Positions 1 to 64,000 of a DNA stretch of 64,000 bases are shown here, in pieces. Position 1 is the first letter of the stretch, and each line of letters opens with the position of its first letter. The notes beneath the pieces are model-generated. The model was not told where the DNA came from, searched no databases, and saw nothing but the letters and a program-made list of their open reading frames with translations. The position numbers were made by a program, and so were the translations under genes. Origin of the DNA: Pseudoduganella violaceinigra DSM 15887 (GTDB lineage Bacteria; Pseudomonadota; Gammaproteobacteria; Burkholderiales; Burkholderiaceae_D); the NCBI RefSeq assembly GCF_000425385.1, contig NZ_AUDI01000004.1:186001-250000 (forward strand). The letters run 5' to 3'.

Positions 1-730
1 GCACCGTGCGCACCTGGGCATCGAGCCGCGACATGCGGGCCCACACCGCGTCGCGCACAGAAGCGGGCAAATGGCCGGGCGTCGTGTCGCAATCCGTCAA
101 CAGTTCGGAGAGGAAGAAGGGATTGCCGCCGCTGACCCGGTACAGTTCCTCCGGATCGCAGGCGGCGTCGCGCGCCAGCGTCGCGACAGCTTGCGGCGAC
201 AGCAATGGCAGCGTGAGGCGCTGGGTGCTGGCGGCGGGCAGGTCGCCGGCCCAGCGCCAGAAGGCATGGTCGGGCGGCAGCTCGTCGTTGCGGGCGCTCG
301 CCAGCAGCAGGATGTGCTGGCCGGCGATGCGCCGCGCCAGATACTTGAGCAAATCCAAGGTCGCCTGGTCGGCCCAATGCAAATCTTCGCACAGGACCAG
401 CACAGGGCGCGGCTGGGCGGCCAGATGCCCCAGCAGCATGGGCATCAGCACGTCGGGACTGGCGGCGTTGTCGATCGCCGACACCACGTCCGCCCCCAGT
501 TCAGGGGCGAAGTCGCGGAAGGGGCCGAGGACGCGCGGCGTGGACAGGTCTTCGCAAGCGCCCTGCAGAACCAGAAACTGGCCCTTCAGCGGTGCGGTGA
601 AGGTTTGCAGCAGGGACGACTTGCCGATGCCCGCTTCGCCCAGCACGAGGGCCATGCCGCCCGCGCCAGAGCTCACGCGGCCGGCAAGGCGCTGCAATGA
701 TTCCAACTCTTTTTCGCGCTCGAGCAACAT
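1..730 (-). CDS. AAA-ATPase / LuxR-type regulator, N-terminal part (partial)
   Basis: The gene runs off the left edge of the window, so only the N-terminal ~243 residues are seen. Reading the minus strand gives an ATPase module starting LLEREKELESL, with Walker A GEAGIGKSS about 30 residues in and a Walker B-like LVLCEDLHWAD. This pattern is typical of the AAA_16 domain of large LuxR-type (MalT-like) regulators and of some ATPase-coupled cyclases; the effector domain lies outside the window, so the class is not certain. Two in-frame ATGs are possible, at 745 and 730. I chose 730 because GGAGG lies 8 nt upstream and the family usually begins MLLERE. It follows the TonB receptor gene on the same strand by 77 bp and might respond to, or control, the same substrate; that is inference. 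Confidence 0.75.
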   Translation of the reverse strand, partial: MLLEREKELESLQRLAGRVSSGAGGMALVLGEAGIGKSSLLQTFTAPLKGQFLVLQGACEDLSTPRVLGPFRDFAPELGADVVSAIDNAASPDVLMPMLLGHLAAQPRPVLVLCEDLHWADQATLDLLKYLARRIAGQHILLLASARNDELPPDHAFWRWAGDLPAASTQRLTLPLLSPQAVATLARDAACDPEELYRVSGGNPFFLSELLTDCDTTPGHLPASVRDAVWARMSRLDAQVRTV

Positions 731-807
731 CTGGCTCTCCTCCATGCCATGATATTCCTGTCAGCGCAAAAAGATTCTCACCAATCGTAACGTGCCTGGC
801 TAGCTGC

Positions 808-3144
808 TTAGAACTTATACGAAGCAGTCAGCTTGTACGTGCGCGGATCGCCGTAGTAGGTGGTGACCGTGTTGAAGAAACCGCCGAAAGCATAGCCGGC
901 CGTTTTGTAGCGTTTATCCGTCAGGTTGCGTCCATGCAGGCCGATTTGCAGGCGGCGGTCGGCGCTGGTCCATACCAGTCCTGCATCCCATAGGGTAAAG
1001 CCGCCTTGCGCCAGCATCTGGTTCTGCGCCACGAGGGCGTCCAGCGAGGCCACGCCGGTCAGGCGCACAATCTCGGCCTGGTACACCTTGTCCTTGTAGG
1101 ACAGGCTGTTGTTGAAGCTCATGCTGCCGCCGCGGCCGAACAGGCTGACCGGCCATTCATACGTCGCCCCCAGGTTGGCGGCCTTCTTCGGCGTGTTCTG
1201 GAACTCGGCGCTGTGGGCGACATTGATCAGGTTAGCGCCACTGGCCACCATCCATTCCTTGTAGTCGGCATTGACGAAGCTCAGCATGCCGTTCAGGGAC
1301 AGGCCGTCCGTCACGCGGGCAATCGCTTCCAGCTCCAGGCCCTTGATCTTGGCTTTGCCCGCATTGGTGAGCGTTCCGGCGAAACCATTGACCTGGCCCT
1401 GCGCATTGAAGGTCGGGATCGAGCCCGGAATCTGCACGTTCTTGTAATCGGTGTAGAACAGGGCGGCATTGGTTTGCAGGCGGCCGCCGTGCATCGACGA
1501 TTTCAGGCCCAGCTCAATGGCGTCGACTTCTTCGGGCTTCACGCCCTTGCGTTTTTCTAGCGATGCCGGGGTGTTAGGGCCGCCGGAAGCGGTCAAGTCC
1601 ATGCGCGGATCGAACATGCCGCCCTTGAAGCCGCTCTGGTAGCTGCCGTACAGGTTGTGCTCCGGCGCCAGCTTCCAGCCAAAGCCCAGTTTCGGCGTGA
1701 ATTTCTTGTCCTTGCGATGCAGCGCGTCCTTGCCCAGGTCCGTGTTCGGCGCCAGGCCGATGGCGGCGGGGTTGCCCAGATTCGGCGAGCCGGCCAGGCC
1801 CAGATAGGTGCGCTTGAAGATGGCGGCTTCGCGCTCGTCATCGGTCCAGCGCGCACCCACGCTCACATTGAACGTATCGGAAACGTTGTAGCTGGCATCG
1901 GCGTACACTGCCCAGGTCTTCGAATCGATGTCGTCGCGGGTCAGCAGGGACAGGCCGGCACCCGCCCCGTACAGCACATCGAATTCATTGAAGGCATTGG
2001 TCTTCATATAGAACAAGCCGGCCACGCCATGCCATTTGGCGCCGGTGTAGGTCAACTGGAATTCCTGGCTGTCCTGCTTGTCGCTATAGATGGCAGGCGC
2101 CTCCCATAGCGCGGCGTTCAGGGAATCGAAATCGATCGGCGCGTAGGACTTGGAGGAACGGTGCGCCGTGACCGACTTGAACATCGTTTCGGCATTGATG
2201 TTGTAGTCGATGGTCAGCGCCGCGCCCTTGGTCGTCACCTGCTGTTCGTGGCCATTCACCTTGTACAGGTTGGCGCGCGTGTCATACAGGCCATCCAGCG
2301 GCGCTTCGTTGGCCGGCGGCGGGCCGTTCAGCAGGCGATAGCCTTGCTTGGGCTCCGATTTATCCCTGGTGTAATCGGCGGCGAAACGGATGAACAGATC
2401 CGAATTGGGCACCAGTTCGGCACTGACGCGGGCCGCGCCGACCTCCTTGTTATAGTTGTCGTGGCCATTGACGATATTCTTGCCGAAACCGTCGCGGTTG
2501 AACGTCCCGACCGTGGCGCCGACGCGCAGCATATCGCTGATTGGCGCACTGCCTTTCAAGACCAGGTCGTGCTGGCTGTAGTTGCCCAGGGCGCCCTTGA
2601 TTTCGAAGCTGGGCTTAGGGGACAGCTTGCGGGTCACGTATTTGACCGCGCCGCCGATGGTGTTGCGGCCGTAGAGGGTGCCTTGCGGACCGCGCAGGAC
2701 TTCGATGCGTTCCAGGTCGTAGATATCGGTCAAGGCGCCCTGCGGGCGGGCCAGGTAGACGTCGTCCAGGTAGATGCCGACGCCCTGTTCGTAGCCCGCA
2801 ACCGGGTCTTGCTGGCCGATGCCGCGGATGAAGGCGGTCAGGGTGGTGTTGGTCCCGCGCGAAGCTTTGAGCGTGGTGTTCGGCACGATATCGGTCAGCG
2901 CTGTGATGTCGGGCAGCGCCTGCTTCTCCAGCTGGGCGCCCGACAACGCGGTCACCGCGCCCGGCACATCCTGGATCAGCTCTGCGCGTTTGCGGGCGGT
3001 CACGATCACTTTGTCGATCTCGCTGTCGGCCTTTTCACCGCCGCCGCTTTGCGCCATGGCGGGAGCGGTGTACAGGGCCGGCAGCGTCAACATCACGGCG
3101 GCAACGGAGCGGCGCAGGATGAAAATGTGTTTCGGCACACGCAT
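808..3144 (-). CDS. TonB-dependent outer-membrane receptor
   Basis: A 778-residue outer-membrane active-transport receptor. It has a signal peptide ending near APAMAQ (about residue 30), a TonB-box-like stretch DKVIVTARKR right after it, a plug domain with the usual IEVLRGPQGTLYGRNTIGG motif, and a long beta-barrel ending in aromatic Phe (YKLTASYKF), as expected for barrel assembly. The substrate cannot be read from the sequence; there is no FecA-type N-terminal signalling extension and no sigma/anti-sigma pair next to it. An upstream in-frame ATG at 3231 would place extra residues before the signal peptide and run through the promoter region, so I start at 3144, which has GAGGAG at good spacing. 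Control is probably through the promoter and palindromic sites at 3164-3240. Confidence 0.93.
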   Translation of the reverse strand: MRVPKHIFILRRSVAAVMLTLPALYTAPAMAQSGGGEKADSEIDKVIVTARKRAELIQDVPGAVTALSGAQLEKQALPDITALTDIVPNTTLKASRGTNTTLTAFIRGIGQQDPVAGYEQGVGIYLDDVYLARPQGALTDIYDLERIEVLRGPQGTLYGRNTIGGAVKYVTRKLSPKPSFEIKGALGNYSQHDLVLKGSAPISDMLRVGATVGTFNRDGFGKNIVNGHDNYNKEVGAARVSAELVPNSDLFIRFAADYTRDKSEPKQGYRLLNGPPPANEAPLDGLYDTRANLYKVNGHEQQVTTKGAALTIDYNINAETMFKSVTAHRSSKSYAPIDFDSLNAALWEAPAIYSDKQDSQEFQLTYTGAKWHGVAGLFYMKTNAFNEFDVLYGAGAGLSLLTRDDIDSKTWAVYADASYNVSDTFNVSVGARWTDDEREAAIFKRTYLGLAGSPNLGNPAAIGLAPNTDLGKDALHRKDKKFTPKLGFGWKLAPEHNLYGSYQSGFKGGMFDPRMDLTASGGPNTPASLEKRKGVKPEEVDAIELGLKSSMHGGRLQTNAALFYTDYKNVQIPGSIPTFNAQGQVNGFAGTLTNAGKAKIKGLELEAIARVTDGLSLNGMLSFVNADYKEWMVASGANLINVAHSAEFQNTPKKAANLGATYEWPVSLFGRGGSMSFNNSLSYKDKVYQAEIVRLTGVASLDALVAQNQMLAQGGFTLWDAGLVWTSADRRLQIGLHGRNLTDKRYKTAGYAFGGFFNTVTTYYGDPRTYKLTASYKF

Positions 3145-3163
3145 CAAAGTCTCCTCAGGTTTT

Positions 3164-3193
3164 GTTATGCGAGGAGTGTGCATGTTTTGCCAA
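3164..3193 (-). promoter_or_regulatory. Putative sigma-70 promoter of the TonB receptor gene
   Basis: On the minus strand TTGGCA (3188-3193) and CATAAC (3164-3169) are separated by 18 bp, about 20 bp before the receptor start codon. The -35 matches five of six consensus bases, the -10 four of six. Confidence 0.4.
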
Positions 3194-3194
3194 C

Positions 3195-3240
3195 TGTGCG
3201 AAACTGACAGGGTTGCACTCACGTTGTGCAATTTTGCACA
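3195..3240. promoter_or_regulatory. Palindromic operator cluster upstream of the TonB receptor
   Basis: A perfect palindrome TGTGCAATTTTGCACA occupies 3225-3240 (7-bp arms, 2-bp centre). Related half-sites TGTGCGA (3195-3201) and TTGCACT (3213-3219) lie between it and the proposed -35 box. The main palindrome sits about 75 bp upstream of the predicted transcription start, a position more typical of an activator site than a repressor site. The protein that binds is unknown. Confidence 0.5.
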
Positions 3241-3245
3241 CGTTG

Positions 3246-4093
3246 CTAAGCCATGCGCTTGTACCAGGACTGGCCAGGGGACAGGGCTTGATAGACGGCG
3301 GCGAAAGGCTCGGCCGGGTCGAGTTCGCGGTCCAGACCGAGCGTGCCGAAGGGGACCAGGCTGTCGTGGAAAAGCTGCAATACGCGCTGGCGCAACAGCG
3401 GGCCGAAGTCGGGCAGGGCGCGCTGGCAGGCGATCAAATTGAACTCGTTAAACGAGGCGTCGGTGACCAGGTTGTACTGCGCCCAACTGATATGGCTGCG
3501 CAGTGCGGGCGCCAGCACGGCACGTCCCGGTTGCAGCTGGAAATGGTCGGCAAGCCGCCCCCTGCCGCCGGCCTGGGCGTAGCTTTCCTGGGTGCGTTCC
3601 AGCTCCGCTTCGGACAACCAGGCCGACGCCGCCTCGTCCAGCATCTCGTCGCTGGCCACGGTGGCGTGGATTTCAGCGTGCGCCAGCAGCCCCATTTCGG
3701 CAAGGATGATGGCCAGCGTCCATGCCTGCCCGGCGCCGGCGCAGTCGGCCAGCCAGATCCGGGGCAGGGCGGCGCCGCGCAGGCAATGTTCGGCCGCTTC
3801 GCGCAGCATCAGCGCTTCCGCCGGATCGTCGAACAGGCTGGCGGGCGGCACATGCAATGCGCGCAGCAGTGCGCCCGCCGTCGCCGGATCGTGCAGCACA
3901 TGGTCCTGGAGCTGGGACAGCGTCGCCATGCCGCGCTGCTGCATGAAGTCGAACAGCTTGCGCTTCAGCGGCGGGCGCTCGTGTAAGCGGAAGTCAAAGC
4001 CGAGGCGGCGCACCAGCGCCTCCAGCAGCAATTCCAGCTCGAGTTCTTCCAGTTCCGGCGCCGTGCCGCGGCGCAGCTCTTCATTGGCACCCA

Positions 4094-4094
<1 letters not shown>
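3246..4094 (-). CDS. CheR-like methyltransferase with degenerate SAM-binding motifs
   Basis: A 282-residue homologue of chemotaxis methyltransferase CheR. The N-terminal helical region (about residues 14-65, RRLGFDFRLHERPPLKR) and the body (ISWAQYNLVTDASFNEFNLI) align well with the family. The catalytic positions do not: the family loop that normally reads GCATGEE is here CAGAGQA, ATDIN is ASDEM, and the CRNVLIYF segment is CQRALPDF. The protein therefore may not methylate anything and could serve as a binding partner. Its ATG overlaps the stop codon of the poly-HAMP kinase (ATGA at 4094), so the two are translationally coupled. No CheB methylesterase is nearby. The start at 4094 is preferred over an upstream ATG at 4181 that would lie deep in the kinase gene. 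Confidence 0.8.
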
Positions 4095-8986
<4,892 letters not shown>

Positions 8987-9028
8987 CGACGCTACCTCAG
9001 GTATAAAGGTGGAATGCAAGGAAGGCCT

Positions 9029-9056
9029 AATGTACTCCGGAGCTTGCGACAGTCAA
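9029..9056 (-). promoter_or_regulatory. Putative sigma-70 promoter of the poly-HAMP kinase operon
   Basis: On the minus strand TTGACT (9051-9056) and TACATT (9029-9034) are 16 bp apart, placing transcription start about 36 nt before the kinase ATG. The spacer contains the palindrome CTCCGGAG. Confidence 0.5.
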
Positions 9057-9168
9057 GTACAAACTTGGCAAAAAACTTCAGTATATTAATAGGGCAACTC
9101 GCCAGGAAATACTTTCCCAAGCATAACGACGTGCAACTTCACCCCGCGCACGATTGCAGCAGTGCAAC

Positions 9169-9223
9169 GTCGGGGTCAGGTCTGTCATTTGGACACGCAG
9201 CGCGCACCTTTGATATTTCTCAA
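9169..9223 (+). repeat. Left terminal repeat of RAYT element 1
   Basis: 55 bp beginning GTCGGGGTCAGGTCTG and ending TTTGATATTTCTCAA; inverted relative to 10166-10220. Confidence 0.9.
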
Positions 9224-9232
9224 CACGCTGAC

Positions 9233-10072
9233 TTATTTTTCTTCGAAAGCTTTAACTGCCCGGCTGACGGTTTTTACGGAAACACGGGCAAATTGGGCGA
9301 TCTCCGGCATGGAATAGGCCAGCGAGCGATAAGCGTGTGCCATGGCCACTTTAGGATCGTGGAATTCGGCGAAGTAGTCCTGCAAAGGCCGTGAAATTGC
9401 CCGTCGCTGGGATCGCTTGACTTCCGCCAAATTGCCATCGCACTGACTTCCCACAACGCGCGCGCAGAACGCTTCGTCTCCCAGTATGAGCTGATGGGTC
9501 ATGGCGCGCAGCGGACTTGGCATATCAATGCCTGCAATTACAAATTCTCCGTAAGCCTGCCTGGCCTGGTGTTGATCGCTATCGAAGCAGGCAAGCAGCT
9601 GATCCGACTTGAGCCATTCCTGGCCGTCGACCATGCCCATGGCGGCGCCGTGGCTGCTCCACAGCCAATGGGACGGCAAGGCAACCATTCTCGCCCGCAC
9701 CGGATTGAGTTCAATATAGCGCGCCAGCTCTTTCAAGTAGAGGTCGCTTTGGCAAAGAATGGCGGTGAAGCGGCCCTGGAACAGATGCCCGACCAGGCGG
9801 TGCTGGCGGTTGAAATACTGCGAATAGCTTCCATTCAAATGGCGCATGCCGCGCGAGAGCTGGCCGTCAAAGGTCTCAAGCAGGATATGGAAGTGATTGG
9901 TCATCTGGCAATAGGCAAGCACCGAGAAATTGAAGCGGGCGCAGGTCTCGCCCAAGAGCGCAAGCCAGGTCATGCGGTCGCTATCGGACAGATAGATGCG
10001 ACCCTTCCTGTTGCCGCGCACTGTGATGTGGAAGAGGGCGCGGTCAAGGCGGATTCGGAGTGGACGGTTCAT
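9233..10072 (-). CDS. REP-associated tyrosine transposase (RAYT, Y1_Tnp family)
   Basis: A 279-residue transposase-like protein of the single-strand DNA HUH/Y1 class (IS200-related). Visible motifs are the histidine pair in MTNHFHILLE and the tyrosine-bearing helix YSQYFNRQHRLVGHLFQGRF, both diagnostic for RAYTs. The C-terminus carries a helix-turn-helix-like segment (MPEIAQFARVSVKTVSRAVK), giving it a possible DNA-binding tail. RAYTs are thought to mobilise short REP hairpins rather than themselves; the 55-bp repeats on both sides fit that role. I start at 10072 (MNRPLRIR), where homologues begin, instead of the ATG at 10135. It has a relative at 56742-57593 with different flanking ends. Confidence 0.9.
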   Translation of the reverse strand: MNRPLRIRLDRALFHITVRGNRKGRIYLSDSDRMTWLALLGETCARFNFSVLAYCQMTNHFHILLETFDGQLSRGMRHLNGSYSQYFNRQHRLVGHLFQGRFTAILCQSDLYLKELARYIELNPVRARMVALPSHWLWSSHGAAMGMVDGQEWLKSDQLLACFDSDQHQARQAYGEFVIAGIDMPSPLRAMTHQLILGDEAFCARVVGSQCDGNLAEVKRSQRRAISRPLQDYFAEFHDPKVAMAHAYRSLAYSMPEIAQFARVSVKTVSRAVKAFEEK

Positions 10073-10133
10073 GGGAAAAGCATAGGCAGCTTTCCCCCAA
10101 GCAGGATTGCGATGGCGCAATGAAAATGAAAAC

Positions 10134-10162
10134 ACCCGTCAGACATCAAATTCGTGACGGGT
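10134..10162. repeat. Inverted repeat beside RAYT element 1 right end
   Basis: ACCCGTCA (10134-10141) and TGACGGGT (10155-10162) form a perfect 8-bp stem with a 13-nt loop, between the RAYT start and the right terminal repeat. Confidence 0.6.
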
Positions 10163-10165
10163 ATA

Positions 10166-10220
10166 TTGAGAAATATCAAAGGTCGGCTGTCGCTGTCCAA
10201 ATGACAGACCTGACCCCGAC
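10166..10220 (-). repeat. Right terminal repeat of RAYT element 1
   Basis: Inverted partner of 9169-9223; on the minus strand it starts GTCGGGGTCAGGTCTG and ends TTTGATATTTCTCAA. Confidence 0.9.
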
Positions 10221-10222
10221 TT

Positions 10223-12307
10223 TTATTTTAGTTGTTTGAGCAGGAAGGCGTAGGTCAGGGCCCACATCTGGGCTTGCTGGTCGTTGTTGGCGGCGCCGGC
10301 GTGGCCACCTTCGGTGTTTTCCCAGTACAGCACGTCGTGGCCTTGCTCTTTCATGCGGGCGACCATCTTGCGCGCGTGGCCGGGGTGGACCCGGTCGTCG
10401 CGCGTCGAGGTCGTGAACAGGACCCGCGGGTAGTGCTTGTCTTTGAAGACGTTCTGGTACGGCGAGTATTTGCTGAGGTAGGCCCATTGCTTGGGATCGT
10501 CCGGGTCGCCGTATTCGCCCATCCACGAGGCGCCGGCCAGCAGTTTGCTGTAGCGCTGCATGTCGAGCAGTGGGACTTGGCAGACCACGGCGTTGAACAG
10601 GTCCGGGCGCTGCGTCAGCGCGGCGCCGACCAGCAGTCCGCCATTGCTGCCACCCATGATGCCAAGGTGGCGCGGGCTGGTGATCTTGCGCCGGATGAGG
10701 TCCTGGGCAACGGCGATGAAGTCGTCGAAGGCGCGCTGCCGGTTTTCCTTCAGGGCGGCCTGGTGCCAGCGCGGGCCGAATTCGCCGCCGCCGCGGATGT
10801 TGGCGAGCACGTAGACGCCGCCTTGCTTGAGCCACGCTTCGCCCGTGGTGCCGCTGTAGAAGGGCTTCATCGATACTTCAAAGCCGCCGTAGCCGTACAT
10901 GACGGTGGGATTCTTGCCGTCCAGCCGGGCGTTTTTATCCATCAGGACGAAGTAGGGGACTCGGGTGCCGTCTTTCGATTCGGCCATATGCTGTTGCACG
11001 GTGTAGGGCTGGGCGTCGAAGTAGGCGGGCAGCGCTTTGAGCGGGCTGCGTTCGTCCTTGCCGCTGTCGGCCAGGTACATCGTGGTCGGGTTGAGGAAGT
11101 CCGTCACCGTCAGGAAGTATTGCTCCGATTCGACGGGGTCGAGCGCTTGCACTTCCAGCGTGCCGAAGGCGGGGGCGTTGACGTCGCGGCGCTGCCATTT
11201 GCCGTCCACGTGGCGCAGTTCAACCAGGCGGTTCTTGACCTTGTCGAGGATGTTGAGCAGGAGGGCGCTGCGGGTGGCGGCGACGCCGTCGAGCGAGCTC
11301 TCTGGCGTCGGCGTGAACAGGATGTCGAAGTTGCGTTCGCCGGCCATGAAGGCCTTGAAGTCGACGGCGAGCAGGGCGCCTTGCGGGTAGGTGGCGCCGG
11401 TGACGGTCCAGTCCGAGCGCAGGTCGATGATCAGCTGGTCGCGCAGCGTGTAGGCGTTGGCGTCGTCCGGTTTCGCAATCCTGGTGAGTTGGTCGCCTTC
11501 GCGTACGAAGAGTTCGCTGGAGTAGAAGCCGATCTGGCGCGAAATGAACTGGTGGCTGTGGCCCGGCGTGAAGTCCTTGTAGGCGCCGACGCCCAGGTCG
11601 TCGCTCTTGGCTTGGTACAGGGTTTTGGCGGCCGCCAGCGGCGTGCCGCGCTTCCATTCCTTGACGATGCGCGGATAGCCGGAGGTGGTCATGCTGTCGG
11701 GGCCGAAGTCGGTGGAGACGAAGACGGTGTCGGCGTCGATCCAGGCGATGTCGCTTTTGGCTTCCGGGAGAGTGAAGCCGTCGGTGACGAAGCGGCGCTT
11801 GGCGACATCGTATTCGCGCACGACGTGGGCGTCGCCGCCGCCGCGCGAGAGCTGCACCAGGCATTGCTCGCCTTTCGGGTAGAGGCAGGATACGCCATGC
11901 CATACCCAGTTTTCATTCTCGTCGGCGGCCAGCTTGTCGATGTCGAGCACCGTTTCCCATTGCGGTGCGGCCTTGCGGTATTGCTCCAGCGTGGTGCGGC
12001 GCCAGATGCCGCGCGTGTGCTGGGCGTCGCGCCAGAAGTTGTAGTAATGGTCGCCGTGGCGGGTGACGTAGGGAATGCGCTCTTTGGAGTTGAGGATGGT
12101 CTTCAGGCGTTCGTGGATGGCGGGGTAGTTTGGCTGCGCCTGCAATTCGCGCAGGGCGGCGGCGTTTTGTTCCTTGACCCAGGACAGGGCCTTGTCGCCG
12201 CCCACGTCTTCCAGCCAGAGGTAGGGATCGCTGTCCTGCGCATAGGCGCCGCCTGTCGCCGCCAGTCCCAACACCATGCCTGAAGCCATCTTCCGATACG
12301 AGCGCAT
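10223..12307 (-). CDS. Exported prolyl oligopeptidase family (S9A) serine peptidase
   Basis: A 694-residue peptidase with an N-terminal signal peptide (cut near GGAYA/QD), so it acts outside the cytoplasm, probably in the periplasm. After the signal come the DPYLWLEDV stretch that opens the S9A beta-propeller domain, the propeller to about residue 420, and the alpha/beta-hydrolase domain with catalytic Ser in GGSNGG (about 553), Asp in TRDDRVHPG (about 636) and His in TEGGHAG (about 671). All three triad residues are present, so it should cleave peptides after proline or a related residue. The start has GAGGAG at good spacing. The RAYT repeat ends 2 bp beyond its stop codon. It may follow the ypfJ-like gene in one transcript (36-bp gap). 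Confidence 0.92.
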   Translation of the reverse strand: MRSYRKMASGMVLGLAATGGAYAQDSDPYLWLEDVGGDKALSWVKEQNAAALRELQAQPNYPAIHERLKTILNSKERIPYVTRHGDHYYNFWRDAQHTRGIWRRTTLEQYRKAAPQWETVLDIDKLAADENENWVWHGVSCLYPKGEQCLVQLSRGGGDAHVVREYDVAKRRFVTDGFTLPEAKSDIAWIDADTVFVSTDFGPDSMTTSGYPRIVKEWKRGTPLAAAKTLYQAKSDDLGVGAYKDFTPGHSHQFISRQIGFYSSELFVREGDQLTRIAKPDDANAYTLRDQLIIDLRSDWTVTGATYPQGALLAVDFKAFMAGERNFDILFTPTPESSLDGVAATRSALLLNILDKVKNRLVELRHVDGKWQRRDVNAPAFGTLEVQALDPVESEQYFLTVTDFLNPTTMYLADSGKDERSPLKALPAYFDAQPYTVQQHMAESKDGTRVPYFVLMDKNARLDGKNPTVMYGYGGFEVSMKPFYSGTTGEAWLKQGGVYVLANIRGGGEFGPRWHQAALKENRQRAFDDFIAVAQDLIRRKITSPRHLGIMGGSNGGLLVGAALTQRPDLFNAVVCQVPLLDMQRYSKLLAGASWMGEYGDPDDPKQWAYLSKYSPYQNVFKDKHYPRVLFTTSTRDDRVHPGHARKMVARMKEQGHDVLYWENTEGGHAGAANNDQQAQMWALTYAFLLKQLK

Positions 12308-12343
12308 TCCTGCTCCTCAACAATTGAATGCGCTTAATCTACA

Positions 12344-13228
12344 CTAAAGCTGGCGGGCCTCAAAGGTGTTGCACTGGGCGATTTCGCCCGATTCAATGCC
12401 GCGCGTGAACCAGCGTACGCGCTGCGCCGAACTGCCGTGGGTGAAGGAGTCCGGTACCACCTGGCCGCCGGCTTGCTTTTGCAGGGCATCGTCGCCGATG
12501 GCGGTGGCCGCGTTCAGGGCCGCTTCCACGTCGCCTTTTTCAATGATGCTGCGGGCGCGGTTGGCGTGGTAGGCCCATACGCCGGCGAAGCAGTCGGCCT
12601 GCAGTTCCAGCCGTACCGAGAGGGCGTTGGCCTGCCGTTCGGAGGCGTTGCGCTGGGCGTTGTGCACCTTGTCGCTCAAGCCCATCAAGTTCTGTACATG
12701 GTGCCCGACTTCGTGCGCAACCACATAGGCTTGCGCGAATTCGCCGGGGGCGTGGAAGCGCTGTTCCATCAGCCGGAAGAAGTCGAGGTCGATGTAGATC
12801 CTGCGGTCGCCGGGACAGTAGAACGGGCCGGTGGCGGACAGGCCCTGGCCGCAGGCCGTCGTTTCCCGGCCGGTGAAGACGATCAGTTTCGGCAGCTGGT
12901 AATTGCCGCCGTTGCGGCGGAATACTTCGGTCCAAACGTCTTCCGTGTCGGCCAGCACCACCTTCATCAGTTTGTATTCGCGGTCGTTGCCTTCCTTGTG
13001 CGGGCGGTGTTGCTGCTGGCTTACCTGCGCCGGGCCGCCAGCGCCGCCGCTCAGCAGGCCGAGCAGGGTCATGGGATTGACGCCCAGTACCCAGCTGCCG
13101 ATCAGTGCGACGACAATCGTGCCGATGCCGATCGATCGGCCGCCGAAACCGAAGCCGCCGCCACCACCGCCGTCGTCGCCACGGTGGTCTTCTACATTGT
13201 CACTTTCCCGATTACCTTCCCAGCGCAT
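12344..13228 (-). CDS. ypfJ: YpfJ-family zinc metallopeptidase
   Basis: A 294-residue protein of the YpfJ/neutral zinc metallopeptidase family. A glycine-rich N-terminal stretch is followed by one membrane segment (about residues 33-60), then the catalytic domain with HEVGHH at 172-177 and a downstream ELQADCFAG, which supplies the third metal ligand in this family. The biological substrate is not known for the family. GGAG lies about 9 nt upstream of the start. It is followed on the same strand by the S9 peptidase after 36 bp, so two extracytoplasmic peptidases may be made together. Confidence 0.9.
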   Translation of the reverse strand: MRWEGNRESDNVEDHRGDDGGGGGGFGFGGRSIGIGTIVVALIGSWVLGVNPMTLLGLLSGGAGGPAQVSQQQHRPHKEGNDREYKLMKVVLADTEDVWTEVFRRNGGNYQLPKLIVFTGRETTACGQGLSATGPFYCPGDRRIYIDLDFFRLMEQRFHAPGEFAQAYVVAHEVGHHVQNLMGLSDKVHNAQRNASERQANALSVRLELQADCFAGVWAYHANRARSIIEKGDVEAALNAATAIGDDALQKQAGGQVVPDSFTHGSSAQRVRWFTRGIESGEIAQCNTFEARQL

Positions 13229-13294
13229 TTTTTTAACTCCATGTTTAGTTTTGCTAAGTGTAACGCATTGGTGCCCGGCGCAGGCGCACGTACA

Positions 13295-13993
13295 ATGGCG
13301 GCAATGAAGAAACCTGGCAAAGCATTGGCCCTGGCGCTGGGCGTGGGGTTACTGGTATTACTGGTGCTGCTGGCGGCGGGCGGCGCCTGGTACCAGCAGC
13401 GTTTGACGGAGCGCGGCAGCCTGCCGTGCGCGCAGCAGCCGCCCGCGCAATTGAGCCCGTATTGTCTGGCGCAGTCGCAGGCGGCGGCCGGCCGCGGCGA
13501 CCGGGCGGCAATGGCGGCGCTGGTCGCGTATTTCGACCTGCACCAGCCGGCGCAGGCGCTGCGCTGGGTACGGGCGGCAGCCAAATTGGGTGATCCCCTA
13601 GCGATCAGCCGCGTGCTGGCTGCTTGCGGCGAGGGCAAACCGTTTTCGGTGGACGAGGCGCGCGCGCTGTTGCCGCAGGCGGGCGCGCTGGCGTCCTTGA
13701 ACTTCCGCCTTGGCGGTTCGTGTTCGCCGGCCGATATGGACGCGGCGCGCAATTTCGCGCCTGCCAGCCTGATGGCGGCGCCCGACGGCGCCGGCCTGTG
13801 CGCGGTGGCGGTGCGCTATGGCTTGCTGCGCCTGTCGCCGGACGGGGCGCAGCTTGATTCGCCGGCGGCGCAGCTGCTGCTGGCCGAGTGCGAGCGCCGC
13901 CAGCAGGTCGCCCCCGGTCTGCGCAAGGAGGCGGAGTCGGTGCGCCAGATGCTGGCGCGCGAGATCAGGCCGGTACGTATCAGTGTTGATTGA
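13295..13993 (+). CDS. Membrane-anchored or exported protein of unknown function
   Basis: A 232-residue protein with a strong N-terminal hydrophobic segment (ALALALGVGLLVLLVLLAAG) after MAAMKKPGK, then a mainly helical, alanine-rich domain with cysteine pairs (LPCAQQPP...SPYCLA, LAACGEG, GSCSPADM, GLCAV, LLAECER). The regular spacing of short helices, for example QALRWVRAAAKLGDPLAISRVL, hints at Sel1/TPR-like repeats, but I cannot assign a family. A second in-frame ATG at 13304 is equally possible as the start; neither has a strong ribosome site. It is divergent from ypfJ and its end overlaps the convergent PHP hydrolase gene by 14 bp. Confidence 0.7.
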   Translation: MAAMKKPGKALALALGVGLLVLLVLLAAGGAWYQQRLTERGSLPCAQQPPAQLSPYCLAQSQAAAGRGDRAAMAALVAYFDLHQPAQALRWVRAAAKLGDPLAISRVLAACGEGKPFSVDEARALLPQAGALASLNFRLGGSCSPADMDAARNFAPASLMAAPDGAGLCAVAVRYGLLRLSPDGAQLDSPAAQLLLAECERRQQVAPGLRKEAESVRQMLAREIRPVRISVD

Positions 13994-15656
13994 CCCAGAC
14001 CGGCGCCGACCATAGCTGTCTGCCGTCATCCTGGGTAAGGCGGGCATAGTAGAAATGCATGCCGGGCGCCGGCGTGAAACTGTGCCGGGTTCCCGCCACG
14101 TCCGGCAGCGGTGTGACTTCCCCTTGCCGGCCCGGCACCCCTTCCATGATCTGCAGTGCGGCGATGCCGCGGCCCGTGCTGCTGGTGTAGTGCACCGCCA
14201 GGGCCAGGGGGCCGGCGTTGTCGATGGTGGCGCCCATCAGGGCGTCGTTGGCGGTCAGGGCGATGGCGCCATGCTTGTCCATGGTGGCGAAGACGTGGCG
14301 GGCGCGGATGGCGTCGAGCAGGGCCTCGACCTTGAGCGCGGTGCCGGCGGGCAGCAGGATGCCGGTGCGGTTGCCGTAGGCGGCGCCCCAGTTGGCGCAG
14401 TGGTTGTCCTGGTTGCTGCTGAACGCCAGCTTGTAGCCCGCTTCCAGCAGCTTGTCGCAAGCGTCTTCATAGAAGCTGTGGCGCGCTTCGCCTTCGTCGA
14501 GCCGTGCGGAGAAGGCGTTGCTGTTCATCACTTCGCACAGGGCCATGGCCTGGGCGCCGTCCTGGCTGAAGGCCAGCGCCTGGCCGCCGATGGCGAACTG
14601 GCCGCTGCCGGGGTGGTTGAACTGGCCGATCCAGCCCTGGTCTTTCATCAGGGTGTACAGCGCCGCGTAGTCGTTCTTCGGAGTGAGCACGTCGGCAAAC
14701 GGTTCGCCGCTGCTGCTGCGCTCCCAGCCCAGCAGGGCGGGGCTGTTCAGGATGTTGAGGTGGCCGCCGCCGCTGATCACCCCCCATTCCAGGCCGTAGA
14801 TGGCGGCAAAGCCCGGATGGCCGGCGCTGTACCGTTCGGCGGCGTCCAGGCCCAGCCGGTACCGCTGGCGGGCGGCCTGCGGGTCGGCGTCCGGGTCAGT
14901 GCCGTCGCTGCCGTCGTACATGTGGTTGTGTTCGGAGGTCATCAGGAAGTCCAGGCCGTGGCGCTTGGCGAACTGGAAGGCGTCTTCGGGGCCGAAGGCG
15001 CCGCTCTGGGGGTGCTGGGCGCCGTGGCATTGCGCCGGGTCGCCGCCGCCGTCGCTGTGGTTGGTTTGGCTGTGCAGATTGCCGTACACGATATCGAAGT
15101 CCAGTCCCGCCAGTTGCGATGGCGGGCGCGTGCTGCCGGCGCGCCGCCGGGCTTCCAGCACAGCCGCCGCTGGCGGCGCCGCGGGAGCGAGCAGCAGGGC
15201 GGGATGGCCGATGGCGATCGGCCGGCGCTGGTGGATGCCGCCGGCTTCCAGGCGCAGTTCGTATATGCCGGCGGGCAGTGAGCGGGACGGCCGCCAGCGA
15301 ACGCTGGCCTTGCCGCTGTCGCCATGCAAGACGTGGCGGCCGCGCCACTCATTGATGAGTTTGCCGTCCTGCCGGTACAGGCCCACAGTCCAGTCCACCC
15401 GCTGCGCCGCGCTTGCACCGGGCAGTGTAAAGTGCACGATGAAAGTCCTGTTGCGCCCCGTGGCTGGCGCCTGGAAATCCGCCTCCAGCCCGGCATCGAA
15501 TTCGCGGTGATCCAGTATTGGCGCGGGTGGCGGGGCGGGTGGCGAGTGCGCCGCGGCGCCGGGGGATGTGGCCAGGCCAAGCGCGGCGCACTGCATGCAG
15601 GCCAGGATATTCCGGCAAGTCCGCGATGCCGGTAAGATGTGGAATCGGTTTTTCAT
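13980..15656 (-). CDS. Exported PHP-type (CehA/McbA-like) metal-dependent hydrolase
   Basis: A 558-residue protein with a signal-like N-terminus (CMQCAALGLATSPGAAAHS), an N-terminal beta-rich region (about 40-180, ending LPAGIYELRLEAGG), and a PHP-type metallohydrolase domain. Metal-binding motifs include YGNLHSQTNHSDGG, TSEHNHMYDG, WGVISGGGHLNI, QFNHPGSGQF and FSSNQDNH. The usual HxH of motif I is HSQ here, so one canonical ligand is replaced by Gln, although the other histidines are kept. Family members hydrolyse phosphoesters or carbamates; the substrate cannot be told. The start has AGGAGG upstream; an earlier ATG (15797) overlaps the divergent kinase gene and is not used. An 80-bp gap separates the two divergent starts. 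Confidence 0.82.
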   Translation of the reverse strand: MKNRFHILPASRTCRNILACMQCAALGLATSPGAAAHSPPAPPPAPILDHREFDAGLEADFQAPATGRNRTFIVHFTLPGASAAQRVDWTVGLYRQDGKLINEWRGRHVLHGDSGKASVRWRPSRSLPAGIYELRLEAGGIHQRRPIAIGHPALLLAPAAPPAAAVLEARRRAGSTRPPSQLAGLDFDIVYGNLHSQTNHSDGGGDPAQCHGAQHPQSGAFGPEDAFQFAKRHGLDFLMTSEHNHMYDGSDGTDPDADPQAARQRYRLGLDAAERYSAGHPGFAAIYGLEWGVISGGGHLNILNSPALLGWERSSSGEPFADVLTPKNDYAALYTLMKDQGWIGQFNHPGSGQFAIGGQALAFSQDGAQAMALCEVMNSNAFSARLDEGEARHSFYEDACDKLLEAGYKLAFSSNQDNHCANWGAAYGNRTGILLPAGTALKVEALLDAIRARHVFATMDKHGAIALTANDALMGATIDNAGPLALAVHYTSSTGRGIAALQIMEGVPGRQGEVTPLPDVAGTRHSFTPAPGMHFYYARLTQDDGRQLWSAPVWVNQH

Positions 15657-15736
15657 GATGAGCCCTCCTGTCGCGCTTTGATCAGGGGGCGTGGAATTGG
15701 TTCCGTTCCGGGCTGCTTTAATAGTATGCTGCTTAA

Positions 15737-18700
15737 ATGCAAGACTTATCTCAATGGATGAAGCGTAGGCTGCGTGGATGGGCTTCCGGCCGGGCACTGC
15801 TATGGTTCCTGGGCCTGACGCTGGCGGCAGCCGTGGGCGCTACCCTGTACGCGACCGCCTCCAATATGGTCGAGGACGACGCACAGCAGCGCTTCGATAA
15901 TATGAACCGGGCCACCCAGTACAGCATTTCGGCCCGGGTGAAAGCCTATTCGGACGTGGTGCGCGGCCTGGTGGCGCTGTTCCAGACCAGCGACCATGTG
16001 AGCCGGCTGCAATTTCGCCAGTACGTGACCACCTTGAACATCGGCAAGCATTTCCCGGCGATCGAGGCCATCACGTTCGCGCCCAACGTGCCCCAGGCGC
16101 AGCGCGATGCCTTCGTGGCGGCGGTGCGCGCCGATACCAGCCTGGCGCCGGGCGGTTATCCCAAATTCGATATCAAGCCGCCCGGCAAACGCGACGACTA
16201 CGCGCCGCTGACCTACCTGGAGCCGATGGGCAGCCTGATGGAGAAATTCGGCGTCGACATCACCGCCAACCCGAATATCGCGCGCGCCCTGCAGCTATCG
16301 CGCGACACGGGCGAGATCAGCGCTTCCGGCCAGCCGGTGGTGGTCAAGCAGCCGGTGCCCCATATCGGGCTGGGCATGCGCCTGCCCGTCTACAAGCGCG
16401 GCATGCCGGTGGATGATGTGAACAGCCGGCGCGCCAATTTCATCGGTTCGGTCGGCATCGGTTTTTCCGTGGCCAAACTGATCCAGGGGGCGATCGACGA
16501 AATGGCCGACCGCCAGGTGCACATGATCCTGTATTCGGACGCCTCCACCGATCCGGAAAAGCGCAGCCTGGCCATCGAAAAGGAAGACCGCCTGCTGTTC
16601 AACGATAACGGCTCGATCGACAAGCCCGCCGCGCTGCCCGGCAATCCCGGCGATTATTTCGTTTCCGTGCTGCCGATCGATTTCAACGGCAGCCTGTGGA
16701 AAGCCCAGTTCTATGCGCGCAAGGACGCGATGATCGTCGGCTTCGACCGCTGGATGCCGTATATCGCGCTGGTGACCGGCTTTAGCGGCACGCTGCTGAT
16801 TTATGGTTACCTGTTCACCATGTATTCGCAGCGGCGCAATGCGCTGGAGCAGCGCCGCCTGCTGGACAGCGTGCTCGATAACGTCGAGGCCCACGTCTAT
16901 ATGAAGGACCAGGACCGGCGCTACGTCTACGTCAACGCCAAGATGGCGGAAATGATCGGGCTGCCGGTGGAGGAAATTATCGGCCGGCTGGACATCGAAG
17001 TCATGCTCCAGCGCGATGCCGACGAGGCCTGGCAGGAGGACAGGGTGGTGCTGGCCGACCGCCAGAAGCGCTCCGGCGAGGCGAGCTACATCGACGGCCA
17101 CGGGGTGGCCCACCATTTGTGGACGGTGAAGGCGCCGGTGCACCTGGAGAAGGACGTGACGGTGGTGATCGCATTGTCCACCGACGTGACCGAGCTGCAT
17201 ATGCTGAAGGAGCAGGCGCGCGCGGCCAACCAGGCCAAGAGCGACTTCCTGTCGAATATGAGCCATGAAATCCGCACGCCGATGAATTCCGTGATCGGCA
17301 TGGCCCACCTGGCGCTGAAGGGCGCCACCAATCCGAAGCAGAAGGACTACTTGCAGAAGATTTACCATTCGGGCCAGCACCTGCTTGGCATCATCAACGA
17401 TATTCTCGACTTCTCCAAGATCGAGGCGGGCAAGCTGGACCTGGAAGTGCTGGACTTCGCGCTGGAGTCGCTGTTGACCAATATTTCCAGCCAGCTGGGC
17501 GACGCGGCCAGCCGCAAGGGACTGGAGCTGGTGTTCGAGATCTGGCCTGGCCTGTCGCACCAGCTGCGCGGCGACCCGCTGCGGCTGGAGCAGGTGCTGC
17601 TGAACTTCACCAGCAATGCGATCAAGTTCTCGGAGAATAACAAGATCTATATCCGCGCGCGGCCGGTGGAAGACCGCGATAACTACACCGTGGTGCGCTT
17701 CGAGGTGCAGGACAACGGCATCGGCATGACGCCGTCCCAGGTCTCGAACCTGTTCCAATCCTTCCACCAGGGCGACACCTCAACCACCCGCAAGTACGGC
17801 GGCACGGGCCTGGGCCTGGTGATCAGCAAACAGCTGGCCGAGCTGATGGGCGGTACCGTGGGCGTGGACAGCGAACCGGGGCACGGCTCCACCTTCTGGT
17901 TCACGGCCAAGCTGCAGAAAGGCCCGCACCTGCTGCAGGCTGCCGATACCAATGCGCTGCAGCCGGATATGCTGGCGCCCATCCACGGCGCGTCGATCCT
18001 GCTGGTGGAAGACAATATCTTCAGCCAGCAGGTGGGCCAGGAACTGCTGGAGGACGCCGGCGCCACCGTGGTGGTGGCCAATAACGGCAAGGAAGCCATC
18101 GACCTGCTGCTGAAAGAGCATTTCGATTGCGTCCTGATGGATGTGCAGATGCCGGTGATGGATGGCTACGAGGCCACGCGCCTGATCCGCGCCCATCCGA
18201 AGCTCTCCGGCACCTTGATCATCGCCATGACCGCCAACGCGGGCCGGGAAGACCAGGCGCGCTGCCTGACGGCGGGGATGGACGAATTCGTCACCAAGCC
18301 GATTGCGCCGAACCTGCTGTTCTCGGTGCTGTCGAAGTGGATGAGCCAGCGCGCCGCCGAGGGCCGCCCGCCGCAGGTGCGCAGTATCACCAAGCCGGGT
18401 GAAACGGCGGCGCCCATGGCCAGCGTGCCGTCCCCTGCGCCGCAGTCGCTGCCGGAGCCGCTGCCGGAGCCGCCTGCAGTCGAAGCGGCGGCCGCGGGCG
18501 AGTCCGAATTGTTCGACCTGCGGGCCCTGGCCCAGACCTTCGGCAACAAGCCGGAGAAGATGCGCAAGTACGCCAATATGTTCCTCGACTCGGCGCAGGA
18601 CGGCCTGCGCGAAGTCCAGGAGGCGCTGGCGGCGGGCGACATGGCCCGCCTGTCGGAATTGGGTCACCGCATCAAATCGTCGGCGCGGGCCGTGGGCGCG

Positions 18701-18853
18701 ATGAGTTTCGCCGACCTGTGCCTGGCACTGGAGAAAATGACGCCGGCGGACGGCATCGAGCGCGCCCGCGCCGTCGTGCTGCAGATGCCGCCCCTGCTCG
18801 ATCGCCTGCGCGAACATATCGCGCAGGAGATGAGCGTCAACGTCGTGGGCTGA
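15737..18853 (+). CDS. CHASE-PAS hybrid histidine kinase with receiver and HPt domains
   Basis: A 1038-residue inner-membrane sensor kinase. Order: membrane segment (about 21-41), periplasmic CHASE-type domain (about 75-290, including FPAIEAITFAPNV and the downstream RLPVYKRG), second membrane segment (about 338-360), PAS (about 372-490), HisKA with His510 in NMSHEIRTPMN, ATPase domain with N-box SNAIKF, DNGIGM and GGTGLGL, receiver with Asp802 in VLMDVQMP, a Pro-rich linker, and an HPt domain with His977 in LGHRIKSSARAVG. All phosphorelay residues are intact, so it can run a complete His-Asp-His relay. No response regulator gene is adjacent. The ribosome site at the start is weak. It diverges from the PHP hydrolase gene and overlaps the next convergent gene by 17 bp. 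Confidence 0.92.
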   Translation: MQDLSQWMKRRLRGWASGRALLWFLGLTLAAAVGATLYATASNMVEDDAQQRFDNMNRATQYSISARVKAYSDVVRGLVALFQTSDHVSRLQFRQYVTTLNIGKHFPAIEAITFAPNVPQAQRDAFVAAVRADTSLAPGGYPKFDIKPPGKRDDYAPLTYLEPMGSLMEKFGVDITANPNIARALQLSRDTGEISASGQPVVVKQPVPHIGLGMRLPVYKRGMPVDDVNSRRANFIGSVGIGFSVAKLIQGAIDEMADRQVHMILYSDASTDPEKRSLAIEKEDRLLFNDNGSIDKPAALPGNPGDYFVSVLPIDFNGSLWKAQFYARKDAMIVGFDRWMPYIALVTGFSGTLLIYGYLFTMYSQRRNALEQRRLLDSVLDNVEAHVYMKDQDRRYVYVNAKMAEMIGLPVEEIIGRLDIEVMLQRDADEAWQEDRVVLADRQKRSGEASYIDGHGVAHHLWTVKAPVHLEKDVTVVIALSTDVTELHMLKEQARAANQAKSDFLSNMSHEIRTPMNSVIGMAHLALKGATNPKQKDYLQKIYHSGQHLLGIINDILDFSKIEAGKLDLEVLDFALESLLTNISSQLGDAASRKGLELVFEIWPGLSHQLRGDPLRLEQVLLNFTSNAIKFSENNKIYIRARPVEDRDNYTVVRFEVQDNGIGMTPSQVSNLFQSFHQGDTSTTRKYGGTGLGLVISKQLAELMGGTVGVDSEPGHGSTFWFTAKLQKGPHLLQAADTNALQPDMLAPIHGASILLVEDNIFSQQVGQELLEDAGATVVVANNGKEAIDLLLKEHFDCVLMDVQMPVMDGYEATRLIRAHPKLSGTLIIAMTANAGREDQARCLTAGMDEFVTKPIAPNLLFSVLSKWMSQRAAEGRPPQVRSITKPGETAAPMASVPSPAPQSLPEPLPEPPAVEAAAAGESELFDLRALAQTFGNKPEKMRKYANMFLDSAQDGLREVQEALAAGDMARLSELGHRIKSSARAVGAMSFADLCLALEKMTPADGIERARAVVLQMPPLLDRLREHIAQEMSVNVVG

Positions 18854-19820
18854 CGTCGCCTTTCTTGGCGGGGTCGGCCTTGGGCGCCGGTGCGGGAGGC
18901 GGGGCGGGGGCCGGGGTGGGGATGGCAAGGTCGATGCTGTAGGACGCCTGCTCTTTCTTGTCCGGCAGCGGGGTATGGGGAACGGCCGGGGTCAGCTCGA
19001 TCCCGCGCAGCGCCGACATGAAGATGCCCAGGTCGCTCAGGTAGTATTCATCCACCTGTTCGCGGTCCAGCTTGGCGCTCTTGACCAGCAGGTGGGAGCG
19101 TTCGCAGCGCAGGATGATGGCCTCGCCCGGCAGCGCCTTGTTCAGTTTTTCGGCCGGCATTTTCTCGCCGACCACGCACACCATTTCAATGTCGGCGTCG
19201 AGGGCGTCGGCGCCGCCTTCCACCGAGCGCATGCTGTAGGCCAGGGCGAAGCGGGTGGCCCGCTGCGGCGGCAGGGTGAGCTGCTCGGCGCCGCGCACCT
19301 GGGTCAGGCGCATGGTGGAACGGGCCGGGGTGCTCTTGTCCTGCGGGCCGGCCGGACCGGTGAGGCAGGCGGCCTTCTTGCATACCGTCAACTCGCTTTC
19401 CTGCAGGCGTTCGACCGGCAGCAGCCCGTCCAGCAGGTAATACGTGGTTTCCGTGCTGGCGCCACGCATGCCGCTGGTGCCCGGTGCGCCCACGCGGTTC
19501 CACCAGGTCGCGTTGCCGGTGGCCTTGATGTAGCCGTCGCCAAATGGTTCGAGCTGGCGCGAAATATCGGATTTGCCGTTCGTGCCGCCTTTGGATTCGC
19601 TATATTTGAGGCGGAAGGCGTGGCCTGGGGCCCCTGGGCCGTCTTGGTTGGCCGGCAGTTTTTCCAGGCGCTGCAGCAGGTCGATGTCCTGCGGGGCGGC
19701 AAAAGTCGGCCGGCCGGCCGGGTGCGGCGCGTCCGGCGCGGCAGCCAAGGCGCTACCGGCGGCAAGCATCAGTGGCAGCAGCATGGCGGCGCGCATGGTG
19801 TGGCGGGGAGGGTAAGGCAT
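18837..19820 (-). CDS. Exported protein of unknown function
   Basis: A 327-residue protein with a clear signal peptide (MRAAMLLPLMLAAGSALAA) and an alanine/proline-rich C-terminal tail (PTPAPAPPPAPAPK). The middle contains several cysteines (TVCKKAACLTG, MVCVVGE, ILRCERS) and no motif I recognise. Start 19820 has AGAGGA 5-8 nt upstream; the longer reading from 19907 would overlap the recC start region. It is divergent from recC (100-bp gap) and convergent with the kinase gene, overlapping its end by 17 bp. Confidence 0.75.
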   Translation of the reverse strand: MPYPPRHTMRAAMLLPLMLAAGSALAAAPDAPHPAGRPTFAAPQDIDLLQRLEKLPANQDGPGAPGHAFRLKYSESKGGTNGKSDISRQLEPFGDGYIKATGNATWWNRVGAPGTSGMRGASTETTYYLLDGLLPVERLQESELTVCKKAACLTGPAGPQDKSTPARSTMRLTQVRGAEQLTLPPQRATRFALAYSMRSVEGGADALDADIEMVCVVGEKMPAEKLNKALPGEAIILRCERSHLLVKSAKLDREQVDEYYLSDLGIFMSALRGIELTPAVPHTPLPDKKEQASYSIDLAIPTPAPAPPPAPAPKADPAKKGDVSPRR

Positions 19821-19920
19821 GAGGTCCTCTGCTTGTTTGGCTGGGAAAAGCCGACATTGTAGCTTTCCCAGGCCGTGACAAGCCACATATAATGGCGCTC
19901 CCGGCACCCCTTTTTGTGAA

Positions 19921-22900
19921 ATGGCTCAACCGATTACCCCAGGCCTGCTGATCCTGCACGGCAACCAGCTGGAAGAGCTGCGTGGCGCCGTCTTCCAGTG
20001 GTTGGCCAGCCATGCGCTGGCGCCCCTGGAACAGGAAATCTTCCTGGTGCAGTCGAACGGGGTGGCCGAGTGGCTGAAAATCGCGCTGGCCGAGCAGACC
20101 GGCTTGTGCGGCGCCACCCGCGTCGCGCTGCCGGCCCGCCTGCTGTGGGAAATCTACCGCGGCATGCTGGGCCACGCCCGCGTTCCACCCGTTTCCGCGT
20201 TCGACAAGGGCCCGCTGACCTGGCGCCTGATGCGCCTGCTGCCGCAATTGCTGGCGCAGGAGGCCTTTGCGCCGCTGCGCCACTTCCTGCGCGACGGCGA
20301 TCCGGAGCGCCGCCTGCAGCTGGCCGAGCGGCTGGCCGACCTGTTCGACCAGTACCAGGTGTACCGCGCCGACTGGCTGGAAGACTGGGCCGAGGGACGC
20401 GACCAGCTGCGCGGCGCGCGCGGCGAGCCGGTGCCGCTGGCGCCGGACCAGCGCTGGCAGGCCGCGTTATGGCGCGCCGTGACGGCCAGCGTGCCGCAGG
20501 AAGAACGCGGGCTGGGACGGGCCAGCGTGCATGCGGCCTTCGTGGCGGCGGTGCAGCGCGGCGACACGCCTCTGGGCCGCCTGCCGCGCCGCATTGTGCT
20601 GTTCGGCGTGTCGGCCCTGCCGTACCAGACCTTGCAGGCCATGGCGTCGCTGGCGCGCTTCACCCAGGTGGTGATCGCGGTGCCCAATCCATGCCGCTAC
20701 TATTGGGGCGACATCATCGAAGGCCGCGACCTGCTGCGCGCGGCGCGCCGCCGCCACGCATCGCGCAAGGACATCGACCTGTCGGCCGTGCCGCTGGAAG
20801 CGCTGCATGCGCACAGCCATCCGCTGCTGGCGAGCTGGGGCCGCCAGGGCCGCGACTATATCCGCATGCTCGACGAATTCGACAGCGCCAGCGACCTGGA
20901 AGGGCGCGACGACAAGCTGCGCGTCGATCTGTTCGGCGACGAGGCGGGCGACACCCTGCTGGCCCAGGTGCAGGCCGCCGTGCGCGACTTGCTGCCGCTG
21001 GCCGAGCATCCGCAGGTGCCGCCCGAGGATGCGGACCGCTCGATCGAGTTCCATGTGGCGCACAGCGTGCAGCGCGAAGTGGAAATCCTGCACGATCAGC
21101 TGCTGGCCATGTTCGCCGCCGATCCCTCCCTGCGTCCGCGCGACATCGTGGTCATGGTGCCCGATATCGACGTCTTCACCGCATCCATCCGCGCCGTGTT
21201 CGGCCAGCACCGGCGCCACGACCCGCGCTTCATCCCGCATGAAATCGGCGACGTCAACGACCGCAGCGTCAATCCGCTGCTGGTGGCGCTGGAATGGCTG
21301 CTGCGCCTGCCGCAGCAGCGCTGCCGCCAGAGCGAGGTGCGCGACCTGCTGGACGTGCCGGCCCTGGCGCGCCGTTTCGGCCTGGCCGGGGACGATCTGC
21401 CGACGCTGGGCCAATGGATCGAAGGCTCGGGCGTGCGCTGGGGCCTGGACGCCCGCCACCGGGCCGGGCTGGGCCTGGCGCCGGCCGGCGAGCAGAACGC
21501 CTGGATGTTCGGCGTGCGCCGCATGCTGCTTGGCTACGCGGCCGGCAACGGCGGGCAGTTTTCCGGCATCGAACCGTATGCGGAAGTGGGCGGCCTGGAT
21601 GCGGCCCTGGCCGGTTCGCTGGCGCAGTTGATCGAGGCGCTGCTGGCCTGGCGCATGCACCTTGGCATCGCGCGCCGTCCGGCCGCCTGGGCGGAGCAGG
21701 CGCGCCTGCTGCTGGCCAGCTTCTTCAGCGACCGCGATGAGGCGGACCGCCTGACGCTGGCGCGCCTGGACGATGCGCTCGATAAATGGCTGGAAACCTG
21801 CGAGGACGCCGGCTTCGACGAGGAGGTGCCGCTGGCCACCCTGCGCGAAGCCTGGATGGGCGGGCTCGATGAACCGTCGCTGGAGCACCAGTTCGTGTCC
21901 GGCGGCGTGACCTTCTGCACCTTGATGCCGATGCGCGCGGTGCCGTTCCGCGTGGTGTGCCTGCTGGGCATGAATGATGGCGATTTCCCGCGCCGCGCCA
22001 GCCGCGCCGACTTCGACTTGCTGGCCTTGCCGGGCATGGCCCGTCCCGGCGACCGCTCGCGCCGCGACGACGACCGCTACCTGATGCTGGAAGCGCTGCT
22101 GGCCGCGCGCGACAAGCTGTATATCAGCTGGGTCGGGCGCAACGTGCGCGACAATACGGAGCAGCCGCCTTCGGTGCTGGTGGCCCAGCTGCGCGACTAC
22201 CTGCAGGCCGGCTGGGCCATGGACCTGGCGGCCCGCACCACCTGGCATGCGCTGCAGCCTTTCAGCCGCGCCTATTTCGAGCGCGGCGGCCTGCTGACGT
22301 TTGCCGGCGAATGGCGCGCGGCCCATGCGGCGGGCGAAACGGCCGGCGTGGCGGCCGCATTGCCGCCGTACGAGGTGGAAGAGGGCTTCCGCCTGCGCCT
22401 GTCGATCCTCGCGGCCTTCCTGCGCCAGCCGGTGCGGCATTTCTTCCGCCAGCGGCTGGGCGTCTATTTCGCCGAGTCGGCGATGGTGGGCGAGAATGAG
22501 GAGCCGTTCCAGCTCGACGGCCTGCAGCGCTATACGCTGGAAGACGCCATGCTGGCCGACAGCGGCGAGCTGGAAGCGCTGGACGATGTGCGCGACTGCC
22601 TGCGGCAACGGGGCGAACGCCTGCGGCGCCAAGGTGTGCTGCCGATCGGCCTGATCGGCGACCGCGTGCTCAACGAGCTGGTGGAGGAACTGGTGCCGGT
22701 GCGCACGGCCTGGCTGACGCTGTGCGGCGCCTACGGGGAGGCCGCGCCCAAGCTGGCGCTCCACCTGGAGCTGGCGGGGCTGGTGCTGGAAGACTGGATC
22801 GACCAGCTGCGCCGCGCCGGCGACGCGACCGCCTGGCTGATGCAGATGTCCTCGCGCGTGTGCGACAAGTCCGGCGCCCTGCGCGGGGAAAAACTGATCC

Positions 22901-23319
22901 CGATGTGGCTGCGCCAGCTGGCCGCGGCGGCCCAGGGGCAGCCGGTCACCGGCTTCCTGGTGGCGCGCGATGCCATCGTCATCATGGAGCCGCTCGATCC
23001 GCAGGCGGCGCGCGCCGGGCTGGAGGCGATCGCCGCGCTGTGGCGCGCCGGCATGGACCAGCCGCTGCCTGCCGCCTGCAAGACCGGCCTGGCGCTGGTG
23101 ATGGACGGCGATCCGCGCGCCACCTACGACGGCGGCTTCGAGCTGTCCGGCGAAAACGACGACCCGTGCCTGGCGCGCCTGTGGCCAGACTTTGCCGCCC
23201 TGGCGGCGCAGCCCGGCTTCGCGGACGCCAGCCGGGCGCTGTACCAGCCGCTGGCCGACTGGCTGGCGCAATCGGTGACGGTGCAGCCGATTGAAGGGGA
23301 AGCGGAGGAGGCGCAATGA
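19921..23319 (+). CDS. recC: Exodeoxyribonuclease V gamma subunit RecC
   Basis: A 1132-residue RecC homologue, the Chi-recognition subunit of the RecBCD helicase-nuclease that processes double-strand DNA ends. It begins LLILHGNQLEELRGAVF, with the family stretch QEIFLVQSNGVAEWLKIALAEQ next, and later LLGMNDGDFPRR and the C-terminal nuclease-like fold that lacks catalytic residues in this subunit. Length matches the usual ~1100 residues. It is the first gene of recC-recB-recD; its stop codon overlaps the recB start in ATGA at 23316, so the subunits are translationally coupled. Confidence 0.95.
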   Translation: MAQPITPGLLILHGNQLEELRGAVFQWLASHALAPLEQEIFLVQSNGVAEWLKIALAEQTGLCGATRVALPARLLWEIYRGMLGHARVPPVSAFDKGPLTWRLMRLLPQLLAQEAFAPLRHFLRDGDPERRLQLAERLADLFDQYQVYRADWLEDWAEGRDQLRGARGEPVPLAPDQRWQAALWRAVTASVPQEERGLGRASVHAAFVAAVQRGDTPLGRLPRRIVLFGVSALPYQTLQAMASLARFTQVVIAVPNPCRYYWGDIIEGRDLLRAARRRHASRKDIDLSAVPLEALHAHSHPLLASWGRQGRDYIRMLDEFDSASDLEGRDDKLRVDLFGDEAGDTLLAQVQAAVRDLLPLAEHPQVPPEDADRSIEFHVAHSVQREVEILHDQLLAMFAADPSLRPRDIVVMVPDIDVFTASIRAVFGQHRRHDPRFIPHEIGDVNDRSVNPLLVALEWLLRLPQQRCRQSEVRDLLDVPALARRFGLAGDDLPTLGQWIEGSGVRWGLDARHRAGLGLAPAGEQNAWMFGVRRMLLGYAAGNGGQFSGIEPYAEVGGLDAALAGSLAQLIEALLAWRMHLGIARRPAAWAEQARLLLASFFSDRDEADRLTLARLDDALDKWLETCEDAGFDEEVPLATLREAWMGGLDEPSLEHQFVSGGVTFCTLMPMRAVPFRVVCLLGMNDGDFPRRASRADFDLLALPGMARPGDRSRRDDDRYLMLEALLAARDKLYISWVGRNVRDNTEQPPSVLVAQLRDYLQAGWAMDLAARTTWHALQPFSRAYFERGGLLTFAGEWRAAHAAGETAGVAAALPPYEVEEGFRLRLSILAAFLRQPVRHFFRQRLGVYFAESAMVGENEEPFQLDGLQRYTLEDAMLADSGELEALDDVRDCLRQRGERLRRQGVLPIGLIGDRVLNELVEELVPVRTAWLTLCGAYGEAAPKLALHLELAGLVLEDWIDQLRRAGDATAWLMQMSSRVCDKSGALRGEKLIPMWLRQLAAAAQGQPVTGFLVARDAIVIMEPLDPQAARAGLEAIAALWRAGMDQPLPAACKTGLALVMDGDPRATYDGGFELSGENDDPCLARLWPDFAALAAQPGFADASRALYQPLADWLAQSVTVQPIEGEAEEAQ

Positions 23320-26300
23320 GCATCGCCCTGAACCCGCTCGACTTTCCACTGCATGGATCGCGCCTGATCGAGGCCAGCGCGGGGACCGGCAAGACCTGGA
23401 CCATCGCCGCGCTGTATGTGCGCCTGGTGCTGGGCCACGGCGGCGAGAACGCCTATTGCCGCCCGCTCATGCCCAACGAGGTGCTGGTGATGACCTTCAC
23501 CCGCGCTGCCACGCGCGAACTGTCGAACCGGGTGCGCGAGCGCCTGGTGGCGGCGGCCGCCTATTTCCGCGCCGAGACCGCGCAGGCGTCCGACCCCTTC
23601 CTGGACGCGCTGCTGGAGGCGCTGCCCGGCGAGGCGGCGCGCCAGCAGGCGGCCTACCGCCTGCAACTGGCGGCCGAGACCATGGACGAAGCGGCGATCT
23701 TCACCATCGACGCCTGGTGCCAGCGCATGCTGCGCGAACATGCCTTCGACAGCGGCAACCTGTTCGACGAGGAGTTGCTGAGCGACGAAGCGGCCCTGTA
23801 TGAGGACGCGGTGCACGACTACTGGCGCCAGCAGGTCTATCCCTTGGGCGAACCGGCGCTGCGCGTGCTGCTCGCGGCCTGCCGCGACGTGGCCGCCTTG
23901 GGCCGCAGCGTGCGCGAGCTGGCGCGCCGCCCGGATGCCGCCGAACTGGCCGAACTAGCAGGACCCGAGGCGCTGGGCGCCATGATCGCGCGCGTGCAGC
24001 ACGCGCAGCAGACGGCCCTGGCGGCGCTCAAGCAAGGCTGGGCCGAGCGCGCCGGCCGCATGGAAGCCTGGATCGCCGCGCAGCGCGCAGCCAACCCCAA
24101 ATGCTTCAACGGCACCAAGCTGCGCGCCGACTCCGTGACCAAATGGTGCGCCGCCCTGCGCGACTGGGCCAACGATCCGGCCCTGGTGGAGCCGGACATG
24201 AACGCCACACCCTGGTTCCGCCTGACCCAGGCCGGCATGATCGACGCCTGCGCGAAAGGCTTCGCGCCCGAGATCCCCGACGATTTCGATGCAATGGCCC
24301 CGCTGCGCCGCGCCCTGGACCAGATCGAGCCGCTGCGCCACCATGTCTTGCGCCATGCCGCGGCCACCATCGCGGCCCGCATGGCGGAATTGAAACGCCA
24401 GCAGCGCCTGTTCGGTTTCGCCGACATGCTCGAGCGCCTGCGCAGCGCCCTGGAAGGCGCCAACGGCGCGGCGCTGCGCCAGCGCATCGTGACCCAGTTC
24501 CCGGTGGCGATGGTGGACGAATTCCAGGACACGGCGCCCAGCCAGTACCGCATCTTCAACCTGCTGTACCAGGTGGCGGCCAACGATCCGCAGCAGGGCC
24601 TGTTCCTGATCGGCGACCCGAAACAGTCGATCTACGGCTTCCGCGGCGCCGACATCCACAGCTACCTCGACGCGCGGCGCGCCACGGCGGGGCGCCATTA
24701 CCAGCTGGGCACGAATTTCCGCTCCACGGCGCAGGTGGTGGCCGCCGTCAACCAGGTCTTCCTGCATGCGGAAGGCGTGGCCGGGCAGGGCGGCTTTGCC
24801 CGCGGCGCGTTCCGCTTCCGCAGCGGCAAGGACAACCCGCTGCCGTTCGATGCGGTGGGCGCGCGCGGCCGCGCCGAGCGGCTGGTCGGCACGCAGGGCG
24901 ACATCCAGGCCCTGACGGCCGGCTGCACCATGGAGCCGCTAAGCGCCGAGGCCTACCGCGAATTCTTCGCCGAGCAGTGCGCCGAGCACATTGCCTGCCT
25001 GCTCAACGACACCGCGGCCGGCTTCCAGAGCGGCGCCGGCTTCCAGCGCCTGCAACCGGCCGATATCGCCATCCTGGTGCGCGACCGGCGCGAGGCCGGC
25101 GCCGTACGCAAGGCGCTGCAGCGCCGCCTGGTGCCCAGCGTCTACCTGTCCGACAAGGATTCCGTGCTCGCCAGCGAGGAAGCGGTGGATTTGCTGCGCT
25201 GGCTGACGGCGGTGGCCAATCCGCTCGACGGCCAGCTGGCGCGCACCGCCTTCGCCACCCGCACCGCCAACCTGCCGCTGGCCGAGCTGGCGCAGTTCTC
25301 GGCCGACGAACTGGCGTGGGAGCGCCGCGTCGAACAGCTGAAGGAGCTGCACGTGGTCTGGCAGCGCCAGGGCGTGCTGGCCATGCTGCGCCGCTTCATC
25401 CACGACCTGGGCCTGCCGGCGCAGCTGCTGGCGCGGCCGGGCGGCGAACGCAGCCTGACCAACCTGCTGCACCTGGCGGAGCTGCTGCAGCAGGCCAGCC
25501 GCCAGCTGGAGGGCGAGCAGGCCCTGATCCGCTGGCTGGCCGAGCAGATCGACGAGGAGACCGATGGCGGCGACGAGCGGGTGCTGCGCCTGGAATCGGA
25601 CGCGGAACTGGTCAAGGTCGTGACCGTGCACAAGTCCAAGGGCCTCGAATATCCGCTGGTCTACCTGCCGTTCGCCGTCACGGTGCGCAAGGTCGACAAG
25701 CGCAACCGCATCTTCTTCGAGTACACCGACGCCGACGGCCAGCGCCGCCTCGACCTGCACCTGTCCGAGGCGGGCCAGGAGGCGGCCGAAGCGGCGCGCA
25801 TCGCGGAGGACCTGCGCCTGCTTTACGTGGCGCTGACGCGCGCCCGCCATTTCCTGTGGCTGGGCGTTGCCGCCCTGCCGGCGCGCAAGAAAGACGAAAA
25901 TACGCTGCACGAATCGGCCCTGGGCTACCTGCTGACGGGCGGCGAGCCGCTGCCTTCCGGCCAGTTGCTGGAAAGCTGGCAGCGCCTGCGCGGCGATTGC
26001 AGCGCCATCGCCGTCGCCATGCTCGCGCCGTCGGTGCCGGTGACGCGCCTGGCGCGCGCGGTGGCATTGCCGCCGCTGGACGCGGCCCTGGCCTACCAGG
26101 GCGATTTCGAACGCGACTGGTCGGTTGGCAGTTTCAGTTCGCTGGCAAGGCGCAGCGGCGGCGAAGCGCTGCCGGCCCCGATGCACGCGGCGCAGGCCAC
26201 CCTGCTGGAAGGCGAGGACGAGGGCGTGGCTCTGCGCATCGAGGACACGGCATGGCACCGTTTCCCGCGCGGCTCGGTGCCCGGCAACTTCCTGCACGAA

Positions 26301-26957
26301 CAGCTGGAAGCGCTGGCGCGCGAGGGCTTTGCCGCCGTCCACCAGGCGCATTACGCCGAGCGCGCGGCGCGCCAGATCAAGCGCGCCGGCTGGGGCCACC
26401 GCGAGGCCGATACGCTCGCCTGGCTGCAGGTGATCGCCACCACGGTCCTGCCGCCGCTTGGCGGCGCCCTCGATGCGATCGGCCACCTGCTGACGGAAAT
26501 GGAGTTCTGGTTCCCCAGCGAGCGCCTGGACACGGCGCAGCTGGACCGCCTGTGCCGCCAGCACCTGCTGGACGGCATTGCCCGCCCGGCGCTGCCGCAG
26601 CGCGAGCTGCACGGCATGCTGAAAGGCTTCTGCGACCTGGTGTTCGAGCACCAGGGGCGCTACTGGATCCTCGACTACAAATCGAATGCGCTGGGCGGCG
26701 GCGACGCGGCCTACCACAAGGCGGCCCTGGCGCATGGCATGGCGGCGCACCGCTACGATGTGCAGGGCGCCATTTATATGCTGGCCCTGCACCGCCTGCT
26801 GCGCACGCGCCTGGGCCAGGCCTACGACCCGGCGACGCAGCTGGGCGGCGCGATTTTCTACTTCCTGCGCGGTGTCGGCAACGAGCAGACGCGCGGCTGC
26901 TACCTGCTGCCGCCGGACGCCGCACTGCTGCAAGGACTGGACGGGCTTTGCCAATGA
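23316..26957 (+). CDS. recB: Exodeoxyribonuclease V beta subunit RecB (helicase-nuclease)
   Basis: A 1213-residue RecB. The UvrD-type 3'-5' helicase motifs are present in order: Walker A ASAGTGKTWTI near residue 20, MVDEFQDTAPSQYR, GDPKQSIYGFRGAD, TVHKSKGLEYPLVY and LLYVALTRARH. The C-terminal nuclease domain shows GFCDLVFEHQGRYWILDYKS, with the DYK catalytic motif. It forms the RecBCD complex with its two neighbours and is needed for recombinational repair. It overlaps recC at its start and recD at its end by ATGA junctions. Confidence 0.96.
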   Translation: MSIALNPLDFPLHGSRLIEASAGTGKTWTIAALYVRLVLGHGGENAYCRPLMPNEVLVMTFTRAATRELSNRVRERLVAAAAYFRAETAQASDPFLDALLEALPGEAARQQAAYRLQLAAETMDEAAIFTIDAWCQRMLREHAFDSGNLFDEELLSDEAALYEDAVHDYWRQQVYPLGEPALRVLLAACRDVAALGRSVRELARRPDAAELAELAGPEALGAMIARVQHAQQTALAALKQGWAERAGRMEAWIAAQRAANPKCFNGTKLRADSVTKWCAALRDWANDPALVEPDMNATPWFRLTQAGMIDACAKGFAPEIPDDFDAMAPLRRALDQIEPLRHHVLRHAAATIAARMAELKRQQRLFGFADMLERLRSALEGANGAALRQRIVTQFPVAMVDEFQDTAPSQYRIFNLLYQVAANDPQQGLFLIGDPKQSIYGFRGADIHSYLDARRATAGRHYQLGTNFRSTAQVVAAVNQVFLHAEGVAGQGGFARGAFRFRSGKDNPLPFDAVGARGRAERLVGTQGDIQALTAGCTMEPLSAEAYREFFAEQCAEHIACLLNDTAAGFQSGAGFQRLQPADIAILVRDRREAGAVRKALQRRLVPSVYLSDKDSVLASEEAVDLLRWLTAVANPLDGQLARTAFATRTANLPLAELAQFSADELAWERRVEQLKELHVVWQRQGVLAMLRRFIHDLGLPAQLLARPGGERSLTNLLHLAELLQQASRQLEGEQALIRWLAEQIDEETDGGDERVLRLESDAELVKVVTVHKSKGLEYPLVYLPFAVTVRKVDKRNRIFFEYTDADGQRRLDLHLSEAGQEAAEAARIAEDLRLLYVALTRARHFLWLGVAALPARKKDENTLHESALGYLLTGGEPLPSGQLLESWQRLRGDCSAIAVAMLAPSVPVTRLARAVALPPLDAALAYQGDFERDWSVGSFSSLARRSGGEALPAPMHAAQATLLEGEDEGVALRIEDTAWHRFPRGSVPGNFLHEQLEALAREGFAAVHQAHYAERAARQIKRAGWGHREADTLAWLQVIATTVLPPLGGALDAIGHLLTEMEFWFPSERLDTAQLDRLCRQHLLDGIARPALPQRELHGMLKGFCDLVFEHQGRYWILDYKSNALGGGDAAYHKAALAHGMAAHRYDVQGAIYMLALHRLLRTRLGQAYDPATQLGGAIFYFLRGVGNEQTRGCYLLPPDAALLQGLDGLCQ

Positions 26958-28897
26958 GTTTTTACGCACATATCGATATGCTGGCCGAAGGCGGCATGCT
27001 GCGCCGCCTGGGGCCCGCCTTCGCCCGTTTCGTCACGGCACTGGCGCCGGACGGCAGTGCCGCGGCGGGAACGCCGCTGGCGCTGGCCTGCCTGCTCTTG
27101 TCCGAGCTGGAAGGGCGCGGCCACAGCTGCCTGCAATTGTCGGCATTGGCCGGCGACCCGTCGGCCATGCTGGGCTGGAGCGAGGAGGACTGGGCAAGCC
27201 TGTGCGCGGAAGCGGGCGACCTGCCGCGCGATGCGGTCGCCTGGCATGGTTTGCTGCAGGCGTGCCCGCAAGTGCAGGCCTGGCCCGGCGGCGCCGACAG
27301 CGGCCAGCCGCTGGTGCTGGCCGGCAGCCGCCTCTACCTGCGCCGCTACTGGTCCGACGAAAACACGGTGGCCGATGCGGTGCGGGCCCGCACGGCGGCC
27401 GGCGCCGCCGCCGGTCGCGCCCAGCCGTCGCCCGCGCTGCTGCGGCACTGGCTGGACCAGTTGTTCACGCATGCCCCGCGCGAGGGCGGCGCCGACTGGC
27501 AGAAGATCGCCTGCGCCGTGGCCGCGCGCGGCGCCCTGGCCGTGATCACCGGCGGCCCCGGCACCGGCAAGACCTATACGGTGGCGCGCCTGCTGGCCCT
27601 GCTGTTCGCGGTGGAAGGTGCGCACGCGGGCCAGCTGCGCGTGGCGCTGGCGGCGCCCACGGGCAAGGCGGCCGCCCGCCTGAAGCAGGCCATCGACGAT
27701 GCGCTGGACAAGCTGGAAGCGAGCCTGGGCGGGGCCTTGCCGCTGCGCGCCCTGGCCGAGCGCATGGGCGGCGCGCGCACCTTGCATTCGCTGCTGGGCG
27801 CGCGGCCCGATACGCGCGCCTTCCGCCACAATGCCGGCAATCCGCTCGACGTGGATGTGCTGATTGTCGACGAAGCCTCGATGGTGCACCTGGAAATGAT
27901 GGCGGCCCTGCTGGACGCGCTGCCGGCCGGGGCGCGCCTGATCCTGCTGGGCGACAAGGACCAGCTGGCCTCGGTGGAGGCGGGCTCCGTGCTGGGCGAC
28001 CTGTGCCACGACGCCCAGGCCGGCGGCTACGGCACCGCCACGGCGGCGTTCGTGGCGGCGGCCTCGGGCCAGACCATCCCGTCCGAATTCCTCGGCAATG
28101 CCGGCGCGCTGGCGCAGCAGACCGTCATGCTGCGCCAGAGCCGCCGCTTCGGCGGCCCGATCGGCCAGTTGGCGCTGGCCGTCAACAGCGGCGATGCCGA
28201 GGCGGCGCGCGCCGTGCTGCGTGCCGGCGGCGGTGGGCAACTGCTCTGGAACGAGGCGGCGCAGCCGGAAGACATGCTGCGCCTGGCGACCGAAGGCTAC
28301 CGTCCATTCCTGGCCTTGGTGCGGCAGGGACGCGGCGCCGCCAGCCACGACGCCTGGGCGGCGGGCGTGCTGCAAGCCTTCGAAGGGTTCCGCCTGCTGT
28401 GCGCGGTGCGCGAGGGCGAGTGGGGCGTGTCGGGCCTGAACGAGGCCATCGCCCAGCGGCTGGAAGAGCAGGCGCTCTTGAAGCGGCGCGGCGACTGGTA
28501 TGTCGGGCGCCCGGTGATGGTGACGCGCAACGACTACGCCACCGGCGTCTATAACGGCGACATCGGCCTGGTGCTGCCCGATCCCGAGCGGCCGGCATCG
28601 CTGCGCGTGTATTTCTCCGACGCCGGACAGGTGCGCAGCGTGCTGGCGACCCGCCTGCGCAATGTGGAAACCGCGTTCGCCATGACGGTGCACAAGTCGC
28701 AGGGCTCGGAATTCCGGCACACGGTGCTGGTGCTGCCGCGCGAAGCGTCCAGCGTCCTGGCGCGCGAACTGGTGTACACCGGGATCACGCGCGCGCGCGA
28801 GCGCTTTACCCTGTTGACCCCCAATCTCGGCGTGCTGCCGGACGCGATCCGGCGCCGGACCGAGCGCACCAGCGGCTTACGCAGCCTGCTCGCCTGA
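26954..28897 (+). CDS. recD: Exodeoxyribonuclease V alpha subunit RecD
   Basis: A 647-residue RecD, the 5'-3' SF1B helicase of RecBCD. Motifs: Walker A TGGPGTGKTYT near residue 200, LIVDEASMVHLEMM, LGDKDQLASVEAGSVLGD, TVHKSQGSEF and YTGITRARE. The reading frame stays open far upstream inside recB, but homology starts only at MSFYAHIDMLAEGG, and ATG 26954 forms an ATGA junction with the recB stop. Its last 21 bp overlap the end of the convergent kinase-like gene. Confidence 0.95.
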   Translation: MSFYAHIDMLAEGGMLRRLGPAFARFVTALAPDGSAAAGTPLALACLLLSELEGRGHSCLQLSALAGDPSAMLGWSEEDWASLCAEAGDLPRDAVAWHGLLQACPQVQAWPGGADSGQPLVLAGSRLYLRRYWSDENTVADAVRARTAAGAAAGRAQPSPALLRHWLDQLFTHAPREGGADWQKIACAVAARGALAVITGGPGTGKTYTVARLLALLFAVEGAHAGQLRVALAAPTGKAAARLKQAIDDALDKLEASLGGALPLRALAERMGGARTLHSLLGARPDTRAFRHNAGNPLDVDVLIVDEASMVHLEMMAALLDALPAGARLILLGDKDQLASVEAGSVLGDLCHDAQAGGYGTATAAFVAAASGQTIPSEFLGNAGALAQQTVMLRQSRRFGGPIGQLALAVNSGDAEAARAVLRAGGGGQLLWNEAAQPEDMLRLATEGYRPFLALVRQGRGAASHDAWAAGVLQAFEGFRLLCAVREGEWGVSGLNEAIAQRLEEQALLKRRGDWYVGRPVMVTRNDYATGVYNGDIGLVLPDPERPASLRVYFSDAGQVRSVLATRLRNVETAFAMTVHKSQGSEFRHTVLVLPREASSVLARELVYTGITRARERFTLLTPNLGVLPDAIRRRTERTSGLRSLLA

Positions 28898-31198
28898 TCC
28901 GGCCTGCAGGTCGGCGTGGAGGGCCCGCAGCATCTGCTCCAGCAGCGGCGCCAGATGCGCCAGTTCGTCCGCCGCGGCGCTGCCGGCCCGCAAGGCGTTC
29001 AGCACTTCGGCCGCCGCGCGGCGCAACGCTTCCATGCCCAGCTGGGCCGACAGGCCGGCCAGGGTGTGCGCCAGGCGCTGCGCGCGCTGGCTGTCGCCCT
29101 GCGCCACGGCGGCGCCGATGAGGGCGTGGATGCCGGCCTGGCCTTGCAGGAACTGCACCAGCAGCTTGCGCAACTGGGGGCCGTTGCCCTGGCAGCGCGC
29201 CCGCGCGCCCGCCAGGTCGGCGCCGCAGGCGGTGAGGGCGGGGTAGGCGGCGCGGGCCGCGGCCTGCGCTTCGGCGCTGCCGGCGCCGCCCGGCAAGGCG
29301 TGCGGGAACAGGGCCGTGAAAATGAAGCGGTTGCCCTGCACCGGGTCGCTTTCCAGCAGCAGGTGGCCGCCCATCATGGCCGCCAGCTGGCGCGCCACCG
29401 ACAGGCCGAGGCCGGCCGCCGAGTCGCCCGGTCCGGCCGGTTCATACATCTGGACCGCGGCGTCGCGCGCCATGCCGGTGTCGTGCACTTCGCAGCGCAA
29501 GATGGTGCCGGCCGCGCTGCCGCCGTCCTCGCGCAGCAGCAGCTGCACCTTGCCCTGTTCCGTGAACCGGACCGCATGCCCCAGCAGGTGCTGCAGCAGC
29601 TGCTGCAGGCGCGCCGCGTCGCCCACCAGCTCGGCCGGCACCGCGGCCTGCACCGTGCAGGCCAGCTGCAGGCCCTTGTCCTGCGCCGCCGCCTGGCAGG
29701 CGGCGCAAGCCTGTTCGGCCGCCTGGCGCACGTTGAAGGCGCATTGCGCCATCGGGAACTGGCCCGCTTCGATGCGCGAGAAATCGAGGATGTCGTTGAA
29801 CATGGCCAGCAGGCTGGCCGCGGCGGCGTCGATCTGCTGCAGATAGCTGCGCTGGTGCGCCGCGAGGTCGCCTTGCAGGGCCAGCGCGCTCAAGCCGATG
29901 ATGGCGTTCAGCGGGGTGCGGATTTCATGGCTCATATTGGCCAGGAAGGCGGCCTTGCTGCGGTTGGCCTGGTCCGCCGTTGCCTGGGCGGCCGCGATGG
30001 CGTGTTCGGCCCGGCGCAGCGCCGTCACATCGATGCCAAAACTGAGCAGGGCGATCTCGCCCTCGTCCAGCACGCAGTGCCGCCAGGCGATGCGCCGTTC
30101 GTCGCCGGAAGCGGTTTGCAGCGGGTGTTCCTGGGCCGGCGGCATGGCCCGCCATTGCTCCGGATGGCCGCCGGCCGGCCAGAGCGCCACGGCGGACATG
30201 GGCAGCAGCGGCATGTCGCGCCACAGCCGTCCCAGCACGCTGTCGCGGCTGCAGCCCGTGGCCTGGGCGGCGGCCTCGTTGAAGAGCAGGACTTCGCCCT
30301 CGTGTCCCAGGCCGAGCACCAGCAGGTCCGTGCCATGCAGCAGCCGGTCCAGCAGCGCGCGCGTGCAGCGCAGCTTGCGCTCGCAGTCGGCGCGGCCGGC
30401 GGCGGCCTCGGCCAGGCCTTGCTGCAGCGCATGCAGGGCGGCCAGCAGCTCGCCGGTCTCGTCGCGGTAGGGCGCCGGTGCGGGCGAGGACAGGTCGCCG
30501 CCGCGCACCCGCTGCGCCAGCGCCAGCGCTTCGGACAGCGGCTGCGTGATGCTGCGGCTGATCAGCGACGCCAGCGCCACGGTCAGCGCCAGGAACACGG
30601 CCAGGATCACCAGCAGCTGCGCGCTGTCGGCCTGGACCCGGTCCGCCGCCTGCGCCTCGGTAAAGCGCGCGCGGCTGGCCGCTTGCGCCACCAGGTCGTC
30701 CACCACCTGCCGGTGCAGTTCGTATTGGCGCTGCATGGCCAGCAGCGCGCGCTCGGCGCGCGGCCGGTCGCCCAGTTCGAGCGCGGGCACCAGCTGGCCG
30801 AAGGCTTCCGTGTAGAAGGCGGTGGCGTGCCGATTCGCCTGGCGCAGCGATTGCGCCAAGCCCTGGTCGAGCTGCCGGCCCTGCCAGAATTCAGCGCGCG
30901 CCATCTGCTGCGCATGCAGGGTGCGCAGGCGCTGGGCCAGGTGGTCGCGCTCAACCTGGCCGGTGGCGGCGGCCAGCTGCTGCGCCACCAGGAACGATTC
31001 GATGATGTACAGCGGCGGCGGCAGCACGTCCGCGATCAGGTCCTTGCCCTGGATGACGTCCCCGTACAGCGGGCCGTTGACGCGCAAGGCATCGAGGGTG
31101 CGGAACGAGCATAGTCCGTACAGGAGGAAGCCGCCGGCGAAGATCCCGACCAGGATCGCCAGGCGGCGCGCGAAGCGCAGGTTGCGCAGCAGGTCCAT
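28877..31198 (-). CDS. Membrane sensor kinase-like protein with degenerate ATP site and C-terminal HPt
   Basis: A 773-residue protein. Two membrane segments (about residues 13-30 and 193-213) flank a helical periplasmic domain; a HAMP-like region, a PAS domain (about 280-390), and HisKA with His424 in NMSHEIRTPLN follow. The ATPase domain is eroded: the N-box reads LLGHAVRF, losing the Mg-binding Asn, the G1 box is DTGMAR instead of DxGxG, and the F-box region is shortened, though GLGLS remains. No receiver domain is present, yet an HPt domain with a conserved His (about 711, AHTLAGLSAQLG) ends the protein. It may be a phosphotransfer or allosteric partner for another kinase. It follows pbpG by 31 bp on the same strand and has AAGGGG before its start. 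Confidence 0.85.
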   Translation of the reverse strand: MDLLRNLRFARRLAILVGIFAGGFLLYGLCSFRTLDALRVNGPLYGDVIQGKDLIADVLPPPLYIIESFLVAQQLAAATGQVERDHLAQRLRTLHAQQMARAEFWQGRQLDQGLAQSLRQANRHATAFYTEAFGQLVPALELGDRPRAERALLAMQRQYELHRQVVDDLVAQAASRARFTEAQAADRVQADSAQLLVILAVFLALTVALASLISRSITQPLSEALALAQRVRGGDLSSPAPAPYRDETGELLAALHALQQGLAEAAAGRADCERKLRCTRALLDRLLHGTDLLVLGLGHEGEVLLFNEAAAQATGCSRDSVLGRLWRDMPLLPMSAVALWPAGGHPEQWRAMPPAQEHPLQTASGDERRIAWRHCVLDEGEIALLSFGIDVTALRRAEHAIAAAQATADQANRSKAAFLANMSHEIRTPLNAIIGLSALALQGDLAAHQRSYLQQIDAAAASLLAMFNDILDFSRIEAGQFPMAQCAFNVRQAAEQACAACQAAAQDKGLQLACTVQAAVPAELVGDAARLQQLLQHLLGHAVRFTEQGKVQLLLREDGGSAAGTILRCEVHDTGMARDAAVQMYEPAGPGDSAAGLGLSVARQLAAMMGGHLLLESDPVQGNRFIFTALFPHALPGGAGSAEAQAAARAAYPALTACGADLAGARARCQGNGPQLRKLLVQFLQGQAGIHALIGAAVAQGDSQRAQRLAHTLAGLSAQLGMEALRRAAAEVLNALRAGSAAADELAHLAPLLEQMLRALHADLQAGSGEQAA

Positions 31199-31229
31199 GG
31201 AGCCCCTTGGCGATGAACCCCGTCCGGTA

Positions 31230-32096
31230 TTACATGCGGCGGCGACGGCGTTCGGGAGTGCGGACGGCTTTCTTGCGCGGGGCGGACACCTTGATCACCT
31301 GCGGCGCATTGTCGCCGGCCAGCAGGCGGCGGATGTTGAGCGCATCCATCAGGCGCGCCGAATTGCCCGCGGCGTTCAGCAGGACCAGGGTGGCGTTGCG
31401 GCCGGCCTCGGTGATCCGCATGATCAGGCAGCGGCCCGCCTCCTCGGTGTAGCCGGTCTTGGACAGCCCGATGTCCCAGCCCTTGGCGCCAACCAGGCGG
31501 TTGGTGTTGTGGTAGGAGACCATGCGCCCCTTCATATTGATCACTTCCTCGGTATCGGTGGTGATACGGCGGATCTCCGGATACTGGGCCGCGGCGGCCG
31601 CCATCTTCACCAGGTCGGCCGCATTCGAGGTGTTGTTGGGCGACAGGCCGGTCGGTTCGTCGATGGTGGTGCTGGTCATGCCGAGCTGCTTGATCTTGGC
31701 GTGCACGGCGGCGGTAAAGGCGGTCGGGCCGCCGGGATAGGTGCGGGCCAGGGCGGCGGCGGAGCGGTTGTCGGACGACATCAGCGCCAGCTGCAGCACT
31801 TCGCCGCGCGAAAGGGTGGCGCCCACCGGCACGCGCGAGGTGCTGTGCTTGAGGGTGTCGATATCGTCCTTGTCGATGCTGATCTCCTCGTCCATATCAA
31901 GTTTGGAGTCGAGCACGACCATTGCGGTCATCAATTTGGTCAGGGAGGCGATCGGCACCACGGCCATCGCGTTCTTTTCGACCAGCACTTTGCCTGTCTC
32001 ATCCTCGACGACAAGCACGGCTTGCGAGCCCAAGGGCACGGCAAACGCGGCTGCGGAGATCGACATCAGCAGGGCGGCGGTGAGTTTCTTCAACAT
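31230..32096 (-). CDS. pbpG: D-alanyl-D-alanine endopeptidase (PBP7 family)
   Basis: A 288-residue periplasmic low-molecular-weight penicillin-binding protein that cleaves peptidoglycan cross-links. It has a signal peptide (LTAALLMSISAAAFA) and the serine peptidase motifs SLTK (SxxK), SDN (SxN) and KTG (in SKTGYTEEAG), all intact. The C-terminus is unusually basic (PERRRRRM). Length fits PbpG. An inverted repeat lies in its leader at 32125-32152. Confidence 0.92.
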   Translation of the reverse strand: MLKKLTAALLMSISAAAFAVPLGSQAVLVVEDETGKVLVEKNAMAVVPIASLTKLMTAMVVLDSKLDMDEEISIDKDDIDTLKHSTSRVPVGATLSRGEVLQLALMSSDNRSAAALARTYPGGPTAFTAAVHAKIKQLGMTSTTIDEPTGLSPNNTSNAADLVKMAAAAAQYPEIRRITTDTEEVINMKGRMVSYHNTNRLVGAKGWDIGLSKTGYTEEAGRCLIMRITEAGRNATLVLLNAAGNSARLMDALNIRRLLAGDNAPQVIKVSAPRKKAVRTPERRRRRM

Positions 32097-32124
32097 GTCT
32101 GGAATCGGGCCTTCAGTGGGGGCG

Positions 32125-32152
32125 GAATATTGCTAAATAAGGGGCAATATTC
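32125..32152. promoter_or_regulatory. Inverted repeat in the pbpG leader
   Basis: GAATATTGC (32125-32133) and GCAATATTC (32144-32152) form a perfect 9-bp dyad with a 10-bp spacer, about 30-55 bp upstream of the pbpG start. It could be an operator or an RNA hairpin; it has no run of T after it. Confidence 0.5.
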
Positions 32153-32295
32153 TAGATAAAGACGATATCACTAACGGGTTAACTCGTCCAGCAAACGTCG
32201 ATCATGCGCAACTGGACAATAAAATCAGCGGCGTGCGGCACGGCCGGCCCGAATGCTGTTATTGTTGTTTGAAAATATTTCCTTCTTGTCTTGCC

Positions 32296-33825
32296 ATGTT
32301 GGTCATCGAGAGGATTGCACGCCATCCCTTGCGTTCCTGGGCCGCGGTCACGCTCTTGGCCGCGGCTGCGGCCGTGCTCGCGGGCAGCGCCCGGCGCGCC
32401 GGCCTGGAGCAGGCGCGGCTCGACTTGCTGACGATGGATGTGCAGCGCGATGCCGTCGCGGCCATGGCATTAACCCTGGACAGTAATTTAATGGGGTCGA
32501 TTTCCCTGCTTGGATTAATTGAGCCGGATATCAAACGCGAATGCCAGGGCGCCATCCCGCCCAATCAGCCACGCATCATGGGTTTATTGGAGAACGTGGC
32601 ACGCGGACAGCAAATCCAGGGTTTATTTCTGGTCGGCCGGGGCGGTATTGTCAAATCGTCCTGGGACGATAGCGGCCGGCCCTCGACTGGCATCGACGTG
32701 CGTTTTCGCCCTTATTACAAGGAGGCGATGGCGGGGCGGAAGAATATCTACGCCGCCGTCAGCCTGGCGCGCGGCGACCATGCCCTGTATTTCGCGGCGC
32801 CGGTCTATGCCGGCATGCTGCCCGGCGGCGATCCGGTGGGCGTGGTGGTGGCGCGCACCGATTTGGAAAAATTGCAGCGCCTGCTGGCGCGCAGTGGCCA
32901 GCCCACCCTCCTGCTGTCGCCGCAGGGCGTGGTGTTCGCCAGCAGCCGCCAGGACTGGCGCGGCATGGTGGCCGGCGCCATGAGCCCGTCCCGTTTGGCC
33001 GAAATCCGCGCCGTGCGCCAGTTCGGCAAACTGTACGACGACAAGGCGCCGCGCCAGCTGCCGGTCAGCGTGGCGCCGGGCATGGCGGAAGCGGAGGGCC
33101 GCCATTACGCGGTGGCCACGGCCGCCGTCGACTGGAATGACCCCTCCGGCGCCTGGCAGCTGGTGGCCATGGAAGACCTGGGCAACAGCGTGCCGGCGGG
33201 CAGCGGCGTGCCGGCGGCCCTGCTGGCCGCCGCCGTGGTGGGCTTGCTGGGCACGGCCGCACTGCGCTCGGTGCGCAGCCAGGCGGCGCAGCGGCGCGCC
33301 CACCGCCAGCTGGAAAGCGTGGCGCGCGACCAGGCGCAGCGTGCCGAACGCAAGATGCAGCTGGCGCAGGTGGCCCTGCTCATGCAGCAGGCGCCGGACC
33401 GCCAGGCCCGGCTCGATGCCTTCCTGGACCAGTGCCACCTCCTGTTCGGCGCCCTGCAGGGAGCGATCTATCGCGCCGAAGAAAATGGCCTGGCGCTGGC
33501 CGCCAGCTATGCCGGTGTCGCCGCGCCCGCCCGCATCGCCCTCGGCGAGGGTTTGCTGGGCCAATGCGCGCTGGAGCGCCAGGCGCGCGTTGTAAACGTC
33601 AGCGACACCAGCGACACCAGCGACACCAGCGGCGCCAGCGCCGTCTGGCATATCCGCTCGGGCCTGGGGGGCGCCGCGCCGGGCGCCTTGCTGCTGGCCC
33701 CCGTGCAGCTGCAAGGGCGCATGCTGGGGGCGGTGGAACTGGCGCTGCTGCAGGCGCCCGACAGCGTGGCCTACGAACAATTCCTGTCGGCGCTCGAGCT
33801 GCTGGCAATCACCATGACCGCGTAG
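32296..33825 (+). CDS. Cache-domain membrane sensor with C-terminal GAF domain
   Basis: A 509-residue sensory protein without an output enzyme. A membrane segment (about 14-30) leads to a periplasmic Cache-type domain (about 40-290, with RPYYKEAMAGRKNIYAAVS), a second membrane segment (about 298-318), a coiled coil and a GAF domain (about 365-505, with LGEGLLGQCALERQARVV). It probably feeds the hybrid kinase that starts 9 bp after it and whose own GAF domain shares the GEGLVGQCA motif. Start 32296 is the best Met before the membrane segment but has no strong ribosome site; 32233 is a possible longer start. A 9-bp tandem repeat in the GAF domain gives SDTSDTSDTS. Confidence 0.82.
   Translation: MLVIERIARHPLRSWAAVTLLAAAAAVLAGSARRAGLEQARLDLLTMDVQRDAVAAMALTLDSNLMGSISLLGLIEPDIKRECQGAIPPNQPRIMGLLENVARGQQIQGLFLVGRGGIVKSSWDDSGRPSTGIDVRFRPYYKEAMAGRKNIYAAVSLARGDHALYFAAPVYAGMLPGGDPVGVVVARTDLEKLQRLLARSGQPTLLLSPQGVVFASSRQDWRGMVAGAMSPSRLAEIRAVRQFGKLYDDKAPRQLPVSVAPGMAEAEGRHYAVATAAVDWNDPSGAWQLVAMEDLGNSVPAGSGVPAALLAAAVVGLLGTAALRSVRSQAAQRRAHRQLESVARDQAQRAERKMQLAQVALLMQQAPDRQARLDAFLDQCHLLFGALQGAIYRAEENGLALAASYAGVAAPARIALGEGLLGQCALERQARVVNVSDTSDTSDTSGASAVWHIRSGLGGAAPGALLLAPVQLQGRMLGAVELALLQAPDSVAYEQFLSALELLAITMTA
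33601..33627 (+). repeat. 9-bp tandem repeat (3 copies) in the Cache-GAF gene
   Basis: AGCGACACC occurs three times head to tail, coding Ser-Asp-Thr triplets inside the GAF domain; a degenerate fourth copy follows. Confidence 0.9.
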
Positions 33826-33834
33826 GGAGGCACC

Positions 33835-38112
<4,278 letters not shown>

Positions 38113-38113
38113 G

Positions 38114-39259
38114 ATGGAACTGGAATTGATCGCCAAAAAAACGGTGCTGCTGGTCGACGACGCGCCCGACAACCTGGTGCTGATGAACGACTTGCTGAAG
38201 GACCTGTACAAGGTGAAAGTCGCCAATAGCGGCGAAAAGGCGCTGCGCATCGCCCTCAGCGGCCCGCTGCCCGACCTGGTGCTGCTGGACGTGATGATGC
38301 CCGAAATGGACGGCTACCAGGTTTGCCGGCGCCTGAAAGCCGATCCTGCCACGCGCGACATCCCCATCATTTTCCTGACCGCCAAGTCGGAAGTGGACGA
38401 TGAAAAGCTGGGTCTGGACCTGGGCGCCGTCGACTACATCACCAAGCCGATCAGCCCGCCCATCACGCTGGCGCGCGTGCGCAACCACTTGATGCTCAAG
38501 GAGCATGCCGACTTTTTGCGCGATAAGAACGACTTCCTGGAAAAGGAAGTCGAGGCGCGCACGCGCGAGGTGGTGGCGATCCAGGACGTCACCATCCTCG
38601 CCATGGCCTCGCTGGCGGAAACCCGCGACTCGGAAACGGGCAACCATATCCGCCGCACCCAGTTCTATGTGAAGGCCCTGGCCGAACGGCTGCAACACCA
38701 CCCGCGCTTCAGCGCCGTGCTGACCGATGGCTTTATCAATCTGCTGTTCAAGTCCGCGCCGCTGCACGATATCGGCAAGGTCGGCATTCCGGACCGTATC
38801 CTGCTCAAGCCCGGCAGGTTCGAACCCCAGGAATTCGAGATCATGAAGACCCATACCACGCTTGGCCGCGCAGCCATTGAACACGCCGAGCGCTCCCTGG
38901 GCACGCCGATCGCATTCCTTTCGATCGCCAAGGAAATCGCGTACTCGCACCAGGAAAAATGGGATGGTTCGGGCTATCCGGAGGGGCTGGCCGGCGAGGC
39001 GATCCCCGTCTCGGCGCGCCTGATGGCGGTGGCCGATGTGTATGACGCCCTGATCAGCCGGCGCGTCTACAAGGACGGCATGCCGCACGAAAAGGCGGTG
39101 CAGATCCTGGTCGAAGGGAAGGGCCGGCACTTCGATCCCGACATGGTCGACGCCTTCCTGGCACTGCAGGATGAATTCCGCGCCATCGCGGCGCGCTTCC
39201 ACGACTCCGACCATGATCTGGCGGAAAAGGAGGCGCAGATCGCGCTGACGCGGGCGTGA
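38114..39259 (+). CDS. REC-HD-GYP response regulator, probable c-di-GMP phosphodiesterase
   Basis: A 381-residue RpfG-like protein. The receiver domain (1-125) has its phospho-acceptor Asp59 in LVLLDVMMPEMDGY. A coiled coil joins it to an HD-GYP domain with HDIGKVGIPD (His218-Asp219) and GYP at 287-289 in DGSGYPEGL. These residues are those needed for hydrolysis of cyclic di-GMP in the family. ATG 38114 lies 1 bp after the stop of the hybrid kinase and has GAGGGG upstream, so the pair should be co-translated and the HPt of the kinase is the likely phosphate donor. It converges with sbp. Confidence 0.93.
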   Translation: MELELIAKKTVLLVDDAPDNLVLMNDLLKDLYKVKVANSGEKALRIALSGPLPDLVLLDVMMPEMDGYQVCRRLKADPATRDIPIIFLTAKSEVDDEKLGLDLGAVDYITKPISPPITLARVRNHLMLKEHADFLRDKNDFLEKEVEARTREVVAIQDVTILAMASLAETRDSETGNHIRRTQFYVKALAERLQHHPRFSAVLTDGFINLLFKSAPLHDIGKVGIPDRILLKPGRFEPQEFEIMKTHTTLGRAAIEHAERSLGTPIAFLSIAKEIAYSHQEKWDGSGYPEGLAGEAIPVSARLMAVADVYDALISRRVYKDGMPHEKAVQILVEGKGRHFDPDMVDAFLALQDEFRAIAARFHDSDHDLAEKEAQIALTRA

Positions 39260-39279
39260 TGGACACGCCCTGAGGGAAA

Positions 39280-40290
39280 TTACTTGGAGCTGTAGATCTT
39301 GTCGAATTCGCCGCCGTCGTCGAAGTGCTTCTTCTGGGCCGCGCGCCAGCCGCCGAAGACCTCGTCCACGGTGAACAGCGAGATCGGCTTGAAGTTCGCC
39401 GCATACTTCTTGAACACCGCCTCCGAGCGCGGGCGCAGGTAGTGCTTGGCGATGATCTCCTGGCCGGCGTCCGTATACAGGAAGTTCAGGTAGGCGGTGG
39501 CTTCCTTGCGGATGTTCTTCTTGTCGACCACCTTGTCGACCACGGCGACCGGCGATTCGGCCAGGATCGAGGACGAAGGGTAGACCACTTCGAAGTCGTC
39601 GCCGAACTCCGCACGCACCAGGTTCACCTCGTTTTCGAACGTCACCAGCACGTCGCCGATCTGGCGCTGGGTGAAGGTGGTGGTGGCGGCGCGGCCGCCC
39701 GCATCCAGGATCGGCACGTTCTTGAAGATCTTGCCCACCAGCTCGCGCGCCTGGGCCTCATTGCCGCCTTTCTTCAGGACCGAGCCCCAGGCCGCCAGGT
39801 AGGTATAGCGGCCATTGCCGGCGGTCTTGGGATTGGGAATGACGACCTGCACGCCTGGCTTGGCCAGGTCGCCCCAGTCCTTGATGGCTTTCGGATTACC
39901 CTTGCGTACCAGGTAGACCATGGTGGAGTAGGCCGGCGCCGCATTGTTCGGGAATTTCTTGGCCCAGTCCTGGGCCACCAGGCCGCGGTCGGCCAGCATG
40001 TCGATGTCGTTGGCCTGGTTCATGGTCACGACCGACGCTTCCAGGCCGTCGGCCACGGCGCGCGCCTGCTTGGAGGAGCCGCCGTGCGATTGCTTGATGG
40101 TGATCTCGGTGCCGCTGCTCTTTTTGTAGGCAGCGATGAAGGCCGGATTGATGTCTTTATACAGCTCGCGTGCCACGTCATAGGACACGTTCAGCAAGGT
40201 CACTTCATTGGCCGAGGCGGCCGGGGCAAAACCGAAGCTGGCGGCCGCCAGGGTGGCGCCAAGTGCAAATGCGAATTTGTTATAAGGCAT
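39280..40290 (-). CDS. sbp: Periplasmic sulfate-binding protein
   Basis: A 336-residue solute-binding protein with a signal peptide (ending PAASANE). The body matches the Sbp/CysP family throughout: LLNVSYDVARELYKDIN at the N-terminus, IKQSHGGSSKQARAV, YLVRKGNPKAIKDWGDL and NPKTAGNGRYTYLAAWG. It would capture sulfate or thiosulfate for the CysTWA importer. No permease or ATPase genes of that system are next to it, so it is an orphan here. A LysR-type (CysB-like) box lies upstream at 40353-40365. It converges with the HD-GYP gene, leaving 20 bp and no visible terminator. Confidence 0.93.
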   Translation of the reverse strand: MPYNKFAFALGATLAAASFGFAPAASANEVTLLNVSYDVARELYKDINPAFIAAYKKSSGTEITIKQSHGGSSKQARAVADGLEASVVTMNQANDIDMLADRGLVAQDWAKKFPNNAAPAYSTMVYLVRKGNPKAIKDWGDLAKPGVQVVIPNPKTAGNGRYTYLAAWGSVLKKGGNEAQARELVGKIFKNVPILDAGGRAATTTFTQRQIGDVLVTFENEVNLVRAEFGDDFEVVYPSSSILAESPVAVVDKVVDKKNIRKEATAYLNFLYTDAGQEIIAKHYLRPRSEAVFKKYAANFKPISLFTVDEVFGGWRAAQKKHFDDGGEFDKIYSSK

Positions 40291-40352
40291 GGCAATCTCT
40301 ATTGTGAAAACAGATAAGCATGGTCTAGAATCTCGCGCCGAATGGAAACTAC

Positions 40353-40365
40353 TTATTCGTTATAA
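40353..40365. promoter_or_regulatory. LysR-type binding box upstream of sbp
   Basis: TTATTCGTTATAA has TTAT/ATAA arms and fits the T-N11-A pattern of LysR regulators. Its position 63 bp before the sbp start fits CysB-type sulfur control; the regulator itself is inferred. It is also 99 bp upstream of the divergent GNAT gene. Confidence 0.45.
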
Positions 40366-40463
40366 GCTTAGTTCCCGCCCTCACTAAGGTACTGCCGCAC
40401 GGTCGCCGACGGGGTTTGGGCCGCTGGTGTATAGTCCCGGTAATTGCATACCTGTGAGCACGC

Positions 40464-40982
40464 ATGAGTTTTGAAATTCGCCGCGCAGAAGCGAAAGACG
40501 CCACAGCTGCCTGTGAGGTGCTGCGACGCTCGATCGCCGAATGTTGTGTGCTTGATCATAAAAATGACCCCGCCATCCTTGGCGCCTGGCTTGGCAACAA
40601 GACGCCGGACACCGTGGCGTCCTGGTTTGCCTCGCCCACCAATTATGCGCTGGTCGCCGTCGAGGAAGGCGCCGTCGTCGGCGTCGCGCTGCTGACGGCC
40701 GCCGGCAAACTGGCCCTGTGCTACCTCCTGCCTGAAGTCCTGCGGCGCGGCGCCGGCAAGGCGCTGCTGGCCTACGTGGAACAGCAAGCCTGCAGCTGGG
40801 GCGTCAAGGCCCTGCAACTTCACAGCACCGCCAGCGGCGAGGAATTTTTCGCCCGCCAAGGCTACCTCCGCGCGGGCAATGTCCGCTCGCCCTATGGTGT
40901 CGACACCGTGTTTTTCTGGAAGCAGCTGGACGGCACAGTCTGCGACGTCTCCAAGCCCAAGCGTTTCTGCGGTTGTAACTAA
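40464..40982 (+). CDS. GNAT-family N-acetyltransferase
   Basis: A 172-residue acetyltransferase. It opens FEIRRAEAKDATAACEVLRRS, as is usual for GNAT proteins, and has an acetyl-CoA loop-like LPEVLRRGAGKALLAYVEQQA followed by FFARQGYLRAG. The C-terminus is cysteine-rich (CDVSKPKRFCGCN), which is not typical and could mark a metal site or simply an extension. The substrate is unknown. A TATAGT -10-like hexamer lies at 40430-40435. Confidence 0.85.
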   Translation: MSFEIRRAEAKDATAACEVLRRSIAECCVLDHKNDPAILGAWLGNKTPDTVASWFASPTNYALVAVEEGAVVGVALLTAAGKLALCYLLPEVLRRGAGKALLAYVEQQACSWGVKALQLHSTASGEEFFARQGYLRAGNVRSPYGVDTVFFWKQLDGTVCDVSKPKRFCGCN

Positions 40983-40991
40983 GCCACCGCC

Positions 40992-41005
40992 GGTTCAATC
41001 GAACC
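40992..41005. repeat. Short hairpin between the GNAT and KaiC-like genes
   Basis: GGTTC-AATC-GAACC is a perfect 5-bp stem 10 bp after the GNAT stop codon. It lacks a T-tract, so it is not a clear intrinsic terminator. Confidence 0.4.
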
Positions 41006-41063
41006 ATGCCATTCCGGGCGCGCTGCTATAGTGTTTTATCGACAAGCTTCGCGCGGGACGACC

Positions 41064-42557
41064 ATGCTCCAGCCGCAGAATCAGCAGACGGATGTTTTCA
41101 TCTCGACAGGTATTGCCGGGCTCGATGCGATCCTGGCCGGCGGCCTGACCAAGGACCGGCTGTACCTGCTGGAAGGCGACCCCGGCACCGGCAAGACCAC
41201 CATGGCCCTGCAGTTCCTGGTGGAAGGCGCCCGGCGCGGCGAGCGGGTGCTGTATATCACGCTGGCGGAAAACGAGGTCGAATTGCGCGCCGTCGCGCAG
41301 TCGCACGGCTTTTCCATGGCAGGCATCGTCGTGCACGAAGTCATTCCGGCTGAAAGCGTGCTCGATCCGGATGAGCAGTACACCGTCTTCCACCCCTCCG
41401 AAGTGGAGCTGGGCGAAACCAACCAGATGATCCTGTCGAAAATCGACGCGCTCAGTCCCAGCCGCGTGGTGCTCGATTCGCTGTCGGAACTGCAGCTGCT
41501 GGCGGGCAGCCCCTTGCGCTACCGGCGCCACGTGCTGGCGCTCAAACAGTATTTCGCCAAGCGCGCCTGCACGGCGCTGCTCCTCGACGACAAAACCGCC
41601 ATCGGCGGCGACCAGCAAGTGCGCAGCATTGCCCACGGCGTGATCTCGCTGCAGCAGCTGGAATCGGGCTACGGGGCGGAGCGGCGCATCGTGCGCGTGC
41701 TGAAATACCGCGGCATCGACTACCGGCGCGGGCCGCACGACTATGTGATCGTGTCGGGCGGGATCGTCGCCTATCCCCGCATTGTGCCCGCCGAATCGCG
41801 CGAAATCACCTCGCGCCAGCAAGTCGGCAGCGGACTGCCGGCGCTCGATGTGTTGCTGGGCGGCGGCATCGAAGAGGGCTCCAGCACCTTGATCTCGGGG
41901 CCGCCGGGAACCGGGAAATCCAGCCTGGCCGCGCAGTTCGTCGTGGCGGTGACGGCGCGCGGGCAGAAAGCGGCCATATTCATGTTCGAGGAAGCGCTGA
42001 ATACCCTGTTGAACCGTGGCGACGGCATCGGCTTGGACCTGCGCACGCCCCTGGCATCGGGGCTGTTGACGGTCAGCCAGATCGATCCGGCCGAATTGTC
42101 GCCAGGCCAGTTCTCGCACGCGGTCTGCACGGCTGCCGACCAGGGCGCCAAGGTGATCGTGATCGACAGCCTGAATGGCTATATGAACGCAATGCCGGAA
42201 GCGCGCTTCCTGACCACCCATCTGCGCGAAGTGTTGACCTACCTGGGGCAGCGCGGCGTCGCCACCTTCCTGGTCGGAGTGCAGCACGGCCCGCTTGGCA
42301 CGATGGGCGGCAGCGTGGATGTCAGCTACCTGGCCGACAATGTGCTGATGTTGCGCTACTACGAGGCCGGCGGCGCGGTGCACAAGGCCTTGTCCGTCTT
42401 CAAGAAGCGCGGCAGCGAGCACGAGACCACCTTGCGCTCGTTCGAGATCACGCGGCAGGGACTCCAGGTGGGGGCGGTGCTGGATGATTTTCGCGGCATC
42501 CTGACGGGCGTTCCCGTCCGCGTAGGCAGGGAGAAAGGGGAAGCCGAGGATGGATGA
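41064..42557 (+). CDS. KaiC-like double RecA-fold ATPase
   Basis: A 497-residue protein with two RecA/KaiC domains. The first has Walker A GDPGTGKTT near residue 38, the second GPPGTGKSS near residue 279 and a FMFEEALN segment matching the catalytic Glu pair of KaiC CII. In the first domain the pair is AE (ITLAENEVELR), as is common for non-cyanobacterial relatives. Around the KaiC autophosphorylation site the segment reads VDVSYLADNVLML, giving Ser-Tyr where cyanobacterial KaiC has Ser-Thr. No kaiA or kaiB is present, so a circadian function is not implied; relatives are linked to stress signalling. It overlaps the following hybrid kinase by 8 bp. Start 41064 is chosen over 41031 by homology. 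Confidence 0.88.
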   Translation: MLQPQNQQTDVFISTGIAGLDAILAGGLTKDRLYLLEGDPGTGKTTMALQFLVEGARRGERVLYITLAENEVELRAVAQSHGFSMAGIVVHEVIPAESVLDPDEQYTVFHPSEVELGETNQMILSKIDALSPSRVVLDSLSELQLLAGSPLRYRRHVLALKQYFAKRACTALLLDDKTAIGGDQQVRSIAHGVISLQQLESGYGAERRIVRVLKYRGIDYRRGPHDYVIVSGGIVAYPRIVPAESREITSRQQVGSGLPALDVLLGGGIEEGSSTLISGPPGTGKSSLAAQFVVAVTARGQKAAIFMFEEALNTLLNRGDGIGLDLRTPLASGLLTVSQIDPAELSPGQFSHAVCTAADQGAKVIVIDSLNGYMNAMPEARFLTTHLREVLTYLGQRGVATFLVGVQHGPLGTMGGSVDVSYLADNVLMLRYYEAGGAVHKALSVFKKRGSEHETTLRSFEITRQGLQVGAVLDDFRGILTGVPVRVGREKGEAEDG

Positions 42558-44100
42558 TCTCGAACAGCGTGTCGTCGTCTTTGCGCCGGTGGGCAAAGAT
42601 GCGCGCTTGATCAGGCAGGTGCTGGGACCAGCCGGCCTTGACTGCCAGCTCTGCGCCGGCCTTGGCGATGTCGTGCATGCGCTGCAGCGGGGCGCGGCGG
42701 CCTTGCTCGTGGTCGAAGAGGCATTCCATGCCGAATTCCTTGGCGAGCTCACTGGATTCCTCGCGCGCCAGCCGGCCTGGTCCGACCTGCCCGTGCTGGT
42801 GCTGAGCAAGCAGGGCCTGGATTCGCCTGGCATCCACAAGATTTTCGAACAGGTGGGCAATATGACGCTGCTGGAGCGGCCGGTACGCGCCGCCACCCTG
42901 GTCAGCGCGGCCTTATCGGCGCGGCGGGCGCGGCGCCGCCAGTATGACATGCGTGAAGTCGACCGCCGCAAGGATGAATTCCTGGCGATCCTGGGACACG
43001 AGCTGCGCAACCCGCTGGCGCCGATCGGCACCGCGATGGCTGTGCTCAACAGCATGCCCGACAGCACGGCCAAGATGCGCGAGATCACGCGGATCGTCGA
43101 GCGCCAGGTCAGGCACTTGACGCGGCTGGTGGACGACTTGCTTGATGTGGCCCGCATTACCAACGACAAAGTCGCCCTGAAGTGCGAATGGGTCAGCGTC
43201 GAGACGGTGCTGCAGCATGCGGTTGAAATCTGCAGGCCGCAGCTGGACGCCGGCCGCCACCGGCTCGACCTGCGCCTGCCCGCCGGCAAGGTGCTGCTGG
43301 CCGGCGACCAGGCGCGCCTGGTCCAGAGCCTGGCCAATATTCTGGGCAACGCCGCCAAGTTTTCACCGCCAGAATCGACCATCCACCTCAGTGCGCAGGC
43401 CGATGGGGCCGACATCGTGTTCGCCGTACGCGACCACGGCGCCGGACTTGAGCCGGAGGCGCGCTCGCGCATCTTCGAGCTGTTTGCCCAGGGGCCGGCG
43501 GGACGCGCCCACGCCCTCGGCGGGCTGGGCATCGGCCTCAGCCTGGCCGATCGCTTCACGCGCATGCACGGCGGAACAGTGCAGGTGTTCAGCGCGGGAA
43601 GCGGCCAGGGCTGCGAATTTGTGCTGCGCATGCCGATCGTGGTGGCGGAGCGCCGTAGCCGCGAGCGGCTGGCGCAGGCGGCAAAGCCTGCGGCGGCGGA
43701 AGCACCGGTGCGCATCATGGTGGTGGACGACAATGTGGACGGCGCCGACATGCTGCAGACGATGCTGGAAATGGATGGCTACCTGGTGGCCAAGGCCAGC
43801 GACGGGCAGGGCGCGATCGCGCTCGCCCAGGAAATGCACCCGAATGCGATCCTGATGGATATTGGCCTGCCGGACATGCAGGGCTACGAAGCGGCGCGCC
43901 GCATCCGCGAGCTGCCGGGGGCGGACGACATTGTGTACATCGCCATGACGGGCTGGGGGCACGACGAAGCGCGCCGCCTCGCCACCGAGGCCGGCATGCA
44001 GCACTACCTGGTTAAGCCGGTCGACTTGACCGTGCTGCGCCAATACCTGTCGGAGATCACTGGCCCCCGCCCGCCATCCGGCCCAGTGCCGCCTGCCTGA
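42550..44100 (+). CDS. Cytosolic hybrid histidine kinase coupled to the KaiC-like ATPase
   Basis: A 516-residue soluble kinase without membrane segments. An N-terminal region (about 1-115) has receiver-like spacing but lacks the Asp pocket (it has LLVVEEAFHAEF), so it looks like a pseudo-receiver. HisKA follows with His150 in LGHELRNPLAP, then the ATPase domain with GNAAKFS, DHGAGL and GGLGIGLSL, and a true receiver (about 390-505) with Asp437 in LMDIGLPDMQGY. Its start overlaps the end of the KaiC-like gene by 8 bp, a strong sign of shared function. The N-terminal pseudo-receiver is the likely contact point for the KaiC-like protein, by analogy with clock-output kinases; this is inference. 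Confidence 0.88.
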   Translation: MDDLEQRVVVFAPVGKDARLIRQVLGPAGLDCQLCAGLGDVVHALQRGAAALLVVEEAFHAEFLGELTGFLARQPAWSDLPVLVLSKQGLDSPGIHKIFEQVGNMTLLERPVRAATLVSAALSARRARRRQYDMREVDRRKDEFLAILGHELRNPLAPIGTAMAVLNSMPDSTAKMREITRIVERQVRHLTRLVDDLLDVARITNDKVALKCEWVSVETVLQHAVEICRPQLDAGRHRLDLRLPAGKVLLAGDQARLVQSLANILGNAAKFSPPESTIHLSAQADGADIVFAVRDHGAGLEPEARSRIFELFAQGPAGRAHALGGLGIGLSLADRFTRMHGGTVQVFSAGSGQGCEFVLRMPIVVAERRSRERLAQAAKPAAAEAPVRIMVVDDNVDGADMLQTMLEMDGYLVAKASDGQGAIALAQEMHPNAILMDIGLPDMQGYEAARRIRELPGADDIVYIAMTGWGHDEARRLATEAGMQHYLVKPVDLTVLRQYLSEITGPRPPSGPVPPA

Positions 44101-44131
44101 AATGCTGGGGCGCAGCACCCGGCGGTCCGCC

Positions 44132-44356
44132 TCAGCGCTGGTCGGCTTTGGCGGCGGCAGCGTTGGCGCGTAAGGTGGTGACATTGTTGTAGCCGATCCC
44201 CCAGTTATCGGTCTCGACCTCGTCGATAATGACGAAGGTGGTGGCTGGATTCTTGTTCAGCACGCGCTGCAACAGCTCTGTGGCGCCCTTGATCAATTCC
44301 AGTTTCTGCTCGGCGGTGACGCCTTCCTTGGTGACGCGGATATTTACGTACGGCAT
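44132..44356 (-). CDS. 4-oxalocrotonate tautomerase family protein
   Basis: A 74-residue enzyme of the tautomerase superfamily. It begins MPYVNIRVTKEG, so the catalytic Pro is exposed after Met removal, and has the expected KLELIKGATELLQRVL helix and TFVIIDEVETDNWG. Such enzymes convert conjugated keto-enol acids; the real substrate here is unknown. AAGGAG precedes the start. The first 13 bp overlap the end of the MFS transporter gene, so both are in one transcript. Confidence 0.92.
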   Translation of the reverse strand: MPYVNIRVTKEGVTAEQKLELIKGATELLQRVLNKNPATTFVIIDEVETDNWGIGYNNVTTLRANAAAAKADQR

Positions 44357-45708
44357 AGTGAAGCTCCTTTGGTTGAAAGTGGGGGTTTGATGCAGCGCCA
44401 AGCCAATACGGCGCCGAGCAGCAGCAGGGTGGTGGAAATGGCCAGCGCAATGCGGATATCGTGCATGGCGCCGAAGATCGCGACGCCCATGGCGCCGCCG
44501 ACCTGGCGCGCCGTGTTCAATACCGCCGATGCGGTGCCGGCCTGGCAGCGCTCCACCGACGACAGGATGGACGTCGTCATGGCGGGCACGGCCAGTCCCA
44601 TGCCGCCGGGGATCAGGGCCAGGCCTGGCAGCATCTGGAGAAAAGTGGCATCGCTCGCCACGCCAAAAAAACCGAGCAGCGCATAGCCCGCGGCGCCAAG
44701 CAGGCCACCGACGATCATTGGCGTGCGCGATCCCAGGCGCGCCTGCATCCGCCCGCTGGCGATATTCGAAATGATGAACGTGCCCGTCAGCGGCAGGAAT
44801 ACCAGCCCCGTGTGCATCACGGAGAAGCCGCGCACCTTCTGCAGATAAAAGCTGAGAACGAAGATCACACCGTAATACGCGAAATTGACCAGCACCCCGA
44901 ACAGGACCGCGCCAGAAAAGCCGAGATCGCGGAACAGTCCAAGGGGCAGCATGGGCATCGCGCTGCGCCGCTGGCTGCGGATGAACAGCGCGGCCGCAGC
45001 CAGCGCGACGAGCAGCGCGCCCTGTACCAGGTGGCTGGACACCCCGAGCGCATTGCTCTCGATGACGGCGCCGATGAAGGCCGTCAGCGCAATGATGGCA
45101 AGCACCTGGCCGGCGATATCGAAGGAACGTCCCGGATCCTTCCCGCGCAGCACGGGAACCACGCGCAGCGTGAGCCAGAATCCCAGCAGGCAAATCGGGA
45201 TATTCACCCAGAAGATGCTGCGCCAGCCGGCCATGCTCATCAGCGCGCCGCCCAGCACCGGGCCCGCCGCGATCGACACGCCGCCGGCGGCCGTCCACCA
45301 CGCGATCGCCTTCGCCAACTGGGCGCGCTCATCGGCATACGTGGCATTGAGGATGGCGAGCGAGCTGGGCACAAGCAGGGCGGCGCCGACGCCCTGCACG
45401 GCGCGCGCCAGGTTGAGCGCCAAGGCGCCCGGCGCCATCGCGCAGGCCAGGGACGCAAAGGTGAACAGCGCAAAGCCGGACAGGAACACCCGGCGCGCCC
45501 CGTAACGGTCGCCCAGCACACCGGCCGACAGCAGGAAGACGGCAAAACCGAGCGTGTAGGCATCGACCACCCACTGCAGCGCGCTGACGCTGGCGCCCAG
45601 TTCGCGGCCGATTTCCGGCAAGGCCACGTTCACGATGGTCACGTCGAGCTGGACGATGATGAAGGCGAAACTGGCGGCGATCAGGATGGCGGGCGAAGGC
45701 TTGTGCAT
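44344..45708 (-). CDS. MFS drug/small-molecule exporter (DHA2-like)
   Basis: A 454-residue inner-membrane transporter. It shows LDVTIVNVALPEIGRELG in the first helix and GDRYGARRVFLSG, the loop 2-3 motif of the major facilitator superfamily, with about 12-14 hydrophobic helices across the length. The family exports drugs, dyes or aromatic compounds by proton antiport. The gene overlaps that of a tautomerase and lies opposite a LysR regulator, an arrangement common for inducible detoxification of aromatic or unsaturated acids. Confidence 0.9.
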   Translation of the reverse strand: MHKPSPAILIAASFAFIIVQLDVTIVNVALPEIGRELGASVSALQWVVDAYTLGFAVFLLSAGVLGDRYGARRVFLSGFALFTFASLACAMAPGALALNLARAVQGVGAALLVPSSLAILNATYADERAQLAKAIAWWTAAGGVSIAAGPVLGGALMSMAGWRSIFWVNIPICLLGFWLTLRVVPVLRGKDPGRSFDIAGQVLAIIALTAFIGAVIESNALGVSSHLVQGALLVALAAAALFIRSQRRSAMPMLPLGLFRDLGFSGAVLFGVLVNFAYYGVIFVLSFYLQKVRGFSVMHTGLVFLPLTGTFIISNIASGRMQARLGSRTPMIVGGLLGAAGYALLGFFGVASDATFLQMLPGLALIPGGMGLAVPAMTTSILSSVERCQAGTASAVLNTARQVGGAMGVAIFGAMHDIRIALAISTTLLLLGAVLAWRCIKPPLSTKGASLCRT

Positions 45709-45805
45709 GGCGAAGCTCCCTTATGTCAGCTTGAACTATATCCCTCTTTTCACATCAATAAAAATGAATAATAATGAATCGAACTATCTCGAATGGAGAA
45801 TGAAA
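45709..45805. promoter_or_regulatory. Divergent LysR / MFS control region
   Basis: A 97-bp AT-rich gap between divergent starts. It contains TCGA (45779-45782) and TCGA (45789-45792) spaced by 6 bp next to the LysR start, and runs of AATAAAAATGAATAATAATG that could hold the promoters. A LysR-type site is expected here. Confidence 0.45.
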
Positions 45806-46666
45806 ATGGAATTGTCCTCGCTGCGGATCTTCAAGACGGTGGCCGAAGAAGGCAGCGTGACCCAGGCCGCCGTGCGCCTTAACCGCGTGCAGTCAAACGT
45901 CTCGGCGCGCCTGAACCAGCTGGAAGAATCGCTGGGCGTGACGCTCTTCAACCGATCCGGGCGGCGCATGCTGATCACGGCCGAAGGCACGCGCTTGCTG
46001 GCATATGCCGACCGCCTGCTGCGGCTGGCCGACGAAGCGCAAATGTCGGTGCGCGGGGACCAGCAACCATCGGGGCCGCTGCGCATCGGCTCGATGGAAA
46101 CCACCGCGGCGGCGCGGCTGCCGCGCTTGCTGGGCGCCTTCCACCGCAGCTACCCGCAGGTCGACCTGCTGCTCGACACCGGCCCGACCGACTATCTGGT
46201 GCAGCAGGTACTGAACCACAAAGTCGACCTGGCGCTGGTATCGGCCCCGATCGAACGCCCCGAGCTGGCGCAGGTGCCCGTATTTGTGGAAGAACTGGTG
46301 CTCTTGACCGATGCGATGCACGGCCCGGTCAGCGGCCCGGCCGACGTGGCGCGCCGCACCCTGCTTGGCTTCCGCAGCGGCTGTTCATACCGGCGCCGCC
46401 TGGAATGGTGGTTTGCCGATGCCGGCATCGCGCACACGAAGGTCGCCGAGTTCGGCACATTTGAAGCCATCATCGGCTGCGTGGCCGCAGGCATGGGCGT
46501 GGCGATGATGCCGCGCGAAGTACTGAAACAGCGCAACCTTGGCCGCACGGTGCGATGTCACACCCTGCCGCCCGAGGTAGCGGAAGTGGAAACGATGCTG
46601 ATCTGGCGCCGCGACATCCCCCACCACCCCGCCCGCGACGCCTTCGCCGCCAGTTTCTCCCAATAA
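45806..46666 (+). CDS. LysR-family transcriptional regulator
   Basis: A 286-residue regulator. The N-terminal winged helix-turn-helix is clear (LSSLRIFKTVAEEGSVTQAA and VRLNRVQSNVSARLNQLEES), and the effector domain starts GPLRIGSMETTAAARLP. It most likely senses a small molecule and controls the divergent MFS/tautomerase pair. A GGAG site upstream supports ATG 45806; longer readings would cross the control region. The REPIN-like element begins right after its stop codon. Confidence 0.93.
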   Translation: MELSSLRIFKTVAEEGSVTQAAVRLNRVQSNVSARLNQLEESLGVTLFNRSGRRMLITAEGTRLLAYADRLLRLADEAQMSVRGDQQPSGPLRIGSMETTAAARLPRLLGAFHRSYPQVDLLLDTGPTDYLVQQVLNHKVDLALVSAPIERPELAQVPVFVEELVLLTDAMHGPVSGPADVARRTLLGFRSGCSYRRRLEWWFADAGIAHTKVAEFGTFEAIIGCVAAGMGVAMMPREVLKQRNLGRTVRCHTLPPEVAEVETMLIWRRDIPHHPARDAFAASFSQ

Positions 46667-46670
46667 GAAC

Positions 46671-46831
46671 GTCGGGGTCGAACGTCGGGGTCAGGTCTGT
46701 CATTTGGACACCCGCGCAAGGTCTTTGATATTTCTCAATACGCGAAATCGTGCGATTTTGCGTATTGAGATTGATCAAACTAAGTGACTGCGTGTCCAAA
46801 TGACAGACCTGACCCCGACTTTGACCCCGAC
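46671..46831. repeat. Extra GTCGGGGTC end copies around the REPIN-like element
   Basis: Outside the 136-bp element one more GTCGGGGTC lies on the left (46671-46679) and one more GACCCCGAC on the right (46823-46831), so each end motif is duplicated at about 12-13-bp spacing. Confidence 0.8.
46684..46819. mobile_element. REPIN-like non-autonomous element matching RAYT element 1
   Basis: Two inverted 55-bp halves (46684-46738 and 46765-46819) match the terminal repeats of RAYT element 1 in their outer 27-28 bp and most of their inner 15 bp. The 26-bp centre is itself a near-perfect palindrome (TACGCGAAATCG / CGATTTTGCGTA). No gene lies inside, so it fits a two-REP unit (REPIN) mobilised in trans by the RAYT at 9233-10072. 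It starts 17 bp after the LysR stop codon. Confidence 0.85.
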
Positions 46832-46842
46832 TTTTAATAAGA

Positions 46843-46868
46843 AAAAAGCCCGCGGCGGCGGGCTTTTT
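46843..46868. terminator. Bidirectional intrinsic terminator between lysR and icd
   Basis: AAAAAGCCCGC and GCGGGCTTTTT form a perfect 11-bp stem with a 4-nt loop. T-runs on both strands let it end both the convergent lysR and icd transcripts. Confidence 0.9.
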
Positions 46869-46888
46869 GGACGGAGCGTTGCGGCGGC

Positions 46889-49117
46889 TTACAGGGTTGC
46901 CAGGGCTGCGTTGAAGGTGGCGCTTGGGCGCATCACGGCTGCGGTCTTCGCTGCGTCAGGCTTGTAGTAGCCGCCGATGTCCATGGCAGCGCCTTGCACC
47001 GAGTTCAGCTCTGCCACAATCTTCGCTTCGTTTTCGCTCAGCGATTTGGCCAGCGGTGCGAACTTGGCTTTCAGCTCCGCGTCTTCGTTCTGCGCTGCCA
47101 GGGCTTGGGCCCAGTACATCGACAGGTAGAAGTGGCTGCCGCGGTTGTCCAGCTCGCCGGTGCGGGTCGATGGCGATTTGTTGTTGTCCAACAGCTTGCC
47201 GGTGGCTTCGTCCAGGGTCTTGGCCAGGATCTTGGCTTTGGCGTTGCCCGACTTGATGCCCAGTTCTTCGAACGATACGGCCAGCGCCAGGAATTCACCC
47301 AGCGAGTCCCAGCGCAGGTGGTTTTCTTCCACCAGCTGCTTGACGTGCTTCGGTGCCGAGCCGCCGGCGCCCGTTTCGTACATGCCGCCGCCCGCCATCA
47401 GCGGAACGATCGACAGCATCTTGGCCGAGGTGCCCAGTTCCAGGATCGGGAACAGGTCGGTCAAGTAGTCGCGCAGGATGTTGCCGGTCACCGAGATGGT
47501 GTCCAGGCCGCGCGAGACGCGTTCCAGGGTGTAGCGCATGGCGCGCGTCTGCGACATGATCTGGATGTCCAGGCCCGAGGTGTCGTGCTCCTTCAGGTAG
47601 ACCTGGACCTTCTTGATCACTTCCGCTTCGTGCGGACGGTAGGTGTCCAGCCAGAACACGGCCGGCATGCCGGAGTTGCGGGCGCGGGTGACGGCCAGCT
47701 TGACCCAGTCGCGGATCGGGGCGTCCTTCACCTGGCACATGCGCCAGATGTCGCCTTCTTCCACGTTCTGGGTCAGCAGCACTTCGCCGGTGGCCAGGTC
47801 GGTGATGTTGGCGATGCCGCCTTCCGGTACTTCGAAGGTCTTGTCGTGCGAGCCGTATTCTTCGGCTTGCTGCGCCATCAGGCCCACGTTTGGCACGGTG
47901 CCCATGGTCTTCGGATCGAAGTTGCCATGCCATTTGCAGAAGTTGATCATCTCCTGGTAAATGCGGGCGAAGGTCGATTCCGGCATGACCGCCTTGACGT
48001 CGGCGGTGCGGCCGTCGGCGCCCCACATCTTGCCGCCGATGCGGATCATGGCCGGCATCGACGCGTCGACGATCACGTCGTTCGGCGAGTGGAAGTTGGT
48101 GATGCCTTTGGCCGAGTCGACCATGGCCAGCTTCGGACGGTGCTCCAGGCAGGCGTGAAGGTCTTTCAGGATTTCTTCCTTCTGCGACGCTGGCAGCTTT
48201 TCGATCTTCTCATACAGGTTGACCATGCCGTTGTTGACGTTCACGCCCAGTTCGTCGAACAGCTTGGCGTGCTTCTCGAACGCTTGCTTGTAGAAGATGC
48301 GCACGCAGTGGCCGAATACGATCGGGTGCGATACCTTCATCATGGTGGCTTTGACGTGCAGCGAGAACATCACGCCGGTTTTGTAGGCGTCGTCGATTTC
48401 GCGTTCGTAAAATTCCAGCAGGGCTTTCTTCGACATGAACATCGAGTCGATGATTTCGCCGGCCTGCAGTGCGACTTTCGGTTTCAGGACGATGGTCTTG
48501 CCGGATTTGGTCAGCAGTTCCATCTTCACTTCACGCGCCTTGTCCAGGGTCATGGACTTTTCGCCGTGGTAGAAGTCGCCGCCGTGCATATGCGACACGT
48601 GGGTGCGCGATGCCTGGCTCCATTCGCCCATCGAGTGCGGGTTCTTGCGTGCGAATTCCTTGACTGCCTTCGGTGCGCGGCGGTCGGAGTTGCCTTCGCG
48701 CAGAACAGGGTTGACGGCGGAGCCGATGCACTTGCCGTAGCGGGCTTTCAGTGCCTTGTCTTCCTCGGTCTTGGCGTCTTCCGGGTAGTCCGGCAGCTTG
48801 TAGCCGGCCGCTTGCAGTTCGCGGATGCAGGCGATCAGCTGGGCGACGGATGCCGAAATATTCGGCAGCTTGATGATGTTGGTGTCGGCGTGCTGGGTCA
48901 GGGCGCCCAGTTCGGCCAGGTTGTCCGGCACTTTCTGCGCATCGGTCAGGTATTCCGGGAAAGCTGCCAGCACGCGGGCGGCGACGGAAATGTCGCTGGT
49001 GACGACGTCAACGCCGGCCGGCGCTGCGAACTTCTGCACGATAGGCAGCAGGGAATAGGTCGCCAGCAGTGGCGCTTCGTCGGTCAGGGTGTAGATGATT
49101 TTGGACTTTTGAGTCAT
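46889..49117 (-). CDS. icd: NADP-dependent isocitrate dehydrogenase, monomeric type
   Basis: A 742-residue single-chain isocitrate dehydrogenase (IDH-II type), close to the usual ~740 residues. It converts isocitrate to 2-oxoglutarate and CO2 in the citric acid cycle, making NADPH. The sequence matches the family along its length, for example [46 protein letters not shown] and [14 protein letters not shown]. It is a different family from the dimeric enzyme encoded by icd in E. coli. A single-gene unit: a 131-bp gap follows the upstream gene and a strong terminator lies 20 bp after its stop. Confidence 0.96.
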
Positions 49118-49248
49118 GTTTTATTCCCTCAAATGCGGATGGTGTCCGCTGGTAATTCTTCCTGGGTCGTACCGGTTTGGCACACCCGGGCGGTGTTTGG
49201 CCGGCGATTGCCGACCGGATTAGCCGCATATTGTACTGCAACGAGTGC

Positions 49249-50085
49249 TCAGAGGAATGGCCGAATCAATTGACCCAGATAGGAAGTCGGGGCAGCGGCG
49301 CCCTGGACGCCCACTTCGCCCTTGCCGATCCGGCCCGGCGGCTGGCGGTACGTGCGGAACAGGTGGTCCCACAGCATCAGCCATTCGCCGAAATTGACCT
49401 GGGCGTCCTGGTAGTCCCGCTTGTGGTGCCAGCGGTGGGTTTCGGCCACGCCAAACAGGTGGCGCAGGGGGCCGAGCGAGTAATCGAGGTTGGCGTGCTG
49501 GAAGGCCAGGTGGACCGAAAGGATGGCCAGGGCGGCCGACATGGCGGCGGCCGGCGCGCCGCAGGCCAACAGCAGGCCCATGCCGGGGGCGCCCATCAGG
49601 ATGGCATGCAGGGGGTGGCGGCGTTCGCCGTTCAGCCAGTACAGGCGTTCGCTGCTGTGATGGGCTTCATGGAAGCGCCAGAGGCGGTGGCTGCGGTGGC
49701 TGAGCCAGTGCATGGCGTAAAAGCCGAAGTCCAGCACCAGGATGGCGCTGCCGGCCTGGGCCCAGAGCGGCCATGCCGTCGGCCAGAGCATTGAAACGGG
49801 CAGCAGGGCGCGCAGCCAGGCCAGCGCTTCGAGGCTGCCATACAGGATGGTCAGGTTGACCAGGAAGTGCAGGCTGTCGGTCGCCGTGTCGCCATGGCCG
49901 GTGTGCCAGGCGGACTCATAGGGCTGGCAGCGTTCGAGTATTGCCACGATTGCAATACCGGCGAGGGCCAGCGCGGGGAGGGTGGGCCAATAGGGCAGGC
50001 CGGCACCGGCCGCCCAGAGGATGGCGGCCGCCGTGCCGCCGAAGATGGCTGGATAGCTGAGATAGCGAATTGCCCATTGCATCAT
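49249..50085 (-). CDS. Fatty acid hydroxylase / sterol desaturase superfamily membrane protein
   Basis: A 278-residue integral membrane protein with several hydrophobic helices. The di-iron histidine boxes are present: HWLSH, HEAHH and HRWHH, in the order and spacing expected for the superfamily. Such enzymes hydroxylate or desaturate fatty acids, sterols or hopanoids in the membrane; the substrate is not evident. The N-terminal helices (AIFGGTAAAILWAAGAG) are typical. The gene lies downstream of the AraC gene on the same strand after 49 bp and may be under its control. Confidence 0.9.
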   Translation of the reverse strand: MMQWAIRYLSYPAIFGGTAAAILWAAGAGLPYWPTLPALALAGIAIVAILERCQPYESAWHTGHGDTATDSLHFLVNLTILYGSLEALAWLRALLPVSMLWPTAWPLWAQAGSAILVLDFGFYAMHWLSHRSHRLWRFHEAHHSSERLYWLNGERRHPLHAILMGAPGMGLLLACGAPAAAMSAALAILSVHLAFQHANLDYSLGPLRHLFGVAETHRWHHKRDYQDAQVNFGEWLMLWDHLFRTYRQPPGRIGKGEVGVQGAAAPTSYLGQLIRPFL

Positions 50086-50134
50086 TGTCGAGTCCTCCGG
50101 GAATGAATGAAGGGCCAGCTTAGGGCTTGCCGTC

Positions 50135-50878
50135 TCAGGCGGCTTGAACGAAAGAGCTGTCCAGGGTGATGCCGCGCAGCAGGGCGGCCGGGCTCATGCC
50201 AAACATTTCCCGGAAGGTCCGGGACAGATGGGCGGAGTCGGAAAACCCGGCGGCGTGCGCGGCGGCGGTCAGGTTGCCGCCCTGCGCCAGCCGGTGCAGG
50301 GCCAGTTCCAGGCGCAGCCATTTGCGGTAGTTGCGTAACGGCAGGCCGGTCTGTTCGACAAACCAATGCGAGAATCGGCTGGGCGAGATGTTCGCCAAGG
50401 CTGCCAATTCGTGGCGCCCATAGTTGCCTTCGCTGAGCCCGGCGCGCAGCGCACCCGCCACGCTTGCCATGCGCGGGTCCGGTGGTGCGGGCTGGGGCAA
50501 GCCGAAGGCATCGCGCAGGACGCTGCGCAGGCATTGGCCATCGCCCGCGGCCAAGCGCAGCTTGGCGCACAGGCCGGCGTCGAGCGGCTGCGCTTCCATG
50601 GCGGACGGCGCGCAAAGCGCCGCGCCTTCCGGCGTGAGCGGATCGATATACACCAGCAGGGCTTGTTCCGCGCAGACGCAATGCTGCAGTCCGGCGGGAA
50701 TGCTGATGCCGGCGGCCCGCATCGGCCTGGTAGGAAAGGCGACCCCGACTTCCCCCTCGAACGCGACGACGAGCTGGTGCGCGGAATGGGCATGCAGGGC
50801 ATGGGCCCCGACGGTGCCGTGAAAGACGCCGAAGCCGGCAGCGAGCAGGGCGCTGCCCGACCAGGCGGCGGGCGGCAT
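50135..50878 (-). CDS. AraC-family transcriptional regulator
   Basis: A 247-residue regulator with an N-terminal cupin-like sensing region (ALHAHSAHQLVVAFEGEVGV) and a C-terminal pair of helix-turn-helix motifs (ELAALANISPSRFSHWFVEQ and TAAAHAAGFSDSAHLSRTFR, then MFGMSPAALLRG). Its start forms ATGA with the stop of the DUF1697 gene at 50878, so both are translated together; a longer start at 50893 is less likely. The direct target may be the hydroxylase gene downstream. Confidence 0.92.
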   Translation of the reverse strand: MPPAAWSGSALLAAGFGVFHGTVGAHALHAHSAHQLVVAFEGEVGVAFPTRPMRAAGISIPAGLQHCVCAEQALLVYIDPLTPEGAALCAPSAMEAQPLDAGLCAKLRLAAGDGQCLRSVLRDAFGLPQPAPPDPRMASVAGALRAGLSEGNYGRHELAALANISPSRFSHWFVEQTGLPLRNYRKWLRLELALHRLAQGGNLTAAAHAAGFSDSAHLSRTFREMFGMSPAALLRGITLDSSFVQAA

Positions 50879-51393
50879 CACGCTGCCGCGCATTTACGCA
50901 CGGTATCCCAGGTGCGGGTCGTGATGTCCTTGCCGAAGGTCTTTTCGATGAGACGCATGAAGACCGGCCCGTCGCTGCTGGGTACATAGGTCGAGAATAC
51001 CTCGCTGCCGATCACTCCCAGCATTTGCGCGCCGTCGACCGCTGGCGGCAGGGCCGCCTCGGATGGCGGCGCCGCGCGCAGGAAGCTGACCACGCGTTTG
51101 GCGGCCGGATCGGCGCCAAGGCCGGGGTAGGGATCGTCCGCCAAGAGCGCCTGCAAGTGCTGCTGCGGGCGGATGATGGTGTAGAAACTGCGCCCGAGCG
51201 CCTGTTCCATGGCCGCTTCAGCTTTGCGCTCGAGCGTCGGCACGGCGCTGCTGCGCGCATCAAATGCTACATTGCCGCTTGATAGAAGCGTTCTGACGTT
51301 GGAAAATCCCGCACTTTCGAAGGCGGCTTTGAGCTCCGGCATCTTGCAGTTCATCGGGCTGACGCCGCGGAGCAGGGCGATATAGCGAGGCAT
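50878..51393 (-). CDS. DUF1697 family protein
   Basis: A 171-residue cytosolic protein starting YIALLRGVSPMNCKMPELK and SNVRTLLSSGNVAFD, the hallmark of DUF1697. The function of this family is not established. The stop overlaps the start of the AraC gene. The start codon lies one base away from the divergent ferredoxin start, so their promoters must overlap coding sequence or one of the starts is further inside. Confidence 0.88.
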   Translation of the reverse strand: MPRYIALLRGVSPMNCKMPELKAAFESAGFSNVRTLLSSGNVAFDARSSAVPTLERKAEAAMEQALGRSFYTIIRPQQHLQALLADDPYPGLGADPAAKRVVSFLRAAPPSEAALPPAVDGAQMLGVIGSEVFSTYVPSSDGPVFMRLIEKTFGKDITTRTWDTVRKCAAA

Positions 51394-51394
51394 T

Positions 51395-51685
51395 GTGTTT
51401 CAAATAAGAGTTGAACCGAAGGGATTATCGTTCGAAACGGACGGCGAAGCCAGTCTGCTGGTGGCGGCCGCCCGCGCCGGGGTGGTGCTACCCAGCTCGT
51501 GCCGCAACGGCACATGCCGCACCTGCATTTGCCAGGTGCAGAGCGGCAAGGCGCGCCATCGGCTCGAATGGCCGGGCTTGAGCGTCGACGAACAGCGTGC
51601 AGGCTACATTCTGCCGTGCGTGGCGGTGGCCGAGACCGACCTCGTCATCGTCGCGCCGGCTGCCAAGTTTACGACAAATTGTTAA
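51395..51685 (+). CDS. Plant-type [2Fe-2S] ferredoxin
   Basis: A 96-residue electron carrier. The cluster ligands are visible as CRNGTCRTC (C-x4-C-x2-C) plus a fourth Cys in YILPCVA, the plant/vertebrate 2Fe-2S ferredoxin pattern. It begins with GTG at 51395, supported by GCGAGG 5 nt upstream; no in-frame ATG occurs before the cluster loop. No reductase or oxygenase gene is adjacent, so its partner is unknown. Confidence 0.9.
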   Translation: MFQIRVEPKGLSFETDGEASLLVAAARAGVVLPSSCRNGTCRTCICQVQSGKARHRLEWPGLSVDEQRAGYILPCVAVAETDLVIVAPAAKFTTNC

Positions 51686-51748
51686 AGGACTTTCTCAACT
51701 CCCCATGCAGTTGCTATAGTAATTGTTATTGCAATTGACGGAATCACC

Positions 51749-52366
51749 ATGGCAACACGCAGAGACTTCCTCCACCTGATGGCAGGCACCGCATTGGCGG
51801 GACTGCCCCTGGCCGGCCATAGCCGCAGCCAGCCTGAGCCGGAACCTCCGCCCGATATCTTCGATGCCCAGATGCTGGACCTGGAATTCTGGGTCAAGCC
51901 GCGCACGCTGACCGTGGTCCGGCCGCAAAGCGGCGAAAAGGCCAGGCTGCTGTACTGGAAGGATGGCGATATCATCGATTCGGCCTACCAGGAGCTGTGC
52001 CACCTGCTGCGCGACGTGAACGGGAAGGAAACCGCCGCGATCGACCCGAAACTGTTTGAAACCTTGTGGGGCGCGCAGGCCTTTGTGCAGCGTTTCGGCA
52101 TCGACAGCCCGCTTGAGATATTGTCGGGCTACCGCACGCCGGCCTCGAACAAGCGCTTGATCGAGCAGGGCATTCCGGCGGCGCGCCAGTCGCTGCACAT
52201 GAGCGGGAAGGCGGCCGATATCCGCATCCCGAACCTGAATGCCGAGGTGCTGGGCGGCCTGGTGCAGAGTTTCCGCCAGGGCGGGGTTGGCTTCTACTAC
52301 CGCGAAGGCCCGCGCGGCGGCTGGATCCACGCCGATACGGGCCTGCAGCGGACCTGGAAAGGCTGA
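51749..52366 (+). CDS. YcbK-like (DUF882) peptidase, Tat-exported
   Basis: A 205-residue protein with a twin-arginine signal (TRRDFLHLMAGTALAGLPLAG), so it is exported folded. The body matches the DUF882/peptidase M15-like family, with RTPASNKRL, SLHMSGKAADIRI and GWIHADTG, which hold the His/Asp zinc ligands. Relatives act on peptidoglycan. TATAGT at 51715-51720 may be the -10 element. Between that and the start, the sequence is AT-rich. Confidence 0.9.
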   Translation: MATRRDFLHLMAGTALAGLPLAGHSRSQPEPEPPPDIFDAQMLDLEFWVKPRTLTVVRPQSGEKARLLYWKDGDIIDSAYQELCHLLRDVNGKETAAIDPKLFETLWGAQAFVQRFGIDSPLEILSGYRTPASNKRLIEQGIPAARQSLHMSGKAADIRIPNLNAEVLGGLVQSFRQGGVGFYYREGPRGGWIHADTGLQRTWKG

Positions 52367-52404
52367 GGGGAACGGCGGGCGCAGGCGGACCCGGCTACCG
52401 CCGC

Positions 52405-52590
52405 TCAATGATAGTAATACGCCGGCGTCGGCACCGCATCGGTCCGCGCCAGCCGTTCCGCTTCCAGGTCGACCGGATGGTCCCACCAGATATTCCAGCC
52501 GGCCCGCTGATCCTCGACCATCTCCGGATGCTCCTGCAAGAGCTGGCCGAAGAAGGCATCAAACTCAGATACATATTCGTTTACTTTCAT
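52405..52590 (-). CDS. DUF3460 family protein
   Basis: A 61-residue acidic protein: MKVNEYVSEFDAFF, then QEHPEMVEDQRAGW and WWDHPVDLEAERLA. This pattern is that of DUF3460, found mainly in Burkholderiales and of unknown function. A GGGAGG site 4-5 nt upstream supports 52590 over ATG 52602. Confidence 0.85.
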   Translation of the reverse strand: MKVNEYVSEFDAFFGQLLQEHPEMVEDQRAGWNIWWDHPVDLEAERLARTDAVPTPAYYYH

Positions 52591-52625
52591 ACCGCCTCCC
52601 AACGATTCGGTTACACTCCTGACCC

Positions 52626-53030
52626 ATGTTTAATCACGATGATGAAGCGGCCAAGCCGCGTTTTCGCCCGGTACCTTGGACCGCACTGGAAACCCCGCAG
52701 GACGTCGAGCTGTGGATCGCCGAGCACGACCTGGCGCTGAAGGAGCACGTCGGCAAGCAGGAAACCGGCTATGGCGTGTGCTTCAGCCTGGCCGAGGGCG
52801 GCGAGATCTACATGCAGACCACCGAGGGCGCCGTTATCCTCGATGTTACTCCGGATGCCGATTGGGTGGAGCCCCTGTTGTGCGCCATTTCCGGCGCCGA
52901 GCCGCCCCAAGGCAGGCTGTGGACGCTGCCGGAAGACAAGCTGGTCCAGCTCATCCTTGGCCTGTCGACTCTGGTTGTCACCACCACCCTCGTCGTTGGC
53001 CATCATTTCGGCCGCCGCCGCTCTTATTAA
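52626..53030 (+). CDS. Small protein of unknown function with C-terminal membrane helix
   Basis: A 134-residue protein. The first ~105 residues are soluble and acidic (WIAEHDLALKEHVGKQETGY); the end is one hydrophobic segment (LVQLILGLSTLVVTTTLVVG) followed by HHFGRRRSY, which suggests a tail anchor with the body in the cytoplasm. I do not recognise the family. It lies 10 bp before the ABC receptor gene on the same strand and could belong to that operon. Confidence 0.7.
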   Translation: MFNHDDEAAKPRFRPVPWTALETPQDVELWIAEHDLALKEHVGKQETGYGVCFSLAEGGEIYMQTTEGAVILDVTPDADWVEPLLCAISGAEPPQGRLWTLPEDKLVQLILGLSTLVVTTTLVVGHHFGRRRSY

Positions 53031-53040
53031 AGGATCCCCG

Positions 53041-53805
53041 ATGCGCTTCTTCGCAATTTTGCTGGCCGCCGCCGCCCTGCACGCCAATGCCGCCGACCTG
53101 CTGCAGACCGTCAAGGCGCGCGGGACGCTGAAAGTGGCGATGGAAGGCGTCTACCCGCCGTTCAATTTCAAGGAAAAGAACGGCGAGCTGGCTGGCTACG
53201 ATGTGGATGTGGCGCGCCTGGTGGCTGGCAAGCTGGGGGTGAAACTGGAATTCGTCACCTCGGAATGGGCCTCGATCCTGGCCGGCCTGGCCAGCAACAA
53301 GTACGACGTGATCATTTCCCAGGTGGGCATCAATCCCAAGCGCGAGCAGGTCTTCGATTTCAGCGCGCCCTACATCTATTCCTCGCCGATGCTGATCTTG
53401 CGCAAGGACGAGAAGAACAACTGGACTTCGCTGGAACAGATGAAGGGCAAGCGCGTCGGCGCCGGGCAGGGCAGCGTGTACGAGATGCAGGCCAAGGCCG
53501 TGAGCGGGATTGAGGTCAAAGGCTATCCGGCCGCGCCGGAACAATTGCAGGACCTGGCCATGGGCCGTATCGACGCCGCCCTGAACGACAGCCTGATCGC
53601 CGCCTACCTGCTGAAGACCACCAAACTGCCAATCAAGGCCGGGGCCCGGGTGGGCGCCACCGAACGCATGGGCATTCCCTTCCAGAAGGGCAATCCCGAA
53701 TTCAAGGCCGCCATCAACAAGGTGCTGGCCGATGCCGCCGCCGACGGCAGCCTGAAGGCGATTTCCGTGAAGTGGTTTGGCGTCGACGTCAGCAAGGCTC
53801 CCTAA
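53041..53805 (+). CDS. Polar amino-acid ABC transporter, periplasmic binding protein
   Basis: A 254-residue solute receptor with a signal peptide (MRFFAILLAAAALHANA). The mature part follows the family 3 binding proteins: GTLKVAMEGVYPPFNFKEKN, LAGYDVDVARLVAGKLGV and FVTSEWASILAGLASNKYDV. It resembles cystine receptors, but the ligand is not certain. AAGGA precedes the ATG. The permease gene starts 2 bp after its stop. Confidence 0.92.
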   Translation: MRFFAILLAAAALHANAADLLQTVKARGTLKVAMEGVYPPFNFKEKNGELAGYDVDVARLVAGKLGVKLEFVTSEWASILAGLASNKYDVIISQVGINPKREQVFDFSAPYIYSSPMLILRKDEKNNWTSLEQMKGKRVGAGQGSVYEMQAKAVSGIEVKGYPAAPEQLQDLAMGRIDAALNDSLIAAYLLKTTKLPIKAGARVGATERMGIPFQKGNPEFKAAINKVLADAAADGSLKAISVKWFGVDVSKAP

Positions 53806-53807
53806 GC

Positions 53808-54470
53808 ATGGAGTGGCTGGAACTGCTGCACGAAGCGGCGCCCGCCATGCTCAAGGGGGCCGGCTACACCCTGGTCTTTGCCATGGCGTCGATGGTGGGC
53901 GGGCTGGTGCTGGGCTTCCCGACGGCGGTGCTGCGTATCCTGCCATGGCGCTGGCTGCGCTGGCCGGCCAATGTGTACGTCAGCCTGATGCGCGGCACGC
54001 CGCTGCTGGTGCAGATGTTCGTCATCTACTATGGCCTGCCCTCGATCCACATCGAGTTCACGCCGGTGACGGCGGGCATTCTGGCCCTGAGCCTGAACGC
54101 CGGGGCCTATCTCTCGGAAAGCCTGCGCGGGGCCATCCTGTCGATTCCCAAAGGCCAATGGTCGGCCAGCTACAGCCTGGGCATGGGCTATGGCCAGACC
54201 CTGCGCTACATCGTCATGCCGCAGGCGCTGCGCATTGCCGTTCCATCGATGAGCAATACCTTGATCAGCCTGATCAAGGATACTTCCCTGGTCTCGGTGA
54301 TCACCATCACCGAACTGATGCTGTCGACCAAGGAAGTGATTGCCACGACCTTCCGCCCCCTGCCGCTCTACCTTGCGGCCGCGGCGATTTACTGGGTGCT
54401 GAGCCTCGCTTTCGAGCAATTACAACGCTTTGCGGAGCAACGCCTGAACCGCGCCCATCGTCACAGCTAG
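53808..54470 (+). CDS. Polar amino-acid ABC transporter permease
   Basis: A 220-residue inner-membrane permease of the His/Glu/cystine class, with about five helices. The EAA loop that meets the ATPase is present as SLGMGYGQTLRYIVMPQALR. It pairs with the receptor gene just before it. The matching ATPase gene, normally next, is absent: the following gene codes a GGDEF-EAL protein. The ATPase must come from elsewhere in the genome. Confidence 0.92.
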   Translation: MEWLELLHEAAPAMLKGAGYTLVFAMASMVGGLVLGFPTAVLRILPWRWLRWPANVYVSLMRGTPLLVQMFVIYYGLPSIHIEFTPVTAGILALSLNAGAYLSESLRGAILSIPKGQWSASYSLGMGYGQTLRYIVMPQALRIAVPSMSNTLISLIKDTSLVSVITITELMLSTKEVIATTFRPLPLYLAAAAIYWVLSLAFEQLQRFAEQRLNRAHRHS

Positions 54471-54512
54471 CTGCTCGACATTGCCACAAAGGCATGCTAG
54501 GCTGGAACCAAT

Positions 54513-56732
54513 ATGGATAAAGACCAGCATGCCAGGCAGGCGGCGCAGGCGACCGTCATCCGGCCCGCCGTCTCTGGACTGGCAGGCATCGATTCCCTCT
54601 TGCCTGGCGATGCGATGCTGGCAGCCATGGGCGGGACGCCCCCCACGGTGTACGCCAGCATGCAGCGTGCCGACGGCGCCCTGCAATTGGCGAGCGACCA
54701 GGACTATTTCAACGATCTTTACCTGCTGGCGCCGGTCGGCTATTTCGTCCTCGCCGGCGATACCACGATCCTGCAGATGAATCTGGTGGGCGCCGATCTG
54801 CTTGGCCTGCCGCGCGATAATCCCGACGGTATCGGTTTCCGCCAGTTCATCGCGCAGCGCTTCACGGCGGACTTCGACGCCTTCGTCAGCAACAGCCTGT
54901 CCACGGAAGAGCCGCAGCGCATGGCGCTGCAAATGACGCGCGGCCGGGGCGACCGCGGCTTCGCTGTCACCCTGCTCGGCAGCGGCACGCCGGGGGCCTC
55001 GCAGCTGCGCGTGGTGCTGGAAATGGCGGAAGGCAAGCTGGCCGCGCTGGAAAAAAGCGAAGAGCGCTTCCGCCGCATCGTGCACAGTGCGGAAGAGGGG
55101 ATCTGGGAAATCGACGCCGCCGCGCGTACCAGCTTCGTCAATCCCAAGATGGCCGCCATGCTTGGCTATACCATCGAAGCCATGCTGGAACAGCCCCTCG
55201 TCGCGTTCATGGACGACGAGGGCCGCTCCCTGCTCGAGCGCAATATCGCGCGCCGCCAGCAAGGCATGGCCGAACGCCACGAGTTCAAATTCCTGCGCAA
55301 GGATGGCAGCGAGATGTGGGCCACCCTGGCCACCAATCCCATCTTCGATGCCGACGGCAGCTATCTGGGCGCGCTGGCGCTGGTCAGCGATATCACCGAG
55401 CGCAAGCTGTCGTCCGAGCTGATCTGGCACCAGGCCAATTATGACGCCCTCACGGCGCTGCCGAACCGCAATATGTTCCAGGACCGGCTGGCGCAGGAAA
55501 TGAAGAAGGCCCGGCGCGACGGGCTCTTCCTGGCGCTGCTGTTCATCGACCTCGACCAGTTCAAGGAAATCAACGACCGCCTCGGGCACGAGATGGGTGA
55601 TGCGCTGCTGGTGGAAGCGGCGCGCCGCATCGCCGCCTGCGTGCGCGCCTCCGACACCCTGGCGCGGCTGGGCGGCGATGAATTCGTGGTGATCCTGCCC
55701 GGCCTCGACCAGGTCAGCAATGCCGAGCGCGTCGCCCAGCAGATCATTGCCGCCCTGAACCGGCCGTTCCTGCTGGGCGAGAGCAGCGGCTCGGTGTCGG
55801 CCAGCATCGGCATCGCCCTGCACCCGTCGGACGCCAACGACCCCGAGCAATTGCTGCGCAACGCCGACCAGGCCATGTACGCCGCCAAGAATGCCGGCCG
55901 CAACCGCTACAGCTACTTCACGCCCGATATGCAGGCCGCCGCCCAGCTGAGGCTGCGCATTACGCACGACCTACAAATGGCGGTAAGCAACCAGCAGTTC
56001 GAGCTGCACTACCAACCCATCGTCAACCTGCACACGGGCGCCATCGAACGCGCCGAAGCGCTGCTGCGCTGGCGCCACCCCGAGCGCGGCATGCTCAACC
56101 CGGCCGAGTTCATCGGCAGCGCCGAAGCCAGCGGCGTCATCCTGGAAATCGGCGACTGGGTGTTCCGCCACGCCGCCGACCAGGCCAAGCGCTGGCAGGA
56201 AGAGCTGGGGCGCCCCTTCCAGATCAGCGTCAACCAGTCGCCGGTGCAATTCCGCCTGGGCCAGGAATTTTTTGAAGAATGGATGCGCTACGTTGAGCGC
56301 TTGGGACTGGCGCCGCGCAGCATTGTCATCGAAATCACGGAACGCCTGCTGCTTGACGAAAGCGGGCCCGTGATGGAGCGCCTGCGCCAGTTCCGGTCTA
56401 TGGGCCTGCAGGTCGCGCTGGACGACTTCGGCACCGGCCACTCGGTGCTGGCCCACCTGAAGAAATTCGACATCGATTATTTGAAGATCGACCGCAGCTT
56501 CGTGATGGACCTGGCCGGCGACTCCGGCGACCTGGCGCTGTGCGAAGGCATCATCGTGATGGCGCACAAGCTGGGCCTGAAAGTGGTTGCCGAAGGGGTG
56601 GAAACGGAAACCCAGCTGAACCTGCTGAAAGCGGCCGGCTGCGACTACGCCCAAGGCTACGTTTACGCCCACCCCATGCCCCCCGCCCAGATGGGCGCCA
56701 TGGCCCGCGGCCCCGCCAAACTGGCAAACTGA
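54513..56732 (+). CDS. PAS-GGDEF-EAL cyclic-di-GMP turnover protein
   Basis: A 739-residue cytosolic protein. Two PAS regions (about 65-170 and 185-295, the second with RRIVHSAEEGIWEIDAA) precede a GGDEF domain (motif at 387-391, LGGDEFVV) and an EAL domain (EALLRW at 515). Catalytic segments of both are intact: ITERLLL, DDFGTGHSVL and KIDRSFV in EAL. It could make or break c-di-GMP depending on the PAS signal. It ends right at the outer repeat of RAYT element 2, whose first base is the last base of the stop codon. Confidence 0.93.
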   Translation: MDKDQHARQAAQATVIRPAVSGLAGIDSLLPGDAMLAAMGGTPPTVYASMQRADGALQLASDQDYFNDLYLLAPVGYFVLAGDTTILQMNLVGADLLGLPRDNPDGIGFRQFIAQRFTADFDAFVSNSLSTEEPQRMALQMTRGRGDRGFAVTLLGSGTPGASQLRVVLEMAEGKLAALEKSEERFRRIVHSAEEGIWEIDAAARTSFVNPKMAAMLGYTIEAMLEQPLVAFMDDEGRSLLERNIARRQQGMAERHEFKFLRKDGSEMWATLATNPIFDADGSYLGALALVSDITERKLSSELIWHQANYDALTALPNRNMFQDRLAQEMKKARRDGLFLALLFIDLDQFKEINDRLGHEMGDALLVEAARRIAACVRASDTLARLGGDEFVVILPGLDQVSNAERVAQQIIAALNRPFLLGESSGSVSASIGIALHPSDANDPEQLLRNADQAMYAAKNAGRNRYSYFTPDMQAAAQLRLRITHDLQMAVSNQQFELHYQPIVNLHTGAIERAEALLRWRHPERGMLNPAEFIGSAEASGVILEIGDWVFRHAADQAKRWQEELGRPFQISVNQSPVQFRLGQEFFEEWMRYVERLGLAPRSIVIEITERLLLDESGPVMERLRQFRSMGLQVALDDFGTGHSVLAHLKKFDIDYLKIDRSFVMDLAGDSGDLALCEGIIVMAHKLGLKVVAEGVETETQLNLLKAAGCDYAQGYVYAHPMPPAQMGAMARGPAKLAN

Positions 56733-57685
56733 AAGCCGTGGTCAGCTCTGGCAATCGGACATGTTGCGGTAGGCCTGCAGCGCACGGCTGACCGTGCGCA
56801 CGGAAACCTGGCAGAATTGCGCGATTTCCGCCATCGTGTAGGTGTGCGACAGATAGGCCTGCGCCATGGCCTGTTTCCGGTCCGGCTGCTCGAAGTATTC
56901 GGCTAAAGGCCGCACGATGGCCCGCCGCAAGATGCGTTTGATTTCCAGGGGATTGCCTGGAATTGGGCGGCGCCCGGCCTGCCGGCAGAACTCATCGTCG
57001 CCGAAAAACAGCTGGTTGCGCACGGCGCGGAAGGGATTTTCCTGCCCGATGCCCTCCAGGACAAAGACTTCAAAGGCCGCGGTCGCTGTGGCGCGGTCGC
57101 TGCCGAAATGCGCCAGCACGGCGTCGCGGGCCAGCCATGCCGGCGCGTCGAGTGTGCCGACCAGGGCGCCGTAGCTGCTCCACAGCCAATGGGCTGGATG
57201 GGTGGTCATGCCTGCGCGCACGGGGTTTAGCACGGCGTAGCGCGTCAGCTCCATCAGGTACTCGTCTTCCTGGCACAGGACGGCGTGATAGCGGCCCTGG
57301 AAGACATGCCCCACCAAGCCGTGCTGGCGGTTGAAGTACTGCGAGTAATTGCCGTTCAGGTAGCGCATGCCGCGCGACAGCTGGCCCTGCCGCGTCCGCA
57401 CCACGAGGTGGTAGTGGTTGCCCATCTGGCAGTAAGCTTGCACGGCAAAATCGAAGCGTTCGCAACTTTCGCCGAGCAAGTCCAGCCACGTCAGGCGGTC
57501 GCTATCGGTGCGGAAAATGGTGCAGCGCCGGTCGCCGCGCGACGTCACGTGGTAGCAGGCGTTGTCGTGTTCGATGCGGAGAGGTCTGCTCATGGGCCGA
57601 GTGTAGGCCCGGCCAGGGGGAAGGGCTTTGCGCCCGCGCAAGAGATGGCCAGAAATGGCGGATTGCCAGAGCTGCCCCCGGCTTT
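56732..57685. mobile_element. RAYT element 2 with ~31-bp imperfect inverted repeats
   Basis: A 954-bp unit bounded by 56732-56762 and, inverted, 57655-57685; 27 of 31 positions match, including AGCTCTGGCAATC. The ends are unrelated to those of RAYT element 1. The left repeat covers the last codons of the transposase gene. The unit fills the whole space between the GGDEF-EAL stop and the end of the flagellar gene cluster. Confidence 0.75.
56742..57593 (-). CDS. REP-associated tyrosine transposase (RAYT), second copy
   Basis: A 283-residue relative of the RAYT at 9233-10072. Motifs: QMGNHYHLVV for the metal-binding histidines and YSQYFNRQHGLVGHVFQGRY around the catalytic helix. It also ends in a helix-turn-helix-like segment (MAEIAQFCQVSVRTVSRALQ). 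The two proteins share the fold and many segments but differ throughout, and their flanking repeats differ too, so they probably handle different REP families. Start 57593 (MSRPLRIEHDN) is set by homology; an ATG at 57641 is also open. Confidence 0.9.
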   Translation of the reverse strand: MSRPLRIEHDNACYHVTSRGDRRCTIFRTDSDRLTWLDLLGESCERFDFAVQAYCQMGNHYHLVVRTRQGQLSRGMRYLNGNYSQYFNRQHGLVGHVFQGRYHAVLCQEDEYLMELTRYAVLNPVRAGMTTHPAHWLWSSYGALVGTLDAPAWLARDAVLAHFGSDRATATAAFEVFVLEGIGQENPFRAVRNQLFFGDDEFCRQAGRRPIPGNPLEIKRILRRAIVRPLAEYFEQPDRKQAMAQAYLSHTYTMAEIAQFCQVSVRTVSRALQAYRNMSDCQS

Positions 57686-57695
57686 TGAGCTGCTA

Positions 57696-58736
57696 TTAAC
57701 TGAGGCGCAGCAGCGAGACGACCCGGTCGCGGTTGATGCCGACCAGGGCGGAGGTCAGCGAGACCAGGGCGGAGTAGCCCGGCTGGTCGGCGATGTTGGC
57801 GAACACGTCGGCCATCTGGCCCATGCCGGCGACTTCCAGCTCCGGCAGGTCGAATTGCATGCGCTGGGTGGTGAGCGCGAGTTCCTGGCGCACTTTCGAT
57901 AGGGCGGCTTCCACGTGCGCCAGCGCTTGCGTGACTTGCTGCAGCGTGGCGCGCATGGTTTCCATATCGCTGGCGCCCCAGCCTTCCGGCATCACCGCCG
58001 GCGCTTCGGCGTCCGCTTTGAGGCGGTTCAGTTGGCCGGCCGGGAAGCGGATGCCCGAGCCTTGCACCGCCAGCGCGTCGCGCACGCCGGGCCAGTTGCT
58101 TTCCGCGGTCGTGAACACCAGCTCGCCGTCTTTGTTGACCGAGACGCGCACGCCGGCCGGCGCCAGCGCCTGGTCGAAGCGGGCCACGACTTCGGCGTCG
58201 GACAGGCCGGGCGCCAGGTGCACCGAGCGCAGGCCGGCCGTGCCGCCGCCGACCGCAATGGCCAGGGTTTCGCGGGCGCCGTTGCGCAGGTTGGCCAGCG
58301 TCATGCCGCGCACGGTGAAGGTTTGCGTGGCGGGGTCGTTGGAGAAGTTCAGTTGCGCGTCGAGCGTGCCGCCGGACGCCTGGGCGCGGTTGCGCCAGGT
58401 TTCGGTGAACTGGCGCACGCGCTGTTCCACCTGGCCGTCGCGCATCTGGCGGCTGGCCAGCTTGGCGGCGATGTCGGTCTTCAGGGCGCGCAACTGGGCT
58501 GCGCTCTGTTCGAGGAAGTCGATGGCTTGCTGGGCGCCCGAGACGTCGTTCTGCCGCGGGGCGTCGAAATTGCTCAGGCCGCGCCGCAGGGGGGCGGGGG
58601 CGGGCGCCGTGCTGGCCGCTGCCTGGTCGACTGCCGCGCCAGCTTCCGCCAGCGCAGACTCAGCCGTGTTGGCCGCCGGGTTGGCGGGGGCACGGGCACT
58701 GAGGCCGGGACTACTGGGGCGCTGGGCAATTTCCAT
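57696..58736 (-). CDS. Flagellar-cluster protein of unknown function
   Basis: A 346-residue protein following flgL after 5 bp. The N-terminal ~65 residues are Ala/Pro-rich and look disordered; a helical segment (about 67-115) follows. The middle (about 120-235, with TFTVRGMTLANLRNGARE and GVRVSVNKDGELVFTTAES) resembles the IN-type repeat of hook-associated and flagellin proteins, and a coiled coil lies at about 260-300. There is no signal peptide. It may be an axial or hook-junction-related protein or a chaperone; none of this is established. Confidence 0.75.
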   Translation of the reverse strand: MEIAQRPSSPGLSARAPANPAANTAESALAEAGAAVDQAAASTAPAPAPLRRGLSNFDAPRQNDVSGAQQAIDFLEQSAAQLRALKTDIAAKLASRQMRDGQVEQRVRQFTETWRNRAQASGGTLDAQLNFSNDPATQTFTVRGMTLANLRNGARETLAIAVGGGTAGLRSVHLAPGLSDAEVVARFDQALAPAGVRVSVNKDGELVFTTAESNWPGVRDALAVQGSGIRFPAGQLNRLKADAEAPAVMPEGWGASDMETMRATLQQVTQALAHVEAALSKVRQELALTTQRMQFDLPELEVAGMGQMADVFANIADQPGYSALVSLTSALVGINRDRVVSLLRLS

Positions 58737-58741
58737 GATCT

Positions 58742-59656
58742 TCAGGACAGGACGTTGAACAGGGACAACCCGCTGACCTTGGCATAGGCCTGGTAGGTCG
58801 CTTGCAGGGCGCTATTGTATCCACTGAGCTGGGTGGCCGCGAGGCCATAGTCCAGCTGGGCGATATCGGTGATGGCGATCTTGTTCGACAGGCTGACGTT
58901 GCTGTGGTTGCTGGCCAGCGTTTCCATCACATTCTGCGCGCCGCCGAACTGGGCGATCTTGCCCGAGACCAGGCCGAGCGCCGTGTCGGTGCCGTCCAGC
59001 GCGGTCTTCAGCGCGGCCTGCAGCACGGGGTCGCTGGCGTTGACGGTGGGCTGTTTCAGCAGGTCGATGGCAGTGTCGAGCTGGTTCAGATAGGTTTCCA
59101 TGCCGCTGACCGTGACGTTGGCCGGCTGGGTAATGCCGTTGCCGACCACCACGTCCTGCGAGCCGTTATTGCCGATATAGCTGTAGCGCGAGCCGATGGC
59201 GCCGGCCGCGTTGAAGGCCAGGGCCGGGGTCGAAGTCAGGGTGCCGGAAAAGATGTACTTGCCTTCCTGGTCGCGGGTATTGCTGTTGAAGAACAGCGAG
59301 TCGCGCAGGGCGCTCAGGCTGTTGACCATGGAATTCAGGTCGGCCGGGGTGTTGGCGCCGTCCGACGCCCAGACGAACAGGTCGCGCGCCGCGCCCATAT
59401 CGCCCACCATCGAGGTCAGGTAGGTTTCATTCTTCGACAGGCGGATCTTCACCGCGTCGATATTTTCAATGTACTGGCCGACGATATTTTCCTCGCGGCG
59501 CAGGCGCGACAGGCGCACATTGGCGATCGGCTCGTCGGACGGCACCTGGATCTTGTTGCCCGAGGCCATCTGCTCGGTCAGCTTGGCGATCACCGACTGG
59601 TTGATCTGCAGCGAGCGGTTCATGGAAGCCTGGAACTGGCTGGACGCGATACGCAT
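58742..59656 (-). CDS. flgL: Flagellar hook-filament junction protein FlgL (HAP3)
   Basis: A 304-residue flagellin-like protein that joins hook and filament. The N-terminus is canonical (MRIASSQFQASMNRSL, then LTEQMASGNKIQVPSDEPIA), and the C-terminus is helical (YNSALQATYQAYAKVSGLSLF). Length fits FlgL. GAGGAAA precedes the start. It lies 11 bp after flgK. Confidence 0.96.
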   Translation of the reverse strand: MRIASSQFQASMNRSLQINQSVIAKLTEQMASGNKIQVPSDEPIANVRLSRLRREENIVGQYIENIDAVKIRLSKNETYLTSMVGDMGAARDLFVWASDGANTPADLNSMVNSLSALRDSLFFNSNTRDQEGKYIFSGTLTSTPALAFNAAGAIGSRYSYIGNNGSQDVVVGNGITQPANVTVSGMETYLNQLDTAIDLLKQPTVNASDPVLQAALKTALDGTDTALGLVSGKIAQFGGAQNVMETLASNHSNVSLSNKIAITDIAQLDYGLAATQLSGYNSALQATYQAYAKVSGLSLFNVLS

Positions 59657-59667
59657 GTCAATTTTCC

Positions 59668-61035
59668 TCAGAACAGCGCCAGCGTGGCGTCGAACAGTGT
59701 GTTGGCCACGGCGATCACTTTCATGTTCGCCTGGTACATATTCTGGAATTCGACCAGGTTGATCGCTTCCTCATCCTTGTTGACCGAGCTGGTGGCGGCC
59801 CAGTCGTCTTCCGACTGCTCGCGCACGGTGGCGGCGGTGCCCAGCAGCGATTGGTTCTGGCCGCTGTCGATGCCGAGCTTGCCCACCAGCTGGGTGTCCG
59901 CGTCGCCCAGCAGCACGGTGCCGATCGAGGCCAAGGTCACCGGCTGGCCCTTGATGGCGATCAGGGCTTGCAGGTTCTTGCTGTCGCCCGGCGTGCCGTC
60001 GGAGGAGAAGGCCAGATCGGCGGCCTGCATGCCGGGCGTGATGCTGAGGATGCCGCCGGCGCCGGTCGGGTTGAAGGTGAACAGGGCGGTACCGGCCGCG
60101 CCATTGGGCTTGAAGCCGGCGGCGAGCTGGGTGTTGACCAGGTTCGCCATCTGGTTGGCCATGTCGGTCAGCGAAGTCTGCAGCGGGGCCAGGGTATTCT
60201 TTTCGAAATCGCCGAGGCCGCCCAGCTGGCCGCCCACCTTGGTGTCGTCCAGGCCGAAGGTGGTGCCGGCAAATTTCAGTTCCAGCGAGGCCGGGGTGGT
60301 CGAGGGATTCATCGACAGGGTGCCCGACAGGTTGCCGGCCACCAGGGGCTGGCCGCTGCGCAGGGAGACGCTGCGCGTGCCGTCGGGCTGCTCCAGCACC
60401 TCGATCGAGACCAGGTTGGCCAAGGAATCGATATTGCGGTCGCGCTCGTCGATCAGGGCCGAGACATTGGTGCCGGCCGCGCCCGAGCTGTTGATGCGCT
60501 GGTTCAGCGCCGCGATATTGGCGCTCAGGGTATTCAGCTGCGGCAGCATGGCGTCGCGCTGCTGCGTGATCGAGACCTGCTGCTGGCGCGTGACGTTGTA
60601 GATGCTGTTGAACGATTGCGCCATGGCGTTGGCGGCGGTCAGCACCTGCTGGCGCAGCGGAGTGGAGACGGGGTCGACGCCGGCCGCGTTCAGGGCGCGG
60701 AAGAACTGGTCGACGCCGTTCGACAGGCTGGTCTTGTCGTCGCCCATCACCCGTTCGAGCTGGGTGAAGTAGGGCTGGGACTGGCTGTGCGCGCCGAGCT
60801 CGGAATTGGCGCGCCACAGTTGCTGGCTCTTGTAGGAGTCGGAGAAGCGCAGCAGCTTGCTCACTTCGACGCCGAAGCCGGGGCCGCCGGAACCCACGGC
60901 CGGGGCGACGGCGGACAGCAGCACACCCTGGCGGGTATAGCCTTTAGTTTGCAAGTTTGCAATGTTCTGGCTGGTCGTGTTGATCGCGGTCTGGGCGGCC
61001 AACGATCCGGACAGGGCATTGTTAATTATCGACAT
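59668..61035 (-). CDS. flgK: Flagellar hook-associated protein FlgK (HAP1)
   Basis: A 455-residue hook-filament junction protein. It starts MSIINNALSGSLAAQTAINT with TSQNIANLQTKGYTRQGVLL and ends with NLVEFQNMYQANMKVIAVAN, both axial-helix signatures. It is about 90 residues shorter than the E. coli protein (547), mostly in the central variable domains, which is common. A palindrome lies in the leader at 61059-61074. AAGGGAAG serves as ribosome site. Confidence 0.95.
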   Translation of the reverse strand: MSIINNALSGSLAAQTAINTTSQNIANLQTKGYTRQGVLLSAVAPAVGSGGPGFGVEVSKLLRFSDSYKSQQLWRANSELGAHSQSQPYFTQLERVMGDDKTSLSNGVDQFFRALNAAGVDPVSTPLRQQVLTAANAMAQSFNSIYNVTRQQQVSITQQRDAMLPQLNTLSANIAALNQRINSSGAAGTNVSALIDERDRNIDSLANLVSIEVLEQPDGTRSVSLRSGQPLVAGNLSGTLSMNPSTTPASLELKFAGTTFGLDDTKVGGQLGGLGDFEKNTLAPLQTSLTDMANQMANLVNTQLAAGFKPNGAAGTALFTFNPTGAGGILSITPGMQAADLAFSSDGTPGDSKNLQALIAIKGQPVTLASIGTVLLGDADTQLVGKLGIDSGQNQSLLGTAATVREQSEDDWAATSSVNKDEEAINLVEFQNMYQANMKVIAVANTLFDATLALF

Positions 61036-61058
61036 GGTGCAATCTTCCCTTGGATTGG

Positions 61059-61074
61059 GCCATTGCTCAATGGC
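61059..61074. promoter_or_regulatory. Perfect palindrome in the flgJ-flgK gap
   Basis: GCCATTGCTCAATGGC has 7-bp arms and a 2-bp centre, 24 bp upstream of the flgK start in an 85-bp gap, the largest gap in this flagellar run. It could be an operator or RNA hairpin; a clear sigma-28 promoter is not seen. Confidence 0.45.
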
Positions 61075-61120
61075 ATCTTTGGCCCCTTAACTGGTAAAGG
61101 CGACCGCGCCAAGGTGGGGA

Positions 61121-61528
61121 TTAAGCGCCAGTCGGGTTTTTCTTCGATAAAACTGAAATTTCCGGCGGGGAAGCCGGGGCTGCCGCGGCCGGCGGCAGCA
61201 GCTGGCGCAGGATCGCGTCGGCGACGCCGAAGGCGCGCCGGCCGGCCAGCTGGTCGGCCACCATATTGTCGGCCAGGTCGAGCAAATCGCTGTTGATCGA
61301 GTCTTTGTAGATACTGTCGTCGTCGGCCATGGCCTTGGTACTGTCGCGCATCTTGTGCAGGGCCTGGGCGATGAAGAAGCTTTCGAACTTGACAGCCGCC
61401 TCGGTGGCCTTGGCGCGGTAGCGCGTGGCGTCGGTCTGCGCCTCGGGCGCGGCCTGGCCGATCTTCGTGTCCGCCGGCTGGCCGATGTCGAGCCGGCGCA
61501 CCGGCAGGGGGAGGAAGCGGCTGTCCAT
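61121..61528 (-). CDS. flgJ: FlgJ rod-binding protein, short form without muramidase
   Basis: A 135-residue protein equal to the N-terminal rod-cap domain of FlgJ, with EAAVKFESFFIAQALHKMRD and MVADQLAGRRAFGVADAIL. The peptidoglycan-hydrolase domain that follows in the ~300-residue enterobacterial and many betaproteobacterial forms is absent; the protein ends with a Pro/Ala-rich tail. A separate lytic enzyme must open the wall for the rod. The ATG overlaps the flgI stop (ATGA at 61528). Confidence 0.92.
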   Translation of the reverse strand: MDSRFLPLPVRRLDIGQPADTKIGQAAPEAQTDATRYRAKATEAAVKFESFFIAQALHKMRDSTKAMADDDSIYKDSINSDLLDLADNMVADQLAGRRAFGVADAILRQLLPPAAAAPASPPEISVLSKKNPTGA

Positions 61529-62694
61529 CAGATCACCACCAGTTCGCCTTCGATGGCGCCGGCCTGGTCCAGCGCCTGCAGGATGGCCATGATGTCGTCC
61601 GGCGTGGCGCCCAGGCTGTTGACCACGTCGATGATGGCTTGCAGCTTGGCGCCGGCCGGCCATTTGAAGGTGTGCGGCCGGGCTTCGTCCACCGCCACAT
61701 TCGATTGCGGCGTGACGGCGGTCTGGCCCTGGCTGAACGGGGCCGGCTGGCTGACTTTCGAATTTTCCGAAATGACCACCTTGAGCGAACCATGCGTCAC
61801 GGCGGCCGACTTGACGCGCAGGCCGTCGGAAATCACCACGGTGCCGGTGCGCGAATTGAACACCACGCGCGGGGTTTCGGCGCCCACGTCGATGGGCAGC
61901 GATTCCAATTTGGCCATGAAGGCCACGCGCTGGGTGGGATTGTCCGGTGCGATCACGTCGATGCCGGTGCCGTCGGCCGTGCTGGCCACTTCGCCGAAGC
62001 GGCGGTTGATCGCTTCCACGATATTGGTGGCGGTTTCGAAGTTTGGCTGGCGCAGCGACAGGTGCACGGTCGGCTTGCTGGCGAAGTCGGTGGCGATCTC
62101 GCGCTCGATCACGGCGCCGTTCGGGATGCGGCCGGCGGTCGGCGTATTCACCGTGACGGAGGAGCCGCTGCGGCCGGAGGCGGACAGGCCGCCCACCACC
62201 ACATTGCCTTGCGCCAGGGCATAGACTTCATTATCGGCCGCCTTGAGCGGGGTCAGCAGCAGCGAGCCGCCGCGCAGGCTCTTGGCGTCGCCCAGCGAGG
62301 CCACGGTGACGTCGATCGGCTGGCCGCGCCGGTAGCCGGGCGGGAAGGTGGCCGACACCATCACCGCGGCCACGTTCTTGGATTTGGCATCCTGGCCGTC
62401 CGGCATCTTGACGCCGAACTGCTTGAGCATATTCACCACCGACTGGCTGGCGAACTTGACCTGGGTCGAATCGCCGGAGCCGTTCAGGCCGACCACCAGG
62501 CCGTAGCCCACCAGCGGATTGTCGCGCACGCCTTCGACGGCGACCAGGTTGCGCAGCTGGGGCGCGGCGGAGGCGGGCAGGGCGAGGGCCAGCAGCAGGG
62601 CGGCCACCAATCGGTAAGCTGGCCCGCGGCCGCCGCGCACCGGTGTCCGACCCCGCGGGTGGGACACCGCCCGACCGGTTTTCAAGCTGAACAT
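61528..62694 (-). CDS. flgI: Flagellar P-ring protein FlgI
   Basis: A 388-residue periplasmic protein that forms the P-ring. The mature part is typical: RNLVAVEGVRDNPLVGYGLV, VVGLNGSGDSTQVKFASQ, and PDDIMAILQALDQAGAIEGE at the end. The signal peptide is unusually long (about 43 residues): the hydrophobic core LVAALLLALALPASA comes after a basic stretch (AVSHPRGRTPVRGGRG) coded by a hairpin sequence at 62641-62669. Three ATGs in a row occur; 62694 is the one with best spacing to GAGGGG. Confidence 0.94.
   Translation of the reverse strand: MFSLKTGRAVSHPRGRTPVRGGRGPAYRLVAALLLALALPASAAPQLRNLVAVEGVRDNPLVGYGLVVGLNGSGDSTQVKFASQSVVNMLKQFGVKMPDGQDAKSKNVAAVMVSATFPPGYRRGQPIDVTVASLGDAKSLRGGSLLLTPLKAADNEVYALAQGNVVVGGLSASGRSGSSVTVNTPTAGRIPNGAVIEREIATDFASKPTVHLSLRQPNFETATNIVEAINRRFGEVASTADGTGIDVIAPDNPTQRVAFMAKLESLPIDVGAETPRVVFNSRTGTVVISDGLRVKSAAVTHGSLKVVISENSKVSQPAPFSQGQTAVTPQSNVAVDEARPHTFKWPAGAKLQAIIDVVNSLGATPDDIMAILQALDQAGAIEGELVVI
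62641..62669. repeat. REP-like hairpin inside the flgI signal-peptide region
   Basis: GGTGTCC (62642-62648) pairs with GGACACC (62662-62668), and ACCC (62650-62653) with GGGT (62657-62660), with one G.G mismatch and a 3-nt loop. It codes part of the extra basic residues before the FlgI hydrophobic core. Confidence 0.75.
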
Positions 62695-62704
62695 CATCAT
62701 CCCC

Positions 62705-63364
62705 TCAAAACGGCATCAAAGGACCCAGGAAGAAGCGCGTCAGCCAGCCTGGCCGGTTGGTATCGGCCAGCGTGCCCTGCGCGCCGTACGCGATGCGCGC
62801 ATTGGCGATGCGCTGCGACGACACCTGGTTGTTGGCATCGATATCAGCCGCGCGCAAGTAGCCGCGCAGGCGCACGAATTCCTCGCCCTGGTTCAAGGTC
62901 AGCACCTTTTCGCCCGCCACCTTCAGCAGGCCGTTCGGCATCACTTCCTGCACGATGACGGTGATCGCCCCGCTCAGCGCATTGTGCTGCGTGCTCTGGG
63001 CATCGCCCTTGAAGCTGCGCTCGCCGGAAATATCCACGCCCACTTTCGGGAACGTCTTGCCCAGCAGGCTGGGCGTGGCGACGCCGACGGACGAATCCTT
63101 GGCCAGGGTGGTGCCGGCGCTCTTCGATGCCTGCGTGGTTTCCTGCAGGATCACGGTGACCACATCGCCGACGCGGAAGGCGCGGCTGTCCGACACCAGC
63201 GAGATGCTGCTGTCGGGATTGAAGACGCCGCCCGAGCTGCCGCGCGGCTGCGCCGAGCGCACCACGGTCGGGGCCTCTTCGAAGGGCGCCGGGCGCACGG
63301 TCGGCTGGAGGGCGTTGCAGCCCGCCAGCAGCACCAGCACCAGCGCGGGCAGGACGGTTTTCAT
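62705..63364 (-). CDS. flgH: Flagellar L-ring lipoprotein FlgH
   Basis: A 219-residue outer-membrane lipoprotein of the L-ring. The lipobox is LLAGC near residue 16. The body holds family segments FRVGDVVTVILQETTQASKSAGT, NGLLKVAGEKVLTLNQGEEFV and VSSQRIANARIAYGAQGTLAD, each typical of FlgH. The ATG overlaps the flgG stop (ATGA at 63364). Confidence 0.96.
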   Translation of the reverse strand: MKTVLPALVLVLLAGCNALQPTVRPAPFEEAPTVVRSAQPRGSSGGVFNPDSSISLVSDSRAFRVGDVVTVILQETTQASKSAGTTLAKDSSVGVATPSLLGKTFPKVGVDISGERSFKGDAQSTQHNALSGAITVIVQEVMPNGLLKVAGEKVLTLNQGEEFVRLRGYLRAADIDANNQVSSQRIANARIAYGAQGTLADTNRPGWLTRFFLGPLMPF

Positions 63365-64000
63365 CAGCGTGCAGCCTGGGCCAGGTATTGCAGCATATTA
63401 TCCGCCGCGGTCAGCACTTTGGTGTTCATTTCGTAGGTGCGCTGGGCGGCGATCATGTCCACCATCTCTTCCACCACCTGCACATTCGAGCCTTCCAGGG
63501 CGCCCTGCTTGAGCTTGCCGAACTGGGCGTCGCCCGGCCGGCCTTCGGTCGGCGCGCCCGACGCCGCCGTCTCGGCGAACAGGTTTTCGCCCAGCGCCTG
63601 CAGGCCGGTCGGGTTGATGAAGGAGGTCAGGGTCAGCTGGCCCAGCTCGGTCGGCGCGGCATTGCCCGGCACCGTGGCCGAGACCGTGCCGTTCTCGCCG
63701 ATGGTGACGGCGGTGGCATTGGCCGGCACGGTAATCTGCGGCACCAGCGGCAGGCCTGAGGCGTTCACCAGCACGCCGTCCTTGTCCACCTGCAGCTGGC
63801 CGGCGCGGGTGAAGGCCGGTTCGCCGTTCGGGCGGCGCACCTGCAGGAAGCCGTTGCCCATGATGGCCACGTCGAGCGAGTTATTGGTGGTCTGGATATT
63901 GCCGTTGGTGAAAATCTTCTGGGTGCCGACCAGGTGGGTGCCATTGCCCATCTGCACGCCGGACGGGTTCAGGGTGTTGTTGTCGGCGCGCTGGGCGCCG
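63364..64000 (-). CDS. flgG: Flagellar distal rod protein FlgG (partial)
   Basis: The C-terminal ~212 residues of FlgG; the 5' end lies beyond the right edge. The sequence includes NPSGVQMGNGTHLVGTQKI, NSLDVAIMGNGFLQV, GSNVQVVEEMVDMIAAQRTY and EMNTKVLTAADNMLQYLAQ, all hallmarks of the distal rod protein. It heads the visible flgG-H-I-J-K-L run and is coupled to flgH by ATGA. Confidence 0.96.
   Translation of the reverse strand, partial: GAQRADNNTLNPSGVQMGNGTHLVGTQKIFTNGNIQTTNNSLDVAIMGNGFLQVRRPNGEPAFTRAGQLQVDKDGVLVNASGLPLVPQITVPANATAVTIGENGTVSATVPGNAAPTELGQLTLTSFINPTGLQALGENLFAETAASGAPTEGRPGDAQFGKLKQGALEGSNVQVVEEMVDMIAAQRTYEMNTKVLTAADNMLQYLAQAAR

Follow-up and report, generated by a model that had tools for sequence, protein, structure and literature searches.

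Among the systems in which a Y1 transposase is tied to repeated sequences, the TIRYT/TIRtron arrangement, in which long inverted ends containing GGGGWSAS flank the transposase gene and recur elsewhere singly or as dimers, comes closest to the locus studied here (Di Nocera et al., 2013, PMC3733652, in its accessible text). TnpA-Y1 subclass 2.1, corresponding to Bertels group 1, is characterized by the motifs NH[YF]H and YIELNP, and the accessible part of the study that describes it reports that no REP-like sequences were found near its genes (Quentin et al., 2018, PMC6006769). How domesticated transposases of the RAYT type spread repeats is presented as an open question in the text available to us of PMC8266576. 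Our analysis of a window of 64 kb (the whole stretch of 64,000 nucleotides analysed here) points to the dimer at positions 46684..46819 as a RAYT-linked element of the TIRtron type that is very probably mobile and non-autonomous. With a probability of about 0.82, it is a mini-element whose two halves are transposon ends in inverted orientation, which would be recognised and spread in trans by RAYT-A, an HUH/Y1 transposase with the same ends. The dimer shares its ends with the RAYT, is present in many copies, co-occurs with the RAYT across genomes and has ends that follow the RAYT of each host.

The dimer, which belongs to a family that we call A, is 136 bp long, has no assigned strand and measures 130 nt from its first GGGG to its last CCCC. 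Its left outer core, TCGGGGTCAGGTCTGTCATTTGGACA (46685..46710, + strand), and the inverted copy on the right (46793..46818, - strand) both match the ends of RAYT-A. Further inward are two dyad boxes of the form TTGA-N6-TCAA, TTGATATTTCTCAA on the left (46725..46738, + strand) and TTGATCAATCTCAA on the right (46765..46778, - strand), which enclose a central palindrome of 26 bp (46739..46764, no assigned strand). The inverted arms, 46681-46750 and 46753-46822, are 70 nt each and 80% complementary, and the single strand folds as one long hairpin (z-scores against shuffles of -16.2 as RNA and -14.1 as DNA). The 28 nt of GTCGGGGTCAGGTCTGTCATTTGGACAC are identical in both halves and in the left RAYT-A end, the right RAYT-A end sharing the first 27, and the 13-mer GGGGTCAGGTCTG has exactly four occurrences in the window, one at each end of RAYT-A and one at each end of the dimer. 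The initial annotation had described two inverted halves with outer blocks identical to the ends of the RAYT at 9233-10072, enclosing a palindrome and no gene; the outer 27-28 bp bear out the first point, the palindrome exists but is imperfect, and we saw no credible gene inside, the open reading frames listed across the unit being mechanical.

The RAYT-A unit, itself a TIRtron (9166..10224, - strand), consists of the gene with the matching core and box at both ends, its end blocks starting at 9169 and 10220. The protein (TIRYT; 9233..10072, - strand) has 279 aa, a Y1_Tnp domain (E 3.7e-11), the motifs NHFH and YIELNP (within MTNHFHILLE and ARYIELNPVRA) and an HTH-like C-terminal tail. This tail aligns across homologues and scores under the 24.6-bit cut-off of HTH_23 in both RAYT-A (15.1 bits) and its paralogue RAYT-B (23.6 bits); a phmmer search against solved structures gave no match at E≤0.01. 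The RAYT-B unit lies in the same window (56732..57684, - strand), with a gene at 56742-57593 that is 57% identical to RAYT-A and with box-less ends of about 26 bp that resemble a second dimer family, B. At what appears by eye to be the orthologous place, genome G144 carries another RAYT (L094) that shares 58% identity with RAYT-B and has a box at just one of its ends.

A genome-wide search for the end motif in inverted pairs, proposed in the initial annotation as a check, did reveal many further copies. The 16-mer GTCGGGGTCAGGTCTG has 51 matches with at most one mismatch in 6.11 Mb, against one for the reversed control, and 30 regions read together with the window unit gave 17 dimers, besides single halves. 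Twelve of these, including the window unit, are of the 136-bp class and five share its outer core and measure 165-166 bp (134 and 163-164 bp, respectively, when the outermost base pair is left out). Halves of the 136-bp class, of which 24 were compared, have an almost constant outer 26 bp, followed by about 13 variable bases and then by TTTGATNNNNNTCAATACG. A sequence model, R1, built from 41 own-genome halves, matches 41 places in this genome at E≤1.1e-15, which are its own members and are thus recovered by construction, and 29 weaker ones at E≤0.007, several of which represent the shorter family B, with the core GGCAATCGGACA and 62-63 nt from GGGG to CCCC in four paired units. Two wider inverted pairs were also seen. 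One (L062 304-2773; G000:C10:172144-174617) has two family A halves 2.5 kb apart around genes that look by eye like an AraC-like regulator, an alpha/beta-hydrolase and a glyoxalase, and is possibly a cargo unit, or simply two single halves; the other (L049 304-2902; G000:C10:134309-136913) is a 2.6-kb pair with family B-like ends.

The partnership with RAYT-A extends across the genus. R1 is found at E≤1e-6 in 27 of 74 same-genus genomes, a set that includes strains named Duganella, Rugamonas and Massilia. The match is strong (best E≤1.2e-14) in 17, with 2 to 56 half-units each, and weak only in the other 10; the strong set alone was read. In a sample of 392 genomes of the family, R1 occurs at E≤1e-9 in 13, all of the same genus. 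RAYT-A homologues are present at E≤1e-60 in 45 of the 74 genomes, and 15 of the 17 strong genomes have a RAYT with matching ends, 14 of them with a perfect box at at least one end and G195 with a degenerate box at one end and no box at the 5' end. Copies in genomes lacking the RAYT had been named at the outset as evidence that would speak against the partnership. Two strong genomes do lack a matching RAYT at E≤1e-60, G161 having none at all and G206 only a family B type, and they carry the fewest half-units (2 and 6, versus 11-56 in the other 15). Co-occurrence in the 74 genomes is nonetheless pronounced (15 with both, 2 with dimers only, 0 with RAYT only, 57 with neither; Fisher 7e-14), the RAYT-only cell referring to the RAYT ends that were read rather than to all RAYTs of the 45 genomes with matches. 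Together with the further copies, this supports the earlier proposal that made the dimer a non-autonomous partner of RAYT-A.

The dimer ends also follow the RAYT of each host. The mean distance between the core of a half-unit and that of its host RAYT is 0.63, versus 2.11 after permutation, and none of 5000 permutations was as low (164 halves). The host's own RAYT is the best or tied match for 129 of the 164 halves and the RAYT ends of another genome are closer for 35; the G144 halves that lie nearer to foreign ends have cores resembling, by eye, the second RAYT of G144. In G181, the core GGTGCCAGG marks the RAYT ends as well as most of the dimers sampled, and RAYT ends and dimers likewise share the variants GGGGTCAGCTCTGACATTC in G188 and GGTGTCAGG in G148 and G164. 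Of 88 dimers, sampled with four units of family B and two duplicated loci removed, 58, from 13 genomes, have a GGGG-to-CCCC length of exactly 130 nt and the others one of 89 to 191, in a sample that is biased to R1's own 130-nt class since the relatives' elements were the best-scoring listed R1 matches. Four of the 58 are identical copies in G203 (L159-L162) whose long flanks are shared too; these are thus part of a larger repeat and give no sign of dimer movement, and L164 is the sole near-copy in that genome with different outer flanks.

The TTGA-N6-TCAA box is perfect in 159 of 170 distinct halves from the 17 genomes, at exactly the same place in 153, and also stands at a fixed distance from the core at the RAYT ends; no box was seen in the family B dimers read, nor at RAYT-B, which has a closely similar HTH-like tail. 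It has a polarity at the RAYT gene: position 5 is G at 11 of 14 5' ends (G195, with no box there, being dropped) and T at 13 of 15 3' ends, such that the inward reading tends to TTGAG-N4-ATCAA at the 5' end and to TTGAT-N4-CTCAA at the 3' end (p 1.5e-4 for position 5 and 0.0025 for position 10, over 14 and 15 ends with degenerate boxes included). The sense strand therefore tends toward TTGAG-N4-ATCAA at both ends, although the cores are inverted. RAYT-A of the window's own genome does not have this polarity; both its ends read TTGAT..CTCAA, the 5' end being the exception. The 136-bp class is mostly of the 3' type in both halves, with T at position 5 in 91 of 115 perfect boxes and C at position 10 in 86, and the longer class is mixed (19 T to 20 G at position 5, 27 C to 15 A at position 10), as expected if the long dimers derive from a left and a right end. 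A role of the box as a longer hairpin is unsupported, since the two inner position pairs lack pairing covariation (39 paired versus 54.4 expected, and 45 versus 45.3); it may still form a 4-bp mini-hairpin, whose bases hardly vary. The recognition helix of the HTH-like tail, considered as a cause of the box, is nearly the same in RAYTs with and without it and hence does not explain it. We infer that the box is part of strand-specific end recognition by RAYT-A, in which it would contribute to the choice of strand.

The ends of the dimer carry a second regularity. The outermost motif, GTCGGGGTC, had been noted as doubled at both ends, and it indeed lies within exact tandem duplications, of GAACGTCGGGGTC on the left (46667..46692, + strand; copies at 46667-46679 and 46680-46692) and of the 12-bp right end (46810..46833, - strand; copies at 46810-46821 and 46822-46833). 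Such duplications span 15 of 170 ends versus 0 of 3400 shuffled-flank controls, in a test that counted only runs including the core's first G and would miss breakpoints outside the core. In 14 of the 15, the unit is 12-14 bp long and terminates behind GGGGTC or GGGGTCA, one base beyond, or behind the equivalent GGTGCC, and the copied units include locus-specific bases (GAAC at the window dimer, TAC or CAAAAC elsewhere). A looser scan allowing one mismatch found a partial core just outside 23 of 86 dimers, at both ends in 6, against a background of 43 in 787 windows. Two origins had been offered for the doubling, nested insertion and the copying mechanism; the locus-specific bases and the fixed end of the copied unit disfavour simple nested insertion and lead us to prefer duplication in place, with which the copying mechanism agrees better. 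At the window dimer itself nested insertion may still have contributed: in two relatives, L181 and L182, the dimer end has the very sequence formed by the right outer copy and its flank here (TGACCCCGACTTTTAAT). A breakpoint so constant points to nicking at a specific site, and RAYT-A would accordingly be predicted to nick single strands next to the GGGGTC(A) of the outer core. The TnpA-REP enzymes studied are reported to cut at CT, and that of Marinomonas also at CA (PMC8266576, in the text available); the predicted GGGGTC^A is compatible with these specificities.

Two alternative readings take the element, or its box, as a regulatory device of the host. The window dimer lies between a LysR-type regulator gene with its stop at 46666 and an isocitrate dehydrogenase-like gene with its 3' end at 46889 (both named from their translations), and of the 17 own-genome dimers, 14 have called neighbours, from an approximate codon-usage script. 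Eight of these stand between two gene 3' ends, two between two 5' ends and four in mixed settings, with 20 of the 28 neighbours pointing their 3' end at the element. This distribution, the strong hairpin with its conserved AAA before and thus TTT after it, and the strict 130-nt length (albeit in a sample biased to that class) would suit bidirectional terminators held by selection at convergent gene ends, with mobility long past. We find this unlikely, as the dimer ends follow the RAYT ends, the near-copy L164 in G203 has different flanks, and a simple terminator scan missed the dimer and called a separate hairpin at 46843-46868. This terminator-like hairpin adjoins the dimer and was seen by eye in G195 and not in four family B relatives. 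Under the mini-element reading that we favour, the dimer's position mainly at gene 3' ends would reflect tolerance of insertion there, and its hairpin may still aid the end of transcription. The other alternative concerns the box only, is compatible with the mini-element reading, and would make the dyad a site for a host Crp/Fnr-type regulator and the element a mobile oxygen-responsive operator. The FNR consensus, TTGATNNNNATCAA, has TTGA-N6-TCAA as its core, and the genome encodes an FNR-like protein (L338) with the N-terminal cysteine cluster that is the hallmark of FNR; the unpaired inner positions of the box, which leave a longer hairpin unsupported, and the 6 of 14 dimers faced by at least one neighbour's 5' end also accord with an operator. 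The full consensus is nevertheless present in only 22 of the 159 perfect boxes and not in the window dimer, both of whose boxes end in CTCAA. The predominance of neighbouring 3' ends and the polarity of the box with respect to the RAYT gene also tell against this reading, which we regard as even less probable than the terminator one. Literature on MITEs and FNR, judged by title and abstract start, contained nothing on such an element.

A third alternative bears on the history of the sites. Comparison of the dimer loci among strains, also suggested in the initial annotation, showed that related genomes often have a different element at the same site. At the window site, we retrieved the LysR flank of 29 relatives, and the six readable across both flanks have a family B type dimer (G159, G181, G206 and G184), a third, box-less dimer type (G144) or a box dimer (G195), a pattern that indicates replacement of one element by another. 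With eight further own-genome sites, for which 45 relative loci were read (40 fetched and 5 earlier, one candidate and paralogous matches being left out), this makes 51 site-by-genome cases: by reading, 9 hold box dimers, 17 hold dimers of that core family that lack the box (one being a bare core palindrome), 6 hold members of another palindromic family (GGGGACG type), 3 hold remnants only and 16 hold nothing recognisable, some of which may be rearranged places, as the eight extra sites were located by one flank. At site L004, the box dimer of the host, the box-less ones of G206 and G181 and the half-core plus GGGGACG type of G159 each start at the apparent stop codon of the left gene; at L016, the box (host), box-less (G206) and GGGGACG-type (G159) elements all adjoin TTTAATCCGG. 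A family-blind inverted-repeat test was positive at 24 of the 45 relative loci versus 0 of 22 control loci (Fisher 5e-6), the controls being four other convergent gaps, short or overlapping (-21 to 31 bp) and not gap-matched, with a fifth (c2) giving no match. The GGGGACG-type dimers at shared sites are L282, L287, L288, L302, L304 and L309, of which L287 lies inside apparent outer remnants of the core family (AAAGCCGGGG/CCCCGGCTTT). One site with a full dimer in the window's genome has in G181 (L303) no more than a 30-bp core palindrome, AAAGTCGGGGTCAGACCTGACCCCGACTTT, possibly an excision scar. The loci compared yielded neither a clean empty site nor a target duplication; at L001, the search met intergenic DNA that had diverged and no clear-cut junction. 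Recurrent insertion into permissive gaps, with no exchange involved, would account for the 16 cases with nothing recognisable and for the many sites that are convergent gaps, and we give it somewhat less than an even chance: the control gaps, short and unmatched as they are, hold no dimer, and at several sites different families meet the same boundary. More tentatively, RAYT/TIRYT ends could act as docking sites, where a transposase would nick resident elements at one set position of the common outer core (GGGGTC^A) and the interior between the two nicks would be exchanged between families, such that over evolution a gene-end site keeps its frame and swaps its occupant; the 12-14 bp duplications would then be footprints of nicks and the directional box would mark the active strand.

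The mini-element reading places the dimer among described systems as follows. Judging from its sequence, it is most likely a TIR dimer of the TIRYT/TIRtron kind and not a strict REPIN. Its earlier label, REPIN-like, holds insofar as it pairs two palindromic units in inverted orientation and the genome encodes a matching RAYT, and fails for a GTAG-type REPIN, since the halves mostly begin with AAA[GT][TC]CGGGGTC and carry neither GTAG nor GTGG at their outer ends. Nor is it a CGTC-tagged REP, with CGTC at one end and no linked transposase: here a transposase is linked, and ACGTC precedes GGGG in only 2 of 41 halves, the left end of the window dimer and one RAYT end. Searches of the openly licensed literature found no paper describing family A, and those for GGGGTCAGGTCTG as a string and for REP in Oxalobacteraceae returned only unrelated work. 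The family ties an enzyme of the subclass 2.1 type to repeats in 15 genomes of one genus, with ends that follow the enzyme and a sharp predicted nick point, and its site-by-site histories offer ground for testing the exchange idea.

Pairs of RAYT and repeat are already known, and what is new here is the directional dyad box, the apparent same-site swapping and the end duplications with a fixed breakpoint. As in the TIRYT/TIRtron description (Di Nocera et al., 2013), we find a RAYT-like gene, long GGGGWSAS ends (as GGGGTCAG at both RAYT-A ends) and their recurrence as dimers and single halves; these new features and the strict 136-bp class do not appear in the accessible text of that description. 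RAYT-A resembles TnpA-Y1 subclass 2.1 in its key motifs, both present, and probably in its C-terminal extension, whose tail looks HTH-like, and is longer (279 aa versus a median of 238 in the table of that study); unlike the subclass 2.1 genes described in the part available, it has ends that recur as a family of 17 dimers (Quentin et al., 2018). Like REPINs (Bertels and Rainey, 2011, PMC3116915, in the available text), the dimer is an extragenic, transposase-linked inverted pair of palindromic units that would be spread in trans. It differs from them in having no GTAG/GTGG foot, in its greater length and in its internal box. Classic REPINs also reach higher copy numbers than family A dimers. 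Finally, the REP orthoswitch, in which orthologous RAYTs of related strains have different end classes (Nunvar et al., 2013, PMC3686654, as far as its accessible text goes), has a similar counterpart here, except that in this genus the swap would also occur at orthologous sites of the dimers themselves.
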